64,000 nucleotides of DNA from Promicromonospora sp. Populi (GTDB taxonomy: Bacteria; Actinomycetota; Actinomycetes; Actinomycetales; Cellulomonadaceae): contig NZ_CP163528.1 in NCBI RefSeq assembly GCF_041081105.1, forward strand, positions 2,294,001-2,358,000. Reading direction: 5' to 3'. The notes under the pieces were generated by a model that was given only the letters and a program-made list of their open reading frames with translations, searched no databases and had not been told where the DNA came from. A program made the position numbers and the translations under genes. This document shows positions 1 through 64,000 of the stretch, in pieces. Each line of letters starts with the position of its first letter. The stretch's first letter is position 1.

Positions 1-2
1 TC

Positions 3-935
3 GGCGCCGCCCTCGCCGAGGCGCGCGAGAACGGCGAGGTGATCTCCACGCTCTTCCCCAGCGCGCCCGGCATCTACCGCGGCCTGGGCTACGAGGTGGT
101 CGGCTCGTTCGACGACGTCGACGTGCCGCTGCAGAACCTGAGCCGGGTCACAGCACCCGATGGGATCACCACCCGCCGGGCCACGCCCGCGGACTTCGAC
201 TCGATAGTCGCCGTGCACCGCACCTGGGCCGCCGCCCAGAACGGCCCGATCTCCCGGGCGGAGAAGCCGTTCTGGACCCCGCCGGAGAAGTTCTTCGCCG
301 ACTACACCGGCGTCACCCTCGCGATCGACGGGCACGGTTCGGCGGGCGACGCGGGCGCCGTCGTCGGCTTCGCGAGCTGGATCCGCGGTGAGGGGTACAC
401 GCCCGCCGACGCGGTCATGGAGATCGACGACCTCATCGCCCTGACCCCCGGCGCCGCCCGCGCCCTGTGGCGCACGCTCGGCAGCTTCTCGACGGTGGTC
501 GGCGCGGCACGCGTGTCGACGTCGGGCCTGGATCCCGCGTGGCTGGTGCTGCCCGACCTGACCTCCACCGTGCACGCCGCGCACCCGTACATGCTGCGGA
601 TCCTGGACGTCGCCGGCGCGCTGGCCGGCCTGGAGTCGCCGCTCGACGGCGTGCGTGTCCCGTTCGCGGTCCGCGGCGCGGCGGACATCGAGGGAGCCTG
701 GACGCTCACTGTGTCCGACGGCGTCACCCACCTCGAGCGCGACGCCGTCCTCGCCGAGGACGCGCACCACGAGCGGCCGGTGCTGAGCGTGAACGGGCTG
801 GCGCTGCTGTACGCGGGCACGCAGTCCGCGGCCAACCTCCGGATCGCGGGACACCTGACCGGCACCCCCGGCCACGACGCCGTGCTGACCGCTCTCTTCG
901 CGGGCCGCCAGCTCCACGTCCGCGACTACTTCTGA
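3..935 (+). CDS. Eis-like GNAT N-acetyltransferase, 5'-truncated by window edge
   Basis: The reading frame is open from the left edge, so the true start lies outside the window. The first visible residues end a GNAT fold (an Arg-Gly-Leu-Gly-Tyr-Glu stretch after a LAEAREN helix), followed by a second GNAT-like lobe and a C-terminal SCP2-like lobe ending in a polar carboxyl terminus. That three-lobe layout is typical of the Eis (enhanced intracellular survival) family, whose members acetylate amines such as aminoglycosides or lysines using acetyl-CoA. The natural substrate here is unknown. An imperfect hairpin lies about 90 bp downstream. Confidence 0.75.
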   Translation, partial: GAALAEARENGEVISTLFPSAPGIYRGLGYEVVGSFDDVDVPLQNLSRVTAPDGITTRRATPADFDSIVAVHRTWAAAQNGPISRAEKPFWTPPEKFFADYTGVTLAIDGHGSAGDAGAVVGFASWIRGEGYTPADAVMEIDDLIALTPGAARALWRTLGSFSTVVGAARVSTSGLDPAWLVLPDLTSTVHAAHPYMLRILDVAGALAGLESPLDGVRVPFAVRGAADIEGAWTLTVSDGVTHLERDAVLAEDAHHERPVLSVNGLALLYAGTQSAANLRIAGHLTGTPGHDAVLTALFAGRQLHVRDYF

Positions 936-1025
936 TCCCCGCTCTTGGCTGCGGACGGCACCCAGCCGGATCGGGCGAGTCAGCCGGGTCAGCCGGGTCC
1001 TGGGCCGCCCGTCGTAACTCCTAGC

Positions 1026-1076
1026 GGTGTTGAGCACATCAGCTGCCGCCAGTACGGCGGCCGCTGTGCTCAACGC
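1026..1076 (+). terminator. Imperfect hairpin after the Eis-like gene
   Basis: GTTGAGCACA and TGTGCTCAAC form the base of a stem that continues, with a bulge, into GCCGCC/GGCGGC around a short loop. There is no clear U-tract, which is usual for actinobacterial terminators. It sits between the Eis-like stop and the next small gene. Confidence 0.45.
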
Positions 1077-1103
1077 CGTGCGGCTCGGCGGGATACTGGG
1101 CAC

Positions 1104-1322
1104 GTGAACATCCCGGTCGCCTGGTCCGTCGTCCTGATCGTTACCGCCCTGTGGAACCTGCTCATCTGGCCGCGGTTCTGGCAGCGCATCGTCGCCGACC
1201 CCCGGTCGCGCGACGCCGACGGCCGCGCCACCAAGTTCCTCACCGTGCACACCGTCCTGATCGCGATCTCACTGGCCCTGGCCCTTTCGGTAGGCGTCCT
1301 GGGCGCTCTAACCCTGATCTGA
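1104..1322 (+). CDS. Small membrane protein of the SCO4848 family
   Basis: A 72-residue protein starting at GTG 1104. It has two hydrophobic helices (about residues 4-24 and 47-70) joined by a basic, tryptophan-containing loop (LLIWPRFWQRIV) and ends with a glycine/leucine helix. Length and pattern fit the actinobacterial SCO4848-type membrane proteins of unknown function. The upstream in-frame extension to 945 looks non-coding, so the GTG after the hairpin was preferred. No strong ribosome binding site is visible, which keeps the start uncertain. Confidence 0.6.
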   Translation: MNIPVAWSVVLIVTALWNLLIWPRFWQRIVADPRSRDADGRATKFLTVHTVLIAISLALALSVGVLGALTLI

Positions 1323-1331
1323 CGCCCCGGT

Positions 1332-1403
1332 CGAGATCTGGCGCTTCCGTCGAGATCTGGTCGTATGCGACCAGATCTCAGCGCAACCACCAGATCTCAG
1401 CGC
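1332..1403. terminator. Nested GAGATCTGG hairpin array
   Basis: GAGATCTGGTCG (1352-1363) and CGACCAGATCTC (1368-1379) form a perfect 12-bp stem with a TATG loop. A second outer pair of GAGATCTGG (1333) and CCAGATCTC (1390) flanks it, so the motif occurs twice in each orientation. It separates the small membrane protein from the tetR operon and probably ends transcription. A regulator-binding role is also possible. Confidence 0.5.
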
Positions 1404-1445
1404 CCGTGCAGGCTTGTCATCCCGGAGGCTACGCGGGGTTGTGAC

Positions 1446-1465
1446 CATACCTGGAGGTAGGTATG
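1446..1465. promoter_or_regulatory. Probable TetR self-operator over the tetR start
   Basis: CATACCT (1446-1452) and AGGTATG (1459-1465) form a 7-bp inverted repeat with a 6-bp centre. The right arm contains the ATG of the tetR gene and the centre contains its GGAGG ribosome binding site, a placement typical of TetR autoregulation. Confidence 0.5.
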
Positions 1466-2026
1466 TTCAGGGTCATGAGTACGGACAGCGCGCGCGGTCG
1501 GATCGTCGGGGCCGCGCAAGATCTCTTCGCCGCACAGGGCGTCGGCGCCACGAGCCCGCGGGCGGTGCTGGCGGCGTCCGGCGTCGGGCAGGGCAGTCTG
1601 TACCACCACTTCCCCACCAAGCACGACCTCGCGGTAGCCGCGGTCGGCGCCACCGTCGACGACGCGCTCGCCAAGGCGATGCGCACGCTCGGCGCCGAGT
1701 CCCCCGCCATCGACCGCCTCGTCGCCTACCTCGAACGGCCGCGCGACGCCCTGGCCGGCTGCCGGATCGGCCGCCTCACCGCCGACCAGGCGGTGATGGA
1801 CGACGACGGCCTCCGCCCCGTGGTGACCGCCTACTTCGTGCGGCTGCTCGGCGTGCTCACCGGCATCTTCCGGGAGTCGGGCCTGCCCGACGACGTCGCC
1901 CGCGACCGAGCGCACGCCGCCCTCGCGATCATCCAGGGCGGTTACGTCCTGGCCCGTGCCACACAGGACCCGGACGCGCTCACCACGGCGGTGCGCGGCT
2001 TCGTCGGCCTGCTGAACCAGAACTGA
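1463..2026 (+). CDS. TetR/AcrR family transcriptional regulator
   Basis: 187 residues. The N-terminal TetR helix-turn-helix (about residues 12-55) reads through DLFAAQGVGATSPRAVL and GQGSLYHHFPTKHDL, the family signature; the rest is an alpha-helical ligand domain. ATG 1463 has a GGAGG five bases upstream. ATG 1475 is the alternative. It is followed after 16 bp by an FMN-oxidase-like gene, so the two are probably co-transcribed and both under the operator overlapping the start. The ligand is not predictable. The last codons are tandemly duplicated, and the stop lies in the second copy. Confidence 0.85.
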   Translation: MFRVMSTDSARGRIVGAAQDLFAAQGVGATSPRAVLAASGVGQGSLYHHFPTKHDLAVAAVGATVDDALAKAMRTLGAESPAIDRLVAYLERPRDALAGCRIGRLTADQAVMDDDGLRPVVTAYFVRLLGVLTGIFRESGLPDDVARDRAHAALAIIQGGYVLARATQDPDALTTAVRGFVGLLNQN

Positions 2027-2033
2027 ACCAGAA
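2012..2033 (+). repeat. 11-bp tandem duplication carrying the tetR stop codon
   Basis: CTGAACCAGAA occurs at 2012-2022 and again, perfectly, at 2023-2033. The second copy supplies the TGA stop (2024-2026) and part of the leader of the next gene. Confidence 0.8.
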
Positions 2034-2042
2034 GGAGAACCC

Positions 2043-2696
2043 GTGACGTTCCGCGAGCGCCTGCGCGCGCTGCCGACCATCCCCCGGCCAGGCCTCCCGG
2101 CCCTCGACCCGGAGGCGGCCCCGGCGACTCCGCACGAGCTGTTCGTGACGTGGATCGACGAAGCGATCGACGCGGGCGTCCTGCTCCCGCAGGCCGCGAT
2201 CCTGTCGACCGCCGACACCGCGGGGCACGTCCATGCGCGCACGCTGCTGCTCAAGGACGTGACGGCGGACGGCTGGTGGTTCGCCTCGCAGTCCACTGGA
2301 CCGAAGGGCCGCGACCTGGCGGCCAACCCGCACGCCGCGCTGACGTTCCTGTGGCCGGTACTGGGCCGCCAGGTCAAGGTCACGGGCAGCGCGGCGCCCG
2401 CCGGGCCAGAGGCGAGCCGGGCCGACTTTCTCGCGCGGTCCGACCTGTCCAGGGCCACGGGCCTGGTGAACCACCAGAGCGAACCACTCGCCTCCCAGGA
2501 GGAGTACGTGGGCGCGTTCGCCGAGGCGCTGCGTGCCGTAACCGCAGACCCCGAGCTGGTCGCTCCGGACTGGACCGCCTATGTCCTGACGCCCACCGAG
2601 GTCGAGTTCTGGCAGGCGCCGGACAACGGGCCGCAGACCCGCCTGCGATACGTGGTCGGCGCCGGCGGCTGGACGTCCGGCCTGCTGTGGCCCTGA
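2043..2696 (+). CDS. Pyridoxamine 5'-phosphate oxidase-family protein
   Basis: 217 residues from GTG 2043, with AAGGAG just upstream. It has the split-barrel flavin fold of PdxH-like enzymes: HARTLLLKDV, then GWWFASQSTGPKGRDL, then AALTFLWPVLGRQVKVTG, and a C-terminal EFWQAP...RLRY segment that in PdxH contacts the substrate. It could oxidise pyridoxamine phosphate, but many actinobacterial paralogues use other substrates or F420. Its partnership with a TetR regulator suggests an inducible side function rather than the housekeeping enzyme. Confidence 0.75.
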   Translation: MTFRERLRALPTIPRPGLPALDPEAAPATPHELFVTWIDEAIDAGVLLPQAAILSTADTAGHVHARTLLLKDVTADGWWFASQSTGPKGRDLAANPHAALTFLWPVLGRQVKVTGSAAPAGPEASRADFLARSDLSRATGLVNHQSEPLASQEEYVGAFAEALRAVTADPELVAPDWTAYVLTPTEVEFWQAPDNGPQTRLRYVVGAGGWTSGLLWP

Positions 2697-2764
2697 CCGG
2701 CCGCCTGGATCCATACCGCCTGCATCCGCACCCAAGAGCTTCAGCCCGACGAAGGGACGCCCCT

Positions 2765-3433
2765 GTGACCAGCACCGACCTGATCCCCCACGCCCTGGCC
2801 GACTCGACGGCGGGGCTGGACGCGCTGCTGGCCGCCGTCGGGCAGCTGACCGATGACGACGCCGCCGGGCCGTCGACGCTGCACGGCTGGACGCGCGGGC
2901 ACGTCCTGTCTCACATCGCGGGGCTCGGCGGCGCGATGCTCGGGCAGGCGCGGGCCGCCGCGCGCGGCGAGGTGGTGCCCGTGTACCCGAGCCAGGAGGC
3001 TCGGACCGCCGGGATCGAGGCGGGTGCCGGCCGAACGGTCGCCGAGCACCGAGGCGTCCTGAGCGCCCTGCGCACCGACCTGACGCAGGCCTGGCCCGAG
3101 CCCGCCTCACCGCTCTGGGACGCCCCGAGCGGGTACCGCGGCGGACCACTGTCGGGCTGCCTGCAGGCCTGGTGGCGCGAGGTCCGGATCCACTCGGTCG
3201 ACGCGCTCGCCGGCACGGCCCAGGCGGTCGGCTACGAGACGTGGGACGACGCCCTGTGCGCGCATCTGCGCGAGTTCCTGGCTGTGCGGCTGCCCGACGG
3301 CGTGGCCGTGGACGACGTCGAGGGCGACCCCCGCGACGTCACCGCCTGGCTGGCCGGCCGCGTTCCGACGACGCCGCTGCCGGGTGACCTGCCCGAGCTG
3401 GGGCCGTGGCCGTCCGCCGTCCCGGCCAGGTGA
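2765..3433 (+). CDS. Mycothiol-dependent maleylpyruvate isomerase-family protein
   Basis: 222 residues from GTG 2765. The DinB-like four-helix bundle is recognisable from GWTRGHVLSHIAGLGG near residue 40-55 and WWREVRIHSVDA near 140. The first His plus the Glu and His of ExxxH are the expected divalent-metal ligands. Family members use mycothiol as cofactor and may isomerise maleylpyruvate or act as thiol S-transferases. The substrate here is unknown. It lies 68 bp after the PdxH-like gene on the same strand and could belong to that operon. Confidence 0.8.
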   Translation: MTSTDLIPHALADSTAGLDALLAAVGQLTDDDAAGPSTLHGWTRGHVLSHIAGLGGAMLGQARAAARGEVVPVYPSQEARTAGIEAGAGRTVAEHRGVLSALRTDLTQAWPEPASPLWDAPSGYRGGPLSGCLQAWWREVRIHSVDALAGTAQAVGYETWDDALCAHLREFLAVRLPDGVAVDDVEGDPRDVTAWLAGRVPTTPLPGDLPELGPWPSAVPAR

Positions 3434-3542
3434 GCCCGGGCTCCCGGGCCGCCCACGGCGCTCCTAGACGGGCGTGAGGGAGGTCACGGAAGCCGGCACG
3501 TGATTCACGCCACAACGCTCGTTCCGCTTTTCACAAGCGGGC

Positions 3543-3556
3543 TATCGTTTCTGCCG
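3543..3556 (+). promoter_or_regulatory. -10 element for probable leaderless mqo transcript
   Basis: TATCGT at 3543-3548 ends seven bases before the GTG start of mqo. Initiation would fall on or next to the start codon, and there is no Shine-Dalgarno sequence, so a leaderless mRNA is likely. The -35 region is weak. Confidence 0.45.
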
Positions 3557-5058
3557 TGACTTTCTATCACCAGAGCGCCCCGCGTCCCTCCGAAGAGGTA
3601 GATGTCGCGCTGATCGGCGGAGGGATCATGAGCGCCACCCTCGGCGCGCTGTTCACGATCCTCGAGCCGACCTGGCGTATCGGGATCTACGAACGACTCG
3701 ATGAGGTAGCCCTCGAGTCATCGAACCCGTGGAACAACGCGGGCACCGGCCACTCCGCGCTCTGCGAGCTGAACTACACGCCCGAGCGTGCCGACGGCTC
3801 TGTCGACATCTCCAAGGCGGTGACGATCAACGAGCAGTTCCACACCTCCCGCGAGTTCTGGAACCACCTCCTGACCGCCGGCCTGATGGAGGGCACGGAC
3901 TTCATCAACGTCACGCCGCACATGACGTTCGTGCGCGGCGCGGAGAACGTGGACTTCCTGCGCCGCCGGCACGAGGCGCTGAGCGCGCACCCGCTGTTCA
4001 GCGACATGGAGTTCAGCTCGGACCCGGCCGTGATCGGCCAGTGGGCCCCGCTGATGACCCTGGACCGCGACGCCGACGAGCCGATCGCCGCGACCCGGGC
4101 CGCCGGTGGGACCGACGTCGACTTCGGCGCGCTCACCAAGCAGCTCATCGACTTCGCGACGACGAAGAACACCGAGCTGCACGTGAACCACGAGGTCCGC
4201 GGTCTCAAGAAGCTGCGGGACGGCCGCTGGCGCATCACCCTGCGCGACCGTACCTGGAACGCCGGCACCCGCCGTCGTACCGTGACCGCGAAGTTCGTCT
4301 TCGTCGGCGCGGGCGGTGGCGCGCTGCCGCTGCTGCAGGCCTCGGGCATCAAGGAGGCCCGCGGTTACGGCGGCTTCCCGATCTCGGGCGAGTTCCTGCG
4401 CACCTCCTCGCCTGAGCTCGTGGCCCAGCACCAGGCCAAGGTGTACGGCAAGGCCGACGTCGGCGCCCCGCCGATGTCCGTGCCGCACCTGGACACGCGC
4501 ATCGTGGACGGCAAGGGCTACCTGATGTTCGGCCCGTACGCCGGGTTCAGCCCGAACTACCTGAAGAAGGGCAAGTACCTCGGCCTGATCACGTCGCTGC
4601 GCCTGCACAACATCGGCACGATGCTCGGCGTCGCCGCGAAGAACATGGACCTCACCGGCTACCTGGTCGGCCAGGTCGTCTCCGCGCCGGAGACCAAGTT
4701 CCACGAGCTGCAGCGCTTCATGCCGACGGCGCAGCCCGGCGACTGGGAGCAGATCACCGCGGGCCAGCGCGTCCAGGTGATGAAGTGGGTCAAGGGTAAG
4801 GGCGGCGTGCTGGAGTTCGGCACCGAGGTCGTCGCGGCCAAGGACGGCACCATTGCCGGCCTGCTGGGCGCATCCCCGGGCGCCTCGACCGCCGTCGCCG
4901 CCATGACCGGGCTGCTGGAGCGCTGCTTCCCCGGCCGGTACGACGCGTGGAAGCCGCAGCTCACCTCGATGATGCCGAGCCTGAGCGGCGGCGCCCAGTA
5001 CGACGCCGCGGAGCTCACCAGCGCGGACGCCGCCCGGCGGGTCCCCGCAGGAGCCTGA
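3556..5058 (+). CDS. mqo: Malate:quinone oxidoreductase
   Basis: 500 residues, the normal length. The FAD-binding glycine motif GGGIMSATLG is at residues 21-30, followed by the Mqo signature around SNPWNNAGTGHSALCELNYTP and a C-terminal LLGASPGASTAVAAM stretch. The membrane-associated enzyme oxidises malate to oxaloacetate and passes electrons to the quinone pool, serving as the citric-acid-cycle malate step in many actinobacteria. It stands alone, with its own probable leaderless promoter and a convergent MFS gene downstream. Confidence 0.97.
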   Translation: MTFYHQSAPRPSEEVDVALIGGGIMSATLGALFTILEPTWRIGIYERLDEVALESSNPWNNAGTGHSALCELNYTPERADGSVDISKAVTINEQFHTSREFWNHLLTAGLMEGTDFINVTPHMTFVRGAENVDFLRRRHEALSAHPLFSDMEFSSDPAVIGQWAPLMTLDRDADEPIAATRAAGGTDVDFGALTKQLIDFATTKNTELHVNHEVRGLKKLRDGRWRITLRDRTWNAGTRRRTVTAKFVFVGAGGGALPLLQASGIKEARGYGGFPISGEFLRTSSPELVAQHQAKVYGKADVGAPPMSVPHLDTRIVDGKGYLMFGPYAGFSPNYLKKGKYLGLITSLRLHNIGTMLGVAAKNMDLTGYLVGQVVSAPETKFHELQRFMPTAQPGDWEQITAGQRVQVMKWVKGKGGVLEFGTEVVAAKDGTIAGLLGASPGASTAVAAMTGLLERCFPGRYDAWKPQLTSMMPSLSGGAQYDAAELTSADAARRVPAGA

Positions 5059-5081
5059 CCTCAGGGTCTGTTTCGATCACA

Positions 5082-5121
5082 ACTTCGGGTACCGAATCCA
5101 GCCGGGTTCGGTACCCGAAGT
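5082..5121. terminator. Bidirectional terminator between mqo and the MFS gene
   Basis: ACTTCGGGTACCGAA (5082-5096) and its exact complement (5107-5121) form a 15-bp stem with a 10-base loop that can pair further through wobble. It lies between two convergent genes. Confidence 0.8.
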
Positions 5122-5143
5122 CGTTCCCGAGGCAGCCCGCCCC

Positions 5144-6424
5144 CTAGCTTCCCAGCGTCCCCGCCGGAAGCTCCCGCATCCTTACCAGGGGCGAGAGCAG
5201 CACGCCCCAGCAGGCGAGGCAGTGCACTGCCGCCATGACCAGGATCGTCTCGCGGACGCCGAACGCCCCGCCGAGCCAGCCCGCGACGACGCCGGCAACC
5301 GGCATGGTGCCGAAGTTCACCACCTGCATCACCGTCATCACCCGTCCGCGCAGCCCGGCCGGCACGTAGCGGAGGCGCCACGCGTTCCGGATCACGTTGC
5401 CCGCTACCACGAACAGGCCGACCAGGAAGCCGCCGGCCGCGCTGAGCGCCGCTCCCCAGCCCGGCAGGCCCGCGCCGACGAGCAGCGCGGCCGGGCCGCT
5501 GAGCAGCAGCAGGACGGTGGACGCCCGCCCGCTGCCGAGGCCACGGCTCAGGTACGGGGCGACGACGGCGCCCACCACGCCCCCGCCGCCCGCCACGGCG
5601 AGGACCACGCCGACCCCCGCCTCGGTCAGGTGCAGGTCGCGCACGAGGAACAGGACCAGGAGCGCCGTGTACCCGGTGAGCCCGAAGTTGGACAGGCCGC
5701 CGATGCCCACGAGCCACGGGATGTAGCGGTCCCGGCGCACCAGGTCCACACCCTCCCGGATGCGCGCGAGCAGCGGTTCGGCAGAACCCTCCGGCGCTTT
5801 CGCCGGCCGGGGCAGCCGGATGCGCCAGAGGCACACGGCGGACCAGAGGAACGTCACGGCGTCGAGCGCGATCCCGGCCGCCGCCGTCAGCCACTGGGCG
5901 AGGAGACCGCCCAGGCCGGGGCCGGCCACGTTCGCCGCGGACTCCGTGCCGAACAGGCGCGAGTTCGCGGACTCGAGCTGCTCGGCCGGCACCACCTCGG
6001 GCAGGAACACCTGGTACGCCGTCCGGAAGAACACCGTGCAGGCCCCGCCCACCAGACCCACCACCACGATGTGGGACAGCGTAAGAACTTCGAGCGCGTA
6101 GGCCACCGGCAGGCTCCCGAAGGCGGCGGCGGAGACCAGATTCGCGATGATCATCACCCGCCGGGCGGGCAGCCGGTCCACCCATGCACCCGCCGGCAGG
6201 CCGATCACCAGCCACGGCAGCCACGTCGCGGCGGCGATGAGCCCCATCCAGCCGGGACCGGCGTCGAGCTGGGTCACCGCAAGCAGGGGCAGCAGCGTGG
6301 AGGTCGTCGCGTTGCCGACGACACTCACCCCTTCGCCCAGCCAGAGCAGGCCGAAGGCCCGGTTGCGCGCGAGAGGCTGCGCGTCGGGGGCGGTGCCGCG
6401 GGAAGGCGCTGTCGACGTCGTCAT
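5144..6424 (-). CDS. MFS transporter, drug/siderophore-exporter type
   Basis: 426 residues with about 10-12 hydrophobic helices and the MFS loop signatures GAWVDRLPARRVMI (about residue 75-90) and RGLGSGRAS mid-protein. It resembles MFS_3/DHA3 exporters (EntS/TetA-like). It lies directly downstream of an ArsR-type regulator, with a tandem operator and promoter in the 49-bp gap. The acyltransferase operon lies further upstream on the same strand, so the pump may export a product of that locus or provide unrelated drug resistance. Confidence 0.85.
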   Translation of the reverse strand: MTTSTAPSRGTAPDAQPLARNRAFGLLWLGEGVSVVGNATTSTLLPLLAVTQLDAGPGWMGLIAAATWLPWLVIGLPAGAWVDRLPARRVMIIANLVSAAAFGSLPVAYALEVLTLSHIVVVGLVGGACTVFFRTAYQVFLPEVVPAEQLESANSRLFGTESAANVAGPGLGGLLAQWLTAAAGIALDAVTFLWSAVCLWRIRLPRPAKAPEGSAEPLLARIREGVDLVRRDRYIPWLVGIGGLSNFGLTGYTALLVLFLVRDLHLTEAGVGVVLAVAGGGGVVGAVVAPYLSRGLGSGRASTVLLLLSGPAALLVGAGLPGWGAALSAAGGFLVGLFVVAGNVIRNAWRLRYVPAGLRGRVMTVMQVVNFGTMPVAGVVAGWLGGAFGVRETILVMAAVHCLACWGVLLSPLVRMRELPAGTLGS

Positions 6425-6430
6425 ACCCGT

Positions 6431-6459
6431 AGACTAGACGTACAAGAGATCTTGTACAA
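6431..6459 (-). promoter_or_regulatory. Leaderless promoter of the MFS gene
   Basis: On the minus strand TTGTAC (-35, 6459-6454) is spaced 17 bp from TAGTCT (-10, 6436-6431). The -10 ends six bases before the ATG at 6424, which predicts a leaderless transcript. The tandem palindromes at 6442-6469 cover the -35 and spacer. Confidence 0.6.
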
Positions 6460-6469
6460 GTAATCTTGT
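6442..6469. promoter_or_regulatory. Two tandem 14-bp palindromic operators
   Basis: ACAAGAGATCTTGT (6442-6455) is followed immediately by ACAAGTAATCTTGT (6456-6469). Each is an inverted repeat of ACAAG(A)/(T)CTTGT. They begin four bases after the stop codon of the upstream ArsR-type gene and overlap the MFS promoter, so repression by that regulator is the simplest reading. Confidence 0.65.
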
Positions 6470-6473
6470 TAGA

Positions 6474-7058
6474 TCACGGCTGCGAGGGGAATCCTCGCGC
6501 GAACAGGAAGACGTGCTCGCGTCGCTCCGTGTCGTCGGCCGCCTCGCCCGCCTTGCTCCGGTTCTTCCAGCGCCCCAGCAGCTCGTGGAACTCATCGCGG
6601 AGCTCGCACAGCTCCTCGGGGGTGAGCAACAGCCAGCTATCAGTGGAGAGCTCGGCCCGGGCCCACTCGTCGTCCCCCTCGGGGCGCCCCAGCCAGGTGC
6701 GGGCACGCTCGACCTGGCGCGCCAGCATGAACTCCTCGGCCGCCACCGCCTGGCGCTGGCTCTCGGCGTCCTGCGGCAACGTCGACCGGCCCCAGCTGAT
6801 GGACCGCGCCGCGCGGCGCCACCAGCGTTCGCGCCCGTCGCGGGCCAGCTCCGGCGCCTCCTCGACGAGCCCGGCGGTTGCCATCACCCGCATGTGATGA
6901 CTGATGCTCCCGACGGCCATCCCGGTGCGCTCGGCCAGCACCGACGCTGTGGCGGGCCCCTGCGCCGTCAGCGAGTCGAGCAGCCGGGAACGGGCCGGGT
7001 TGGCCAGGGCGGTGACGGCCCTGGCCTCGGTGAGCGTACGGACATCGTCGGAAGCCAT
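6474..7058 (-). CDS. ArsR-type winged-helix regulator
   Basis: 194 residues from ATG 7058; an upstream ATG at 7106 would add 16 residues of poor character. The winged helix-turn-helix covers about residues 10-80, with the recognition region LAERTGMAVGSISHHMRVM and the ArsR-like ARSRLLDSL helix before it. The C-terminal 100 residues are helical, acidic and tryptophan-rich, as in ArsR regulators paired with MFS pumps. It lies between the last acyltransferase gene and the MFS gene on one strand. The tandem palindromes just after its stop are the likely binding site. Confidence 0.8.
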   Translation of the reverse strand: MASDDVRTLTEARAVTALANPARSRLLDSLTAQGPATASVLAERTGMAVGSISHHMRVMATAGLVEEAPELARDGRERWWRRAARSISWGRSTLPQDAESQRQAVAAEEFMLARQVERARTWLGRPEGDDEWARAELSTDSWLLLTPEELCELRDEFHELLGRWKNRSKAGEAADDTERREHVFLFARGFPSQP

Positions 7059-7110
7059 GTAGGCAGGGTAGGACGGCGCGAACAGCGACGTCGCCCTGCT
7101 GGACATCGGC

Positions 7111-8721
7111 TCAGCCCGTCGCCAGCTCCGTCAGGCGGGTCGCCCAGCGAGCCAGCAGCGCGTCCACCGTCGCGACAGCCACGGCAGTACGGGGCATGCG
7201 CGCCCGGACCGCTACGCCGTCGGCGGTGCGGGATACCCAGACCTGCAGGTCGTCGGCCCGGGTCGCGGCCGAGATGTGGTGCGCCCGCCGCTCGGCGGCC
7301 GCCGCGTGGCCGGGCAGGCGGCGGTAGTCCAGGTACGACACCTGGAAGATGTCCCGCCGCGGGAACCGCAGGGGGCGCGGCAGCGTCTCCACCACCTGCT
7401 CCAGCGGCACGGCGGACAGCTCCCGCGCGGCGCGCAGCGCCTTGCCGGTCGCGGCGAGCGCCACATCCGTGACGGCGTCAGCTCCAGCCCGGGCCAAGGC
7501 CCAGGCACCGGCGAGCGCGGGTGTGTCCACCTCGATGCGCAGCGGCACCGTGGTCGTGTGCCAGCCGACGGCGCGACGGGCCGGCTCGTCCGCGCGCGTG
7601 TGCACCGGCAGGAGCGTCTCCAGGACGGCGGGGCCGCCGAGGTCGGCGACGGCCCGGGCGAACGTGGCCAGCACGGCGGCCGACGTCGACGCCCCGACAG
7701 CCCGTGCGCGCGCGGCGACGGCGTCGGCGGTGACGGCGTCGGCCAGCGGGCGCACCACGGTGCGCTGCGGCAACCGCTCGCCGTCGGGCACACCGAGCGG
7801 GAGGGGAAAGGCGGGCAGCGCCCAGTCTCTGTCCCGGAGGAAGCCGTGCCAGGTCGCGAGCCGCGGGTCGTCGACGCCGACGTACGCCGGGCCTCTGGCA
7901 GGGCCGACCGGGGGGGCCGGGACGTCCAGCGACAGCGTCGGCGCCGCGGCCACCCTCGGGAAGGTCGCCGCGATCGGGAGAGGCGTCGTCATCGGGAAGG
8001 TCGTCGCCGTCGGGCGAGCCACCGTCATCGGGAGAGCCACCGTCATCGGGAGAGGCGACGCCGTCGAGCGACGCACAGCCACTGCTCCAGCCATCGGGAG
8101 AACCGCCGCCCCAGCCATCGCGAGAACGGGTGCTGCACACCAGGTGTGCGCCGCGTAGAGCGCGGCCAGCTCGTCGACGACGACGGTCGTGGACCACGCG
8201 TCGGTGTGCAGGTGGTCCAGGCCGAGCACGATCGTGGACCGGTCCGGTCGGCTGATCGCGGCGGGCAGGAACGCCGGGTACCCGAACGGCGCGCACCGTC
8301 TGGCGAGCTCAGCCACCAGGTGCTCGCGGGTGGCCTCGACCGTGCGGGCAAGGGCTCCGTCCTGGCGCCGCCAGACGAGCCGGGCGGGGTCGTGCCGCAC
8401 CAGACCCACGGTGTCGCCGGGACCGTCGGTCGCGGCCGGGCCTGCCGCGGGCCGGCGGACCGCCTCCACCCAGAGCCCGGGATGCCCGGCCACGAGGTCC
8501 TGGAAGGCGGCCTCCAGCGCATCGACGTCGACGGGACCGTCGACGTCGAACGCGGCCGCGATCCACACGCTCGGCTCACCGGCCTGAGCGCCGAGGAGGT
8601 GGTTGCGCTGGTTGAAGGTCATGGGCGCCGGTGCGGGCGCCAGGCCCGCACCCGGCGTCACGTCCCAGGTGAGGACCCGACCGGGCGCGGGCGCCCAGAG
8701 GTCAGCCGAGAGGACCCGCAC
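7111..8721 (-). CDS. Condensation/PapA-like acyltransferase (C1)
   Basis: 536 residues from GTG 8721, behind GGAGG. It opens with WAPAPGRVLTWD, resembling the start of mycobacterial PapA acyltransferases, and has the HxxxD catalytic motif at His170-Asp174 (HLHTDA), with Ala instead of the usual Gly after Asp. A Pro/Met/Thr-rich low-complexity insert occupies about residues 195-260. The C-terminal half keeps the second chloramphenicol-acetyltransferase-like lobe (QVSYLDYR). Such enzymes esterify or amidate a hydroxyl or amine with an acyl-thioester. It overlaps the upstream gene by 20 bp and is third in the C3-C2-C1 operon. Confidence 0.7.
   Translation of the reverse strand: MRVLSADLWAPAPGRVLTWDVTPGAGLAPAPAPMTFNQRNHLLGAQAGEPSVWIAAAFDVDGPVDVDALEAAFQDLVAGHPGLWVEAVRRPAAGPAATDGPGDTVGLVRHDPARLVWRRQDGALARTVEATREHLVAELARRCAPFGYPAFLPAAISRPDRSTIVLGLDHLHTDAWSTTVVVDELAALYAAHTWCAAPVLAMAGAAVLPMAGAVAVRRSTASPLPMTVALPMTVARPTATTFPMTTPLPIAATFPRVAAAPTLSLDVPAPPVGPARGPAYVGVDDPRLATWHGFLRDRDWALPAFPLPLGVPDGERLPQRTVVRPLADAVTADAVAARARAVGASTSAAVLATFARAVADLGGPAVLETLLPVHTRADEPARRAVGWHTTTVPLRIEVDTPALAGAWALARAGADAVTDVALAATGKALRAARELSAVPLEQVVETLPRPLRFPRRDIFQVSYLDYRRLPGHAAAAERRAHHISAATRADDLQVWVSRTADGVAVRARMPRTAVAVATVDALLARWATRLTELATG
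7942..8139 (-). repeat. In-frame degenerate tandem repeat in C1
   Basis: Short units of about 15-18 bp around CCGTCATCGGGAGAG recur and encode repeated LPMT/FPMT-type peptides in an otherwise conserved acyltransferase. The reading frame is preserved throughout. Confidence 0.65.
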
Positions 8722-10252
8722 CGGTCGCCTCCAGGGCCTCGTCCCGGCCGTCGGCCTGGCCGGCCTGCGCGGGTGCGCCGACCGGTAGGAGCTCCCCAGC
8801 CGGCTCAGGCTCGGCGACCGGCAGGAGCGCGGCCTCGAACGTGGCGGTCAGCTCGGCGATGTACCGGTCGGTGGCCGCCTGCGCCGTCGGCGTGTCCGGG
8901 GTCTGCATGACGACGTAGAGCCGGTCGGCGTCGCGGTTGATCCACAGCGACGCGTTTGCCGTGCGGCCCTCCCCCGTGAAGTGCAGGCCGTTGTCGTAGG
9001 CCGGGCGGCCGACGCCCGGGAACTTCCGCAGGTCCAGGTAGCTGACCAGCTGGGGGCTGCCGAGGGATGCGGGGTCCAGGACGCCGTCAGCCAGCATCAC
9101 ACCGAGCGCGGCGTGCACCGGGACCCGGGCCACCTTCCGGGCCTGCCGGAACGCCGCGCTCGCGCGGGGCAGGACGGTCGTGAAGGACGCCGGGACACCG
9201 CCGTCGGCCACGGGGAACGTGATCGGCGTGAAGTTGCACAGCCAGCCCTGCGTGGTCTCGAACCCGGGTCCGCGCGAACCCACCACGGTGACCCCGAACC
9301 AGTTCGTCGCTCCGGTCAGCCGGGCGTCGGTGAGCGCAAGCGCGGCGAACACCGCTCCGGTGAAGCGGGCGCGGTGCGCGGCGGCCAGCTCGTCCATGCG
9401 CGCAAGGCCGTCGGCGTCGAGGAGGGTCGCGGAACGGATCCGCACGGGCGCGGTCTCGCCGGGCGCAAGCCCCAGGTCGAGGACAAAACGCGGCATCCGC
9501 CCGTCGTGCGCGGCCACGGCGTCGACCCAGGCCTGGATCTCCGGAGCGTCCGCCGGGGTCGCGGCGGCGAGCTCGTGCTCGGCCCGGGCGTGGTCGAGGC
9601 ACGACCGGGCGGTCTCGCGCCGGGGCTCGGGCTCTGGTCCGGCGCCGAGCTCCGCCGCGTACAGCTCCTCGATCTCGCTGAGCACCATCACCCCCGACGC
9701 GCCGTCGGTGAACGCGTGGTCGCAACCCCAGAACAGGCTGAACCCGTCGTCGGCGACAACGGCTCCGAGGGCGAACGGCGCCCACGAGTCGGGTCGACAG
9801 GCGGCGTCGAACGTCGCGTTGAGGTGCATGGTCACCCACTCGTCCCACGGGAGGCCGGGCACCGGGGAGAGCGCGGGCACCCCCACCACCTCGAAGTCGA
9901 CGGCGTCCGGGGAGACCAGGTGCCGCACCGGGGTGCCGCCCGCGGCGCAGCCGTCGACGTCGAACCAGGTCCGCAGGCCCTCGTGCCGACGCACCAGCCG
10001 GGTCAGGGCCCGCGCCAGCGCGGCGGCGTCAAACTCCCCTTCGAGGCGGCTCGCCGTGCCGGTCCAGGCCCGGTGCCGACCGCCGGACTCCCGCCGCGCG
10101 GCATAGGCGCCCAGATGGTCGCCCTGCAGGAACGACGGCGGCCCCGGGTCGACCGGAGCCCCCTGCGCGGCGGCGAGCGCATCCGCCGTCGGCCGCACGT
10201 GCAGCACCTGCCCTGGTGACGGGGACCAGGTGCCCATCGCGCCGAGAATCAT
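8702..10252 (-). CDS. Condensation/PapA-like acyltransferase (C2)
   Basis: 516 residues; its ATG overlaps the stop of C3 by four bases (ATGA), so translation is coupled. It starts with a TWSPSPGQVLHV segment like PapA N-termini and carries a complete HxxxDG motif at His179-Asp183-Gly184 (HAFTDG), with the second-lobe NWFGVTVVG and QLVSYLDLR regions. Of the three operon members it has the most canonical active site. Expected role: transfer of a fatty-acyl or polyketide chain to a sugar or lipid hydroxyl. Donor and acceptor are unknown. Confidence 0.75.
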   Translation of the reverse strand: MILGAMGTWSPSPGQVLHVRPTADALAAAQGAPVDPGPPSFLQGDHLGAYAARRESGGRHRAWTGTASRLEGEFDAAALARALTRLVRRHEGLRTWFDVDGCAAGGTPVRHLVSPDAVDFEVVGVPALSPVPGLPWDEWVTMHLNATFDAACRPDSWAPFALGAVVADDGFSLFWGCDHAFTDGASGVMVLSEIEELYAAELGAGPEPEPRRETARSCLDHARAEHELAAATPADAPEIQAWVDAVAAHDGRMPRFVLDLGLAPGETAPVRIRSATLLDADGLARMDELAAAHRARFTGAVFAALALTDARLTGATNWFGVTVVGSRGPGFETTQGWLCNFTPITFPVADGGVPASFTTVLPRASAAFRQARKVARVPVHAALGVMLADGVLDPASLGSPQLVSYLDLRKFPGVGRPAYDNGLHFTGEGRTANASLWINRDADRLYVVMQTPDTPTAQAATDRYIAELTATFEAALLPVAEPEPAGELLPVGAPAQAGQADGRDEALEATGAGPLG

Positions 10253-11691
10253 GCGACCGCCTCACTCGTGCCGGTGGACCCGAAGGCCCGGAAGAAGCCG
10301 CGCAGCTCCTCGATCAGGGCGTCCATCGCGGCGTGCGCCGTGGGGGTGTCCGGGTAGCGGGTGGACACGTTGAGCCCGTCGTGGGTGCGTAGGAACCAGA
10401 GGTAGAGCTCGTCGGGGCCGTACGCGGGGCTGCGCAGGGTCCGGGCGTCCCAGGAGGACCAGCGCTCGGCCCCGGGAATGAACCGGGTGTCGACGTAGGA
10501 AACGGCGAAGTGCGGGCCGTCGGTGATGCCGCCCAGCTCGGCGATGCGCGCGAACGAGTAGCGCACCAGGTGCTTGCCCGCCGAGACCGCGGCGTGCACA
10601 CGTTCGACCGCCGCGGTCAGCGCGTTCCCGTCGACCACCTGAGCCGGCTCGCCCGGGCGGGCCTCGATCTCGCGCAGCACCGGGTCCACGCCGTCGAGGT
10701 CGAGGTCCACCGGGCACAGGCCGACGTACCAGCCGACGGCGGCGGCGTGCTGCGGCGCGTACCGGGTGTGCATCGGCAGCACGAACCGCAGCCGGTCGAG
10801 CCCGTGCACCCGCCGCGCGGCCTGCGCGAACGCGGCCAGCACCCCGGACTGGGCGGACGCGCCGCGGGCCCGGCTGCGGGCGCTCAGGTCGTCGGTCTCC
10901 TCCACGGTGGCCAGCGGTTCGGACCGGGAGGCCTGGGGGCGGGCGGCCTCGCCGGCGTCGGCGGCGGGGTGTGTGATGCCGTCGGTGCCGTAGCGGGGGA
11001 ACGCCGCTTCGGGTCCGAGGAAGTCCAGCCAGCGGCGCACGGGCTCGCCGTCAGCGGCGAGCGTCATGGCGAGCTTGCGGTCCTCGGCGGAGAAGTCCAC
11101 GTGAGAGCCGACCTCCAGCACGCGCAGCTCGGCGTCGGGCACGCCCCGGCGGGCGGCGTCGTACAGCGAGACGATCTCCTCGAACCACAGGAGCTGGGAG
11201 TAGGCGTCCATCACGGAGTGGTCGGCGCCGAACGCGAGCACGAAGTGGCCGGCACTCTCGGGCACGACGGTCGCCAGCACGCAGTGCGGCCAGGCGGTGG
11301 GCGAGACGTCGGCGAGCAGGCTGGGCAGCAGCGCGGTCACCTGGTTCCCGGTCAGGTCGCCGACGACGAGGTCCCGGATCGCGACGGCCTCGGCCGGGGC
11401 CGTGACCCGCCGCCAGCCCTGGCCGGCGTCGCGGGTGACCGTGGTGCGGAGCACCTCGTGCCGGCTCACCCAGGCGTGGATCGCGCGGCGCAGCGGCTCT
11501 GGCTCGTACGGCCCGGGAACGCGCATCACCGAGCCGATCCAGGAGCCCGGCTCGGAGTCGCGCAGGTGGGCCTCGTGCCCCGGGGACAGGGCTCGCGGGT
11601 CCTGCTGCCAGCGCCCGGCGTCGGCGCGCGGGGTCCAGGACGTGACGGTGCCGGCGGGGAGGTCGTAGGCCGAAAGCTCGGTGTATTCCAT
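10249..11691 (-). CDS. Condensation/PapA-like acyltransferase (C3)
   Basis: 480 residues, first gene of the C3-C2-C1 operon. The N-terminus (SAYDLPAGTVTSWTP) again matches PapA openings. The catalytic motif is His158-Asp162 (HSVMDA), with Ala in place of Gly. The C-terminal AVSYVDTRF corresponds to the conserved second-lobe strand of this fold. The 5' leader is about 65 bases from the predicted promoter at 11771-11800. Whether the DA variants (C1, C3) are active, or are structural partners of C2, cannot be decided from sequence. Confidence 0.7.
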   Translation of the reverse strand: MEYTELSAYDLPAGTVTSWTPRADAGRWQQDPRALSPGHEAHLRDSEPGSWIGSVMRVPGPYEPEPLRRAIHAWVSRHEVLRTTVTRDAGQGWRRVTAPAEAVAIRDLVVGDLTGNQVTALLPSLLADVSPTAWPHCVLATVVPESAGHFVLAFGADHSVMDAYSQLLWFEEIVSLYDAARRGVPDAELRVLEVGSHVDFSAEDRKLAMTLAADGEPVRRWLDFLGPEAAFPRYGTDGITHPAADAGEAARPQASRSEPLATVEETDDLSARSRARGASAQSGVLAAFAQAARRVHGLDRLRFVLPMHTRYAPQHAAAVGWYVGLCPVDLDLDGVDPVLREIEARPGEPAQVVDGNALTAAVERVHAAVSAGKHLVRYSFARIAELGGITDGPHFAVSYVDTRFIPGAERWSSWDARTLRSPAYGPDELYLWFLRTHDGLNVSTRYPDTPTAHAAMDALIEELRGFFRAFGSTGTSEAVA

Positions 11692-11770
11692 GCAGGCGGG
11701 TCCCTAGATTTAGTAGGTGGGCACGGCCAGCACGATGTCGGACGAGTTCCGCGGTCCCCTTGCGGCGACC

Positions 11771-11800
11771 TTTATACCGGATATAGAGGGTTAAAGTCAG
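11771..11800 (-). promoter_or_regulatory. Promoter of the C3-C2-C1 operon
   Basis: On the minus strand CTGACT (11800-11795), an 18-bp spacer and TATAAA (11776-11771) form a sigma70-type promoter. The same -10 context recurs at 16782 before another gene of the locus. The rest of the 183-bp divergent region has no assignable operator. Confidence 0.55.
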
Positions 11801-11874
11801 CCACCTGGGTATGGTTCACCTCAAATACAACCTTCAGGCCCCGCACAGGGCACGATCACAATGGAGGGGCGAGC

Positions 11875-13392
11875 GTGCCCAACCCGCCGTCCGCACTACG
11901 GCTGCAGTTCGCCGACGACATGTTCCTGCGCAGGCACGACGGCGACTCCAGCCCCGCCGTGAACCAGGTGCTGTGGCGCCTCGACGGCCCGTACGACGCT
12001 GACCGCCTGCGCGACCTGGCCACCGGCATCGCCGCCGGGTCGCTGCACCGGCGGGTGGTGCGCGCCCGCGTGCCCGGCGCGCGGCACCGGTGGGCACCAG
12101 CTGAGACCCTGCCCGTCGTCGACCTGCAGACCACGGGCGTGGCCGAGCACGAGATCGGGACGTGGGCGCAGGCCCAGGCCGACCTGCCGCTCGACCCCGC
12201 CGGCGGCCGCTCCTGGCGGCTCGCGGCGGCGGACGTCGTGGCGGCGGACGTCGTGGCGGCGGGCGCCGTGTCGGCGGGCGCCGTGTCGGCGGGCGCCGGT
12301 GGTGCGGCGATGAACATCGTCGGTGGCGTCCTGGTGGCGCCGGGCGGTGCGCGTCCCGGGGGCGGGCAGGCTGCCGGTGCGGTGGTGGGCGCGATCGTCT
12401 CGCTCACCTGCGCGCACGCGGTGGCCGACGGCGCGGCGCTGATCGACGCCCTCGTACGCGCCTCGACGCACGCCGACCCGATAGTCGTGCCGGCTTCCGC
12501 GCGCGGAACCCGCGCGCTGCTGTCCGATGCCTCCGACGCCGCCCGCCAGGCCGCCGCCGTCGCACGCTGGGCGCAGGCCAAGGCGCGGCAGGCCGCGCGA
12601 ACGACCCAGCGGGCCGAGCCGGTCGTGACAGCCCAACGAGCCGAGCCGGTCGCGGCCCCCGCTCCGCCGGTCGTGCAGGTCACGGCCACCGTCACGGCCC
12701 CGGCCGACGACGCCGCCTGGCGCGCGCCGGTCCTGCACGTCGAGCTGCCGGCCGACCGGGTCGCCAAGGTGGCCGCGGAGCACGGCGGAACCCCGAACAC
12801 CTGGTTCGTGACGTTCCTCGCGCGTCTGGTGCATGCCACCGGCCGGTTCCCGGGCGAGCCCGTACCGGTCGCGCTGCCCGTGTCCACTCGCGGGGAGGAC
12901 GACCCGCGCGCCAACTCCACCAAGGTCGCCCGGGTCACCATCCCGGCCGACGTGCTCGCCACGCGCGACCTCGGCTGGGTCCGGGCGGCCGCCAAGGAGG
13001 CGTACACCGCCGTCGGGCAGACCGGGCCGGGCGTGGCGCCGGTGCCGCTGGAGCTGGTCCAGATGCTGCCGGACACCGTGGTGAGCCGGCTGCCGCAGCC
13101 GCCCGTCGCGGCGGCCATGGCGTCCAACCTTGGCACGCCGCCGCCCGGGTACACGCATGCGCCCGGCGGCTCCGTGCGCGCGGTGGCGACCCTGTCGCAC
13201 TACCAGGGCGCGTCCGCCACCGAGCTGCGCGCCGCGGGCGGCGGGCTGGTCGCCTTCTGCACCACGGTGGGCCAGGCGACGGTGGTCAGCGTCGCCGGGC
13301 TCGATCCCGACCGGGTCGCCGACGAGGCGCACCTGCGCCACCTCGTGCTGTCGGAGGCGGACGCCTGGGGGCTCCCGGCGGTCCCGTGGTGA
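11875..13392 (+). CDS. Condensation-type acyltransferase homologue (C4)
   Basis: 505 residues from GTG 11875 with GGAGGGG upstream. It belongs to a different branch from C1-C3 and is close to C5: both begin with a DDMFLRR/DDLFLRT segment and share a QVLWRL/QTIWRL strand and GARHRW/GARARW. The HxxxDG motif is His181-Asp185-Gly186 (HAVADG). A 15-bp-unit repeat encodes residues about 117-142, and an Ala/Gln-rich linker with two RAEPV units follows the active site. The C-terminal LSHYQG segment resembles wax-ester-synthase/condensation second lobes. It is divergent from C3. Confidence 0.65.
   Translation: MPNPPSALRLQFADDMFLRRHDGDSSPAVNQVLWRLDGPYDADRLRDLATGIAAGSLHRRVVRARVPGARHRWAPAETLPVVDLQTTGVAEHEIGTWAQAQADLPLDPAGGRSWRLAAADVVAADVVAAGAVSAGAVSAGAGGAAMNIVGGVLVAPGGARPGGGQAAGAVVGAIVSLTCAHAVADGAALIDALVRASTHADPIVVPASARGTRALLSDASDAARQAAAVARWAQAKARQAARTTQRAEPVVTAQRAEPVAAPAPPVVQVTATVTAPADDAAWRAPVLHVELPADRVAKVAAEHGGTPNTWFVTFLARLVHATGRFPGEPVPVALPVSTRGEDDPRANSTKVARVTIPADVLATRDLGWVRAAAKEAYTAVGQTGPGVAPVPLELVQMLPDTVVSRLPQPPVAAAMASNLGTPPPGYTHAPGGSVRAVATLSHYQGASATELRAAGGGLVAFCTTVGQATVVSVAGLDPDRVADEAHLRHLVLSEADAWGLPAVPW
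12226..12300 (+). repeat. 15-bp coding minisatellite in C4
   Basis: Five degenerate 15-bp units (two GCGGCGGACGTCGTG, then GCGGCGGGCGCCGTG-type variants) encode AADVV, AADVV, AAGAV, SAGAV and SAGAG just before the catalytic region. The unit length keeps the frame. Confidence 0.8.
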
Positions 13393-13406
13393 GGGGCGGC
13401 TCCGGC

Positions 13407-14734
13407 TCAGACACCTCCCGAGACCGCGTCGGCCGCCGCAGCGACGGCCCGGTCGGGGGGCACCAGCCGGGCGCCGAGCGCGGTGGCGCGGGCCGCGGTG
13501 GCGTCGTCGAGCACCTCGGACAGTGCGGTGGTGAGCACACCCGGGCGCGGGAGCGTGCTCGCGCGACGCGCGACGCCGACCCCCGCCTCTCGCAGCAGCT
13601 CGCCCCAGATGGGCTGGTCCGCGGAGTACCAGCCGACGACGGCGGGCAGCCCCGCCCGCAGCACGGCCCCCGTGGTGCCGGCCCCGCCGTGGTGCACGGC
13701 GGCGCGGCACCGGGGCAGCACCCTCGCGTGGTCGACGGAGCCGACGACGCGCACGCGCTTCTCGTCGAGGCCCGCTCTGCCGGCACCGTCCCCGCCGCCG
13801 GCCGCCGAGAAGTCGTTCCAGCCTGCGCTGACCAGCGCCCTTACCCCGAGGTCCGCGCAGGCGGCGGCGACGGCGGCGAGCAGCCCGGGCGGGTCCGCCA
13901 CGGGCATGGAGCCGAACCCGACGTAGACGGGCGGGTCCCCGGCGTCCAGCCACGCCTCCAGTTCGTCGAGGCCCGGGTCGAGGCCGGCGCCGGCGCCGGC
14001 GCCGAGCCGGCCTCCCCGAGGCGAGCCCGGGCGTCGTCGTCCAGAGCGAGGAACCCGATCAGCGGGCGACGCGGACCCCACTCGTCGGCCAGCCCAGGCA
14101 CGAGCACCGGGTCGTAGGCCTGGACCTCCACCGCCCCGGCGTCGCGCAGGCGGGTGGGCAGGTGGACCCGGGTGGAGCCCAGGCCGAGCTCGACGCGCTG
14201 CTCGTTCTCCGCCCGGCGGGTCAGGCCCCAGCGCACCCGCTCGCCCAGGGCCCAGGCCGCGCGGGTGGCGGCCGGCCCACGCACCCCGTTCACGGGCGAC
14301 ACGGTGCCGTTGGACCGCACCGGGCAGTAGTGCAGGGCGGCCATGCGCAGCCCGCGCGACTCGGCCACGGCAGCGGCCACCTCCTGCCCGAGCAGGCCGG
14401 TCACGACGGTGTCGGCGCCGCCGACGTCGTCCAGCAGCGCCAGCAGGCCGGTGCGCAGCTCGTCCCAGCCCGCCGACGAGATCGCGCGCAAGGCCCGCAC
14501 CCGGCGCACGGGACTGCCCGAACGCAGGTCGCGCCGCACCAGGTCGGAGCCCAGCAGCGCGGCCGAGTCGATGCCCAGCGGCACCGGATCCAGGCCCAGC
14601 CGTGCGGCCAACGGGACGAGGTTCGGCGCGACGCCGGTCACCACCTCGTGCCCGCGACGGCGCAGCTCCAGAGCCACCGCGAGGGCCGGCTGGACATCTC
14701 CCCTGCTGCCCACCAGGGCCATGACGTGACGCAC
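13407..14734 (-). pseudogene. GT1-family glycosyltransferase with an apparent -1 frameshift
   Basis: The first reading frame (14734 down to about 14000) begins ALVGSRGDVQPALAVALELRRRGH, the classic start of GtfA/Rv1524-type UDP-sugar glycosyltransferases. The second frame (about 14000 down to 13407) supplies the C-terminal half, with PPVYVGFGSMP, the donor-binding VGSVDH...HHGGAGTTGAVLRAGLP signature and VGWYSADQP. They join in a GGCGCC repeat near 13984-14010, where one base appears to be missing. Either the gene is broken, a -1 frameshift is used, or the base is a sequencing error in a GC-compression region. Corrected length would be about 435 residues, normal for the family. Confidence 0.75.
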
Positions 14735-14811
14735 GCGCGCACTCTACTCACCCGCAGACCATCCCCAGACCACCCGCTCTCAGGCCACCCACACACCTGC
14801 CCGGAGGTCCC

Positions 14812-16233
14812 GTGACCAGCCCAGCGACCGCAGCCGGCCGAACGGCCAGCAATCGCCTCACCTACGACGACGACCTGTTCCTGCGCACCCGGCGGGTGCT
14901 CGGCGTCGCCGTGGTCAACCAGACCATCTGGCGGCTGCCAGTGCCGCTCGAGAGCCGAGCCGTGCACGCCCTGCACGGCGGCCTCGCGACCGGCCCCCTG
15001 CAGCGGGTGGTGCGGCCGGGCCGCCTGCCCGGCGCCCGGGCCCGGTGGTCGGCCTCCGACCTGTCGCTCGACCCGGTGATCGAGTCCACCCCGGTACCCG
15101 ACGACGCCGTGCTCACCTGGGCCGACCGGCAGGCGCAGGCGAACCTCGACCCCGAGAACGGCCCCACCTGGGCGCTGGCGGCCGCGCCGACGACGAGCGG
15201 CGGGAGCCTGCTCAGCTTCGTGACCTCCCACGTCGTGGCCGACGGCGGGATGCACATGGGCGCGCTCCAGGCCGCCGTCGCCGCGGCGGGGTTCCGGGCG
15301 GACGACGTCGGCGCGTTCGCCTCGGAGTCGGGTCCCCGCCGCCTGCCCAAGGAGGGCGAGCGCATCCGGACCGGGCTCGTGGCCGACCTGCGCGACGCCA
15401 CCGGCCAGGCCCGAGCGGCCGTGGGCGGCCTGCGGCAGGCCGCCCGGCAGGGCCCGGTGCCGCCGATGATGGCCCAGCAGGCGGCCGACCGGCCCCGGCC
15501 GGGGCCGCGCACCGACGACAACCAGCCCGCCCATCCGCCGGTGGTCGTGGTCGACACGGACGCCGCCACCTGGCACCGCGCGGCCCACGCGGCCGGCGGC
15601 ACCGCGAACAGCCTGCTGATCGCGGTGTGCACGGAGATCCTGCTCGCCGCCGGCGTCGCGACCGCCGGTATGCCGGTGCGGGTATCGGTGCCGGTCAGCA
15701 TGCGCCGCAAGGACGACCTGCGGTCGAACGCGACGTCAGGGATCTCGATCGCCGTCGACACCACCGTGACCCCCGCGCCCGAGCGGGCCGGGGTGATAGC
15801 CGACATGGCCCAGATCCGGGCGAGCACCGCGGCCGAGTTCCGGGGCCTCGCGGCCGGCACCCGGGTGGACACCCTGGGCCCGCTGAAGCCGCTCATGCAG
15901 ATGGTGCCCGACGCCGTCGCCAAGCGTGCCGCGCGGGACGCCACCGCACCGCTGTGCCTGGCCTCCAACCTGGGCCGGCTGCCCGCGGCGTTCGCCGCCC
16001 CGCTGGGCACGCCCGCCTCCAGCGTGCTCATGCGCGGGGTCACGCAAGGGCTGACCCGCGGGCGGCTGCGTCAGATGCGCGGCGGCCTGGACGCCTGGTG
16101 GTCCGAGCACAACGGCGTGGCGACCCTCGGGGTGCTGGGGCTGGACATCGAGCTGCTCGGTGAACCCGGTCAGGTGCAGGCGGCCATGGAGAGCGTGTAC
16201 GCCAGGCACGGCCTCCCGGCCCGCTTCTGGTGA
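14812..16233 (+). CDS. Condensation-type acyltransferase homologue (C5)
   Basis: 473 residues from GTG 14812 with GGAGG five bases upstream. It is a paralogue of C4 (shared YDDDLFLRT, NQTIWRL and GARARW segments) with a full HxxxDG motif at His140-Asp144-Gly145 (HVVADG). The second lobe is recognisable from VPVSMRRKDDLRSN and CLASNLGRLP. It is transcribed divergently from the glycosyltransferase with 77 bp between the starts, implying a shared control region. It probably acylates the same glycoside or lipid as its neighbours. Wax-ester/diacylglycerol-acyltransferase-like activity is an alternative. Confidence 0.65.
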   Translation: MTSPATAAGRTASNRLTYDDDLFLRTRRVLGVAVVNQTIWRLPVPLESRAVHALHGGLATGPLQRVVRPGRLPGARARWSASDLSLDPVIESTPVPDDAVLTWADRQAQANLDPENGPTWALAAAPTTSGGSLLSFVTSHVVADGGMHMGALQAAVAAAGFRADDVGAFASESGPRRLPKEGERIRTGLVADLRDATGQARAAVGGLRQAARQGPVPPMMAQQAADRPRPGPRTDDNQPAHPPVVVVDTDAATWHRAAHAAGGTANSLLIAVCTEILLAAGVATAGMPVRVSVPVSMRRKDDLRSNATSGISIAVDTTVTPAPERAGVIADMAQIRASTAAEFRGLAAGTRVDTLGPLKPLMQMVPDAVAKRAARDATAPLCLASNLGRLPAAFAAPLGTPASSVLMRGVTQGLTRGRLRQMRGGLDAWWSEHNGVATLGVLGLDIELLGEPGQVQAAMESVYARHGLPARFW

Positions 16234-16305
16234 CCCACTTGGTTGTGGGCGGGACCGTTGCGCCTAGAACGGGCACATAGTCGCAATGATCGCGCCCGCA
16301 ACCAA

Positions 16306-16734
16306 TCAAGCGGCCATGTGGACCGGCGGGTGCCCGTTCTGCTGCGGAGCGGCGCTCGGCTCCTTGGTCCTGCGGCGCCGGGTAGTGACCAGGACGCCCG
16401 CCGACGCCGCCGCGAACGACAGCACGCCGAACACGGTGGACCACGCGTCCAGGTCGACCTTCAGGGCGAAGACGATGATCGCCGCGACCGGTGCGACCAT
16501 CCCGACGAGCACGGACACCCGCACCAGGCGCAGCGCCCGCGCGGTCCGCGCGACAAACCAGCCGACGGCAGCCCAGGTCAGGAGCGTGAGCGCGATGCCG
16601 GCGAACGAGGCGAACGCCTCGCCGGCGTTGTGGGCGCCCTCGGGGGGCCCGAAGTAGAAGAGCTCCGTGGTTGCCACCAGGACCAGGAACCCTACGATCG
16701 CGACCGTTCCGATCACGAGAGAGCGTCTCAACAC
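16306..16734 (-). CDS. Four-helix membrane protein of unknown function
   Basis: 142 residues with four predicted transmembrane helices (about 5-23, 40-63, 70-90 and 97-117) and a basic, proline-rich cytoplasmic tail beginning TTRRRRTKE. I do not recognise a family. It has its own promoter 40-80 bp upstream whose -10 matches that of the acyltransferase operon, and it closes the locus on the right. A structural or export-related role for the lipid product is speculation. Confidence 0.6.
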   Translation of the reverse strand: MLRRSLVIGTVAIVGFLVLVATTELFYFGPPEGAHNAGEAFASFAGIALTLLTWAAVGWFVARTARALRLVRVSVLVGMVAPVAAIIVFALKVDLDAWSTVFGVLSFAAASAGVLVTTRRRRTKEPSAAPQQNGHPPVHMAA

Positions 16735-16781
16735 TCGGCCTCCGCACTGAGGGACTACGCCGGGCTTTCCTGGCGCGACCC

Positions 16782-16812
16782 TTTATACCAAGTCGTTACC
16801 GCGCAATGTCAG
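16782..16812 (-). promoter_or_regulatory. Promoter of the membrane protein gene
   Basis: Minus-strand CTGACA (16812-16807), 19 bp, TATAAA (16787-16782). The plus-strand context GCGACC(C)TTTATACC is shared with the divergent region at 11.77 kb. Confidence 0.5.
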
Positions 16813-16953
16813 CGCGTCACGTTCAATTCACCCACACATGACCTATCGAACGCAAAAGTCCGACGAGCACGCGACGGTGCGGACAGGGACGAGCGTACTG
16901 CCAGGTGGTGGCCGGGAAGACCCGTACCGAGTCGCTCCGGGCCCCGCCGATGA

Positions 16954-18378
16954 TCACAGCGCCTTGGCGATCAGCTCCACCTGCTCCTTCGCGTCCCCGA
17001 ACAGCATCGCCGTGTTCTCCCGGAAGAAGAGCGGGTTCTGCACGCCGGCGTAACCCGTCGCCATGGACCGTTTGAAGACGATCACCTCGCGGGCCTGCCA
17101 CACCTCGAGCACCGGCATGCCCGCGATGGGCGACGACGGGTCGTCGAGCGCGGCCGGGTTCACCGTGTCGTTGGCGCCGATCACCAGCACCACGTCGGTG
17201 CCAGGAAATTCGTCGTTGATCTCGTCCATGCTGAGCACCTGGTCGTAGGGCACCCGCGCCTCGGCGAGCAGCACGTTCATGTGGCCCGGCAGCCGGCCGG
17301 CGACCGGGTGGATGCCGAACCGCACGGTGATACCGCGCGCAGTCAGCCGGGCGACCAGGTCCGCCACCGGGTACTGGGCCTTCGCCACCGCCATGCCGTA
17401 CCCCGGCACCACGACCACCGAGCGGGCGGTGGCCAGCCGGTCGGCCACCTCGGGCGCCGTCGTCTCCCGGTAGGAGCCGTGCTCGACCGCAGCCCCCGGG
17501 GCGGCGGCCCCCTCGCCGGTGCCGAACCCGCCCAGGATCACGCTGACGAACGACCGGTTCATCGCCCTGCACATGAGGTAGCTGAGGATCGCACCCGAGG
17601 ACCCGACGAGCGCGCCCGTGATGATCAGCAGGTCGTTGCCCAGCATGAAGCCCGCGGCGGCCGCCGCCCAGCCCGAGTAGGAGTTCAGCATCGAGACGAC
17701 GACGGGCATGTCGCCCCCGCCGATCGCCGCCACCAGGTGCCAGCCGAGCGCGAGCGCGACCACCGTCATGAGCAGCAGCGGGACCAGGCCCGCGTCACCG
17801 GCGACGATGAACCACCACAGCAGCCCGCCGCACGCCACGAGCGCGGCCAGGTTGAGCCAGTTGCGGCCGGGCAGCAACAGCGGCGACGAGCGGAGCCTGG
17901 CGGACAGCTTCCCGAACGCGACGATCGACCCGGTGAGTGTCACGGCGCCGATCAGCACGCCCAGAAAGACCTCGACGAGGTGCACCGTCGCGCCGGAGCC
18001 GGTCCCGGCCCCGTCCGCTGGCGCGGGTGTGGTCAGGTAGGACCCGAAACCCACCAGCACGGCAGCGGCGCCCACGAACGAGTGCAGCAGCGCGATGAGC
18101 TCGGGCATCTGCGTCATCTCGACGGTCCGCGCCCGCCACGTGCCGACGGCGGCGCCGACCACGAGCACCAGCAGGATCAGGCCGGCGGTCACACCGACGG
18201 GCCGCTCTGACCGGTCCAGGGCGAGCGCTACGGTCGCGGCCAGCGCCAGCCCCATGCCGGACATCCCGAGCACGACGCCGCGGCGCGCCGTCTCCTGCTT
18301 GGCCAACCCGGCCAGCGAGAGCACAAACAGCACGGCCGCTACCAAGTAGCCGGCCTGGACCACCGACTCGACGGTCAT
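16954..18378 (-). CDS. pntB: NAD(P) transhydrogenase beta subunit
   Basis: 474 residues from ATG 18378, overlapping pntA by four bases (ATGA). About nine transmembrane helices fill the first two thirds; the C-terminal NADP-binding dIII domain has [12 protein letters not shown] and [11 protein letters not shown]. With PntA it couples proton entry to hydride transfer from NADH to NADP+, supplying NADPH in the cytoplasm. Length and order are standard. Confidence 0.97.
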
Positions 18379-20036
18379 CGGTCGCTCCCTCCGTCGACGC
18401 CGCGGGTGGCCGAGCCCGCCGGGACGGGCCCGCCCCGGCGGAACATCGCGAGCATGCGGTGGGTCACGAGGAACCCGCCGAAGATGTTGATGCTCGCCAC
18501 TGCCGACGCCAGCACGGCCAGCGTGGTCACCACCGGGTCGGCCGACCCGATCTGCAGCATCCCGCCGACCAGGATGATCCCCGAGATCGCGTTGGTCTGG
18601 GACATGAGCGGGGTGTGCAAGGCGTGGCTGACGTGCGAGATCACGTAGAACCCGACCACGACGGCCAGCGCCAGCACGGTGAAGTGCGCGGCCTGGTCCG
18701 GCGGGGAGAAGACCACGGCGAGCGCGGCCAGCACGGCGCCCAGAGCGATGAGCACGGCCCGGGTGAACCTTGCGCGCCGGGCCTCGGCCGCGGTCGGCCG
18801 GGCTGGGCCTCCCGCTGGTCTGGCCCGACGGCTCCCTGCGGTCTCCGCGGAGGGCAGGTCGGAAGGCAGTGCCTGGGGCGCGGCCACCGCTACCGGGGGC
18901 GGCGGCCACAGGATCTCGCCGCCCCGGGCGACGGTCATGCCGCGGATGACGACGTCGTCGGGGTCGAGCGCGAGGCGCCCGTCGCGCCCCGGCGTGCCGA
19001 TCTGGATCAGGTTGGCGACCGCTGTGCCCAGCAGCTCGGAGGTGTGCCGGGGCATGCGGTCGGGCAGGTCGGTCCAGCCGAGGATCACCACCCCGTTGGC
19101 GCTGACCACCCGCTCGCCGGGCACGGTCAGCTCGCAGTTGCCGCCGCCGGGGGCTGCGAGGTCGACGATCACGCTCCCGGGCCGCATGTTCGCGACCATC
19201 TCGGCGGTGATAGTCGTGGGCGCGCTCCCCCGCACGAGCGCGGTGGTGATGACGACGTCGGCCGCGGCTGTCTCGACGGCGTACGCGCGCAGCGCCGCCG
19301 CCTCCTGGTCCGAGGTCTGCGCCGCGGCGTATCCGTCGGCACTCACCTGCTGGGCGGCGGCGTCGGCCCGAACCGCCGTGGCGCCCATGGACTCGATCTG
19401 TTCCGCGACCTCCGGCCGGACGTCGAAAGCGCGCACCTGCGCGCCGAGGCTGCCCGCCGCGCCGATGGCGGCGAGCCCGGCCACGCCGGCACCGATCACA
19501 AAGACGTTCGCGGGCGGGGTGGTGCCCGCGGCGGTGACCTGGCCGGAGAACATGCCGCCGAACTCGCCGGCGGCTTCGACGACCGCCCGGTACCCCGCAA
19601 CGTTGGACAGCGCGCTCAGCACGTCGAGCGACTGGGCCCGGGAGATGCGCGGCACAGCGTCCAGGGCGAGGGCGGTGACGCCGCGGTTGGCGAGCGCGCG
19701 CACCAGGACGGGCCGGGCGGCGGGGTTGATCTGGGCGATCAGCACGGCGCCGATGCGCAGCCCGTCCGGGCCGCGTGCGCCCGGTCGCAGCCCCGCGGGG
19801 CCGGGCGTGGCCAGCGCGTCGGGCGCCCGGGTGATGGCGACGACGTCGGCGGCCCACGCCTCGGCGTCGGACACGACGACGGCACCCGCCGCCTCGTACG
19901 CCGTGTCAGGGAACCCTGCCCCCGCCCCGGCACCAGTGGCGACGACCACCTCGTAGCCGAGGCGGACCAGCCGTGCGGCGGTCCCGGGGGTGGCGGGCAC
20001 GAGCGGCCCGCCGTCGTCCGGTACTCCGATGCGCAT
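18375..20036 (-). CDS. pntA: NAD(P) transhydrogenase alpha subunit, fused form
   Basis: 553 residues. ATG 20036 has GAGGAGG six bases upstream, so the six extra in-frame residues before it were rejected. The NAD-binding dI domain (alanine-dehydrogenase-like) contains [20 protein letters not shown] around residue 180. The C-terminal part holds three to four membrane helices (the PntA2/PntAB part), so both alpha pieces are one polypeptide. A proline/alanine-rich linker around residues 390-420 joins them. It forms an operon with pntB. Confidence 0.95.
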
Positions 20037-20121
20037 GTGATCCTCCTCGCTCACCTGCGCAACCTACCGCCTCCCACTGACGGTCCCGGTCCCCCTCCCG
20101 TCCGGGGGTACCGCCCGGGGT

Positions 20122-21461
20122 CTACGCCGAGTCCACCGGCGAAGGGAACGTCACCGGAAGGCTCACTGGCTGGCGGATCCACAGGGTCCGGTCCCAGGTG
20201 ACGTCCGCGGCGGGGATCCGCAGGACGACGTCGAGCCGCCGCAGGATCGTCTCGATGGCGATGCGGGCGATCACGCGCGCCGTGCGGGGCGCGGGGCAGG
20301 CATGCGGGCCGGTGCCGAACGAGACGTGGGCGCGGCTGCCGACATGGTCCCAGGGGTCGCCCGTGTCCATGCGCGGGTCGGTGTTCGCGGCATGGATCCC
20401 CAGGACGAGCGGGTCGCCGGCGGCGATGAGCTTGCCGTCCAGCATCACGTCCTGGCGGGCGAACCGCGGCAGGGTGTTGATCGTGGGGGTGGAGCGCCAG
20501 AGCACCTCGTCCATCGCGTTGTCGAGGTCGATGCGGCCGCCGTGCAGCCGGCCGAGAACCGCGAGTCCGTGAGGGTGACCAGCAGGGTCTGCGCGATCCA
20601 GGCCGTCAGCGTCAGGTTGCCCGAGTACGCGACGGTGAGCAGCGTGTGGGCGACCTCGACGTCGTCACGCATCTGCGGGTGCGCGACCAGCGAGCTGGCG
20701 AGGTCCCGCTTCGGGGCCTCGCGGCGCAGCACGACGAGCTCAGCGAGCATCTGGTCTACGTCGATCGCCGCGGAGGCGGCGTCCGGGGCGCCCGCGGCGA
20801 CCCGGCGCGTCAGGTCGAACAGGCGCTGGCCGTCCTCGGGGTCGAAGCCGACCATGTCGGCGATGACCAGGAACGGGATCACCGACGCGTACTCGAGCAT
20901 CAGGTCCGCCCGGCCCCGGTCCTGGAACCGGTCGATGAGCAGGTTGCAGATGGAGCGGGCCTTGGCCGCGGTGATGCCCTCGGAGAGCTGTTCGAACGCG
21001 TCGTCGAGCGGCTCGCGCAGGCGCTGCCGCAGCGCGCCGTCGCTGTGGGTGGCGGAGAACCGCTGGTGCGACGGGAAGACCGGGCGCAGGCCCGACGTCT
21101 TGGGCAGGCCGCCGCGCGCGTGCCCGTTCCAGGTCCGCGGGTCGGTAGCGAAGAGGTGCTCGTTGCGCATGACGTCGTAGACGAGCCGCTGCCCCATGAC
21201 CAGCCAGGCGGGCACGCCCGGCTCCAGCTCGACGGGGGCCACGTCGCCCCACTCGCTCGCGAGCGCGTCGTAGAACTCGCGCGGCTCGGACAGCTCCGAG
21301 GCGTGCACCAGGGGCTTCAGGCCGGAGACGTCGTCCAGCCGGACAGGCTTGGTGTCACGCCAGGGCCGTTCCTGCGTGTTTCGCATGTCGTCGAGCAATG
21401 CGGCCAGCCCATCTGTGCAGTCATCCTGGATCGCCCGGGGTGAACCCACCCGTCTTCCCAC
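20122..21461 (-). pseudogene. Cytochrome P450 with an apparent -1 frameshift
   Basis: The N-terminal frame (from GTG 21461 or ATG 21386) covers the substrate-recognition and I-helix regions (AYSGNLTLTAWIAQ). The C-terminal frame starts at about 20555 and holds DEVLWRSTPTINTL and the heme-binding FGTGPHACPAP with its cysteine. The frames meet in a GCCGG-rich stretch where one base seems missing. The combined product would be about 430 residues, normal for a soluble bacterial CYP. The I-helix lacks the usual acid-threonine pair and the K-helix reads ExxxR, so it may be an unusual P450. It is divergent from an IclR-family regulator that may control it. Confidence 0.7.
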
Positions 21462-21562
21462 CTAGTTTCGTGACCTGGGCCATAGCGGTGGCTACCATGT
21501 CTGTGAGGGCACACACACTGTCGCACCCTCGACCCACCCTGTCTATTGCCTTAGGGGGACAC

Positions 21563-22333
21563 GTGGCTCTGGACGCCGGCCGAGAGCGCCCGGACGACCT
21601 GGTGCAGAGTGTCGCGCGCGCCTTCCGCGTCCTCGAGGTTGTCACCCGGTACCCCGGTCTGCCGGTCAAGGCCATCGCACGCCGCAGCGACCTCAACCTC
21701 TCCACCACGTACCACCTGGTGCGCACCCTGGCGTACGAGGGCTACGTGACCCGGCTCAAGGACGGCACGTACGACGTCGGCGAGCAGGTGAGCCACCGTT
21801 TCTACGACGCGCTCGGCGCGCTCGGCCGCACCCCGGGCACCCGCGAGGTGCTGCGCCACCTCGCCCAGACCACCGGCTACAGCGCCTATCTCGGGCGGTT
21901 CAGCGCCGGCCGGGTCGTGCTGGTCGACTACTTCGAGGGCCCTGGTTCGCCCTACCTGGAGGATCTCGAGCGTGGGCTCGAGGTCTCCGCCCACGCAACC
22001 GCGCTCGGCAAGGCGCTCCTGCTCGGCATGCCGCGCCGGGACCGGCGCGAGCTGCTCGCCGAGGCCGGGATGCGCAGGTTCACCTCACGTACCGCGGCCG
22101 ACGTCCCGGCGCTCGACGCGCAGCTGTCCCGCCTGCGGCTCGATGCAGTGGTCGAGGAGCACGGCGAGTTCCGCGAGGACCTCGCGTGCGCCGCCCGCCT
22201 CGTCCCGGGCCGGACCGGTCGCGCGGGCGACGAGTCCGGTTGGGCAGTGGTGCTCGCGTCGCCGGGCGAGGACGTGCCCGTGGCGGCCCGCCGAGAGCTC
22301 AGCCTGGCGGCCAAGGACCTCGCGATCGCCTGA
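21563..22333 (+). CDS. IclR-family transcriptional regulator
   Basis: 256 residues from GTG 21563, preceded by AGGGGG; the 55 in-frame residues upstream are not credible. The winged HTH is at about residues 10-65 (RAFRVLEVV...LPVKAIARRSDLNLSTTYHLVRTL), and the effector-binding domain follows with the family LDALVEEHGEFREDL-type segment. It is divergent from the P450 gene, so regulation of that gene is plausible. The effector is unknown. Confidence 0.9.
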   Translation: MALDAGRERPDDLVQSVARAFRVLEVVTRYPGLPVKAIARRSDLNLSTTYHLVRTLAYEGYVTRLKDGTYDVGEQVSHRFYDALGALGRTPGTREVLRHLAQTTGYSAYLGRFSAGRVVLVDYFEGPGSPYLEDLERGLEVSAHATALGKALLLGMPRRDRRELLAEAGMRRFTSRTAADVPALDAQLSRLRLDAVVEEHGEFREDLACAARLVPGRTGRAGDESGWAVVLASPGEDVPVAARRELSLAAKDLAIA

Positions 22334-22339
22334 CCGGGC

Positions 22340-23266
22340 TCAGGGCACGCAGAGGGTCAGCGACTCTCGGTGCGCCTCGACTGTCAGCGGCAGCGACCCG
22401 ACCGGCTCGCCGTCCGCGTAGGCGACCAGCCCGGTGGGGGCCGCCAGCCGGATCGCGGGCGCCCGCAGGGTCGTCACGTCCGGCCGCTCGACGTGCCTGC
22501 CCGACTTGATGAGCGAGTCGAACGCCAGGAACCTGAACCGGCCCACCGCGTGCACCAGGGTGACGTCGAGGAGGCCGTCCGTCGGGTCGGCGTCCGGGCA
22601 GATCGGTACGCCCCCGCCGTAGGACTTGGTGAGGCCGATCGCGAGCATGTACCCGTCCTGCGCCAGCGGCGGCGCTCCGGCCGGGTGCAGCCGGTAGCCG
22701 AACCGCTTCAGCCGCAGCCACTCCGTGTAGACGGCGATCCGGTACCGAGCCGGGCCGCCCGGCCAAGTCATCCGGTTGGTGCGCTCGTTGGTCAGCGAGT
22801 CCAGGCCCGCGCACACGACGGTGACGAAGTGCCGCACGGCGCCGTCCTCGGCGGTGACGGTGCCCGTGTCGACCCGCTTGCGGGCGCCGTCGAGCACCAG
22901 GTCCGCCGCCGCCCCGGCGTCGTGCAGGGGGATGCCGTGCTCGCGGGCGAGATCGTTGCCCGTGCCGCCGGGAATCACTGCCAAAGGGATCCCCGACCTG
23001 AGCAGGGGCGGCAGCACCGACAAGACGGTCCCGTCGCCGCCGACAACCACAAGCACGTCGGGGTGCTCGTCGACGGCCTGCTTGCCGAGCGCGACGGTCT
23101 CAGCGGCGTCTGCCCCCTGGTAGATCCTGAGGTCGGCGCCCCGGGCTCGCAGCCGCTCGATCGCGACGTGCGCGCTGTCCGCACCGACGCCGCGCCCCGA
23201 GACCGGGTTGACCAGCACTGCGATGTGCCGGGTCTCGTCTGGCTGCTCAGTCATGGCAGCGCCCAT
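22340..23266 (-). CDS. Diacylglycerol kinase-family lipid kinase
   Basis: 308 residues. ATG 23266 has GGGGA seven bases upstream; ATG 23254 is an alternative. The nucleotide-binding GGDGT is at residues 76-80 and PGGTGND at 99-105, with the C-terminal beta domain of the DagK/YegS family. It phosphorylates diacylglycerol or a related amphiphilic lipid at the membrane. It lies 17 bp after the alkyl-DHAP-synthase-like gene. This pairing, with TetR and GlpD beyond, is the same set as M. tuberculosis Rv2252-Rv2251-Rv2250c-Rv2249c, which points to phospholipid turnover. Confidence 0.9.
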   Translation of the reverse strand: MGAAMTEQPDETRHIAVLVNPVSGRGVGADSAHVAIERLRARGADLRIYQGADAAETVALGKQAVDEHPDVLVVVGGDGTVLSVLPPLLRSGIPLAVIPGGTGNDLAREHGIPLHDAGAAADLVLDGARKRVDTGTVTAEDGAVRHFVTVVCAGLDSLTNERTNRMTWPGGPARYRIAVYTEWLRLKRFGYRLHPAGAPPLAQDGYMLAIGLTKSYGGGVPICPDADPTDGLLDVTLVHAVGRFRFLAFDSLIKSGRHVERPDVTTLRAPAIRLAAPTGLVAYADGEPVGSLPLTVEAHRESLTLCVP

Positions 23267-23283
23267 AAGTCAGTCCCCGCATG

Positions 23284-24897
23284 TCAGCTCCCGCCGAGCA
23301 GCGCGCCCGGGTTCATGATCCCGGCTGGATCCAGCTCGGCCTTGACGGCCCGCAGCATCCGGATGCCCACCGCCCCGATCTCCTGCTCCAGCCACGGCGC
23401 GTGATCCGTGCCGACGCCGTGATGGTGGCTGATCGTGCCGCCCGCCGCCATGATCGCGTCGTTCACGCGGGCCTTCACCCGGCCCCACGGCTCCAGCGGC
23501 TCGGGGCCGAGCCCGGCGATCACCGTGAAGTAGAGCGAGGCGCCCGTCGGGTAGACGTGGGAGATGTGGCACAGCACGCGGCTCCTGGCGCCCTCCTGGG
23601 TGAGGCCGCCCGTCAGCGCCTCGGTGACCGCCGCCTTCAGCACGTGCAGGTTGGACCATGTGGTGGCGGTCTCGAGGGTCTCGCAGAACACGCCGTTCGC
23701 CAGCAGCGCGTCGCGCAGGTACGGCGCCTTGAACCGGCCGTGGTCCCAGGAGGCGGCCAGCTTCTCGGCGGCGGGCTTGCCGCCCGCCGCCCGCAGCACG
23801 CCCGTGGTTGCCTCGCGCCGAGCCTGCGTCAGTGAGTCAGTCCCCTCGTGCACGACGACGGCGGAGCAGCCCCGGGCGAGCGCCTGGCCGATGTTGCCGA
23901 CCTGCGCCAGCGAGATCCCCGTCTCCGCCTCGTCCGACAGGCGGATCACCGTGGGCCCGGTGCCGAGCTGGGCCACGCGGCGCAGCGCGTCAGCGCCGGA
24001 TGCGAAGTCAGCGAAGCTCCAGGCGTCGAACAGCCGCACCTCGGGCACCGGGTGCACGCGCAGCCGGACCTGCGTGATCACGCCGAACGCGCCCTCCGAG
24101 CCGAGGAACCAGCGCACCAGGTCGGGTCCCGCGGCCGAACCGGGTGCGCGGCCCAGGTCGAGAATGCCCGTGGGGGTCACGACGCGCAGGCCGGTGACCA
24201 TCGTGTCGAACCGGCCGTTCCCGGCCGAGTTCTGCCCGGACGACCGCATGGCCGCGAACCCGCCGAGGGTCGCGAACTCAAAGCTCTGCGGAAAGTGCCC
24301 CAGCTCGAAGCCCTGCTCCCCCAGCGCCGCCTCGGCGGCGGGGCCCGTGGTCCCCGCCCAGAGGGTCGCCTCCTGGTCCGTGTCGTCCAGCGCGACCAGC
24401 CCGGTCAGCCGGCGCAGGTCGAGGCTGAGCACGCCGCGATGCGTCCCGGCGTCGGGCTCCAGGCCGCCGGTGACGGCGGTGCCGCCCCCGAACGGCACGA
24501 CCGCAAGGCCACGCTCGCCCGCGACGGCCAGCACGGCCGCGACCTCGTCCTCGGACCCCGGCAGCACGACGGCGCCGGGCGCCACCTGCTCCGACTGCCT
24601 GCGCCGCAACAGGTCCGGCGTCGACTTGCCGCCGGCGTGCAGCAGGCGGACATCGTGGCCGGTCTCCACGTGCGCGGCGCCGACGGCGTCGGCCAGCGCC
24701 GCCAGGTCGGCGTCGTCCAGGGGTGGCGTGGTGAGCACCACCCCGGCGAGCGAGGGCGCCGCCGACGCCTTCGGGACCCGGCCGAGCACACCGGCGAGCA
24801 GCAGCTTGACCCCGCCCGGGAGGCCGTGGGCGCGGTCCGGGTCGCCCCAGCCGTCCCACCGCATGTTGATGCGCTCGTTCTCCGGGTGCGTGCCCAC
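23284..24897 (-). CDS. FAD-binding oxidase, alkyl-DHAP-synthase-like
   Basis: 537 residues from GTG 24897 with GGAGGA upstream. The N-terminus RWDGWGDP is typical of the alkylglycerone-phosphate synthase group. The VAO-type FAD domain carries GGGTAVTGG near residue 137, and the C-terminal cap ends with the HHHGVG motif characteristic of this group. Homologues make ether bonds on dihydroxyacetone phosphate or oxidise 2-hydroxyacids. Its neighbours (lipid kinase, GlpD) favour glycerolipid chemistry, but ether-lipid formation is unproven. It is divergent from the tetR gene 74 bp away. Confidence 0.85.
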   Translation of the reverse strand: MGTHPENERINMRWDGWGDPDRAHGLPGGVKLLLAGVLGRVPKASAAPSLAGVVLTTPPLDDADLAALADAVGAAHVETGHDVRLLHAGGKSTPDLLRRRQSEQVAPGAVVLPGSEDEVAAVLAVAGERGLAVVPFGGGTAVTGGLEPDAGTHRGVLSLDLRRLTGLVALDDTDQEATLWAGTTGPAAEAALGEQGFELGHFPQSFEFATLGGFAAMRSSGQNSAGNGRFDTMVTGLRVVTPTGILDLGRAPGSAAGPDLVRWFLGSEGAFGVITQVRLRVHPVPEVRLFDAWSFADFASGADALRRVAQLGTGPTVIRLSDEAETGISLAQVGNIGQALARGCSAVVVHEGTDSLTQARREATTGVLRAAGGKPAAEKLAASWDHGRFKAPYLRDALLANGVFCETLETATTWSNLHVLKAAVTEALTGGLTQEGARSRVLCHISHVYPTGASLYFTVIAGLGPEPLEPWGRVKARVNDAIMAAGGTISHHHGVGTDHAPWLEQEIGAVGIRMLRAVKAELDPAGIMNPGALLGGS

Positions 24898-24971
24898 GCT
24901 TCCTCCGTCTGGATCGGGTGCCGTCGACGGCGGTCGCCCGCCATCGGATCTGCGTTACAGTGTTACACAAG

Positions 24972-25565
24972 ATGACAATCCGTAATGCATCCCCAGAAAC
25001 ATCCCGCGAGGCGTCCCCGGAGACGCGCCTGCTGGACGCCGCCGGCGAGCTCGTCGCCACCCGCGGCACACGCGGCCTGTCCATCACCGAGCTCGCCCGG
25101 GCCGCCGGCTTCTCCCGCCCCACGGTGTACCGCCGCTGGGAGTCGGCCGACGACGTGCTGCGCGCACTCCTCCTGCACCGCGCGCAGCTCCTGCTCGCCG
25201 CGATCGGTCCCGAGGCGGCCGACCGCTCAACAATCGTCGACAAGGTGGTCCGGTTCAGCGAGCTGCTCCGGGCCGACCCGGTGTTCGGGCGCCTGCTGGC
25301 GCAGGAGACCGAGGTCTTCACCCAGTACGCCTTCCAGCGGATCGGGCGGTCGCAGCGGGTGTTCCTCGAGTGGCTCACCGCCGCGATCGAGGTCGCCCAG
25401 GCGGGCGGTACCGTCCGGGCCGGGTCCGCGTCGGACCTGGCGGTCATGGTGCTGCTCATCTCGCAGTCGGCGGTGCTCTCCCACAAGACGGTCACCACTG
25501 TGATCGACGCCGACGCCCTGCGCACCGAGCTCGCCCGCGCCCTCGACGGCTACCTGCGTCCCTGA
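24972..25565 (+). CDS. TetR-family regulator of the glycerolipid cluster
   Basis: 197 residues from ATG 24972; the longer in-frame start at 24918 was rejected. The HTH (about residues 15-60) reads LDAAGELVATRGTRGLSITELARAAGFSRPTVYRRW. A TACAGT -10 element ends about ten bases before the ATG, so the leader is very short or absent, and GTTAC repeats overlap it. The stop overlaps the glpD start (TGATG). The position between the divergent flavoprotein/lipid-kinase genes and glpD, as in Rv2250c, suggests it controls both arms. Confidence 0.88.
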   Translation: MTIRNASPETSREASPETRLLDAAGELVATRGTRGLSITELARAAGFSRPTVYRRWESADDVLRALLLHRAQLLLAAIGPEAADRSTIVDKVVRFSELLRADPVFGRLLAQETEVFTQYAFQRIGRSQRVFLEWLTAAIEVAQAGGTVRAGSASDLAVMVLLISQSAVLSHKTVTTVIDADALRTELARALDGYLRP

Positions 25566-27133
25566 TGCACAGCACCGCGCTGACCGCCCGGCGTCGCGAG
25601 CGTGAGCTCGCCGAGCTCGCCTCCGAGACCGTCGACCTGCTCGTGGTCGGCGGCGGGGTGACCGGCACGGGTGTGGCGCTCGACGCGGCCGCCCGCGGCC
25701 TGTCGGTGGCCCTCGTCGAGGCGCACGACCTCGCGTGGGGCACCTCCCGGTGGAGCTCCAAGCTGGCCCACGGCGGGCTGCGCTACCTGGCCACGGGCGA
25801 CGTCGGCGTGGCCCGGGAGAGCGCGCGCGAACGGCACGTCCTGATGACCCGCACCGCGCCGCACCTGGTGCGGGCGCTGCCGCAGGTGGTACCGCTGGCG
25901 CCCGGCGTAGGCAGGCGGCAGGGCCTCGCAGCCGGGATCGGGTTCGGCCTGGGCGACCTCCTGCGGCGCGACGCCGGGACGTCGTCCGAGGTGCTGCCCG
26001 CACCGCGCCTCGCCCGGGCGGGCGAGGCTGCCCGGCTCGTGCCGGCAGTGGCGCGCGAGCACCTGCACGGGGCCTGGGTCGCGCACGACGGTCAGCTTGT
26101 CGACGACGCCCGGCTCGTCGTCGCGCTGGCCCGCACCGCGGCAGGGCGCGGGGCGCGGATCCTGACCCGCGTGCGAGCCACTGACCTGCGGGCGGACGGC
26201 GCCACGCTGGAGCACACCCGCACCGGCAGCATGCTGAGCGTGCGCGCCCGCGTCGTGGTCAACGCGACGGGTGTGTGGGCCGGGACGGTCGACCCGTCGG
26301 TGCGGCTGCGGCCTAGCCGCGGCACACACCTCGTGGTCCCGGCAGCACGGCTGGGCGACCCGTCGGGCGCTCTCATGGTGCCGGTGCCCGGGTCCGGCTC
26401 GCGGTACGTGTTCGCGCTGCCGGTCCAGCTCGGGCGCGTGATCGTCGGCCTCACCGACGAGGAGGCGCCCGGACCCGTCCCGGACGTGCCGGTACCCACG
26501 CAGCCCGAGATCAGCTTCCTGCTCACCACCGTGTCCCGCGTGCTGGATCAACCGCTGGGGCCCGACGACGTCGTGGGCGCCTTCGCGGGGCTGCGGCCCC
26601 TGGTGGACTCGGCGGACGCGGGTGACGGGTCGAACGCCGCGTCGTCCGACGTCTCGCGGAAGCACCTCGTGGCGGTCTCACCCCGGACGGGGGCGGTGAA
26701 CGTGCTGGGCGGCAAGCTGACGACCTACCGGACCATGGCCGAGGACGCCGTCGACCTGGCGGTCAAGCATGCCGGGCTGACCGCCAGACCGTGCTGGACG
26801 GCGGACCTGCCCCTGGTGGGGGCGGAGCGAGTCTCGACCCAGCTCCCGCGCTCGCTCGTCGCGCGGTACGGCTCCGAGGCGACCGAGGTCCTGGCCTCGG
26901 CGGCGCTGCCGGGAGCGGCCTCCGCCGTCGGGCAGGGCATCAAGAACACCGCGCACCTGGACATCACGCGCGCCGAGATCGAGTGGGCGGTGACGCACGA
27001 GGGGGCGCTCGACGCGGACGACGTGCTGGACCGCCGCACCCGCATCGGCCTGGTCCCGGCGGACCGCGCGGCAGTGCGCGAAGTCGTGGGGGACCTGGTC
27101 GACGAGTCCCTAGCCCGGCTCTCTCCTCTTTGA
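25565..27133 (+). CDS. glpD: Glycerol-3-phosphate dehydrogenase, FAD-dependent
   Basis: 522 residues; ATG 25565 overlaps the tetR stop. The N-terminal FAD site VVGGGVTGTG is at residues 27-36, followed by the family motifs WGTSRWSSKLAHGGLRYL and, later, GGKLTTYRTMAEDAVD. The C-terminal helical domain (HEGALDADDVLDRRTRIGL) is intact. It oxidises sn-glycerol-3-phosphate to dihydroxyacetone phosphate, the substrate used by alkyl-DHAP synthases, which fits the divergent neighbour. Translation is coupled to the regulator. The stop codon lies inside a 28-bp inverted repeat. Confidence 0.95.
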   Translation: MHSTALTARRRERELAELASETVDLLVVGGGVTGTGVALDAAARGLSVALVEAHDLAWGTSRWSSKLAHGGLRYLATGDVGVARESARERHVLMTRTAPHLVRALPQVVPLAPGVGRRQGLAAGIGFGLGDLLRRDAGTSSEVLPAPRLARAGEAARLVPAVAREHLHGAWVAHDGQLVDDARLVVALARTAAGRGARILTRVRATDLRADGATLEHTRTGSMLSVRARVVVNATGVWAGTVDPSVRLRPSRGTHLVVPAARLGDPSGALMVPVPGSGSRYVFALPVQLGRVIVGLTDEEAPGPVPDVPVPTQPEISFLLTTVSRVLDQPLGPDDVVGAFAGLRPLVDSADAGDGSNAASSDVSRKHLVAVSPRTGAVNVLGGKLTTYRTMAEDAVDLAVKHAGLTARPCWTADLPLVGAERVSTQLPRSLVARYGSEATEVLASAALPGAASAVGQGIKNTAHLDITRAEIEWAVTHEGALDADDVLDRRTRIGLVPADRAAVREVVGDLVDESLARLSPL

Positions 27134-27191
27134 GTCCTAAGTTTCTCCGCTTTCGGACGGCTCAAAGCGGAGAAACTTAGGACTCAAAGAG
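27126..27191. terminator. Bidirectional terminator / dispersed palindrome copy 1
   Basis: A perfect 28-bp stem (27126-27153 with 27164-27191) around a 10-base loop. The TGA stops of glpD (27131-27133) and of the convergent PAP2 gene (27184-27186) occupy mirror positions in the two arms. A related element is found at 30803-30872. Confidence 0.9.
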
Positions 27192-27951
27192 CAGGGGCGA
27201 CGTCCCGTTCGCGAGGTGGCAGCCGCAGCACCGTGAGCGACACCATGCAGGCGATGAACCCGAGCAGCCAGCCACCGGGGATGTCGCTCAGCCAGTGGTA
27301 GTCGAGCCACGACATCAGCCCGCCGGCCACCACCACGATCACGGCGACCAGGGGGATCGTCTTGCGCAGCTTGGTGATGCTCGGGTACAGGCCGCTCTGC
27401 GCGAACAGCAGGCACACGATGAAGAAGCCGGTGAAGAACGTGTTCGACGCATGGCCCGACGGGAACGCCTGGCCGCCGGCGTGCAGCACGTCCATGTTGT
27501 GGTGCGGGCCGGTGCGGCCCAGGCCGAGCTTGGTGCCGTAGCCGATCACAAAGATGGTTATGAGGCCCGCCAGCACCGCCAGCACGGGCTTGCGCGTGCC
27601 GATCTGCCAGACCGTGCCCGGGCCGCCCTGCTTCCGCGCCACGTAGTAGGCGACGCCACCCACCATCGGGATGGTGAAGAAGCGGTCGCCCGTGATGTTG
27701 GCGACGATGTCGAGGAAGAGCTTCTCCCACCCCACGGGGTGGTGGGCGTCCACGTAGTAGTGGAACTGCCAGTCCCAGGCGATGAACGGGCCGCGGACGA
27801 CGACCTGCCAGATGAGGAAGACAAACACCAGGGCCGCGATGACGCCCGCCACCGTGGAGCTGCGCCACGTCGGACGGGTCGACGGGGCGAGCAGAGCCCC
27901 GGTTGACTGTGACTCCACTCCCGTAACACCCCTGCCCTCTGCTGACGCCAT
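27184..27951 (-). CDS. PAP2-family membrane phosphatase
   Basis: 255 residues from ATG 27951. The three phosphatase motifs are present: K141xxxxR146 with TGP after it, P164-S-G-H167, and S214xxxxH219xxxD223. Five to six hydrophobic helices surround them, with an amphipathic N-terminus. Family members dephosphorylate phosphatidate or undecaprenyl diphosphate at the outer face of the membrane. Placed against the glycerolipid cluster, phosphatidate phosphatase is a reasonable guess, but undecaprenyl-PP recycling cannot be excluded. The much longer in-frame extension upstream is antisense noise over hutI. Confidence 0.9.
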   Translation of the reverse strand: MASAEGRGVTGVESQSTGALLAPSTRPTWRSSTVAGVIAALVFVFLIWQVVVRGPFIAWDWQFHYYVDAHHPVGWEKLFLDIVANITGDRFFTIPMVGGVAYYVARKQGGPGTVWQIGTRKPVLAVLAGLITIFVIGYGTKLGLGRTGPHHNMDVLHAGGQAFPSGHASNTFFTGFFIVCLLFAQSGLYPSITKLRKTIPLVAVIVVVAGGLMSWLDYHWLSDIPGGWLLGFIACMVSLTVLRLPPRERDVAPAL

Positions 27952-28067
27952 CGAGCCGATCCTACGGGTTTCAGGGTGAATGTTCCGTACCGGAATGGTG
28001 TCCGACAGGCGCTGCAGGTAACGATCCAGGCATGGTTGCATCGGCTCAGGGACGAGCCGAGCGGGCG

Positions 28068-29336
28068 TCAGACCCGCGCGCCGTCCTTCCAGACCTGCGC
28101 TACCAGCGGCACGCCCGGGCGGTAGGGCAGGTACGTGTGGCTGGGTGCGTCCAGCACGGTCAGGTCGGCTCGGGCGCCGGGTCGCAGGTGTCCGACGTCG
28201 GGGCGCCTGAGCGCCGCCGCTCCACCCGCCGTGGCCGACCAGAGTGCCTCGGCTGGGCTCATCCGCATCTCGCGCACCGCGAGCGCCACGACGAACGGCA
28301 TGGACGAGGAGTAGCACGAGCCCGGGTTGCAGTCGGTGGCCAGCGCGACCGGCACGCCCGCCGCGAGCAGGCGACGCGCGTCGGGGTAGGGCGAGCGGGT
28401 GGAGAACTCGACCGCCGGCAGGAGGGTCGCGACGGTGCCCGGCCCTGCGGAGCCCGGGGCCCAGGACCCGGCGAGTGCGTCGACGTCGGCGTCGGACAGG
28501 TGGGTGCAGTGGTCCACGCTCGCCGCCCCGACCTCGACCGCGAGCCGCACGCCCGGGCCGGGCGCGAGCTGGTTGCCGTGCACCCGGACGCCGAGCCCGG
28601 CCCGGATGCCCGCGCGCAACACGGTCCCGGCCTCGTCCTCGTCGAACGCGGTGGGCGCGGCCGGCTCGCAGAACACGTCGATCCAGCGGGCGTGCGGCGC
28701 ACACGCCGCGAGCATCGGCCCCGTCACCAGGCTGATGTAACCGGCGCGGTCGTCGGTGTACTCGGCCGGGACGGTGTGCGCGCCGAGGAAAGTCGTCTCC
28801 GGCGTGAGCTCCCGCGCGATCCGCAGCGTGCGGGCCTCGGTGGCGATGTCCTGCCCGTAGCCGCTCTTGATCTCGACGGTGGTGGTGCCCTGCGCGAGCA
28901 TCTCGCGCACCAGGGCCTGGCCGCGCCCCCGCAGGGTCTCCTCGCTCGCCGCGCGGGTGGCGGCCACCGTGTTCGCGATGCCGCCCCCGGTGTATGACTC
29001 GCCGGTCATGCGCGCGGTGAACTCCGCGGCGCGGTCGCCCGCGAACACGGTGTGCGAGTGCGAGTCCACGAACCCGGGGAGCACGCACCGCCCTTCGAGG
29101 TCGACGACGGAGTCCGCGGCGGGCGCAGAGGTCGCCGGCCCCGTCCAGGCGATCCGGCCGCCCGCCACGACGACGGCGGCATCCCGCACGACGCCGAGCC
29201 CGGCCGAGCCCGAGCTGTCCGACCCCGAGCCGACCGGCCTCGCGGCCGCCGAGCCCGAGCTGGCAGGGTCCGACCAGCCCCCGTGCGCGGGATCGTTCGT
29301 GACCAGCTCGCCGATGTTCGTCAGCAGCACACTCAT
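28068..29336 (-). CDS. hutI: Imidazolonepropionase
   Basis: 422 residues, last gene of the hut operon, overlapping hutF by four bases. Amidohydrolase metal ligands are in [16 protein letters not shown]. The family segments [15 protein letters not shown] and [16 protein letters not shown] are intact. It opens imidazolone propionate to N-formimino-L-glutamate. A Ser/Gly/Ala-rich insert of about 25 residues near the N-terminus (about 22-48) lies outside the conserved core. Confidence 0.95.
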
Positions 29337-30781
29337 GCTTCATCTTCCTTCGTCGCGGCCCAGATCTCGTCGATCGCCTCCGCCAGCATCCACGCGACGT
29401 CGCCCAGCCGGTGCGCACCGTCGTGCACCACCAGCTCGTCGCCCGCAACGACGTCGGACACGTCCGCCGCGCACGCCACCAGGGCCACCTGCGCGGGGTC
29501 GATCCCTACGGTGCGCACCGTATCGAGGCGCACCGCCACGAGGTCCGCGGGCGCGCCCACCTCGATCCGGCCGGCGTCGGGCCGGCCGAGTGCGGCGTGC
29601 CCGCTCGACGTCGCGAGGTCGACCAGGGTCGCGGGATCGAATGCGCCGCGCCGCCCGGTCGCGAGCCGCTCGTGCTCCTCGACGCCGCGTGCCTCGCCGA
29701 GCACGTCGGCGCTGACGTGCTGGTCCGTGCCGACCGACAGCGGGCTCCCCGCCGCCAGCAGCCGGAGACCGGGGGCGAGGCCGTCGGCGAGGTCGCGCTC
29801 CGTCGTCGGGCAGAGGCAGACGCCGGTGCCCGAGGTGCCGAGCAGCGCGACGTCGTCGTCGGTCAGGTGTACCGCGTGCACGGCGGTGGTGCCGGGGCCG
29901 AGCGCTCCGGCGTCGTGCAGGAGCCGCGTCGGGGTGACGCCGAAGGCCGCGAGCGCCGCCTCGTTCTCCCCCGGCTGCTCGGACAGGTGCACGTGCAGCG
30001 GCGCGCCTTCTGCCTGGGCCCAGCGGGCCACGGCCGCGAGCTCGTCCGGCGTCACGGCGCGGACCGAGTGGGCGGCGGCGCCGACGAGCACCCGGTCGTC
30101 GGCGGCCCAGGCTGCGCGCAGCGCGTCCACGCGCCGCGCCCAGGCCTCGACCGTGCCGTCGCCGAAGCGCGCCTGCTCGGGCGCGAGCGGCCCGTGGCCG
30201 TGCCCGCCGTGACCGTCCGCGCCGAGGCCGCCGTGCAGGTAGCAGGTGTCGAGCAGGGTGAGGTGCACCCCGGCGTCGCGCGCGGCGGAGCGCAGGGCCT
30301 CGGCCATGGCGTTCGGGCCGCCCTCCGCCGCCGGGTACGGCGTCCCGTCGGCGCGGTGGTGCACGTAGTGGAACTCGCCGACGGCGGTGGTCCCGCCGAG
30401 CGACAGCTCAGCGAAGACGGCGCGGGCGAGGCGCTCGTAGCGCTCGGGGGTCAGCGCCCGGGCGAGCGCGTACATCTGCTCCCGCCAGGTCCAGAACGAC
30501 CCGCCGTCCGCGTGGGTGCGCCCGCGCAGCGCGCGGTGGAAGGCGTGCGAGTGCGCGTTCGCGAGCCCGGGGAGCACCAGCCCGCCCAGCAGCACGTCGT
30601 CGTCCGACTCCGGTACACCCCGCTCGATCGCGACGATCCGCCCCTCGGCGGTCTCGATCCGCACGGACTCGACAACCACACCCGCCCCGACGACACCGAC
30701 ACCACCGACACCACCGTCCCCGCCGCCCCCGCCGATCCCGCCGACCCCGGGCAGCCAGGCCCGCTCACACCAGTAGCTCAT
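29333..30781 (-). CDS. hutF: Formimidoylglutamate deiminase
   Basis: 482 residues. The amidohydrolase metal site is [15 protein letters not shown], with the HutF markers [10 protein letters not shown] and VGTDQHVS downstream. It deaminates formiminoglutamate to N-formylglutamate, committing the pathway to the formylglutamate route rather than direct formiminoglutamase cleavage. Residues about 12-40 are an unusual Gly/Val-rich run encoded by a simple repeat; the conserved protein begins after it. It is separated from the upstream amidohydrolase gene by a palindrome, so transcript level may drop between them. Confidence 0.95.
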
Positions 30782-30802
30782 CGTCCCTCTCTCACTCTCC
30801 GA

Positions 30803-30872
30803 TCCCCTTCGACACCTAGGTTTCTTCGCTTTGAGCCCTCTGAAAGCGGAGAAACCTAGGTCTCGAAGGGGA
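30803..30872. repeat. Dispersed palindrome copy 2 (inverted relative to copy 1)
   Basis: Arms 30803-30832 and 30843-30872 pair over 30 bases with two mismatches around a 10-base loop. Read on the minus strand it matches the element at 27.13 kb through stem and loop (TTTCTCCGCTTTC and GGCTCAAAGCG shared), with paired changes in the stem (CCTAA/TTAGG versus CCTAGG/CCTAGG). It sits at the end of the amidohydrolase gene, whose TAG stop (30856-30858) is in the right arm. Confidence 0.85.
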
Positions 30873-32166
30873 GTGCGGACGGGGCCGGGGCGTCCGTCAG
30901 CAGGGTCGTCAGGACCGCCGTCAGGGCGCGGACGCCCGCGGCGCAGTCGGCGGCCTCGGCGGACTCGGCCGGGGAGTGCGAGATCCCCGTCGGGTTGCGC
31001 ACGAACAGCATCGCCGTGGGCACGCCGGCCGCGGCGAAGATGCCGGCGTCGTGCCCGGCGCCCGTCCCGATCACCGGCGCGGGCAGGTCGGAACCCGGCC
31101 GCCCGACGACGTCGGCCAGCCGCGCCGCCAGCGCCGGGTCGAACACGGTGGCGGGCGTCCAGGACTCCTCAACCGGCTGCCACCGGGCAAGCCCGCCGCC
31201 GGCACCGGCGCCAATGCCGGCGCCGGACCCACCGAGTGCAGACTTGGTCGCTGCAGTCGGCGGGGGGCCGAGCACCGCCAGGACCGCGTCTTCCGTCTCC
31301 GCGCGGGCGTCGATCCAGGCGCGGACGCGGGACGGGATCGCGTTGACACCGTTCGGGTCGACGTCGACCTTGGCCAGCGTCGCGAGCGCCCCGGCGTGCT
31401 CGGCGGCCGCGCGGACGTCGGTGATGAGCCGCGCGAGGTCGAGCATCGGGTCGTGGCGGTGAGCCAGCGGTGTCGTGCCGGCGTGGTTGGCCTCGCCCGC
31501 GAGGTCCACGCGCCAGCGGCCGTGCGGCCAGATCGCGGCGCCGATCGCGACCGGCGCCTCCTCTTCCGGCGGCAGGTCGGCGAGGTACCGCCCCTGCTCC
31601 ACATGCAGTTCGACGAACACGCCGACCCGCGCGAGGGCCTCGTCGTCGCGCCCATAGTGCTCGAGCCGTACGCCTCCGACCCGCGCCAGCACGTCCGCGA
31701 AGCTGTCGCCGACGCCGTCCCGCAGCGCGAGCAGCCGGTCGGCGCCCACGGTCCCGGTCACCGCCCGCGACCCGAGGCAGGCCAGCCCGAACCGGGCGCC
31801 CTCCTCGTCGGAGAAGTTCACGATCCCCAGCGGCCGCACGGGCACAACGTCAGCGGCCCGCAGCGCGTCCAGCGCCGCGAAGGCGCTGGCCACCCCGAGC
31901 GGCCCGTCGAACGCGCCGCCCCCGGGCACCGAGTCGAGGTGGCTCCCGGTCACGACCCCGGGCCCGTCGGTGTCGGGGTCGCCCCACCACGCCCACTGGT
32001 TCCCGGCACGGTCCACCACGAGGGACAGCCCGCGCGCGGCGGCCTCGGCGGCGAACCACTCACGCAGGGTCAGGTCGTGCGCGGTCCAGGCGAACCGCTC
32101 GTACCCGCCGGACGGTGCCCGCCCGACGTCGGCAATCGCCTCCAGCAGGGGGCCGACTCCCGTCAC
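30856..32166 (-). CDS. Allantoate amidohydrolase-family enzyme, probable N-formylglutamate deformylase
   Basis: 436 residues from GTG 32166, which overlaps the hutU stop by four bases. It is an M20/AllC-type di-zinc hydrolase: [49 protein letters not shown] and GAGHDAG supply the metal and substrate residues. No hutG is present in the operon, and this gene occupies the step after HutF, as in Streptomyces coelicolor (SCO3070-3073). Removal of formate from N-formylglutamate is therefore the inferred role. A Gly/Ala-rich insert lies near residue 320-340. Confidence 0.85.
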
Positions 32167-33839
32167 GCCCCCTCCCGCATCGGTACCCGCAGCCCGCCGC
32201 GCTCGGCGGCCGCCACGGCGTCGTCGTACCCGGCGTCGACGTGCCGGAGCACACCCGTCGCGGGGTCGTTGGCGAGCACCCGCGCAAGCTTCTCGGCGGC
32301 GAGCGGCGTCCCGTCCGCCACGGACACCTGTCCGGCGTGCAGGGACCGCCCCATGCCGACCCCGCCACCGTGGTGGATCGAGACCCACGTGGCGCCCGAG
32401 GCGGTGTTCATCAGGGCGTTGAGCAGCGGCCAGTCGGCGATGGCGTCGGAGCCGTCCGCCATCGACTCCGTCTCCCGGTAAGGGGAGGCCACGGACCCGG
32501 AGTCCAGGTGGTCGCGCCCGATCGCGAGCGGCGCGGAGATCTCCCCGGACGCGACAAGCTCGTTGAACCGCAGCCCCGCCACGTCACGCTCGCCGTGCCC
32601 GAGCCAGCAGATCCGGGCGGGCAGCCCCTGGAACGCGACCCGGTCCTGGGCGGCGCGGATCCAGCGGCCCAGGTGGTCGTTGTCGGGGAACAGGTCGAGC
32701 ACGGCCTTGTCCGTGACCGCGATGTCGCGGGGGTCGCCCGACAGCGCCGCCCAGCGGAACGGCCCCTTGCCCTCGGCGAACAGCGGGCGGATGTACGCGG
32801 GCACAAAGCCCGGGAAGTCGAACGCGCGGCCGTACCCGCCCTGGCGGGCCTCGTCGCGGATCGAGTTGCCGTAGTCGAACACCTCGGCGCCCGCGTCCTG
32901 GTAGCCGACCATTGCCTCGACGTGCCGGGCCATGGACTCCCGCGCCCGGTCGGTGAACCCGTCCGGATCCTTCTCCGCCTCCGAAGCCCAGTCCTCGAGC
33001 GCCACACCGGACGGCAGGTACGACAGCGGGTCGTGCGCGGAGGTCTGGTCGGTGACGATGTCGATCTCGACGCCGCGGCGCAGCAGCTCCGGCAGAACAT
33101 CGGCGGAGTTGCCGACCACACCCACCGACAGCGCCCGGCGCTCCTGCTTCGCCGCGAGCGCCAGCGCGACCCCCTCGTCCAGCGACGACGCGACGACGTC
33201 CAGGTAGCGGGTCTCGACGCGCCGGTGCAGGCGGGCGGGGTCGACGTCGACCACCAGGCACACGCCCCCGTTCAGCGTGACGGCGAGCGGCTGGGCGCCA
33301 CCCATGCCGCCGCAGCCGCCGGTCAGGGTGAGCGTCCCGGCCAGCGTCCCGTCGAACTTCTTGGCCGCCACCGCCGCGAACGTCTCGTACGTCCCCTGCA
33401 GGATGCCCTGGGTCCCGATGTAGATCCACGAGCCGGCCGTCATCTGCCCGTACATCGTCAGGCCGAGCTGCTCCAGACGCCGGTGCTCGGGCCACGTGGC
33501 CCAGTCGCCCACGAGGTTCGAGTTGGCGATCAGCACGCGCGGCGCCCACTCGTGCGTCCGCAGCACGCCCACCGGGCGGCCCGACTGCACCATCAGCGTC
33601 TCGTCGTCGCGCAGGTCCGTGAGCGAGCGGACTATCGCGTGATAGCTCGGCCAGTCCCGCGCGGCCCGGCCGGTTCCGCCGTAGACGACCAGGTCGTCGG
33701 GCCGCTCGGCCACCTCGGGGTCGAGGTTGTTCATGAGCATCCGCAGCGGGGCCTCGGTCTGCCAGCTGCGGGCGGTCAGGGTGGTCCCGCGCTGCGCGCG
33801 GACGGCGACGGGGGTGCCCCGGTCATACGGCTGGTTCAT
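32163..33839 (-). CDS. hutU: Urocanate hydratase
   Basis: 558 residues from ATG 33839. Standard urocanase features include [15 protein letters not shown], the NAD+-contacting [14 protein letters not shown], and [20 protein letters not shown]. It hydrates urocanate to imidazolone propionate using tightly bound NAD+. It lies 35 bp after hutH and overlaps the next gene, so the operon is translationally coupled. Confidence 0.97.
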
Positions 33840-33874
33840 GGCTGTGTCTCCAGTCAGGGGTACGGGTTGGGTCT

Positions 33875-35524
33875 TCAGTCGAGGGGTCCGACGGCGGAGA
33901 CCGCCGCCGTCGTGATCCGGGCAGTCGCCACCAGCTGCACCACGTGCTCGATCTCCGGGGCGAGGTAACGGTCCGGTCCGGGACCGGGCACGACGGCGCG
34001 GACGGCGTCGTGCACCGCCCCCGTGCCCGCCGCGGGGGCCTCCGCGCGGAAGTCGAGGGCCCGCGTCGCCGTGAGCACCTCGATCGCGAGCACCCGCGTG
34101 AGCCCGTCCACGGAGCGACGCAGCTTGCGGGCACCGGCCCAGCCCATGGACACGTGGTCCTCCTGCATGGCCGAGCTCGGGATGGAGTCCACGCTGGCCG
34201 GTGCGGCCAGTCGCTTCATCTCCGAGACGATCCCGGCGGCCGTGTACTGGGCGATCATGTGCCCGGAGTCGACGCCGGGGTCGTGCGCGAGGAACGCGGG
34301 CAGGCCCTCGGAGCGGGAGACGTCGAGGAACCGGTCGGTGCGCCGCTCGCTCATGCTCGCCAGGTCGGCGGCCGCGATGGCGAGGAAGTCCAGCACGTAG
34401 GCGACGGGCGCCCCGTGAAAGTTGCCGTTCGACTCCACACGCCCGTCGGCGGTCACCACCGGGTTGTCGATGGCGGACGCCAGCTCCCGGCCCGCGACCG
34501 TGGCCGCGTGGTCCAGGGTGTCGCGGGCGGCGCCGTGCACCTGGGGTGCGCAGCGCAGCGAGTAGGCGTCCTGGACGCGGGTGCACGCGGGGTTGCCGGC
34601 GTCGTCCAGCTCGCGGTGGCTCGCCATCAGGGGCGAACCGGCCAGGATCCTGCGCATGTTCGACGCCGACGCGGCCTGGCCCGGGTGCGGGCGCATGCCG
34701 ACCAGGTCGTCGGCGAACGGCGCGTCCGATCCGAGCAGGGCCTCGACGGACAGGGCCGCTGCGACGTCGGCAGTGGTCAGGAGCCCGCGCAGGTCGTGGA
34801 TCGCGAGGCAGAGCATACCGAGCATGCCGTCGGTGCCGTTGATGAGGGCGAGGCCCTCCTTCTCGGCGAGGACGAGGGGTTCGATACCGGCGGCGGCGAG
34901 GGCTTGGGCGGCGTCGATGGTCTCGCCGGACTCGTTGATGGACGCACCGCTGGTCGAGCCGGTCGGGACAACTCGCACCCGCCCCTCCCCCATGGCGGCG
35001 AGCGCAACATGCGCGAGCGGCGCAAGATCCCCGGAACACCCGAGCGATCCGTACTCGTGCACAACCGGCGTGATCCCGGCGTTGAGCATCGCCGCGTAGG
35101 TCTGCGCGATGACGGGGCGGGCGCCGGTGTGGCCGGTGACCAGAGTGGCGAGCCGCAGCAGCTGCAGCGGCCGCACCACCTCGGTCTCGACCTCGGGGCC
35201 GGACCCGGCGGCGTGCGAGCGCACGAGGCTGACCTGGAGCTGGGCCCGCATCTCGGCGGGGATGTGGCGGCGGGCGAGCGCCCCGAACCCGGTGGACACG
35301 CCGTAGTGCGGCACGGTGTCGTGGGCGAGGTTCTCGATGACGGCCCGGCTCTGTGCCATCCTGCCCAGCGCCGTCTCGTGGACCTCGACCGTCGCGCCGT
35401 GGCGGGCGATCGCGACCACCTGCTCGACGGCGAGCGGCGTCCCGTCGAGGACGACGTGCGTGGGCAGATCCGGGTTGGCCGGGCGGGTCTTGGACGTCGG
35501 ACCCGCGTGGTGCAGGGTGCTCAT
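33875..35524 (-). CDS. hutH: Histidine ammonia-lyase
   Basis: 549 residues from ATG 35524 (GTG 35530 is an alternative). The catalytic loop that cyclises to the MIO group is [14 protein letters not shown], with Cys163-Ser164-Gly165 instead of the common Ala-Ser-Gly. The cysteine form is, as I recall, also found in Streptomyces enzymes. [13 protein letters not shown] and the downstream QEDHVSMGW and SNGNFHG signatures are intact. It removes ammonia from histidine to give urocanate and is the first gene of the operon, divergent from hutR. Confidence 0.97.
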
Positions 35525-35578
35525 GCCCACATAGAACCCCGCCGCACCCCGGCAGGCGCCCCCAAATCCCGGGATAGA

Positions 35579-35594
35579 GTCTGGGATACCAGAC
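35579..35594. promoter_or_regulatory. HutR operator between hutH and the IclR gene
   Basis: GTCTGG-GATA-CCAGAC is a perfect 6-bp inverted repeat. Its core TCTGGGATACCAGA differs only in the two central-left bases from the Corynebacterium glutamicum HutR motif as I remember it (TCTGWWATWCCAGA). It lies in the 103-bp divergent region and can control both directions. Confidence 0.65.
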
Positions 35595-35627
35595 GAGGTG
35601 CGCGATCGGTAATACGTCAGGTGGTCG

Positions 35628-36434
35628 GTGACGAACTACCGATCACCCGATCCCGCGGGAGGGCAAGTGGGCGCGAGCAGCGCGGTTCCCGCTGCGCGGA
35701 CCACCGCGCGGCTGCTCAGCTTTCTCGCGGCGCAGACCGGGCCGGTGCCCGCGGGGGCGATCGCGCATGGCATCGGGGTGCCGCGCTCCAGCGTCTACCA
35801 CCTGCTCTCCGTGCTGGCCGACGAGGGTTTTGTGCGGCACTTTCCCGACGAGCGCCGCTACGGCCTGGGCGTGGCCGCCCTCGGCCTGGGCAGCGCCTAC
35901 ACGCGGCAGGCGCCGCTCACGCGACTGGCCGCCCCGGTTGTCGCCCGCCTGGTGGAGGCCGCCGGCGAGAACGGGCACCTCGCGGTGCTCAACGGCCGGG
36001 AGGTGCTGTACCTGGTGGAGCAGCGTGCGGCGGGGCGTCCGCCCCTGGTGACCGACGTCGACGTCCACCTCCCGAGCCATCTCACCGCGAGCGGGCGGGC
36101 CGTGCTCGCGCTGCTGCCCCCGGCCCAGGTCCGCGCCCTGTACCCGACGCCGGGATCGTTCACCGACCTGACCGAGGCGGGGCCGCGGACGCTGCGGGAG
36201 CTGCGGACGGTCCTGCGCGAGGCCCGGGCCCGAGGCTTCGCGGTGGAGGACGGCGAGGTGACAGCGGGTTTCGCGTCGGTGGCCGCCGCCGTCGTGGACC
36301 ACACGGGCCTGCCGGTGGCGGGGCTGGCGGTCACGTTCCGCTCAGACTCCTACGACGACGACGCGCGGGCCGGCCTCGCGGAGCAGGCGACCCGGGCCGC
36401 GCGAGAGGTCAGTCGGAGGCTGGGGGCGCGGTAA
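35628..36434 (+). CDS. hutR: IclR-family regulator of histidine utilisation (HutR-like)
   Basis: 268 residues from GTG 35628. The N-terminal winged HTH reads [38 protein letters not shown]. The effector domain contains [17 protein letters not shown] and ends with the [21 protein letters not shown] segment typical of IclR proteins. Its divergent position to hutH and the matching operator make it the likely histidine- or urocanate-responsive regulator. Activation versus repression cannot be read from sequence; the corynebacterial HutR is an activator. Confidence 0.88.
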
Positions 36435-36642
36435 CGCCGGCTTTGCAGTCCTGACCATTCGCGGAAGCCGAATCATTCCCGGGAAGAGTCCCTTGACCTG
36501 CAAGAATACGCATTTCGAAAGCATCAGGGCGACAGCAAAGGCCGGTTCTTGATGTCAGAACCACGCGCGTAAGACGCCGTCCGGAAACAATCGACGACGG
36601 TATGCGTCTAGTCGCGGGCTCGGGCCACGCGGATCACAGCGA

Positions 36643-36849
36643 TCACACCCGCGAGAGGTCCGACACCGGAACGGTGAACTCTCGTGTCCGCAGGACACCG
36701 GCAGAAACCACCACGGCCTCGTTGCCGGTCCACCCCGGCCGGATGGTCTTCACCACACCCACAGCGCCGCGCTCCAAGCTCGACACCCCGGTCACCTTCA
36801 CACTGACGCCCGTCGCGATCGCGTCGCCCATAACCTTCTGCTCTCTCAT
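36643..36849 (-). CDS. Hypothetical 68-residue protein
   Basis: A short frame with natural GC-rich codon use in its second half and alternating beta-type residues (VSVKVTGV, GVVKTIRPGW, EFTVPVSDL), suggesting a small beta-barrel or KOW/SH3-like fold. The start (ATG 36849) has no clear ribosome binding site. I do not recognise a family, and it could be spurious. Confidence 0.35.
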   Translation of the reverse strand: MREQKVMGDAIATGVSVKVTGVSSLERGAVGVVKTIRPGWTGNEAVVVSAGVLRTREFTVPVSDLSRV

Positions 36850-37112
36850 GTAGTAATTCCGTGCCAGGGCCGATCGACTTGACGCTCATCTCGTGACCAT
36901 TTGGCGCCCAACTCGATGGGTGGCGGAGATCCTGCCAGCGAATTGAGAGCATCGTCAAGGTTAATGTGCGATGTAGAAATGAAACACTTTTCACCCGTTC
37001 GTGTTTGCACATTTCTTTTCACCCACGCGTCTGTTTCCGTAGGTCTGCGACACCGCCGGACCGGTAACTCAGGCAGGGCGTGACTCGGCCCGTCCTCGCT
37101 GCTCAGAGCAGT

Positions 37113-37133
37113 CCTGCTGTCGGCAGATCTGCC
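37113..37133 (+). promoter_or_regulatory. PopR-box-like palindromes upstream of clpP
   Basis: CCTGCT-gtc-GGCAGA resembles the Streptomyces PopR site as I recall it (TCTGCC-N3-GGCAGA), with two mismatches in the left half. GGCAGATCTGCC (37122-37133) overlaps it as a perfect 12-bp palindrome. The element ends 36 bp before the clpP start. Confidence 0.4.
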
Positions 37134-37168
37134 CCCGTGGAGCCCGTTCCGGAGTGCACGGTGGGCTC

Positions 37169-37813
37169 ATGACTGATGCACCGAAGGCGCCGATGTTCGG
37201 CGAACACGCACGACGCGAGCTGTACGAGCGGCGCGTCCTGGTCCTCGACGGCCCGCTGGACGACGACAACGGAACTCTCCTGATGACGCAGCTCATCGCG
37301 CTCGCCACGGAGGACCCGTCGTCCGACATCGACCTCTGGATCCACTCCCCGGGCGGATCGGTGCCGGCGATGCTGGCGATCCGCGACATCATGCGAACCA
37401 TCCCCAACGACGTCTCCACGCTCGTGCTGGGCATCGCCTACAGCGCGGGACAGTTCCTGCTCTCCGCGGGCACCAGGGGCAAGCGCCGCGCGCTGCCGAA
37501 CTCACGGGTGCTGATGCACCAGGGCTCGGCGGGGATCGCGGGCACCGCCGTCGACATCGAGCTGCAGGCGGACGACCTGCGCCACACGCGCGACACGATC
37601 CTGCGGCTGGTCTCCGAGGACACGGGGCAGCCGATCGAGCGGGTCTTCGAGGACTCGCTCCACGACCACTGGTACACGGCCGACGAGGCGCTCGACTTCG
37701 GGTTCATCGACACGATCGTGCAGAGCTTCGAGGGCATCCGGCCGCGCGATCGGCTACAGACCGGGTTCACCGCCGCGACCGCCGGCGCATCAACCAAGGG
37801 GGACGCACGATGA
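37169..37813 (+). CDS. clpP: ATP-dependent Clp protease proteolytic subunit, complete catalytic triad
   Basis: 214 residues from ATG 37169 (GTG 37154 possible). The nucleophile is Ser92 in [14 protein letters not shown], the base His117 in RVLMHQGS, and the acid Asp166 in [10 protein letters not shown], so the triad is complete. The fold markers WIHSPGGSV and FGFID are present. It lies four bases from a second clpP with overlapping stop and start, so the two subunits are made together and probably assemble into a mixed barrel. The pair is not next to clpX or tig, so it is an accessory system like clpP3-clpP4 of Streptomyces. Confidence 0.93.
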
Positions 37814-38394
37814 GCTACACCATCCCGAACGTCATCGCGTCGCACCCCCGGGGCGAGCGGATCATGGACGTCTACTCCCAGCTGCTGAGCGAGCGGATCA
37901 TCTACCTCGGCACCGCCATCGACTCGGGCGTCGCCAATGCGCTGATCGCCCAGCTGATCCACCTGGAGTCGAGCAACCCGGACAGCGAGATCCAGCTCTA
38001 CATCAACTGCGAGGGCGGCGACCCGAGCGCCGGCATGGCGATCTACGACACCATGCGCTACATCCGGTCTCCGGTATCGACCACCTGCGTGGGGCAGGCC
38101 GTCGCGGTCGGCGCCGTGCTGCTGGCCGCCGGAGCCGAGGGCAAGCGGGCGGCGCTCCCGCACGCCCGGGTCATCCTGCACCAGCCCGCGGCGCAGGGCC
38201 GCGGCGCGATCCCGGACCTGATCCTGCAGGCCGAGGAGGTGGTCCGCATCCGTGCGGACATGGAGGGCGCGCTCTCCCGGCACACCGGTCAGAGCGTCGA
38301 GACACTCCGGGCCGACACCGACCGCGACCGCATCTTCACGGCCGGCGCCGCACGCGACTACGGCCTGCTGGACAACGTGATCGACCAGCGCTGA
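37810..38394 (+). CDS. ClpP-family subunit lacking the catalytic serine
   Basis: 194 residues. It is clearly a ClpP homologue ([31 protein letters not shown]), with His124 in [10 protein letters not shown] and Asp173 in DRDRIFTAG. But the nucleophile loop reads [16 protein letters not shown], where Ala99 replaces the Ser of the usual CVGQAASMGA. It should therefore be proteolytically inactive alone, comparable to ClpR subunits of cyanobacteria and plastids. Translation is coupled to the active subunit by an ATGA overlap. A structural or regulatory role in a hetero-barrel is inferred. Confidence 0.9.
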
Positions 38395-38406
38395 CCCGGC
38401 ACGTGC

Positions 38407-38431
38407 TGCCCGGGGCGAACGGCCCCGGGCA
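38407..38431. terminator. Bidirectional terminator after the clpP operon
   Basis: TGCCCGGGGC and GCCCCGGGCA form a perfect 10-bp, all-GC-rich stem with a GAACG loop. It fills the 37-bp gap between the convergent clpP operon and the PopR-like gene. Confidence 0.85.
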
Positions 38432-38770
38432 TCACGCCGCCAGCGCGAAGGCCGCCTGGCAGGTCGGCTGCTGCATGGTCTGGCGGACGGTGATGGTCGC
38501 GCGCACGGATACGGTCTCGCGGACGACGACCAAGCGATCGGCGACGGCAACAACCAGATCGACCAGCGTGATGTCCAGCGCGCCGGTGATCGCCGCGATC
38601 ATCTCGCTCGACGGCTCCTTGACCCCGCGCTCGATCTCCGAGAGGTACTGCGGGGAGATCCCGGCGCGTCGCGCGGTCTGGTCGAGCGTCTCGCCGCGCA
38701 GGTGCCGCAGATGTCGCAGGCGTTCGCCGAGCAGATGACGCAACAGCGGCTCTCGTCCGGATTCGCTCAT
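38432..38770 (-). CDS. PopR/ClgR-like XRE regulator with C-terminal Ala-Ala degron
   Basis: 112 residues from ATG 38770. An XRE helix-turn-helix covers about residues 14-68 (ERLRHLRHLRGETLDQTARRAGISPQYLSEIERG). The protein ends FALAA. In Streptomyces ClgR and PopR a terminal Ala-Ala is the signal for ClpP-dependent degradation, and both activate clp operons. Next to a clpP pair, this is very probably their regulator, with stability set by Clp proteases. Unlike a simple divergent arrangement, it is convergent with the operon. Confidence 0.85.
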   Translation of the reverse strand: MSESGREPLLRHLLGERLRHLRHLRGETLDQTARRAGISPQYLSEIERGVKEPSSEMIAAITGALDITLVDLVVAVADRLVVVRETVSVRATITVRQTMQQPTCQAAFALAA

Positions 38771-38869
38771 ACCTGAGCGTAGAACTGCCCGTCGGTCCGA
38801 CGACGGCGCTTCTGCTGAGAGCAGCGCCGTCTCAGCGCGCCGGGCCACCGACGGGCAACCGGCGGCCAC

Positions 38870-39391
38870 CTACCAGGTGTCGGACACGCTCGCGTACTCG
38901 CCCGAGAGACGCACGTAGTGCTCAGCGTTCTGCGCGATCGCCTCGCGCTCCTCCGCGGAGAGCTCCCGCCGCACGACCGCCGGAACACCCGCGACCAGGG
39001 AACCCGGCGGCACCACCATGTTCTCCCGGACCACGGCACCCGCCGCGATCAGCGAGCCGGTCCCGATCACGGCGCCGTTGAGCACGGTCGCCGACATCCC
39101 GATGAGCACGTCGTCCTCGATGGTGCAGCCGTGCAGGACGGCGGCGTGCCCCACGCTCACCCGTGCCCCGATGGTCGCGGGCCGCCCGGGATCCGCGTGG
39201 ATCACGACCATCTCCTGGAGGTTGCTCTCCTCGCCGACGCGGATCTGATCGCCGTCCCCACGAACGACGACGCCCCAGAAGACGCTCGCCCGGTCCGCGA
39301 TCTCCACGGCGCCGATGAGGGTCGCGGTGGGGGCAAGCCACGCGGACGGCGAAACTCTGGGGCTGTTGCCACGAAAGCTGATCTCGGTCAC
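38870..39391 (-). CDS. Gamma-class carbonic anhydrase-family hexapeptide protein
   Basis: 173 residues with the left-handed beta-helix repeats of the YrdA/PaaY/CamH group. The three metal-binding histidines are His65 (VIHAD), His82 (VGHAAV) and His87 (LHGC). Likely a zinc or iron protein acting as carbonic anhydrase or an acyl-CoA-thioester-related accessory; activity in this subfamily is often not shown. It is monocistronic, upstream of the PopR-like gene on the same strand. Confidence 0.9.
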   Translation of the reverse strand: MTEISFRGNSPRVSPSAWLAPTATLIGAVEIADRASVFWGVVVRGDGDQIRVGEESNLQEMVVIHADPGRPATIGARVSVGHAAVLHGCTIEDDVLIGMSATVLNGAVIGTGSLIAAGAVVRENMVVPPGSLVAGVPAVVRRELSAEEREAIAQNAEHYVRLSGEYASVSDTW

Positions 39392-39528
39392 GCCTCAAAG
39401 CATACGAAGATGACCGTGACCTGGACATCTGTCCGTGTCCAGACCACGACCGAGAAGCATTCGACGCCTCACGAATCGCCTACAGTTGGCGTCGCGCCCC
39501 CACCCACGCCGTCCTGGGAGATGTCTTG

Positions 39529-40704
39529 GTGAGTTCACATCCGTGCGAGTTCCGTCTGCTCGTCACCGGTGGGGGTACCGGTGGTCATACCTACCCGGCG
39601 CTGACGACGCTCCGCGCCCTGCAGGCCCGCCTCGCCGAGTCCGGCACCCCGGTCAGCGTGCTCTGGGCCGGCACCGCCCAGGGGCTCGAAGCCAAGGTCA
39701 CGGAGTCCGAGGGCATCCGGTTCGTGCCGGTCGCCACGGGCAAGCTCCGCCGGGCGAGCAACCCGCTGGGCATGATCACGGCCACCAACATCAAGGACAT
39801 GGCGCGCGTGCCGCTCGGCGTCGCACAGGCCAGGTCGATAGTGGCCGAGTTCAAGCCGGACGTGATCCTCTCGACCGGCGGTTACGTCGCCGTCCCGATC
39901 GGGATCGCCGCGGGCCTGCTGCGCCGTCCGCTGGTGGTGCACGAGCAGACCGTGCGGCTCGGGCTGGCCAACCGCCTCCTGGCCAAGCGCGCGACCCGGG
40001 TAGCGGTGTCCTCGCCCTCCACCCTCGACCTGCTGCCGGAGAGCACACGCGAGCGCGCCGTCGTGACCGGTAACCCCGTCCGTGCGGAAGTGCTGGTCGG
40101 CGAACCGCTCAAGGCGATCGACGCGCTCGGCCTCGACTCGTTCGATCCCGACCTGCCCGTCCTGTACGTCACGGGCGGCGCGCAGGGAGCGGTCCAGATC
40201 AACAACCTGATCAGCGAGTCGCTGCCGTGGCTGCTGGAGCGCACGAACGTGATCCACCAGTGCGGGCCGAACAACCTCCAGGAGATGTTCGAGCGCACCG
40301 CCAAGCTCCCCGCGAACCTCGCGGCCCGCTACCGCGTGCTCGGGTTCCTCGGAGCCGAGCTGCCCGACGTGCTCGCCCTGGCAGACGTCGTCGTCTCCCG
40401 GAGCGGCGCGGGCACCATCTCGGAGCTCACCGCGCTGGGCAAGCCGTCCGTGCTGGTCCCGCTCCCGTCGTCGGCCGGGAACGAGCAGGCGCACAACGCG
40501 CGCCGGCTCCAGGACCTGGGTGCGGCCCTCGCCCTGGAGGGCGACGTCGCCGCGGCGGACCTCCGCGAAGCGGTCGGCCCGCTGCTGTCCGACGCCGGAC
40601 GGCGTGACCGCATGGCCGACGCCGCCCGGGTGCACGGCCGCCCGGACGCCGCCGAGCGACTGGTCGACGTCCTGCTGGAGGCCGCGCGCTCCGCGCGGGC
40701 GTAA
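39529..40704 (+). CDS. MurG-like GT28 glycosyltransferase (paralogue outside dcw)
   Basis: 391 residues from GTG 39529 (GGGAG eight bases upstream; TTG 39526 is less likely). The N-terminal VTGGGTGGHTYPALT matches the MurG glycine loop, and ILSTGGYVAVPIGIAA, VHEQTVRLGLANR and SRSGAGTISELTALGKPSVLVPLP match acceptor and UDP-GlcNAc sites. No cell-division or mur genes surround it, so it is probably a second copy. It could work in peptidoglycan as a duplicate MurG or on another lipid-linked acceptor. It stands alone, with a lipoprotein gene 75 bp downstream. Confidence 0.85.
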   Translation: MSSHPCEFRLLVTGGGTGGHTYPALTTLRALQARLAESGTPVSVLWAGTAQGLEAKVTESEGIRFVPVATGKLRRASNPLGMITATNIKDMARVPLGVAQARSIVAEFKPDVILSTGGYVAVPIGIAAGLLRRPLVVHEQTVRLGLANRLLAKRATRVAVSSPSTLDLLPESTRERAVVTGNPVRAEVLVGEPLKAIDALGLDSFDPDLPVLYVTGGAQGAVQINNLISESLPWLLERTNVIHQCGPNNLQEMFERTAKLPANLAARYRVLGFLGAELPDVLALADVVVSRSGAGTISELTALGKPSVLVPLPSSAGNEQAHNARRLQDLGAALALEGDVAAADLREAVGPLLSDAGRRDRMADAARVHGRPDAAERLVDVLLEAARSARA

Positions 40705-40778
40705 GGGGCACGGCGCGCTGCGACCGTACGGACTCTCCTGCGGAACTACTGGCCGATACCTCGTGAAAGGGTCTCGAC

Positions 40779-41411
40779 ATGTCGTCCTCTCTCCGAGCAG
40801 CAGCGCTGGCCGTAGCAATGCTTGCTCTGATCACCGGGTGTCAGGCTGGTTCTGGTGTCACTGTGCACAGCGACGATGATCAGCATCCGATGGCCTTGTA
40901 CGCGGGCAGTGGAGGCTTTGCCTCGTCCGCCGAGCAACGAGCGCCGGACGGCACCTGGACGACGACGTTCGGTTCGAACTTTCCCTGCATCGCCAACGGA
41001 CCCGGCCCCATCGTGATCGACGGCGTCGACTGGATCAGCGACGACGGCTTGGACCCGCTCTCCGTTCGGGTCTACCTCCGGACATTCGATGACTCGGAAT
41101 TCGACCCGATTGCCAGCATGGTCGGCACCCCGCTCGACAACAACTACAAAGACTGGTCAGGGACCACCCAAGAGGGAGTCGAAGGGTTCAAGGTCGAGCG
41201 CTCCTGCACTGAGAACATGGATGGCAAGGGCCAGACGGACGAGATGCTGGTCGCCGTCACGGCCGACGAAGGCGGCGGCCACGTCGGGGACTTCACGGTG
41301 CGCTACACCACCCCGGACGGCAGGAGGTACGCCGTGGTCAGCGATTGGCAGATGCACATCTGCGGCACGGAGGCCTCGAAGGACCTCTGCGACGGGAATC
41401 CCGAGACATGA
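40779..41411 (+). CDS. Lipoprotein of unknown function
   Basis: 210 residues. The signal peptide ends in a lipobox LITGC (Cys21), so the protein should be anchored to the outside of the membrane. The mature part is acidic, with CxxN and paired cysteines in the C-terminal half (RSCTEN, HICGTEASKDLC) that may form disulfides. I recognise no family. GC content is slightly lower than that of its neighbours. Confidence 0.7.
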   Translation: MSSSLRAAALAVAMLALITGCQAGSGVTVHSDDDQHPMALYAGSGGFASSAEQRAPDGTWTTTFGSNFPCIANGPGPIVIDGVDWISDDGLDPLSVRVYLRTFDDSEFDPIASMVGTPLDNNYKDWSGTTQEGVEGFKVERSCTENMDGKGQTDEMLVAVTADEGGGHVGDFTVRYTTPDGRRYAVVSDWQMHICGTEASKDLCDGNPET

Positions 41412-41461
41412 GTTCGGGCGCGGGCCACTGGCGGCCTCCATGTCGGCACTCTCCTGTGAGG

Positions 41462-41543
41462 TCGGCAGTTGGCACCGAGGTCGGTCCAGGCCTGAGCCGA
41501 CCTCGGTGCCAACTGCCGAGTTTGCGGGGCAAACTGCCGACCA
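41462..41543. terminator. Compound inverted repeats between convergent genes
   Basis: A perfect 23-bp stem (41462-41484 with 41497-41519, 12-base loop) is followed by AGTTTGC-GGG-GCAAACT (41519-41535). A third copy of AACTGCCGACC (41533-41543) can alternatively pair with GGTCGGCAGTT at the left, so two folds exclude each other. It lies between the lipoprotein gene and the convergent AraC gene. Confidence 0.8.
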
Positions 41544-41593
41544 CCCGCTGATCCCCTTGTTCCGACCAGCGACTATCGGTCAGCGCCACGCCC

Positions 41594-42496
41594 TCACGCC
41601 TCAATCGTCACGTCCGCGTGACGTAGCAGCTCCGCGTCCTGGGACGGCGGCGCGCCGAACATTCGCCGGTACTCCCGGCTGAACTGGGAAGCGGATCCGT
41701 ACCCGACGGCGTAGCCGACCCGGCTGACGTCGTCGTGGGCGGCGAGGAGCATGATCCGGGCGCGTTGAAGCCGGAGCGTCTTCTGGTACTGGAGCGGGCT
41801 CATCGTCGTGACGGCGCGGAAGTGGCGGTTGAGCGTCGCGGGGCTGACGTCGACGGACCGCGCTAGCTCGTCGACCCGCAACGGGCCGTCGAAGTTGTCC
41901 TGGAGCCAGCGCACGGCCCGGTCGACGACGCTACGGCGGGAGTCGATGCTCCCGAGCTCGCGGATGACGTGGCCCTGCGGGCCGGACAGCAGCCGCCAGT
42001 GCAGCTCCCGCAGGATCCCGGGGCCGAGCACGCGGTAGTCGTGTGCGGAGCGCACGGAGCGCAGGAGCCGGACGATGACATCGAGCAGCTCATCGTCGGC
42101 GTCGCCCATCGCCAGCCCGACCGGACCCTCGACGCGCCGGCCCCTGCGCGCGAGAGCGGGCGCTTCGAGGAGCAGGTCGGCAATGATCTCGGGCTGCAGC
42201 GCCATGCCGAAGGCCAGGAAGGGCTCGGTCGTCGACGCCGCGGTGATCGAGGAGGTCAGGGGCAGATCAACGCCGACGGCGAGGAGTTGCGCGGAGCCGT
42301 ACTCGTACACGTGGGTGCCGAGGACTGCTCGTTTTGTGCCCTGCAGCACGACGGCGAGGTTCGGCTTCAGCACACCGCCCAGCGGCACCGTCGTCTTCGG
42401 CGTGGCCAGGACGGTCACGCCGTCGGCCAGGGAGATGATCTCGGGACGAGTCCCGAGCGAGGTGACCAGTGCTCGTGCCTCGTGCAGGGCGGACAT
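41594..42496 (-). CDS. AraC-family regulator with AraC_N cupin-like domain
   Basis: 300 residues. The N-terminal AraC_N domain (PNLAVVLQGTKRAVLG, YLLAVGVDLP-like strand) is followed by two HTH motifs in the last 100 residues (RVDELARSVDVSPATLNRHFRAVT and VGYAVGYGSASQFSREYRRMFG). It is divergent from an aldo-keto reductase gene, 112 bp away, a pairing commonly seen for this AraC subfamily. It probably activates the reductase gene in response to an aldehyde or related signal (inference). Confidence 0.9.
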   Translation of the reverse strand: MSALHEARALVTSLGTRPEIISLADGVTVLATPKTTVPLGGVLKPNLAVVLQGTKRAVLGTHVYEYGSAQLLAVGVDLPLTSSITAASTTEPFLAFGMALQPEIIADLLLEAPALARRGRRVEGPVGLAMGDADDELLDVIVRLLRSVRSAHDYRVLGPGILRELHWRLLSGPQGHVIRELGSIDSRRSVVDRAVRWLQDNFDGPLRVDELARSVDVSPATLNRHFRAVTTMSPLQYQKTLRLQRARIMLLAAHDDVSRVGYAVGYGSASQFSREYRRMFGAPPSQDAELLRHADVTIEA

Positions 42497-42608
42497 GTCC
42501 TGAGTTAATCAGACTGGGGCGGGTCACCCGCTGAAGATTGAGCGGATCAGGCAAGGACGTGCGTCGATGCGACTAGGGCGCGGGCGGTCACGGCAGGAGG
42601 CTTGAGAC

Positions 42609-43694
42609 ATGACTTCACTGACAGATTTTGTGACGCTCGGCCGCTCCGGTCTGCGCATCAGCCCGGCCACGCTCGGGACCATGACCTTCGGCGAGGACAC
42701 CGGCTGGGGCGCCTCGGTCGCGGAGTCCGAGGCCATGCTCGACCGCTATGTCGAGGCGGGCGGCAACTCGATCGATACCGCGAACATCTACACGAACGGG
42801 CACAGCGAGAAGATCGTGGGCGACTGGCTCGCCGCCCGCTCTGTCGAACGCGACCGGCTGGTGCTCGGCACCAAGTTCTTCGCCAACCTCCACACGGGAG
42901 ACCCGAACGGTGGCGGCGCCTCGCGCAAGGCGATCCTGCACCAGCTCGACGACTCGCTCCGCCGGCTCGGGACGGACTACGTCGACATCTACTGGCTGCA
43001 CAACTTCGACCCGGTGACGCCGCGGGAGGAGACGCTGTCGACGCTCGACGACCTCGTGACGGCGGGCAAGGTCCGCTACATCGGCTTCTCGGACGTCCCC
43101 GCCTGGGCGACCGCCGCCGCGGCCGTCACGACCGCCTTCCGGGACTGGCCGCCGATCATCGCGCTGCAGCTCGAGTACTCACTGCTCGAACGCACGAGCG
43201 AGGGCGAGCTCTTCCCCCTCGCGCACGAGTTCGGCATGGGCGTGCTCCCGTGGAGCCCGTTGAAGAGCGGGTGGCTCAGCGGCAAGTACCGCCGGGGCGA
43301 GGTCGCTCAGGGGGGCGGGTCCCGGGCGTCCCTCGTCGGACTGCCCGGCCCGGCCGACTACGACGTCATCGAGCGCGTCGTCGAGGTCGCCGAAGAGCTC
43401 GGGCTCACGCCCGCCGAGGTATCGCTCGCGTGGGTCCGCTCGAAGCCGGGAGTCACCTCGACCCTGCTGGGGGCGCGGCGGATGTCGCAGCTCGAAGCGA
43501 ACCTGCGCTCGCTCGCGGTCGAGCTCCCCGCCGACGCGTTGCTCCGCCTCGACGAGGTGTCCAACCCGCACCTGAACTTCCCCGCCGAGAACAACGCGCT
43601 GCTCGCCCCGACCCTGCACTACAACGGCGCCACGGTCGACGGCGTCGCGCACCACCGGTTCGGCGAGCTCGACAAGAGCCCCACACGCTACTGA
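42609..43694 (+). CDS. Aldo/keto reductase
   Basis: 361 residues with AGGAGG upstream. The TIM-barrel AKR signatures are present: the catalytic Asp and Tyr in SIDTANIYTNGHSE, Lys in VLGTKFF, His in IYWLHNFDP, and the NADPH-binding WVRSKPGVTSTLLGARR near the C-terminus. It reduces aldehydes or ketones with NADPH; the substrate is unknown. Regulation by the divergent AraC protein is likely. Confidence 0.93.
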   Translation: MTSLTDFVTLGRSGLRISPATLGTMTFGEDTGWGASVAESEAMLDRYVEAGGNSIDTANIYTNGHSEKIVGDWLAARSVERDRLVLGTKFFANLHTGDPNGGGASRKAILHQLDDSLRRLGTDYVDIYWLHNFDPVTPREETLSTLDDLVTAGKVRYIGFSDVPAWATAAAAVTTAFRDWPPIIALQLEYSLLERTSEGELFPLAHEFGMGVLPWSPLKSGWLSGKYRRGEVAQGGGSRASLVGLPGPADYDVIERVVEVAEELGLTPAEVSLAWVRSKPGVTSTLLGARRMSQLEANLRSLAVELPADALLRLDEVSNPHLNFPAENNALLAPTLHYNGATVDGVAHHRFGELDKSPTRY

Positions 43695-43773
43695 GACACG
43701 AGGGCGCAGATAGCCTCACCCGGACAGGGCCGGCGCACGGGCGCCTCCTCGACGGGCGCTCGGTCCTCGGACG

Positions 43774-44904
43774 TCAGTGGACGAGCGGCAGTTCGAATCC
43801 GGCCGGGCCGCCATCACCGAAGCTGGCTTGCCAGCGCGCCCGACGACGTCCCTCGTCACCCCTGGGGTAAGCGAGCCCGGCCTCCCTGGCGGCGTTCTCG
43901 ATGCCGCGCATGGTGGCCCCGGTCCCGGCGGGGACTGGGGCGTGTCTCACCCAGGTGCCGTCCTGAAGGGTCCAGACCTCACAGCGGGAGAGCCCGGCCC
44001 GGATGCCGTGCCAGACCCGGACCGCCACGGCCGGGCCGGGCGCGGTGTGGACGGCGGTGGAGAGCTGGGCTGCCAACCGGGACAGCGATGTGGTGTCAGT
44101 GGGGACCAGATCGTGCAGGACCGTGACGGCCCCGTGCTGGTCGATAGTGCCGGTGACCTCATCCGCTGACTGACGCACGGCCTCGGGCGCGTGGCCCATG
44201 GCGTACGAGCGTCCGGCCCAGCGAAGGAGGTCAAGGTCATTCATCCCGTCCCCGACCGCGACGGTGTTCTCGGACACGATGTGCAGGCGTATTCGGAGTG
44301 TTTCCATGGCGGTGGCCTTACTCGTCCCGGCCGCCGTCAGATCGATCCAGTCGGGTCCGGCAGGGGTCGCTGTGGCACCGGTAGCGCCAAGGGCGCCCAG
44401 GTGAACGCCGGTCCCCGGAGCATGGAGTGCGACCCGGGTTGCCGGTGCGACACACAGGTCCGCGACGGGCAGTTGTTTCTGGGCGCCGTTGAGCAACCCG
44501 GGCTCGAACGCGGCGTTGACGTGCCATCCCCAACCGACTTCCTCGACCCCGACCCGCACTCCGGATACGAGCCCCACAGCGCGGCGAATCACCGGGCCAG
44601 GATCGAACCGGCGGGCATCATCGATCACGTATCCCGAGGGTGTGGTCGGAGTCAGGCATACAGTCATGGACCCGTTGGAGCACACCCCGAACCCTTCGAC
44701 CAGCCCCAGCCTCGTGGCTACCGGCAGCAGACCGACAAGCGACCGCCCTGTCGCGAGAACCACGTGGTGCCCGGCCGCCCGCACCAGATCCAGAGCGTCA
44801 ACAGTCCCCGCCGGCACCTTCCCGTCGTGATCGACGAGCGTGCCATCAATGTCCAACGCAACGAGCCGCCGGGTCGTGGTGTGCGTCGGGTTGGCCGTAA
44901 TCAC
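43774..44904 (-). CDS. HAD-superfamily (Cof-type) phosphatase with C-terminal extension
   Basis: 376 residues. GTG 44904 has GGAG eight bases upstream, so the 49 in-frame residues before it were dropped. HAD motif I is LDIDGTLVD (Asp18, Asp20), motif II VLATGRS, and motif IV VGDGMNDLDLL. After the phosphatase domain there are about 100 extra residues (TAVHTAPGPAVAVRVWHGIRAGL...) with no known domain. The substrate is probably a phosphosugar or nucleotide. It marks the left side of a patchwork accessory region. Confidence 0.85.
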   Translation of the reverse strand: MITANPTHTTTRRLVALDIDGTLVDHDGKVPAGTVDALDLVRAAGHHVVLATGRSLVGLLPVATRLGLVEGFGVCSNGSMTVCLTPTTPSGYVIDDARRFDPGPVIRRAVGLVSGVRVGVEEVGWGWHVNAAFEPGLLNGAQKQLPVADLCVAPATRVALHAPGTGVHLGALGATGATATPAGPDWIDLTAAGTSKATAMETLRIRLHIVSENTVAVGDGMNDLDLLRWAGRSYAMGHAPEAVRQSADEVTGTIDQHGAVTVLHDLVPTDTTSLSRLAAQLSTAVHTAPGPAVAVRVWHGIRAGLSRCEVWTLQDGTWVRHAPVPAGTGATMRGIENAAREAGLAYPRGDEGRRRARWQASFGDGGPAGFELPLVH

Positions 44905-45113
44905 GAGTCGGTCTCCTGAGAGTTCTGGAAAGCACGGCATGCGGGCGTCCACGGCCGGGCAAGGCGCGTTCACCGGTCTGGCGACGGTCGCCGTCCTGCA
45001 CTTGCAATGCTTCTGCGTGAGCGCGGACAGCACATCGACACGGCAAGACATCTACCGACATCTTCCCGTCAGGGGTCTGTCGTGGGACGTCGTGGGGTGT
45101 CTAGGCTGTCGGG

Positions 45114-45854
45114 ATGGTCAATGAACGATTCCGCCGTGCGATGCACCGGGGAGGGCTCGATATCCAGTCGCTTGCCGCGGCGGCCGAGGTATCCATGAAG
45201 TCGGTAGAGCGATGGCTCAGCGGCTCGTTGCCTTACCCGCGCACCCGCTACCGGGTCGCCGCGATCCTCCAGGAGGACGAGAGCTATCTGTGGCCGGAGG
45301 CAGTCAACGGAGCTTCCTTGGCAGGCGCGGAAGTGGTCGCGACCTACCCCCGCCGCAATGACGTGCCGCGGCACCTGTGGACCGAGCTGCTGCGCAACTC
45401 CGAACGGGACATCGACCTGCTGGCGTTCGCCGGACTCTTCCTCACCGAGGAGCACCCCGACTGGATGCCCACCCTCGCCGCGAAGGCAGAACAGGGAGCA
45501 CGAGTTCGGATACTCCTCGGTGACCCCGCCGGCAATCAGCTGGCCGCCCGGGACACCGAGTACCGCATCGGAGGCGGGGTCGCCGGCCGGGTCGCCGCAG
45601 TGAAGGCCTACTACGAACAACAGATGCCCGACATGGTCGAGATCCGGTTCCATGACACCCCGCTGTACAACTCCATCTACCGGTTCGACGACGAGATGAT
45701 GGTCAATACCCACGTCTACGGCGTGCTCGCCGCCTACACGCCGACCTTGCATCTACGCCGTATCGACGGCGCATACTTCAACACCTACGTCGAGTCCTAC
45801 GAGCGGGTCTGGGCATCGGCACGGCCCGCCGAAGCCTTGGTGGAATCCAGATGA
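45114..45854 (+). CDS. XRE-family HTH protein with DUF5919/PLD-like C-terminus
   Basis: 246 residues. The N-terminal HTH (about residues 5-60) reads LDIQSLAAAAEVSMKSVERWLSG. The C-terminal domain looks like a degenerate phospholipase-D-type fold (LLAFAGLFLTEEHPDW, VRILLGDPAGN, FDDEMMVNTHVYG) without a clear HKD pair. It overlaps the NUDIX gene by four bases, so the two act together. The same pair is common in Streptomyces. A sensor that binds a nucleotide-like ligand handled by the NUDIX protein is my guess. Confidence 0.75.
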   Translation: MVNERFRRAMHRGGLDIQSLAAAAEVSMKSVERWLSGSLPYPRTRYRVAAILQEDESYLWPEAVNGASLAGAEVVATYPRRNDVPRHLWTELLRNSERDIDLLAFAGLFLTEEHPDWMPTLAAKAEQGARVRILLGDPAGNQLAARDTEYRIGGGVAGRVAAVKAYYEQQMPDMVEIRFHDTPLYNSIYRFDDEMMVNTHVYGVLAAYTPTLHLRRIDGAYFNTYVESYERVWASARPAEALVESR

Positions 45855-46345
45855 GCAAAGGCACCCGCCGGATCGACTACTGGCAGGACCCGGCCGCGCC
45901 GAAACCGACCAGCCGCAAGACCTCGGCCTCGGTGTTCGTGCGCGACGACCAGGGGCGCCTGCTGCTCCTGCAGCGGGTCGACAACGACCTGTGGACCATC
46001 CCCACCGGCGGAGTCAAGAAGGGCGAGACCGTCGGACAGGCCGGTGTCCGCGAGTGCCGTGAAGAGACCGGGCTCGACGTCGAAGTCACCGGCCTGGTCG
46101 GGGTGTTCTCCACCCCGGACCACGTCATCGTCTACCTGCACGGCGACAAGGTCGACGAGGTGCGCCAACCCATCAACATCTGCCTACGCGCCCGCCTGAT
46201 CGGCGGACAGATCACACCCGAACCATCCGAGGCAGCCGACGTCCGGTGGGTCGACCCCGCCCACCTCGACGACTACCCGATCCACCCAGCCCTCCGGGCC
46301 CGAATCGACCACGGGCTGAACTCACCAGAGCCCTACATCGCCTGA
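45851..46345 (+). CDS. NUDIX hydrolase
   Basis: 164 residues. The NUDIX box runs from Gly53 to about Val77, with GGVKKGET then RECREETGLDV, so all catalytic acidic residues are present. It hydrolyses a nucleoside diphosphate linked to another moiety. The tail ends in a helix (PIHPALRARIDHGL) typical of the DUF5919-linked family. Translation is coupled to the upstream HTH gene. Confidence 0.9.
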   Translation: MSKGTRRIDYWQDPAAPKPTSRKTSASVFVRDDQGRLLLLQRVDNDLWTIPTGGVKKGETVGQAGVRECREETGLDVEVTGLVGVFSTPDHVIVYLHGDKVDEVRQPINICLRARLIGGQITPEPSEAADVRWVDPAHLDDYPIHPALRARIDHGLNSPEPYIA

Positions 46346-46418
46346 GCGCCCCGTCGATCCTCGCTCGTGCTTCCGCATCAACGTGTCGATCGTCAATGCT
46401 CACCAGTAGGGAGATCCG

Positions 46419-46910
46419 ATGCCCGTCCAGGTAGCCGTGTGCGGCCCACGCTTCTGCACGGAACGAGACAAAGATCAGGCTTACGAGGTGGGGCGCTTGC
46501 TCGCCCAGGCTGGGGCCACCGTCCTTAACGGCGGTGGCATCGGCGTCATGGCTGCCGTCTCGGCGGGCGCACGCTCGGCAGACGGGCTCGTCATCGGCAT
46601 CCGTCCTGGAGCCACCCGCGACGACGCGAACCCTGACCTGAGTGCCGTACTGGTCACGAACATGGGCGAGGCCCGCAACGCCATCCTGGTGTGGTCGGCC
46701 GACGCGGTCATCGTCGTCGGCGGCTCGTGGGGCACCCTGTCCGAGCTCGCCCTGGCCAAGCGGCGCGGCGTACCGGTCGTCAGCCTTGGCGGCTGGCAGA
46801 TCCTGGACGCTGATGGCAACCCCGTGCCCGACGCACCGCCGACCGCGGCGACACCGCGGGATGCCGTCACGTTCGCCCTCTCACGACCCGGCGAACCAGG
46901 GAGCCCATAG
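46419..46910 (+). CDS. SLOG/LOG-family (TIGR00725-type) nucleotide-binding protein
   Basis: 163 residues with AGGGAG before ATG. A Rossmann-like fold has VAVCGP at the N-terminus, LNGGGIGVMAAVSAGA, and the GSWGTLSELALAKRRGVPVV motif of TIGR00725/LOG proteins. Relatives release cytokinin-type bases from nucleotides or sense nucleotide signals. The function here is unknown. Placement after HTH and NUDIX genes suggests a nucleotide-based role. Confidence 0.85.
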   Translation: MPVQVAVCGPRFCTERDKDQAYEVGRLLAQAGATVLNGGGIGVMAAVSAGARSADGLVIGIRPGATRDDANPDLSAVLVTNMGEARNAILVWSADAVIVVGGSWGTLSELALAKRRGVPVVSLGGWQILDADGNPVPDAPPTAATPRDAVTFALSRPGEPGSP

Positions 46911-46986
46911 TTAACAGTGCAGGCACGCCGACCAACCGTCGAGCGCGCGTCAACCCGACCCACCGTTCAGAAGGAACCGATCACGA

Positions 46987-47396
46987 ATGACTCTGCCCCG
47001 CAGCAACGACGACTGGATCAAGGGCATCCCCGGCGACGGCGTCGTTACGCTCGGCGACCCCTGGCTCAAGGCTCCCACCGCGCCGAGACCGGCCTGATCC
47101 AGATGCTCAACCCCGTCATCGTCGAACGCTCCAGCGAGACCGTGCTCGACTGGGAAGGCTGCTTCAGCATGCCGGGCTACATGGGACTGGTCCCCAGGGC
47201 AGCGAGCCTCACCGTCCGGTACACCGCCGAGTCCGGAGAGGCGGTCACCAGAGAGTTCACCGGGTACGCCGCCCGCGTCGTCCAGCATGAAACGGACCAC
47301 CTCGACGGCTTCGTGTACATCGACCGCATGCCCGACATGACGAGTCTCACCACCACGCAGAACTACCTCGACCACCACCGCCCTACGCCGGCCTAG
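46987..47396 (+). pseudogene. Peptide deformylase remnant with internal deletion
   Basis: The start is intact (ATG 46987; LPRSNDDWIKGIPGDGVVTLGDP), then that frame stops at 47097. The C-terminal half continues in another frame with EGCFSMPGYMGLVPR and VVQHETDHLDGFVYIDRMPD, the second and third deformylase motifs. About 50 codons between them, including the GxGLAAPQ motif, are gone. Without that motif the product cannot be an active deformylase. The housekeeping def must lie elsewhere. Confidence 0.85.
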
Positions 47397-47404
47397 GGTC
47401 AAGG

Positions 47405-48082
47405 TCAGGCATGGATGCACGCGGCGATCCCGTCGAGCTGCTCAGGCGGATCCGGGTAGCGGACCGCCACTCCCCCGGCCACCCGCCGTGCGGTCCAGCA
47501 CGCGACAGCAGCATCGAGAACGTCGTCCGGACCCGCGACCAGCCCTGCGAGGCCAACGTCAGCAGGGAACACGAGCCCGGCTTCCGCCAACAGGGCGCGC
47601 CGGTCTTCCAACCCCGCCCAAGTCGACTTCGCGGCCGGCAAATGGCGGTCCGCGAGGAAAGCGAACGACGCCTCGGGATGCACCTCCACGATGCGACGGT
47701 CGATCGACCGAACAACCTGGTCCACCTCGAGGATCCGAGGTGCCAGAGCCCAAGCCTGCTGGCTGATCCCCTTGTTCATCACCCGACGAGCCTCGGCGGA
47801 CGCCTCCGCGTAGACCGACGCCGCCAGCACCGTGCGCGGCGGAGTCATGAACACCGACCGCCACCGCGGGCCGACTGCCCTGCGCGCCAACACGTCAGCC
47901 TGCCTCGGTTCGGCACCAGAAGGCAGTCCGATCGGGATGTCGATACCGACCACCTCGACCGTGCCATCGGCATCTGCTGCAGCAACAAGTCCGGTCAGCG
48001 TCGCATCCGCGTAAACACGGAGATCACTGGCGACCGCGACCCAGTACTTCCCTGCGGCGTCGACACCCAGCACCCGAACCAT
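47405..48082 (-). CDS. DUF429-family protein
   Basis: 225 residues starting VRVLGVDAAGKYWVAV, with VVGIDIPIGLP, RSVFMTPPR and VEVHPEASFAFL, the conserved positions of DUF429 (predicted RNase H-like nuclease fold; the Asp and Glu residues are metal-ligand candidates). The biochemical activity is undetermined. It is convergent with the broken deformylase, eight bases apart. Confidence 0.85.
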   Translation of the reverse strand: MVRVLGVDAAGKYWVAVASDLRVYADATLTGLVAAADADGTVEVVGIDIPIGLPSGAEPRQADVLARRAVGPRWRSVFMTPPRTVLAASVYAEASAEARRVMNKGISQQAWALAPRILEVDQVVRSIDRRIVEVHPEASFAFLADRHLPAAKSTWAGLEDRRALLAEAGLVFPADVGLAGLVAGPDDVLDAAVACWTARRVAGGVAVRYPDPPEQLDGIAACIHA

Positions 48083-48146
48083 CGCTCTATAGTGTCCGAC
48101 CGGCAGTTCCCAAGCACGGCCCGTCGAGATGAGCAGGGGGCCATCG

Positions 48147-48524
48147 CTAGTCGACCAACCGGTCGTACCCCACGTAGAACCGCGCCGACCCCGCCCCCGT
48201 GTCCATCACCCCGGTAACCACGCGCCGCAGGTCGAGCACACCCTGGAACGCGCTTGTCTCCCCCTCGGGCATCACCTCGGCCGCCAGTTCCTCCCCCGAC
48301 ATCCCGTCCGGAGCGTCCACAGTGAGCTCCCGCCAGCAGCCTCCGGAGCCGCAGCCCATGTCCTCGGCGACCACCCGCGCGCCGTCGGGCAACGCGGGCA
48401 GGGCCGACGCCGGAGGCTTTGCCCACTCGTCGACGAGCAACCACAACGGAGGGAACGTCAGACCCACTGCCGCGACCACGGCAAGCCCGACCACTCCACG
48501 GACGACGGTTCGGGCGCGCACCAT
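48147..48524 (-). CDS. Small membrane-anchored protein of unknown function
   Basis: 125 residues from ATG 48524. An N-terminal hydrophobic helix (about residues 8-30, with a short basic lead) is followed by an extracytoplasmic domain with two close cysteines (MGCGSGGCW). The upstream in-frame start at 48575 looks less likely. No family recognised. Confidence 0.6.
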   Translation of the reverse strand: MVRARTVVRGVVGLAVVAAVGLTFPPLWLLVDEWAKPPASALPALPDGARVVAEDMGCGSGGCWRELTVDAPDGMSGEELAAEVMPEGETSAFQGVLDLRRVVTGVMDTGAGSARFYVGYDRLVD

Positions 48525-48602
48525 GCGCAGACGATACCGACTGGCCGCGCAGGCCCTGGACCGTGCAGGCCCCACCCGGTACTGAGCCAGGAGGACGCCA
48601 GC

Positions 48603-48648
48603 GGTCGGGTCAGGTCAAGCAGTCAGGTCAGGTCAGGCGGTCAGGTCA
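48603..48648. repeat. GTCAG pentamer array over the stop codon of the secreted-protein gene
   Basis: Seven GTCAG units occur within 46 bp (CTGAC on the minus strand). The TGA stop of the minus-strand gene ending at 48646 is in the first unit, so stops are repeated in several frames after it. Confidence 0.75.
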
Positions 48649-49902
48649 GCGCGAGTAGAACCGCATGTACCAGAACCCGTCGGCGGGCGGCTCCCCACCC
48701 ACACCGTCGCCGTCGTCCTCGTACTCGTACGTCACCACGACGGGGCCCCGTGAGCTGGCGTCCACCTGGAACGGCCCGCCGTTGGAGTAGTCGGAGAGGT
48801 GCCTCTGGTTCAGGACGCCGTCGGCCCGGTCCACCGTCAGGATGTCCGCGATCTCCACCCCCTCGCACACCAGGTTGATGTCGTCGATGTCGTGCCGGAT
48901 CCCGACGGCCACGTAGGACCGCCCGCCAGGGACCATGCCGACGCCGAACTGGATGCCCTTGTCGCAGCTCGGGTCGGTCGGCGCGTCATGCCACCAGAGC
49001 AGCTTCTCGGCACGCCACTGCGGATCCGCGAACCGGGTGCGGATCTCGTACCGCCCGCTGGTCTTGACGGCCCAGATCAGGCGCGTCCCGGTGGTGCCGG
49101 TGGCGAGCACGGCCCGCGTGCTGGTGCGGAACTGGTAGCGCGGAAGCGTCGTGCTGGTGGTCTGCCGCCAGAGCTTGTTGCCCGCGATCACCGTCTCCCG
49201 GCCCTGCCCGTCAGTGACTATCGAGATCTTCGGCCGGGTGTTGTTCACGCTGCCGAGGTCACCCGCGGAAGCCCAGGTGCTCGACCCCTTCTGAAGGACC
49301 ACCCGTCCGATCTGCGACGTCGCTCCGGTCCGGTCCGCCCAGACCACCGTGACCTTGCCGGCGTCGTTGATCACCACGTCCGCCAGCGCGCCGGCCAGAT
49401 CGTTCGCCAGGGGGACGGTCTGCCAGGTGCCGCCGCGGATCAAGCGGCTCAGCTGCGGCGTCCCACCGCCGGGGGCCGTCCAGAGCAGCGCGGCATCTCC
49501 GTTGGTGTTGCCGACCAGCTTCGACTCCCCGATCGCCGCGGCGATCTGCACGGGACCGCCCCAGCTCGAACCGTTGAACACCCGCGACACGTTCCCGGTC
49601 ACGGCCACGGCATAGTCGTCGGGACCCGCGACGACGCCGCCCTCGGACCGGACCGGTACCTCGACGGAGGACCAGTCCGCCCCCACGCCGTGCTCGAGGA
49701 ACGAGTAGTCCAGGATGTCCGGGTCGGGCAGCCCGACGGCGAACACGCGGCCCGACCCGGACACGTCCACGTCGCGATACATCACGTCGTAGCGCTCGTT
49801 CGGCCAGCCGGGCGCCGGGTCCCCCGGTGCGGCCGACGCCGTCGGCGCAACGAGACCGGTCAGGGCGGCTGCCGCGATGACCACGGCTGCAGATCGACGC
49901 AT
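48646..49902 (-). CDS. Secreted protein with repeated beta-propeller-like strands
   Basis: 418 residues from ATG 49902, with GGAGG four bases upstream; the longer in-frame start adds non-signal residues. The signal peptide ends at ASA-APG. The mature protein has regularly spaced Ser/Gly/Trp strands (GSSTWASAGDLG, GGTWQTVPLA, NGSSWGGPVQI), suggesting a six- to seven-bladed propeller. No catalytic motif was recognised. Confidence 0.75.
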   Translation of the reverse strand: MRRSAAVVIAAAALTGLVAPTASAAPGDPAPGWPNERYDVMYRDVDVSGSGRVFAVGLPDPDILDYSFLEHGVGADWSSVEVPVRSEGGVVAGPDDYAVAVTGNVSRVFNGSSWGGPVQIAAAIGESKLVGNTNGDAALLWTAPGGGTPQLSRLIRGGTWQTVPLANDLAGALADVVINDAGKVTVVWADRTGATSQIGRVVLQKGSSTWASAGDLGSVNNTRPKISIVTDGQGRETVIAGNKLWRQTTSTTLPRYQFRTSTRAVLATGTTGTRLIWAVKTSGRYEIRTRFADPQWRAEKLLWWHDAPTDPSCDKGIQFGVGMVPGGRSYVAVGIRHDIDDINLVCEGVEIADILTVDRADGVLNQRHLSDYSNGGPFQVDASSRGPVVVTYEYEDDGDGVGGEPPADGFWYMRFYSR

Positions 49903-50215
49903 GATGCCTCCAGTGCTCGGCGGCACGTGCCACTGCCACCCGCAGCCGGAGGCGTCGTCGCCTGCAGGCCGGAGGGTGCGCACGGCCTGGCTCGATCATC
50001 ACACGATCCCGCGAAGCCCGTCGGCCGTTTCACCCCGCACGTCACCCCCAGGTCATTCGGCCGGCAGCGGGTCGCGCAGCACGTCGAGCGCGGTCACGAT
50101 CATGGACTCCGGGAGCCCGGGCCGGACGGCGTCGAGCAGCAGGGCGGCCAGGTACGCCGACGACGTCGGCGCCCCGCTGAGCGAGCCAGGCCCCGAAACG
50201 GGCGCGATCCGGTAC

Positions 50216-50632
50216 CTACGCCGTGAGGCGGTCCGCTTCGGCCAGCAGCAGGTCGCCGAAAGGCTGCATGCCGATACTGCAGGCATAGACGCCGCTGAAG
50301 ATCGGAGCCCCGAGGCGCTCCAGCAGCAGGGCTTGCCGACCCAGGTCTTCGCCCAGCAGCTTGGCGCAGCCCGCTCCGTCCGCCAGGCGCAGCAGCGTGG
50401 CCTCCGGCCCGACGTCCCGGCCCGGCACACCGATCTTGAGGACGGCGGGAGCTCCGTCGGCCAGCGTCACCTCAAGGACCAGGGCGACGTGCCCACCCGC
50501 GAGGCTGGGCCCGATCAGCAGGGACCACTCCTGGGCCAGCGAGTCGACCATGCCCGGCAGCTCGTCCAGCCAGGATTCATGCCCGCTGGCTATCACCGTC
50601 TTGCGGACCTGGTCAGGAATGTCGAGGCGCAC
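50216..50632 (-). pseudogene. Truncated aminoglycoside/hydroxyurea kinase (APH(6)-like) remnant
   Basis: 138 residues with the N-lobe of the streptomycin-6-kinase family: LVLEVTLADGAPAVLKIGVPG (ATP-binding Lys), GPEATLLRLADGAGCAKLL and QALLLERLG. The catalytic HGDLH-type loop and the whole C-lobe are missing. Downstream, 50053-50215 keeps an open stretch in another frame (LAALLLDAVRPGLPES), and the 313 bp between this gene and the signal-peptide gene hold nothing else I can support. It is probably a decaying gene. Confidence 0.6.
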
Positions 50633-50756
50633 ACCGCCAGGCTAGTCCGGGTGCCTCCTGCCGGGCCCTGCGCTAGACGCCATCTGGTCGAGGGACCGAC
50701 GAAAGGTCCGCTACTGCGCGGCAGCAGATCTCTCCACACGAATTTTGAACTCGATT

Positions 50757-50781
50757 GAACCGATCGCCCCTTTCACCCGTC
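50757..50781 (+). promoter_or_regulatory. ECF sigma-type promoter of the yceI-sigma-anti-sigma operon
   Basis: GAACC (50757-50761), 16 bp, CGTC (50778-50781) matches the AAC...CGT pattern of ECF-dependent promoters. It lies 53 bp before yceI, first gene of an operon that encodes an ECF sigma factor, so autoregulation is likely. Confidence 0.55.
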
Positions 50782-50833
50782 GTGTGGGTCAGGGGCCGAC
50801 GTCCGGTCGGCCTGCGAACGAGAGGGGCGGAGC

Positions 50834-51514
50834 GTGCGCAGAGGGACAAAGGTGGCAGTAAGTGTCGGTGCGGCGGTAGTCGTGCTCGGTGGGGCAGCCG
50901 CGATCTGGGGACCGGGTCTGTACGCGGCTCAGGCACCCGAGGCGGCGGAGGTGCCCACGCTCGAGGAGTCGGCAGTACCGCTGCCCGACTCCGAGGCGGC
51001 TGCCGGCACATGGACCGTGAGCGAGGGGTCGTTCGCCGGGTACCGCGTCGACGAAGTGCTGAACAACGCGGACGTGACCGTCACCGGCCGGACCGAGGAC
51101 GTCACCGGGTCGATCACCGTCGCGGACGGCTCGCTGACGGAGGCCACCGTCGAGGTGGACATGGCGAGCGTCGCGACCGACGAGGCCAACCGCGACGACT
51201 TCTTCCGGACCAACGCGCTGGAGGTCGGCACGTACCCGACGGCGACCTTCGAGCTCACCGAGCCCGCAACGATCGAGGAGGGCGCGACGGCCGTCGAGCT
51301 GACGGGCGACCTCACCGTCCACGGCGTCACGCAGCCCGCGACCTTCGAGGGTGAGGTCGCGGGAGACGCGGCCAGCGGCGACGTCGTGCAGGTCATCGGG
51401 AGCATCCCGATCACGTTCGCCGACTTCGACGTGGACGCCCCCTCCCTCGGGTTCGTGACGGTGGAGAATGAGGGCAGCATCGAGTTCTCGCTGCAGCTCC
51501 AGCCTGGCCAGTGA
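50834..51514 (+). CDS. YceI-family secreted/anchored protein
   Basis: 226 residues from GTG 50834. An N-terminal signal-anchor (about residues 7-30) is followed by the YceI lipocalin-like barrel: GTWTVSEGSFAGYRVDEVLN, GSLTEATVEVDMASVATDEANRDDFFRTNALEVGTYPTATFELTEP and LTGDLTVHGVTQPATFE. YceI proteins bind isoprenoids or amphiphiles. It heads an operon with an ECF sigma/anti-sigma pair, so it is probably an envelope-stress target of that sigma factor. Confidence 0.9.
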   Translation: MRRGTKVAVSVGAAVVVLGGAAAIWGPGLYAAQAPEAAEVPTLEESAVPLPDSEAAAGTWTVSEGSFAGYRVDEVLNNADVTVTGRTEDVTGSITVADGSLTEATVEVDMASVATDEANRDDFFRTNALEVGTYPTATFELTEPATIEEGATAVELTGDLTVHGVTQPATFEGEVAGDAASGDVVQVIGSIPITFADFDVDAPSLGFVTVENEGSIEFSLQLQPGQ

Positions 51515-51542
51515 CAGCCTGACCAGTGACAGCAGTGACAGC
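51503..51542 (+). repeat. 15-bp tandem duplication over the yceI stop
   Basis: CCTGGCCAGTGACAG (51503) is followed directly by CCTGACCAGTGACAG (51518), and CAGTGACAGC occurs a third time at 51533. The TGA stop of yceI (51512-51514) is in the first unit, with further TGA triplets in the later ones. Confidence 0.8.
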
Positions 51543-51586
51543 TCGAAAGTGACGGCAGTGCCGACGACGACGGAGGTGATCGGACC

Positions 51587-52111
51587 GTGAGCAGAGGTGA
51601 CCCGCCCGCGGGTGCCGAGGACGAGCTCCTCGCCTCCGTGCACAACACGCACGCCGGTGCGCTGTACCGGTACGTCGTGCGCCGCACGGGCGACGAGGAG
51701 GAGGCACGCGACGTGGTGCAGGAGACCCTGCTGCGCGCGTGGCGGCACCCTGAGGTTCTGGAACGCTCGGAGGAGTCGGTTCGTGCGTGGCTGTTCACGG
51801 TCGCGCGGAACCTCACGGTCGATCACCTCCGCAGCGCCCGGCGCACCCGCGAGCGGGCCACCGGTCACGTCCCCGACCGCGAGGAGCGAGACACGACCCA
51901 GGCCGTGCTCGACTCCTGGCTCGTCGCGGACGCGCTGGTATCACTGTCGCCGGCACACCGGGCGGTCGTCGTAGGCGCGTACTACGGCGGCCGCTCGGTG
52001 GCCGAGCTCGCGACCGAGCTGAGCATCGCCCCCGGGACGGTGAAGTCGCGCCTGCACTACGGGCTGCGTGCGCTGCGCCTGGCCCTGCAGGAAAAAGGAG
52101 TCACGTCATGA
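51587..52111 (+). CDS. ECF-type RNA polymerase sigma factor
   Basis: 174 residues. Sigma region 2 (RYVVRRTGDEEEARDVVQETLLRAWRHPE, then RAWLFTVARNLTVDHLRS) and region 4 (AHRAVVVGAYYGGRSVAELATELSIAPGTVKSRLHYGLRALR) are both present, with nothing between, as in ECF factors. It is immediately followed by an overlapping zinc-type anti-sigma gene and preceded by yceI, resembling SigK/SigL-RskA groups. The promoter at 50757-50781 is the probable self-recognised site. Confidence 0.92.
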   Translation: MSRGDPPAGAEDELLASVHNTHAGALYRYVVRRTGDEEEARDVVQETLLRAWRHPEVLERSEESVRAWLFTVARNLTVDHLRSARRTRERATGHVPDREERDTTQAVLDSWLVADALVSLSPAHRAVVVGAYYGGRSVAELATELSIAPGTVKSRLHYGLRALRLALQEKGVTS

Positions 52112-52935
52112 ACTCGGCGGCAGAAGGCGGGCACGGCGACCGGTACGCCGAGTGGGACGCGGCGTACGTGCTGGGCGCCCTGAGCCCGAGCGACCGTCGC
52201 GCCTTCGAGCATCACCTGGCCGAGTGCGACGCGTGCCGCGGCGCAGTGGCCGAGCTGGCCGGCCTGCCGGGCCTGCTCAGCACGCTGACCCCGGCGCACG
52301 CGGAGTCGCTCGTCACTGAAGAGCCTGGTCTTCAGCTGCCCGACGGCGGCGCGCCGGCCCTGCCCGGTGCCGGCCCCGCCGGCGACTCCGGTACCGGGAT
52401 GGCACAGGTGATCCCGCTGGCGAACCTCGCGAGCGTGGCGCGCAGGTCCCGGTTCCGACGCCGGACGCTGGGCGCGGTGGCCGCGAGCGCCCTGCTGATC
52501 GCCGGCGTGGCCGGCGGTTCGTTGGTCGCCCGTAGCGGCTTCTTCGAGAGGCCGGACGATGCGGGCACGACGCCGTCGTCGGAGATCGTCGCGGACGCCC
52601 AGACCATCGAGCTGCTCCCCGTGGGTGAGGCGGACATGCACGCCGAGGTGGTGGCGACGCCCACGAGCTGGGGGACCAAGCTCGAGTGGAGCTGCGAGTA
52701 CCCGCCGGTGCCCGGGCAGCCGTCGGGCGGTAGCTACGGATCGCAGGAGCCCATCCAGTACGAGCTCGTGGTGGTCGGCCGGGACGGCGAGCGCACGGTC
52801 GCGGGGACGTGGTTGTGGTCGGGCGGCGAGATCGCGGACCTGGACGCGTCGTCGCACGTGCCGCTGACCGATGTGGACCGCATCGAGATCACGCTCGACG
52901 GGCAGGAGGAGGCACTGGCGTCGGCGACGCTGTAA
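52108..52935 (+). CDS. Zinc-binding anti-sigma factor, single-pass membrane protein
   Basis: 275 residues; ATG 52108 overlaps the sigma factor stop. The N-terminal ZAS motif is His36xxxCys40xxCys43 (HLAECDAC), one transmembrane helix lies at about 121-140, and the outside domain (RskA-like, Trp/Glu-rich) follows. It should hold the ECF sigma factor at the membrane and release it after proteolysis or redox change. A Gly/Pro-rich linker lies before the helix. Confidence 0.9.
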   Translation: MNSAAEGGHGDRYAEWDAAYVLGALSPSDRRAFEHHLAECDACRGAVAELAGLPGLLSTLTPAHAESLVTEEPGLQLPDGGAPALPGAGPAGDSGTGMAQVIPLANLASVARRSRFRRRTLGAVAASALLIAGVAGGSLVARSGFFERPDDAGTTPSSEIVADAQTIELLPVGEADMHAEVVATPTSWGTKLEWSCEYPPVPGQPSGGSYGSQEPIQYELVVVGRDGERTVAGTWLWSGGEIADLDASSHVPLTDVDRIEITLDGQEEALASATL

Positions 52936-52952
52936 CCCTGCTGGCGCGACCC

Positions 52953-52978
52953 GCCGTCACGACCCTGCCGTCACGACC
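52953..52978. repeat. 14-bp-period tandem duplication over the stop of the deazaflavin-type gene
   Basis: GCCGTCACGACC occurs at 52953-52964 and 52967-52978. The minus-strand TGA stop of the next gene (52971-52973) is in one copy and is reproduced downstream in the other. Confidence 0.75.
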
Positions 52979-53468
52979 GCGGTACGGGCTCCGGCCGCGG
53001 CGCCAGGACCACCACCGCCGTCTCGGTAGACCGGAGCGCGGCGTAGTCGTCCAGGTGTGCATCGAGCTCGCGCCACCTGGCCCACAGCCGGGTGCGCTCG
53101 TCGCCCTGCGCGATGTGCGACCGCACGGTGCGCTCCCCGTCGACGAGGTCCACGCAGGCCTCCGGGTGCTCCCGCAGGTTGCGCAGCCAGGCGGGCTCGC
53201 CGTCGGCCCAGCCGTTCATCGCCAGCAGGAGCAGGTCAGGGCCGTCCTCGATGTAGGCGAGGAGCACGCTGTGCTCGCACCCGGTGCGGCACCCGGTGGT
53301 GGTCAGGCGCAGCGTTCCCCAGCTCTTCCCCTTCGGACGGCGCAGGCCGATCCGGCCTCCGGTGATGCGGTACAGACGGCGGTGCAGCCCCCACACGGTG
53401 CGGACGAACCAGCGCGGTGCGACGCGCGGCGTCGTCTTCTGCTCGACTGACTTGTGTTCGTTCGACAC
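52971..53468 (-). CDS. Deazaflavin-dependent nitroreductase (DDN)-family protein
   Basis: 165 residues from GTG 53468, with GGAGGG upstream; the longer frame start at 53552 was rejected. The split-barrel DDN fold is recognised from LRLTTTGCRTGCEHSVLLAYIEDGPDLLLLAMNGW and PAWLRNLREHPEACVDL. Members use F420H2 to reduce nitro or quinone compounds. It is convergent with the anti-sigma gene. Confidence 0.85.
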   Translation of the reverse strand: MSNEHKSVEQKTTPRVAPRWFVRTVWGLHRRLYRITGGRIGLRRPKGKSWGTLRLTTTGCRTGCEHSVLLAYIEDGPDLLLLAMNGWADGEPAWLRNLREHPEACVDLVDGERTVRSHIAQGDERTRLWARWRELDAHLDDYAALRSTETAVVVLAPRPEPVPRS

Positions 53469-53597
53469 GGTGACCCTCCGGGCACTCGGTTCGAGCCGCC
53501 GGGTGCGCTCGTCACTGAGCGACCGGCCTTCTCCACCCAGGGTAGAGACCACACCCCGGTCGCGACCAGAGGCGACCGGGGTGAGCGGACGGGTCGA

Positions 53598-54425
53598 TCA
53601 GCCCCAGATCGCTTCCGCCCACTCCGGGTGGTCGATGAACGGGTTCCGGTTGCCCTGGTAGTCCTCGTAGATGATGTCGTTGCGGTTGGCCTCGGACGTG
53701 GAGACCGGGTCCTCGGCGTTCCAGTCCAGCAGCACCGAGATCCGGCCGTGGAACGGGACGGAGCCGTTGCCGGCGGTGTCGTTGGTCTCCAGGTCGGCGA
53801 AGGCGTCCTCGCCCTCGTAGCGCACCGCCATGTAGAGGATCATGCGCGCGACGTCGCCCTTGACGGCGTCGCGAGGCTCGAACGAGTTCGAGTCGGTGTA
53901 GCTGCCCGGTGCGCCGCTGACCGCGCTGCCGCCGTTGTCGAAGTCCTTGTTGCCACGGGTGCTGTTGACCTGGACGTCCTCGGGGCGCAGGTGGTGCAGG
54001 TCGGTGCCGGGGCCCGCCGTCGTGCCGAAGTCGCCGTGCGACTGCGCCCATACGTGCTCGCGGTTCCAGTTGCCGACGGCACCGCCGTTGAGGCTCTTCG
54101 CGCGCGACTGGCCGCCGTACAGGAGGATCACGTTGTTCGAGTTGTTGGGGTCCTGGTCGGTGACCATCAGCGCGGTCCACACCTGGCTGTAGGACAGCCG
54201 GGTGCTCACGCTGATGATGTCGTTCAGCTCGGACTTCAGCGCCTCACCGGTCAGGCCCGCCGTGCCGTTGTAGTAGCCGGGCGGGATGGCCGCGACCCCC
54301 TGCGCCGCGCCCTCCTGCGCGACCGCGCCGGGTGCCGTCAGCAGCCCGGCAGCAACCACGAGTGCGGACAGTCCGCTCAACCACGCTGTTCCACTCCCCC
54401 AAGCCCGCCCGAGACGTGTGCGCAT
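53598..54425 (-). CDS. Secreted endonuclease I-family nuclease
   Basis: 275 residues from ATG 54425. The signal peptide ends near AVA-QEG. The catalytic NREHVWAQSHG begins at Asn121, with His124 the likely base, and is followed by DLHHLRPEDVQVNSTRGNKDFD, the conserved His/Asn-rich endonuclease I block. It should cut extracellular DNA or RNA to supply nutrients. It is monocistronic, and the C-terminus (HPEWAEAIWG) is complete. Confidence 0.9.
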   Translation of the reverse strand: MRTRLGRAWGSGTAWLSGLSALVVAAGLLTAPGAVAQEGAAQGVAAIPPGYYNGTAGLTGEALKSELNDIISVSTRLSYSQVWTALMVTDQDPNNSNNVILLYGGQSRAKSLNGGAVGNWNREHVWAQSHGDFGTTAGPGTDLHHLRPEDVQVNSTRGNKDFDNGGSAVSGAPGSYTDSNSFEPRDAVKGDVARMILYMAVRYEGEDAFADLETNDTAGNGSVPFHGRISVLLDWNAEDPVSTSEANRNDIIYEDYQGNRNPFIDHPEWAEAIWG

Positions 54426-54574
54426 CGTCGACCTCCGTGTGAGTCGGCCCGCGGCCCCCTGCGGGCAACGGTGCGTCATCAAAATGGCATGCGAAGGCTT
54501 TGACCTGCGGTGATCCCGGTAAACATCGCGTGAAATCTGCCAGATGTCGTAAATCTACGTAATTACCGAACCCC

Positions 54575-55417
54575 CTACTTGATCGCACCCATCGACAGCC
54601 CGCGGACGAGCTGCTTCTGCGCCACCCAGCCCGCGATGATCACGGGCAGCGAGGCGAGCAGGGCCGCCGCGCTCAGCCGGGCGAGGAACAGGCCCTCGCT
54701 CGTCATGGTCGACACGATGAGCACCGGCACGGTCGCCGCCTGCGACGCCGTGAGGTTGAGCGCGAAGAAGAACTCGTTCCACGCGAAGATCACGCAGATG
54801 AGCGCCGTCGCCGCGATGCCGGGCGCGACCATCGGGATGAGCACCGACCGCAGGGTCCGCATCAGCCCGGCGCCGTCGACGGACGCCGCCTCCAGCACCT
54901 CCCCGGGTACCTCCAGGAAGAACGACCGCATCATCCACACCGCGATCGGCAGGTTCATCGCCGTGTACAGGACCACCAGGGTCCAGATGTTGTCGAGCAC
55001 CCGCAGCTGCCCGGCCACCACATAGATCGGCACGATGACGGCGACGACGGGCAGCATCTTGGTGGAGATGAAGAAGAACAGCACGTCGCTGACCTTCTCC
55101 ACGGGCCGGATCGACAGCGCGTAGGCCGCCGGTATGCCGAGGAGCAGCACCAGCACGGTGGACACCCCGGTGGCGATCACGGAGTTGCCCACGTAGACCA
55201 TGGACCCGCCCTCGAGCACGGCGCGGAACTGGTCGAGCGTCGGCGTGAAGAACCACGTCGGCGGGTCGGACGCCGCCTGGCTCTCCTGCTTGAACGCCGT
55301 GGCCGCCATCCAGGCGACGGGGAAGAAGAATGCCAGCGCCAGCAACCAGGTCAGCGTGGTCAGCACGCCACCTCCTGCTCGGCGGCGGTACGCGCGCGTC
55401 ACGTCGGACATGCTCAC
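54575..55417 (-). CDS. Carbohydrate ABC transporter permease, MalG type
   Basis: 280 residues with six helices. The EAA loop reads EVLEAASVDGAGLMRTLRSVLIPMVAPG, the ATPase contact site. The C-terminus (MGAIK) is typical. Its ATG overlaps the preceding permease by four bases. It completes the binding-protein/permease/permease importer; no ATPase is encoded, so a shared MsiK-like ATPase elsewhere is expected. Confidence 0.93.
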   Translation of the reverse strand: MSMSDVTRAYRRRAGGGVLTTLTWLLALAFFFPVAWMAATAFKQESQAASDPPTWFFTPTLDQFRAVLEGGSMVYVGNSVIATGVSTVLVLLLGIPAAYALSIRPVEKVSDVLFFFISTKMLPVVAVIVPIYVVAGQLRVLDNIWTLVVLYTAMNLPIAVWMMRSFFLEVPGEVLEAASVDGAGLMRTLRSVLIPMVAPGIAATALICVIFAWNEFFFALNLTASQAATVPVLIVSTMTSEGLFLARLSAAALLASLPVIIAGWVAQKQLVRGLSMGAIK

Positions 55418-56361
55418 TCCTTGACCTCGAAGCTACGGAAGATGAGGCGCAGCGCGGCGGAGGCCACGATGATCGTGGCGATCACGACGACGACGCCCAT
55501 GGCGGCGGCCTGCCCGATGTCGAACCCGAGGAAGGCGCGCTGGTAGATGTAGAACGGCAGGTTCGCGCTGGCCGTACCGGGCCCGCCCGCCGTCATGAGA
55601 TAGATCTGATCAAAGGTATTGACCACGTAGATGACACCGAGCAGCACGCCCAGCTCGATGTACCGCCGCAGGTGCGGCAGCGTGATCGAGGTCCAGACAC
55701 GCCAGGGCCCGGCGCCGTCGACGGCGGCGGCCTCCAGCACGTCCTTCGGCTGTGCCTGCAGGCCGGCGAGCACAAGCAGCATCATGAACGGCGTCCACTG
55801 CCAGACGAGCGCCATCAGGATCGCGACGATCGGGTACGTGGACGTCCAGTCGATCGCCTCGATGCCGAACAGGCCGAGCGTCCAGTTGAACAGGCCGTAG
55901 GTCGGGTTGAGCAGCGCGATGGACCACAGCACCGACGTCGCCACCGGCATCACCAGGAACGGCGTGATGAGCATGGTGCGGGCCACGCTGCGCCCGAAGA
56001 ACGGCCGGTCCAGCAGCAGCGCGAGCACGATCCCGAGCACCATCGCCACCAGCACGCAGCCCAGCGTGATGACCACCGAGTTCAGCGCGGTCTGGCGGAA
56101 CGTCGAGTCCTGCGCGATGTCGAGGTAGTTCGACAGGCCGACGAACAGGTCCTCGCCCGGCCGCAGCAGGTTCTGCGAGCGCAGCGAGTACCAGATCGTC
56201 ACCAGGAACGGCAGCTGCGTGACGATGACGGTGAAGATCAGGGCAGGCAGCAGCGGGGCGCGACGGCGCCACCCCTCAGCCCGGCTCGTCGCACGTTCGG
56301 ACGCCGCCTTGCGGGCTGCCCTGCGCGAGCCTTCGAGCCGGCCGATGGTCGAGGTGCTCAT
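55414..56361 (-). CDS. Carbohydrate ABC transporter permease, MalF type
   Basis: 315 residues from ATG 56361; the longer in-frame reading is antisense noise in the binding-protein gene. Six helices are present, with the EAA loop DVLEAAAVDGAGPWRVWTSITLPHL. It overlaps both neighbouring genes by four bases (ATGA each time), so the three importer genes are translationally coupled. Confidence 0.93.
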   Translation of the reverse strand: MSTSTIGRLEGSRRAARKAASERATSRAEGWRRRAPLLPALIFTVIVTQLPFLVTIWYSLRSQNLLRPGEDLFVGLSNYLDIAQDSTFRQTALNSVVITLGCVLVAMVLGIVLALLLDRPFFGRSVARTMLITPFLVMPVATSVLWSIALLNPTYGLFNWTLGLFGIEAIDWTSTYPIVAILMALVWQWTPFMMLLVLAGLQAQPKDVLEAAAVDGAGPWRVWTSITLPHLRRYIELGVLLGVIYVVNTFDQIYLMTAGGPGTASANLPFYIYQRAFLGFDIGQAAAMGVVVVIATIIVASAALRLIFRSFEVKE

Positions 56362-57764
56362 TGCTCCTCCTGGGCCCGGTAGGTCTCCGCCACGGTTTCC
56401 GCGTAGCGCTGGGACTGACGGATGGCCTCGTCGACGGTGATCTGCCCGGCGATGGCCGCGGACATCTGCTGACCCACGCGGGTGCCGAGGTCCTGGAACT
56501 CGGGGATCCCGACGAACTGGATGCCCGGGTAGGGCACCGGGTGGGTCATCGCGGACTCCTGGGTGGCGCCGTTCATCGACTCCAGGGTGGCGTCGGCGTA
56601 CGCCTGCGAGACCTCGGCGTACTCGGGGATCTCGTAGGTGGACAGCCGGCTGCCCGGGGGCACCCGCTCCCAGCCGATCTCCTGGCCCACCAGCTGGATG
56701 TACTCCTTGTTCGTCATCCAGGACACGAACTCCCAGGCGGCGTCCTTGTGCTGGCTCGTGGACGGGATGGCCAGCGACCAGCTGTAGAGCCAGCCCGACG
56801 ACTCGGTCTCCGCGACGGGTGCCGGCACGTAGCCGACGGAGCCCGCGACGGTCGACGAGGCCGGGTCCTCGACCGAGGAGACCATCGAGGTCGCGTCGTA
56901 CCACATGGCCGACTGGCCCTGGGCGAACCGCGTGAGGCAGTCGCCGAAGCCCGACGTCGCAGCGCCGGGCTGCCCGTAGGACTGCAGGATGTCGACGTAG
57001 GTCTCGATGGCCTCGCGGCTCTGAGGGGAGTCGAGGGTGGCGTTCCAGTCCTCGTCGAACCAGCCGCCGCCGAACGTGTTCATGACCGTGGTGATGGGCG
57101 CCATGTCCTCGCCCCAGCCGGCCAGGCCGCGCAGGCAGATGCCGGAGAAGTCGCTGGCCGGGTCGTTCAGCTCGGCGGCCAGGTCGCTCACCTCGTCCCA
57201 GGTCGGGTTGGCGGGCATCTCCAGCCCCGCCTCCTCGAACAGGTCGGTGCGGTAGGCCAGGAACGACGACTCCCCGTAGAACGGCACGGAGTACATGTCG
57301 TCGTCGTACGAGAGCGACTCGCGGACGCTGGGGACGAAGTCCTCGGCGTCGTACCCGTCGGTGGCGTCGATGTACGGCTGCAGGTCCTCGATCCAGCCGT
57401 TCTCGGCCCACATGGGCGTCTCGTAGTTGGAGATCATGACGACGTCGAACTCCCCGCCGCCGGTCGCGACCGAGGCCGTGATCTTGGCGCGGGCCTCGTT
57501 CTCGGGCAGCGACACGAACCGCACGTCCACGCCGGGGTGGGCGGCGCGGAACTCGTCCTGCAACGAGATCGCGTCCTGCATCTGCGGGTTGGACACGATC
57601 GCCACCACGATCGTCTCGCCGTCACCACCGCCTACTGCGCCCGCTCCGGCACAACCGGCCAGGGCCAGCGCGGCGGCCGCCGTCGCTGCAGTCGCCGCCG
57701 CTCGCACCGAAGCACCCCGTGCCGAACTACGCCGTGCCGAACTACCTCTCGGAGGTCGGAACAT
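56358..57764 (-). CDS. Extracellular solute-binding lipoprotein for a sugar or polyol
   Basis: 468 residues from ATG 57764 behind AAGGAGAGG. The lipobox is LAGC, with lipidated Cys38. The mature protein is a family-1 solute-binding protein (YSVPFYGESSFLAYRTDLFEEAGL, WDEVSDLAAELN, GWLYSWSLAIPSTSQHKDAAWEFVSWM). Context with mannitol dehydrogenase and a SorC regulator suggests mannitol or sorbitol, similar to Rhizobium/Rhodobacter smo systems. A 15-bp duplication encodes Ser-Ala-Arg repeats in the signal region. Confidence 0.9.
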   Translation of the reverse strand: MFRPPRGSSARRSSARGASVRAAATAATAAAALALAGCAGAGAVGGGDGETIVVAIVSNPQMQDAISLQDEFRAAHPGVDVRFVSLPENEARAKITASVATGGGEFDVVMISNYETPMWAENGWIEDLQPYIDATDGYDAEDFVPSVRESLSYDDDMYSVPFYGESSFLAYRTDLFEEAGLEMPANPTWDEVSDLAAELNDPASDFSGICLRGLAGWGEDMAPITTVMNTFGGGWFDEDWNATLDSPQSREAIETYVDILQSYGQPGAATSGFGDCLTRFAQGQSAMWYDATSMVSSVEDPASSTVAGSVGYVPAPVAETESSGWLYSWSLAIPSTSQHKDAAWEFVSWMTNKEYIQLVGQEIGWERVPPGSRLSTYEIPEYAEVSQAYADATLESMNGATQESAMTHPVPYPGIQFVGIPEFQDLGTRVGQQMSAAIAGQITVDEAIRQSQRYAETVAETYRAQEEQ

Positions 57765-57800
57765 CCTTGTCCTCTCCTTGGCGCAGCCGTCGACTCCGCG

Positions 57801-57866
57801 CTCATCTGAGAATTTTTGTTTGCTCATCTGCATCCGCACAGTAGTTGGGTATGCTCAGGTGAGCAA
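57801..57866. promoter_or_regulatory. SorC operators and importer promoter
   Basis: CTCAtcTGAG (57801-57810) and CTCAggTGAG (57854-57863, within TGCTCAGGTGAGCA) are two palindromes 53 bp apart, and TGCTCATCTG lies at 57821-57830. On the minus strand TTGCTC (57866-57861), 17 bp, TACTGT (57843-57838) forms the promoter of the importer operon, and the right-hand operator overlaps its -35. The layout suits repression with DNA looping. Confidence 0.65.
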
Positions 57867-57928
57867 GACCCCCCGCTCAATAGTCGCTCAACTGCCCCCG
57901 CTATCGCCTGCGGGAGTTAAGGACGCAG

Positions 57929-58858
57929 GTGACCCAGAACGACTCGAACCTCATGGTCGAGGTGAGCACGGACTACTACCTCGACGGCAAGTCGAAGGTC
58001 GAGATAGCCCGCCACCGCGGCATCTCCCGCTTCCAGGTCGCCCGCCTGCTCGCCCAGGCCCGCGATCTGGGCGTGGTCCGCATCGAGATCACCCCGCCCC
58101 GGGTCGACGGCGAACGGGGCGCCCGCCTCGCCGCGCGCCTGGGTGTGCGCGAGGTGCTGATCGCCGCCAGCGGCGACGACACCGCGGCGACCCGGGAGAA
58201 CGTGGCCGTCGAGCTAGCCCGCGCGGCTCACGAGCACATCGTCGAGGGCACGACGGTCGGCGTGTCCTGGTCGCGCACCGTCGAGGCCGCCGTGCGGCAC
58301 ATCGGGCGCCTCCCCCACTGCGACGTCGTCCAGCTCGTCGGGGCGCTGCCGGTCGAGGGCAGCGGCAACTCCCTAGGGCTCATCAACACGTTCGCCCAGA
58401 TGCCGGGCGTGCGCACCTGGCCCGTCTGGTCCCCGCTCCTGGTGGCCGACGCCGCCACCGCCGCGGGCATGCGCCGGCAGCCGGAGATCGCCGACGCGCT
58501 GGCCCGGGCCGATCGCCTCGACGTCGCGATCGTCGCCATCGGCCACTGGTCCGAGCGCACGTCCACCGTGTTCCCGCAGATCAGCGCGGAGGAGCAGCGG
58601 GCGGCCACCGAGGCGGGTGTCATCGCCGAGTGCTCGGGCCGCCTGTTCGATGCCGAGGGCCGGCCCGTCCGGACGAGCCTCGACGAGCGCGTAGTGGGAG
58701 TGACCCTGGAGCAGCTGGCGGCCACGCCGCAGGTCATCGCGATCGGCTACGGCGCCGCCGTCGCCCCGGGCCTGGCAGCCGCGGTACGCGGCGGCCTAGC
58801 CAACACCCTGGTGGTGGACGACGCGGCGGCGACGGCCCTGGAGACCCTTACCCCCTGA
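57929..58858 (+). CDS. SorC-family sugar-binding transcriptional regulator
   Basis: 309 residues from GTG 57929, with AAGGA five bases upstream. The N-terminal HTH is YYLDGKSKVEIARHRGISRFQVARLLAQARDLGVV, and the large sugar-phosphate-isomerase-like effector domain follows (TVGVSWSRTVEAAVRHI, VIAIGYGAAVAPGLAAAVRGGLANTLVVDD). It is divergent from the importer operon and convergent with mannitol dehydrogenase. Shared operator sequences before both targets identify it as their local regulator. Confidence 0.92.
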   Translation: MTQNDSNLMVEVSTDYYLDGKSKVEIARHRGISRFQVARLLAQARDLGVVRIEITPPRVDGERGARLAARLGVREVLIAASGDDTAATRENVAVELARAAHEHIVEGTTVGVSWSRTVEAAVRHIGRLPHCDVVQLVGALPVEGSGNSLGLINTFAQMPGVRTWPVWSPLLVADAATAAGMRRQPEIADALARADRLDVAIVAIGHWSERTSTVFPQISAEEQRAATEAGVIAECSGRLFDAEGRPVRTSLDERVVGVTLEQLAATPQVIAIGYGAAVAPGLAAAVRGGLANTLVVDDAAATALETLTP

Positions 58859-58907
58859 CCAGTTACTGCCTGACCAGTTACCGCCTGACCAGTTACCGCC
58901 TGACCAG
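58855..58907. repeat. 15-bp tandem repeat shared by two convergent stop codons
   Basis: CTGACCAGTTACYGC occurs three times (58855-58899), with a partial fourth copy to 58907. The SorC stop (TGA 58856-58858) is in unit 1 and the stop of the dehydrogenase (TAA on the minus strand, 58895-58893) is in unit 3. On the minus strand each unit reads Leu-Val-Arg-Arg/Gln-stop. Confidence 0.9.
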
Positions 58908-60386
58908 CGCCTCGACCGTGGCGCGGGCGCCGTTCTTGTGGAGGGACGCCAGCGCCGTCGTGTAGGCGGCGGTGAAGCGCCCGTCGTCGACCAGGTCGCC
59001 GAACACCTCGCGGTCGCGCAGGAACGCGAGCGGGTCGGCCTGCTGGGCGAGCGCGGCCTGGTGCAGCCGGTCGGCAAGACGGTCGACGATGTCGATCGGC
59101 TCGCCGACCTCGTCCACACCCTCGTCGTAGCGGGCCCAGGACGCCACCACGAGGGCAGCGTGCTCGATCGGCCCGCCGTTCGCGAGGTGGTAGCGGACCA
59201 CGGGCAGCAGCCACTTCGGGATGCGGTCCGACGACTCGGCGCACAGCCGCGCCAGGGTGTCGGCCACGTGCGGGTTGGCGAAACGCTCGATCAGCGTGCG
59301 CTTGTACAGGTGCAGGTCGATGCCCGGCACCGGCTCCAGCGTGGGGGTGCCCTCGTCGTCCATGTAACCGAGCAGGAACCGGACGAACACGTCCTGCCCC
59401 GCCACCTCGTGCGCGTACCGGTACCCGGACAGGTACCCCACGTAGCACAGGGCCTGGTGGCTGGCGTTGAGCAGGCGCAGCTTCATCAGCTCGTACGGTT
59501 CGACGTCGGGCACCACCTGTACACCGGCGTCCTCGAACGGGGGCCGGCCGGTCGGGAACGTGTCCTCCAGGGCCCACTGCTCGAACGGCTCCGCCACGAC
59601 GGGCCAGGCGTCGTCGACGCCGAAGCGCGTCGCCACCAGCTCGCGGTCGGCGTCCGTGGTGACGGGCGTGATCCGGTCGACCATGGAGCTCGGGAACGCG
59701 ACCTCGGCCTCGATCCAGGCCGCGAGCTCGGCGTCCTTGGCTCGGGCGAACGTGGTGAACGCCCGCCGCGCGACCTCGCCGTTGCCCTGGATGTTGTCGC
59801 AGCTCATCACGGTGAAAGGCGGCAAACCCCGGTCCCGCCGGCGGCGCAGGGCCTCTGTGACCAGGCCGAACGTTGTCGCCGGGACGGCGCCGTCGGCCAG
59901 GTCCTGGGCTACCGCCGGATCGGCCAGGTCGAACTCGCCGGTGACGTGGTGGATGTTGTACCCGCCCTCGGTGACCGTGAGCGAGACGATGCGGACCTCG
60001 GGCGAGGCCATCTTCTCCAGCACGGCCTCGGGGTCGTCGGGGGCCAGCAGGTACTCCTTGATCGACCCGATCACACGCGCCCCCAGGCGCCCGTCCGGGT
60101 GCTTGAGCACGAGGGTGTAGAGGCCGTCCTGCGCGGCGAGCGCATCGCGCATCCGGGCGTCTCCCGGCAGCACGCCGACGCCGCAGATCGCCCAGTCCAT
60201 CGCCTTGCCCTGCGCCATCAGCCGGTCGAGGTACATCGCCTGGTGCGCGCGGTGGAAGCCGCCCACCCCGAGATGGACGATTCCGGTGGTCAGCCGGGAG
60301 CGGTCGTAGGTGGGAACCGTCAGGTCCGCGCCGCCCGGCGCGGACGCCACCAGGGTGCCCACGGTCGCCTCGTCGAGTGCCGTCAT
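58893..60386 (-). CDS. mtlK: Mannitol 2-dehydrogenase-family polyol dehydrogenase
   Basis: 497 residues with GGAGGA before ATG. The NAD-binding GIVHLGVGGFHRAHQA near residue 35 and the catalytic Lys region YELMKLRLLNASHQALCYVGYL are those of long-chain mannitol/fructuronate dehydrogenases; length fits mannitol 2-dehydrogenase. It oxidises mannitol (or arabitol/sorbitol) to the ketose in the cytoplasm after uptake by the adjacent importer. Two SorC-type operators lie at its promoter. Confidence 0.92.
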   Translation of the reverse strand: MTALDEATVGTLVASAPGGADLTVPTYDRSRLTTGIVHLGVGGFHRAHQAMYLDRLMAQGKAMDWAICGVGVLPGDARMRDALAAQDGLYTLVLKHPDGRLGARVIGSIKEYLLAPDDPEAVLEKMASPEVRIVSLTVTEGGYNIHHVTGEFDLADPAVAQDLADGAVPATTFGLVTEALRRRRDRGLPPFTVMSCDNIQGNGEVARRAFTTFARAKDAELAAWIEAEVAFPSSMVDRITPVTTDADRELVATRFGVDDAWPVVAEPFEQWALEDTFPTGRPPFEDAGVQVVPDVEPYELMKLRLLNASHQALCYVGYLSGYRYAHEVAGQDVFVRFLLGYMDDEGTPTLEPVPGIDLHLYKRTLIERFANPHVADTLARLCAESSDRIPKWLLPVVRYHLANGGPIEHAALVVASWARYDEGVDEVGEPIDIVDRLADRLHQAALAQQADPLAFLRDREVFGDLVDDGRFTAAYTTALASLHKNGARATVEALVRR

Positions 60387-60429
60387 CGTGCTCCTCCGCC
60401 GCCCTTCAGACTTCGTTGAACCAGCGGCC

Positions 60430-60467
60430 AGATTAACAGATGAGCACCACGGCGGTCACAGATGAGC
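60430..60467 (-). promoter_or_regulatory. mtlK promoter with two SorC half-operators
   Basis: Minus-strand GTGACC (60459-60454), 18 bp, TAATCT (60435-60430). CAGATGAGCA (60437-60446) lies in the spacer and CAGATGAGC recurs at 60459-60467, 22 bp away. The same 10-mer occurs in reverse at 57821-57830 before the importer. Confidence 0.6.
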
Positions 60468-60488
60468 GGGTCGCTGATCGGCAGCCGG

Positions 60489-61481
60489 TCAGGCCGGCAC
60501 GCCCGGCGTTCCCGCCGCGCCCGGCAGCGCCGCGCCCGGCAGCGCCGCCGCGTACCGCCGGGACAGGACCCCGAGGTGCTCGACCAGCTCCGCCGGCCCC
60601 TCCACCGTGAAGTCCAGCCCGAGCAGACCGATCCACACGGCCACCATCTCGAGGCTGTCCCCGCCGGTGACGAGCACGCTCGTGCTGTCGTCCCGCGGCT
60701 CGACGGTCCCCACCGCCGGGTTGATGCGGGCGAGCACCTCGTCGGCCGGGGCGTGCACGACGATCCGGGCGTGCACCGCCCAGCCCGTCCGCGCCACCTC
60801 GCGCACCACGAGCTCGGTCAGGTCCACCGGCGGCTCGGTGGGCACGAACCGCCGTCCGCCGGGGTGGCGCAGCTCCAGCCAGTCCACCCGGAACGGCTGC
60901 CACCGGCCCGAGGCGACGTCCCGCCCCACGAGGTACCACCGGCGCTGCCAGGCCACGAGCCGGGCCGGCTCCACCTCCAGCGGTTCCTCGCGGTACCAGC
61001 AGCGCAACCCCTGATGGTCCCGGATCGCGGCGGCCAGCTCCGAGAGCAGCGCCGGGTCGACGACGGGATCCTCGACGTTGCTGTCCGTGTTCACCGGACC
61101 CGTGCTCGTGGCGTCACGCAGCGCCGCCACCTGGCGGCGCAGGCGCTCGGGCAGGACGTGCTCGAGCTTGCCGAGCGCCCGGGCGCTGCTCTCCTCGATC
61201 CCCGCGACGGCGCTTGCGGAGCGCAGGCCGACCGCCATGGCGACCGCCTCGTCGTCGTCGAGCACCAGCGGGGGCAGTTTGCCGCCCACGCCCAGCCGGT
61301 ACCGGCCACCCGGCCCGCGCACGCTGTCGACGGGGTAGCCCAGGTCGCGCAGGCGCGCGACGTCGTTGCGCACCGTGCGGTCGGTGACGTCGAGCCGGTC
61401 GGCGAGCTCGGTCCCCGACCACTCGGCGCGGGACTGCAGCATGCCGAGGAGGGCGAGCAGGCGCCCCGCCGTCGTACTCAT
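60489..61481 (-). CDS. WYL-domain transcriptional regulator
   Basis: 330 residues from ATG 61481. A DeoR-type winged HTH (LLALLGMLQSRAEWSGTELADRLDVTDRTVRNDVARLRDLGY) is followed by the WYL domain (LRCWYREEPLEVEPARLVAWQRRWYLVGRDVASG, FRVDWLELRHPG). The tail is a short Ala-Leu-Pro-Gly repeat encoded by a 15-bp tandem unit. It is divergent from an epoxide hydrolase gene, so control of that gene is likely. WYL domains bind small ligands or nucleic acid. Confidence 0.9.
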   Translation of the reverse strand: MSTTAGRLLALLGMLQSRAEWSGTELADRLDVTDRTVRNDVARLRDLGYPVDSVRGPGGRYRLGVGGKLPPLVLDDDEAVAMAVGLRSASAVAGIEESSARALGKLEHVLPERLRRQVAALRDATSTGPVNTDSNVEDPVVDPALLSELAAAIRDHQGLRCWYREEPLEVEPARLVAWQRRWYLVGRDVASGRWQPFRVDWLELRHPGGRRFVPTEPPVDLTELVVREVARTGWAVHARIVVHAPADEVLARINPAVGTVEPRDDSTSVLVTGGDSLEMVAVWIGLLGLDFTVEGPAELVEHLGVLSRRYAAALPGAALPGAAGTPGVPA

Positions 61482-61569
61482 CGCGGCTCCCAAAATGTCC
61501 GAGAATTTACTCCACCCTTAAGAGAATAAAGGAACGAACGGTTCCTGAACGGCTCGTAATGTCTGAGAC

Positions 61570-62736
61570 ATGGAGACCACGCAGAACACCCAGGACACCA
61601 CCGCCGCCGACATCCGCCCCTTCCGGATCGAGATCCCGCAGGCCGACCTCGACGACCTCGCGGACCGCCTCGCCCGGACCCGGTTCGCCCCGGCCGCCCC
61701 CGGCGACTCGTGGGACTACGGGACGCCCGAGGCGTACCTCCGCGAGTCCGTCGAGCAGTGGCGCAACGAGTTCGACTGGCGCTCGGTCGAGGAGCACGCC
61801 AACTCCTTCCCGCAGTTCATCACCGAGATCGACGGTCAGAACGTGCACTTCGTCCACGTCCGCTCGGCAGAGCCCGGCGCGCGAGCCCTGCTCCTCTCCC
61901 ACACCTACCCGGGCTCGTTCCTCGAGTTCCTCGACCTGATCGGGCCCCTCACCGACCCGGTGGCCCACGGCGGCCGGGCCGAGGACGCGTTCCACGTGGT
62001 GGTCCCGTCCACCCCCGGCTTCGGCTTCAGCACCCCGCTGAGCGAGCCGGCCGACGGCGGGAGCTGGACCATGGCCCGCGTCGCCCGCACCTTCGACACG
62101 CTGATGCGGCAGCTCGGCTACGACTCCTACGGCATCCACGGCAGCGACGGCGGTGCCATGATCGGGCGCGAGCTGGCAGTGCTCGACCCGGAGGGCTTCC
62201 TCGGCGCGCACGTGCTGCAGCTCTTCTCGTTCCCCTCCGGCGCGGAGGGCGAGATGGACGGGTTCGGCCCCAAGGAGTTCGCCGCCCTCGGCCACATGCA
62301 GTGGTTCCAGAGCGTGGGCGGGTACAACGCGATGAACGGCTCGCGACCGCAGACGATCGCCGCCGGGCTCAGCGACTCGCCCGTCGCACAGCTCGCGTAC
62401 AACGAGCTGTTCGAGAACTTCGGCAACGGCACCAGCCTCGTCTCCCGCGACCAGGTGCTCGCGCAGGTCAGCCTCTACTGGCTCACCAACACGTCCGCTA
62501 CGGCGGTGCGGTACCACTACACCGAGCCGCGCTCCGGGGCGGAGCCGGTGGTGAGCACCGGCCGGATCGGCGTGGCCGTCTTCGCCGACGACTTCCAGAC
62601 CATCCGGGCGTTCGCCGAGCGGGACAACGCGCGCATCGAGCACTGGGCCGAGTACCCGAAGGGCGGCCACTTCGCGGCCCTGGAGGTTCCGGAGCTGGTG
62701 GTCGAAGACCTCCGGGCCTTCTTCCCGAAGAACTGA
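61570..62736 (+). CDS. Epoxide hydrolase, alpha/beta-hydrolase with EHN domain
   Basis: 388 residues. The N-terminal EHN region (IRPFRIEIPQADLDDLADRLARTRFAP, then WRSVEEHANSFPQFITEIDG) precedes the alpha/beta-hydrolase core, with the oxyanion HTYPGSF, nucleophile Asp in GIHGSDGGAMIG and catalytic His in KGGHFAALEVPE. It should open epoxides to diols; the physiological substrate is unknown. It is divergent from the WYL regulator by 88 bp. Confidence 0.93.
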   Translation: METTQNTQDTTAADIRPFRIEIPQADLDDLADRLARTRFAPAAPGDSWDYGTPEAYLRESVEQWRNEFDWRSVEEHANSFPQFITEIDGQNVHFVHVRSAEPGARALLLSHTYPGSFLEFLDLIGPLTDPVAHGGRAEDAFHVVVPSTPGFGFSTPLSEPADGGSWTMARVARTFDTLMRQLGYDSYGIHGSDGGAMIGRELAVLDPEGFLGAHVLQLFSFPSGAEGEMDGFGPKEFAALGHMQWFQSVGGYNAMNGSRPQTIAAGLSDSPVAQLAYNELFENFGNGTSLVSRDQVLAQVSLYWLTNTSATAVRYHYTEPRSGAEPVVSTGRIGVAVFADDFQTIRAFAERDNARIEHWAEYPKGGHFAALEVPELVVEDLRAFFPKN

Positions 62737-62760
62737 CCGCCCGCCGACCGAGCGCCAAGA

Positions 62761-62838
62761 AAGGTTCGCTTCGACCAAGCGGTACGGCCTGCATTCGTCA
62801 CGGAATGCAGGCCGTACCGCTTGGTCGAAGCGGACCTT
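62761..62838. terminator. 36-bp inverted repeat between convergent genes
   Basis: Arms 62761-62796 and 62803-62838 are complementary over 36 bp with one mismatch (position 62766) around a GTCACG loop. It separates the epoxide hydrolase from the convergent AztD-like gene and should stop transcription from both sides. Confidence 0.9.
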
Positions 62839-62870
62839 CTCAGTGCTGGTCCGTTCTCAGTGCCGGTCCG

Positions 62871-64000
62871 TCAATCGGCCTCGTGGGTGTGCGGCTCGTC
62901 GCCCGTCACGCCGTTCAGCTCGTTCGGGGTGACGCCCAGGTCGGCCGACTGCCAGACCTCACCCGTCTCGACGTCGACCGCGTGGATCGAGCCCGTCGCC
63001 GGGTCGGTCACGTACACGGAACCGTCCAGGACGAGGATCGCGGGGCGCGGGTCCTGCCACTCGACGGGCTCGGTCCACTCGTCGATCACCGGGATCGACC
63101 GCGTCAGCTCCGCCGTCTCCGGGTCGATCACGTGCACCTGGCCGTCGGTGCCGAGCACGAGGGCAGCGCCATCGTCACTGCGCGCGAGCGACCGGAACGT
63201 GTACGACGACGGCAGCTCGACCAGCTCCAGCTCCCCGCTCCGGGTGTCGATCAGCGAGACGCGCGTCGGACGCTCCAGCTCGGCGTCCTCGTCCGTCTTG
63301 TAGTCGCCGAGCACGATCGGCGAATCCTCGGTGCCGGCCTGGTTGCCGATGCGGCCGTACGCATCGGGCGACTCGACCTTCGTGATCTCGCCGTCCGCGT
63401 AGATCACCGCGCCGGTCTCGCAGCCGATCACCACCGCCTCGTCGGCGGCCACGGCCTCGCCGTGGACTCCGGGGCAGTCGTCGGACGCCGCGATCTCTTC
63501 GCCGTCGCCGTCGAGCACCCGGATGCCCGTGCGTGCATCCTCCGTGCCCTCCGAGACGACGAGCGTGTCGTCCGTCAGCTCTACGGCCACACCATGATGG
63601 GCCGACGGCGTCGTGTACTCCCTGGCTGCCGCGTCGGCGTCGGCCACGTGCTCCGAGTCGAGCACGCGGACCAGGCCGGTGCCGTCGTCGAACAGCGCGG
63701 TACGCCCCTCGTGGACGACGACGTGACCGGGCTCGACGGCCTCGTACCCGACGTCGGTGAGGACGGGATCCGCCGTCCAGTAGTGCGCGTGGTCCCCGTG
63801 GGCCTCGGCCCAGGTGCCCAGGTCGAGAGCGCGGAACTCGCCGCCCGTCGAGACCATCAGGTGACGCTCGTCGCCGGCGGCGTTGAGCCGGGTGAAGCCG
63901 TCCAGCTCGATCTGGCCGACGGTCTCGAGGCTCATCGCGTCCAGGACCAGGACGCCGCCGTCATACGAGACCGCGAGGCGTGGCGTGCGCGACTGGACCT
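62871..64000 (-). CDS. aztD: AztD-like zinc chaperone, 5' end beyond window
   Basis: The frame stays open to the right edge (PRLAVSYDGGVLVLDAMSLETVG before the internal ATG 63935), so the start lies outside. About 375 residues are visible. They form a repeated-strand beta-propeller with histidine-rich patches (EAHGDHAHYW, SAHHGVAVEL) and GRTALFDDGTG, as in AztD, the periplasmic zinc metallochaperone that works with an AztABC zinc ABC importer. The signal peptide and transporter genes, if present, would be just outside the window. Confidence 0.75.
   Translation of the reverse strand, partial: VQSRTPRLAVSYDGGVLVLDAMSLETVGQIELDGFTRLNAAGDERHLMVSTGGEFRALDLGTWAEAHGDHAHYWTADPVLTDVGYEAVEPGHVVVHEGRTALFDDGTGLVRVLDSEHVADADAAAREYTTPSAHHGVAVELTDDTLVVSEGTEDARTGIRVLDGDGEEIAASDDCPGVHGEAVAADEAVVIGCETGAVIYADGEITKVESPDAYGRIGNQAGTEDSPIVLGDYKTDEDAELERPTRVSLIDTRSGELELVELPSSYTFRSLARSDDGAALVLGTDGQVHVIDPETAELTRSIPVIDEWTEPVEWQDPRPAILVLDGSVYVTDPATGSIHAVDVETGEVWQSADLGVTPNELNGVTGDEPHTHEAD

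Follow-up and report, generated by a model that had tools for sequence, protein, structure and literature searches.

A conserved block of acyltransferase and glycosyltransferase genes in Promicromonospora as a candidate locus for acylated trehalose-type glycolipids

The lipooligosaccharides (LOS) of mycobacteria are acylated glucosyl-trehaloses, and loss of PapA4 abolishes them (PMC5706390, PMC7261415). In Rhodococcus, a review (PMC4365757) lists R. fascians NBRC 12155 as a producer of a succinic trisaccharide (glucosyl-trehalose) tetraester, and the marine Rhodococcus sp. I2R, according to a second paper (PMC8396431), makes succinoyl di- and trisaccharide esters. The latter paper also presents four Rhodococcus papA genes as candidates and notes that how succinoyl trehalolipids are encoded and regulated is still poorly understood. 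Elsewhere, a papA3 is placed near a GT within an NRPS cluster (PMC13206832), and unidentified glycolipids are given for Promicromonospora species (PMC13274763). Here, we describe a locus of Promicromonospora sp. Populi that an earlier note had put forward as an unreported acyl-glycolipid locus. That description stands for the module as a whole, of which we found no account in the open-licence literature searched, but has to be qualified for its papA genes in view of the Rhodococcus candidates.

Architecture of the locus and its acyltransferases

Within the window, by which we mean the whole stretch of 64,000 nucleotides analysed, five acyltransferase genes (C1-C5) and one GT1 gene form a real, conserved unit:

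5144-6424, minus strand: MFS exporter (MFS_1, 9e-30), accessory candidate for product export
6474-7106, minus strand: ArsR/HTH_20 regulator (HTH_20, 4e-11 for 6474-7061), accessory
7111-8721, minus strand: C1, predicted PapA-type acyltransferase, 536 aa
8702-10252, minus strand: C2, predicted PapA1/PapA2-like acyltransferase, 516 aa, the best-matched member
10249-11691, minus strand: C3, predicted PapA-type acyltransferase, 480 aa
11692-11874, no strand: divergent C3-C4 intergenic region, first ~120 bp near-identical in the window and six congener loci
11875-13392, plus strand: C4, putative condensation-fold-type acyltransferase, paralogue of C5 (~30% identity)
13407-14081, minus strand: GT1 C-terminal half, PF06722 above cut-off, HHGGAGTT motif, homology beginning near 13973
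13841-14734, minus strand: GT1 N-terminal half, PF03033 above cut-off, in a different frame, homology stopping near 14003
14812-16233, plus strand: C5, putative WS/DGAT-like condensation-fold acyltransferase, 473 aa

The coupling previously read into C1-C3 is borne out by end-to-start overlaps of 4 bp (C3/C2) and 20 bp (C2/C1). C4 and C5, both on the plus strand, flank the GT1 gene on the minus strand; the start of C4, a GTG at 11875, was picked by comparison with congeners, and the intergenic region upstream of it is a probable shared promoter/operator of C3 and C4. The window also lacks PKS and acyl-CoA ligase genes, as had been stated: none of the 6 ketoacyl-synthase and none of the 14 AMP-binding matches in the genome falls inside it.

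All three of C1, C2 and C3 match PF00668 above its cut-off of 30.6 bits (35.2, 43.3 and 44.4 bits, respectively) and are free-standing proteins of the condensation superfamily. The best solved relative of each of their families is the trehalose acyltransferase PapA2 (6aef) rather than an NRPS domain. The C1 and C3 family profiles match PapA2 with E-values of 1.1e-51 (covering most of the length) and 1.2e-42, well ahead of NRPS condensation domains, and for C2 this trehalose-2-sulfate acyltransferase is the sole match (phmmer E 5.1e-41, residues 6-471). C1-C3 are best regarded as PapA-type acyltransferases, with predicted acyl transfer to a glycolipid acceptor.

The proposal that all five acyltransferases are of the PapA/condensation type holds for these three. 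A PapA-type assignment is not supported for C4 and C5, neither of which matches the Condensation and PapA models; C4 has no Pfam or NCBIfam match, and C5 has none above a cut-off. Both nonetheless have a condensation fold with HxxxD, and a congener C4 also matches C5. As anticipated, HxxxD occurs at one aligned position in each of C1-C5 and is kept in 206/207 aligned members overall. By family, it is kept as HLHTD (residue 170) in 38/38 aligned relatives of C1, as HAFTD in 39/39 for C2, as HSVMD in 39/39 for C3, as HAVAD in 35/35 for C4 and in 38/39 for C5, counts for which fragments were dropped by length, the C4 set includes an L056 gene that is really a C5, and the L040 C5 is left out. When compared to WS/DGAT enzymes (TIGR02946, PF03007), C5 is alike in HxxxD and in fold, its model matching 6chj, but its TIGR02946 score is far below the curated cut-off (3.6e-5, 22.9 bits versus 309.95; no match for C4), which rules out an assignment of C4/C5 as curated WS/DGAT. 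PapA2 does not occur among the matches listed for the C5 model, and we draw no conclusion from this. From these profile and fold comparisons, C4 and C5 appear to form their own condensation-fold family, distantly WS/DGAT-like, and this fold is silent on what they acylate.

Conservation of the module and the state of its glycosyltransferase

Related loci were found by a C5 scan with two short peptide patterns, under which absence from the list proves nothing and C5 presence is 100% by construction. Of 42 named loci, five (L036, L038, L056, L071 and L072) are cut by contig ends and were excluded, leaving 37 full-span loci; start codons in relatives were script-chosen and are uncertain in some cases (L065 C1, L059 GT, L049 C5). 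C1, C2 and C3 are all present in 37/37, a second C5-type gene in 32/37 and the GT in 30/37, and the order C1-C2-C3-C4-C5, with C1-C3 on one strand and C4 and C5 on the other, is kept in 30/37. The earlier note had named independent scattering of these genes among relatives as the outcome that would speak against a locus, and the constant company of C1-C3 in the full-span C5 loci rules this out. Across 394 genomes surveyed in the class (best four candidates scored in each), every one of the 7 with C5 at E<=1e-80 shows a C2-profile match no more than ~6 kb away, and a C2-profile match at any distance occurs in 33/36 genomes with C5 at E<=1e-30 versus 59/394 overall. The exceptions are C2-type genes that stand alone, as in 26 of these 59 genomes, and G410, which has C5 and the GT with only a C3-type PapA within the 20 kb read. 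Among six further regions (L092-L097), L095 has C5, the GT and a single C3-type PapA only, L097, on a contig equal in length to that of L039, has C1, C2, C3 and two C5-type genes, and L096 has a C5-like stretch within a long frame with a C2-like gene ~8 kb off. The module also occurs in actinobacteria without a mycolate layer, namely Promicromonospora and Nocardioides.

In our tree, C1 and C2 are each monophyletic (0.999 each), monophyly of C3 reaches only 0.684, and the C4 sequences group in a single clade, for which no support value is given. On the C5 side, the broken L068 C5 disturbs the tree. Mirror-tree correlations of 0.92-0.98 (32 loci) lack specificity, since a common species history yields high values by itself.

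The regulator and the MFS gene, previously taken as the continuation of the C1-C3 operon, do follow C1 here and lie beside the module in L033 and L035 and L037, but neither was found in L031, L032 and L034, congener loci with that flank. The MFS protein matches TIGR00900 at 1.5e-61, yet below its cut-off, and its supposed role as a fixed exporter gives way to an ABC-2 pair in 9/42 loci. The regulator and MFS are not conserved parts of the module.

The GT1 gene does lie between C4 and C5 as described, and GtfA (3h4i, 1e-20) is indeed the best PDB match of its C-terminal half, followed by GtfB (1iir) and a sterol glucosyltransferase (5xvm). The GT1 signature HHGGAGTT in this half is invariant in 11/11 aligned relatives. 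However, the gene is split over two ORFs in different frames, with congener proteins switching frame between 14003 and ~13973, whereas it reads through in a single frame in all 30 full-span loci with a GT. We interpret the break as an apparent assembly error or recent frameshift. Against six congeners, the halves retain 82-91% (N-terminal) and 76-88% (C-terminal) identity, and another gene of the window is split likewise near 20550; these observations speak for a sequencing or assembly error. The alternative is a genuine loss of the GT in the window strain, whose product would then be a disaccharide (trehalose) polyester only, with the trisaccharide form confined to relatives. It gains from the break affecting the sole GT orthologue found in this genome and from the lack of a GT in P. 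umidemergens (where C4 and C5 are 29 bp apart) and three Saccharopolyspora; weighed against the high identity of the halves and the second split gene, we consider it rather doubtful. A third sugar cannot be general in either case, since the GT is absent from 7/37 loci and broken in the window.

A proposed route to an acylated trehalose

The module is also present in R. fascians NBRC 12155 (L067). Outside the module, this genome carries two more GT1-type genes as well as a PapA and a C5-type gene that each stand alone. A search for members of the C5 family and of PF00668, from which NRPS frames of at least 1189 aa were set aside, found no other locus with several such acyltransferases and a GT. 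The module is most likely the source of the reported succinic trisaccharide tetraester of this strain; that six acyltransferases stand against six ester bonds there is a mere coincidence of number. In I2R, the published papA genes are 1461/1431/1404 bp long with gaps of 17/3/1507 (PMC8396431, Table 5). The nearest of 17 compared Rhodococcus loci, L045, has 1440/1431/1401 with gaps of 17/3/1488; both short gaps are matched only by L045 and L060, and the rest differ more. The link to producers consists of NBRC 12155 itself and the architectural resemblance to I2R, known from its published gene layout.

With the genes and their catalytic motifs, the linkage across families, the relation to PapA2 and the occurrence in a reported glucosyl-trehalose lipid producer, the earlier idea that the locus makes a multiply acylated glycoside is well supported. 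We propose, with a probability of roughly 0.6, that the block acts as a single biosynthetic unit and yields an acyl glycolipid, surface-bound or secreted, built on trehalose or glucosyl-trehalose. Synthesis and export would proceed as follows. Trehalose would be supplied by general metabolism: PF00982 (OtsA-type) is found in both the window's genome and R. fascians, with the OtsA-type gene outside the module. The GT1, where present and intact, would use UDP-glucose to attach a third, beta-linked glucose. C1-C3 would form esters at the sugar hydroxyls with acyl-CoA as donor, and C4 and C5 may add further acyls, for instance succinate, a short acyl at the third sugar, or secondary acyls carried by 3-hydroxyacyl chains. 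Export would be by a transporter, the MFS protein in some Promicromonospora and the ABC-2 pair in several other genera.

An acylated glycoside with another core, such as a glycosylated terpene, polyketide or glycerol, would make the likeness to PapA2 a matter of the closest solved structure. In its favour, the GT1 family has members for many aglycones, the closest GTs of solved structure use glycopeptides and sterols as acceptors, and no trehalose-synthesis gene is seen in the module; the lead of PapA2 over NRPS condensation domains for C1 and C3, its standing as sole match for C2, and the trehalose-based lipid given for the producer in the review make this reading unlikely. Very improbable is a storage-lipid locus in which C4 and C5 serve as synthases of wax esters or triacylglycerol and the PapA genes are unrelated: the 6chj fold, the faint TIGR02946 match and the occurrence of PF03007 in some relatives of a mycobacterial C5-like protein are outweighed by the low C5 score, the linkage with three PapAs in 37/37 full-span loci and a C4 in R. 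fascians that likewise has no Pfam match.

Under the trehalose-core proposal, a wider reading can be put forward tentatively, at somewhat less than even odds: the module may be the genetic basis of actinobacterial succinoyl trisaccharide biosurfactants and a PKS-free version of the mycobacterial LOS machinery, found also in non-mycolate actinobacteria, with presence or absence of the GT predicting a tri- or disaccharide chemotype. P. umidemergens (DSM 22081), without a GT, and P. soli (CGMCC 4.7398), with an intact one, offer a natural experiment. A six-gene block in a reported producer makes the genetics of succinoyl trehalolipids directly testable, and the module can serve as a search key for unexplored biosurfactant producers. 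A common enzymatic core of environmental trehalose lipids and mycobacterial LOS is suggested.

Relation to known glycolipid systems

The analogy to glycopeptidolipids drawn at first is not supported. Outside the module, PF00668 occurs in this genome in a single 2345-aa frame near 297 kb, which carries AMP-binding matches as well, and a glycopeptidolipid-type locus is rejected; glucosyl-trehalose lipids fit the module better. With regard to the mycobacterial sulfolipid PapA1-PapA2 system, C2 aligns with PapA2 over almost its full length, but the window has five acyltransferases rather than two and no match to a PKS or AMP-ligase, the partner genes for SL-1.

The LOS loci of mycobacteria contain pks5, pap/papA4, GTs and MmpL12. 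The window has Pap and GT genes, which may act on a trehalose core, but it has no ketoacyl-synthase match in place of the linked pks5-type PKS and no MmpL is seen at the module. In Mycolicibacterium rutilum, a locus (L092) combines a related GT1 (448 bits) with one C2-like PapA gene and three genes of C5-like type; it also has a PKS-like 2085-aa ORF (identified by eye) and an MmpL, and we infer that it is the LOS locus. Two other mycobacterial-type regions have a C2-like gene with two (L093) or three (L094) C5-like genes and no GT in view.

The succinoyl trisaccharide lipids of Rhodococcus (NBRC 12155, BS-15, isolate Q and I2R; PMC4365757 and PMC8396431) are matched by the same module in NBRC 12155 and a near-equal papA layout in I2R. 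Unlike the window, the 17 Rhodococcus loci have an additional PapA next to C1, separated from it by rhodanese- and often SufE-type genes. The Rhodococcus product needs one trehalose glucosylation and several acylations.

Layout and conservation of the module

We find that the five acyltransferase genes C1-C5, together with the GT1 glycosyltransferase gene (GT) between C4 and C5, make up one conserved unit of biosynthesis, for which a product class is probable. In a single-contig genome of 5.22 Mb, the window spans 2,294,001-2,358,000; its best named matches place it in the genus Promicromonospora. The module is arranged within it as follows.

Genes of the module (coordinates from window start)
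10249-11691, minus strand: C3, above the PF00668 cut-off
8702-10252, minus strand: C2, above the PF00668 cut-off
7111-8721, minus strand: C1, above the PF00668 cut-off
From 11875, plus strand: C4, no family match
14812-16233, plus strand: C5, no family match above cut-off
Between C4 and C5, minus strand: GT1 gene

C3 and C2 overlap end to start by 4 bp and C2 and C1 by 20 bp, and an ArsR-like gene and an MFS gene follow C1 in the same direction. The five similar acyltransferase genes proposed in the earlier note are real, but the family claimed there for C4 and C5 was not recovered: C4 has no family match, and C5 scores 22.9 bits against TIGR02946 (cut-off 309.95). The C3-C4 intergenic region (11692-11874), which includes a block around TTTATACCGGAT, is unusually conserved between the window and six Promicromonospora loci and is likely a promoter/operator common to the C3 and C4 sides. 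Within C1, tandem repeats of 18/36 bp (7956-8057) coincide with a stretch of a congener's C1 (L037) that does not align (8089-7899). A gene near C5 (16306-16734, minus strand) encodes a small protein of 142 aa, membrane-like by eye and without a Pfam match; it is present in the window and in 8/8 Promicromonospora loci and was not seen in 34 loci from other genera.

Conservation of the module extends beyond what had been claimed. Scanning named genomes for the C5 family returned 42 loci, 37 of which are not cut by contig ends, and C1, C2 and C3 each occur in 37/37 of these full-span loci. A second C5-type gene is found in 32/37 and GT in 30/37, while the order and orientation C1<C2<C3<C4>..C5> is kept in 30/37, the seven deviating loci belonging to Gordonia and Corynebacterium. 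In a class survey of 394 genomes (best four candidates scored per genome, E<=1e-30), the C2 profile matches 59 genomes and the C5 profile 36, with a C2-profile match also present in 33 of these 36. In all seven genomes with the strongest C5 matches (E<=1e-80), the C2 profile also matches within ~6 kb, again among the best four candidates; in one of them, G410, this match is a C3-type gene, and neither C1 nor C2 was found in the 20 kb examined. Because C2-type genes occur without C5 in 26/59 genomes, possession of a PapA-family gene is not by itself diagnostic of the module. A close C2 is present in 9/12 sampled congeners, and 24 genomes of the same family but other genera yielded two weak C2 matches.

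Split genes, accessory genes and absence of GT

GT had been taken as intact; in the window, its N-terminal and C-terminal halves lie in different frames. Congener proteins place the switch between 14003 and ~13973, in a GC-rich linker of variable length among relatives, and GT is in one frame in 30/30 full-span relatives that have it. A second gene (20125-21398, minus strand; cytochrome P450-like by eye) is also split, near 20550, and is in one frame in 7/7 congener loci. Of the 19 genes in the window to which congener proteins were matched, two are thus broken. The halves of both retain identity to those of congeners (for GT against six congeners, 82-91% N-terminal and 76-88% C-terminal; for the second gene, 74-81% and 84-92%), which points either to an error of assembly or to a mutation of very recent date. 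The frame change near 20550 is suggestive of indel errors in this assembly, or of decay that is recent.

The MFS protein is not the fixed exporter that had been envisaged: among the loci searched, MFS and ArsR genes accompany the module only in the window and in three relatives' regions (L033, L035, L037). An ABC-2 exporter pair is found at the module in 9/42 loci (L039, L040, L059, L061, L063, L064, L068, L069, L071), identified by similarity search, with a Pfam run on the L061 pair. In four Gordonia modules (L061, L063, L064, L069), a large regulator of ~1000 aa and the ABC-2 pair precede the module, with BTAD/AAA domains seen in L061, the one checked. Rhodanese-type and SufE-type genes lie between C1 and a further PapA in L045 (944-2267) and, by clustering, recur in 17 and 14 loci, respectively. 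GT itself is absent from P. umidemergens, where C4 and C5 are 29 bp apart and only distant GT1 paralogues (165-210 bits) occur elsewhere. Both Corynebacterium loci also lack GT, and three Saccharopolyspora genomes and one Propionibacteriales MAG gave no GT match at E<=1e-20.

Proposed product link in Rhodococcus

The locus had been read as building a multiply acylated glycoside, which is right in kind, although details of that mechanism are wrong or unproven. Inverting GT1 enzymes form a beta linkage from UDP-glucose. A figure legend of PMC8396431 gives this linkage for the third glucose in BS-15 and isolate Q. Rhodococcoides fascians NBRC 12155, whose module locus is L067, is listed in the consulted part of a review as a producer of succinic trisaccharide tetraester (PMC4365757). 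As described there, the core is trehalose plus a third glucose, with a C6 acyl on the third sugar and succinate on the first, and each trehalose unit bears an acyloxyacyl chain, a 3-hydroxyacyl that is further acylated (PMC4365757). We count six ester bonds in the tetraester; the number of acyltransferases in the R. fascians module is also six, a match that may be due to chance.

With PF00668 matches in frames of at least 1189 aa set aside, this strain has four PapA-type genes in the module and one lone gene; of the C5 family, two genes lie in the module and one stands alone, and two further GT1-type genes lie elsewhere. A 615-aa condensation protein adjoins an adenylation-like gene (by eye). 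No second site with several such acyltransferases and a GT was found in the genome using PF00668 and the C5 families. The lone PapA (region L083) resembles C2, scoring 347 bits against the C2 profile, and mycolyltransferase-like, GT2-type transferase-like (~1.3 kb away) and MFS-like genes were seen by eye nearby; with its one acyltransferase, L083 is a candidate acyl-trehalose locus distinct from the module.

Rhodococcus sp. I2R produces succinoyl di- and trisaccharide esters, and its four papA genes are already in print (PMC8396431). Of 17 loci compared with their published lengths and gaps, L045 and L060 are near and the remaining 15 less so; the consulted part of PMC8396431 does not name GT, C4 or C5 beside them. 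From Promicromonospora itself, the part of PMC13274763 consulted reports glycolipids solely as unidentified.

Comparison with mycobacterial lipooligosaccharide loci

Lipooligosaccharides (LOS) are described, in the parts of the sources consulted, as acylated glucosyl-trehaloses that require pks5, Pap, GT and MmpL genes (PMC5706390, PMC7261415, PMC11361433, PMC13354803, PMC2936551). L092, from Mycolicibacterium rutilum, contains a C2-like PapA, three C5-like genes, a methyltransferase, a related GT1, MmpL and a 2085-aa PKS-like ORF (by eye), and we infer that it may be a LOS-type locus. Whereas L092 has the PKS-like ORF, the window has none of the genome's six ketoacyl-synthase matches and none of its 14 AMP-binding matches, bearing out the earlier statement that no PKS or acyl-CoA ligase gene is present there. 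An OtsA-type gene is present elsewhere in the genome, outside the module. If L092 is of LOS type, then, because the AMP-binding and ketoacyl-synthase matches fall outside the window, the unit described here would be a PKS-free relative of such loci that uses ordinary acyl-CoA.
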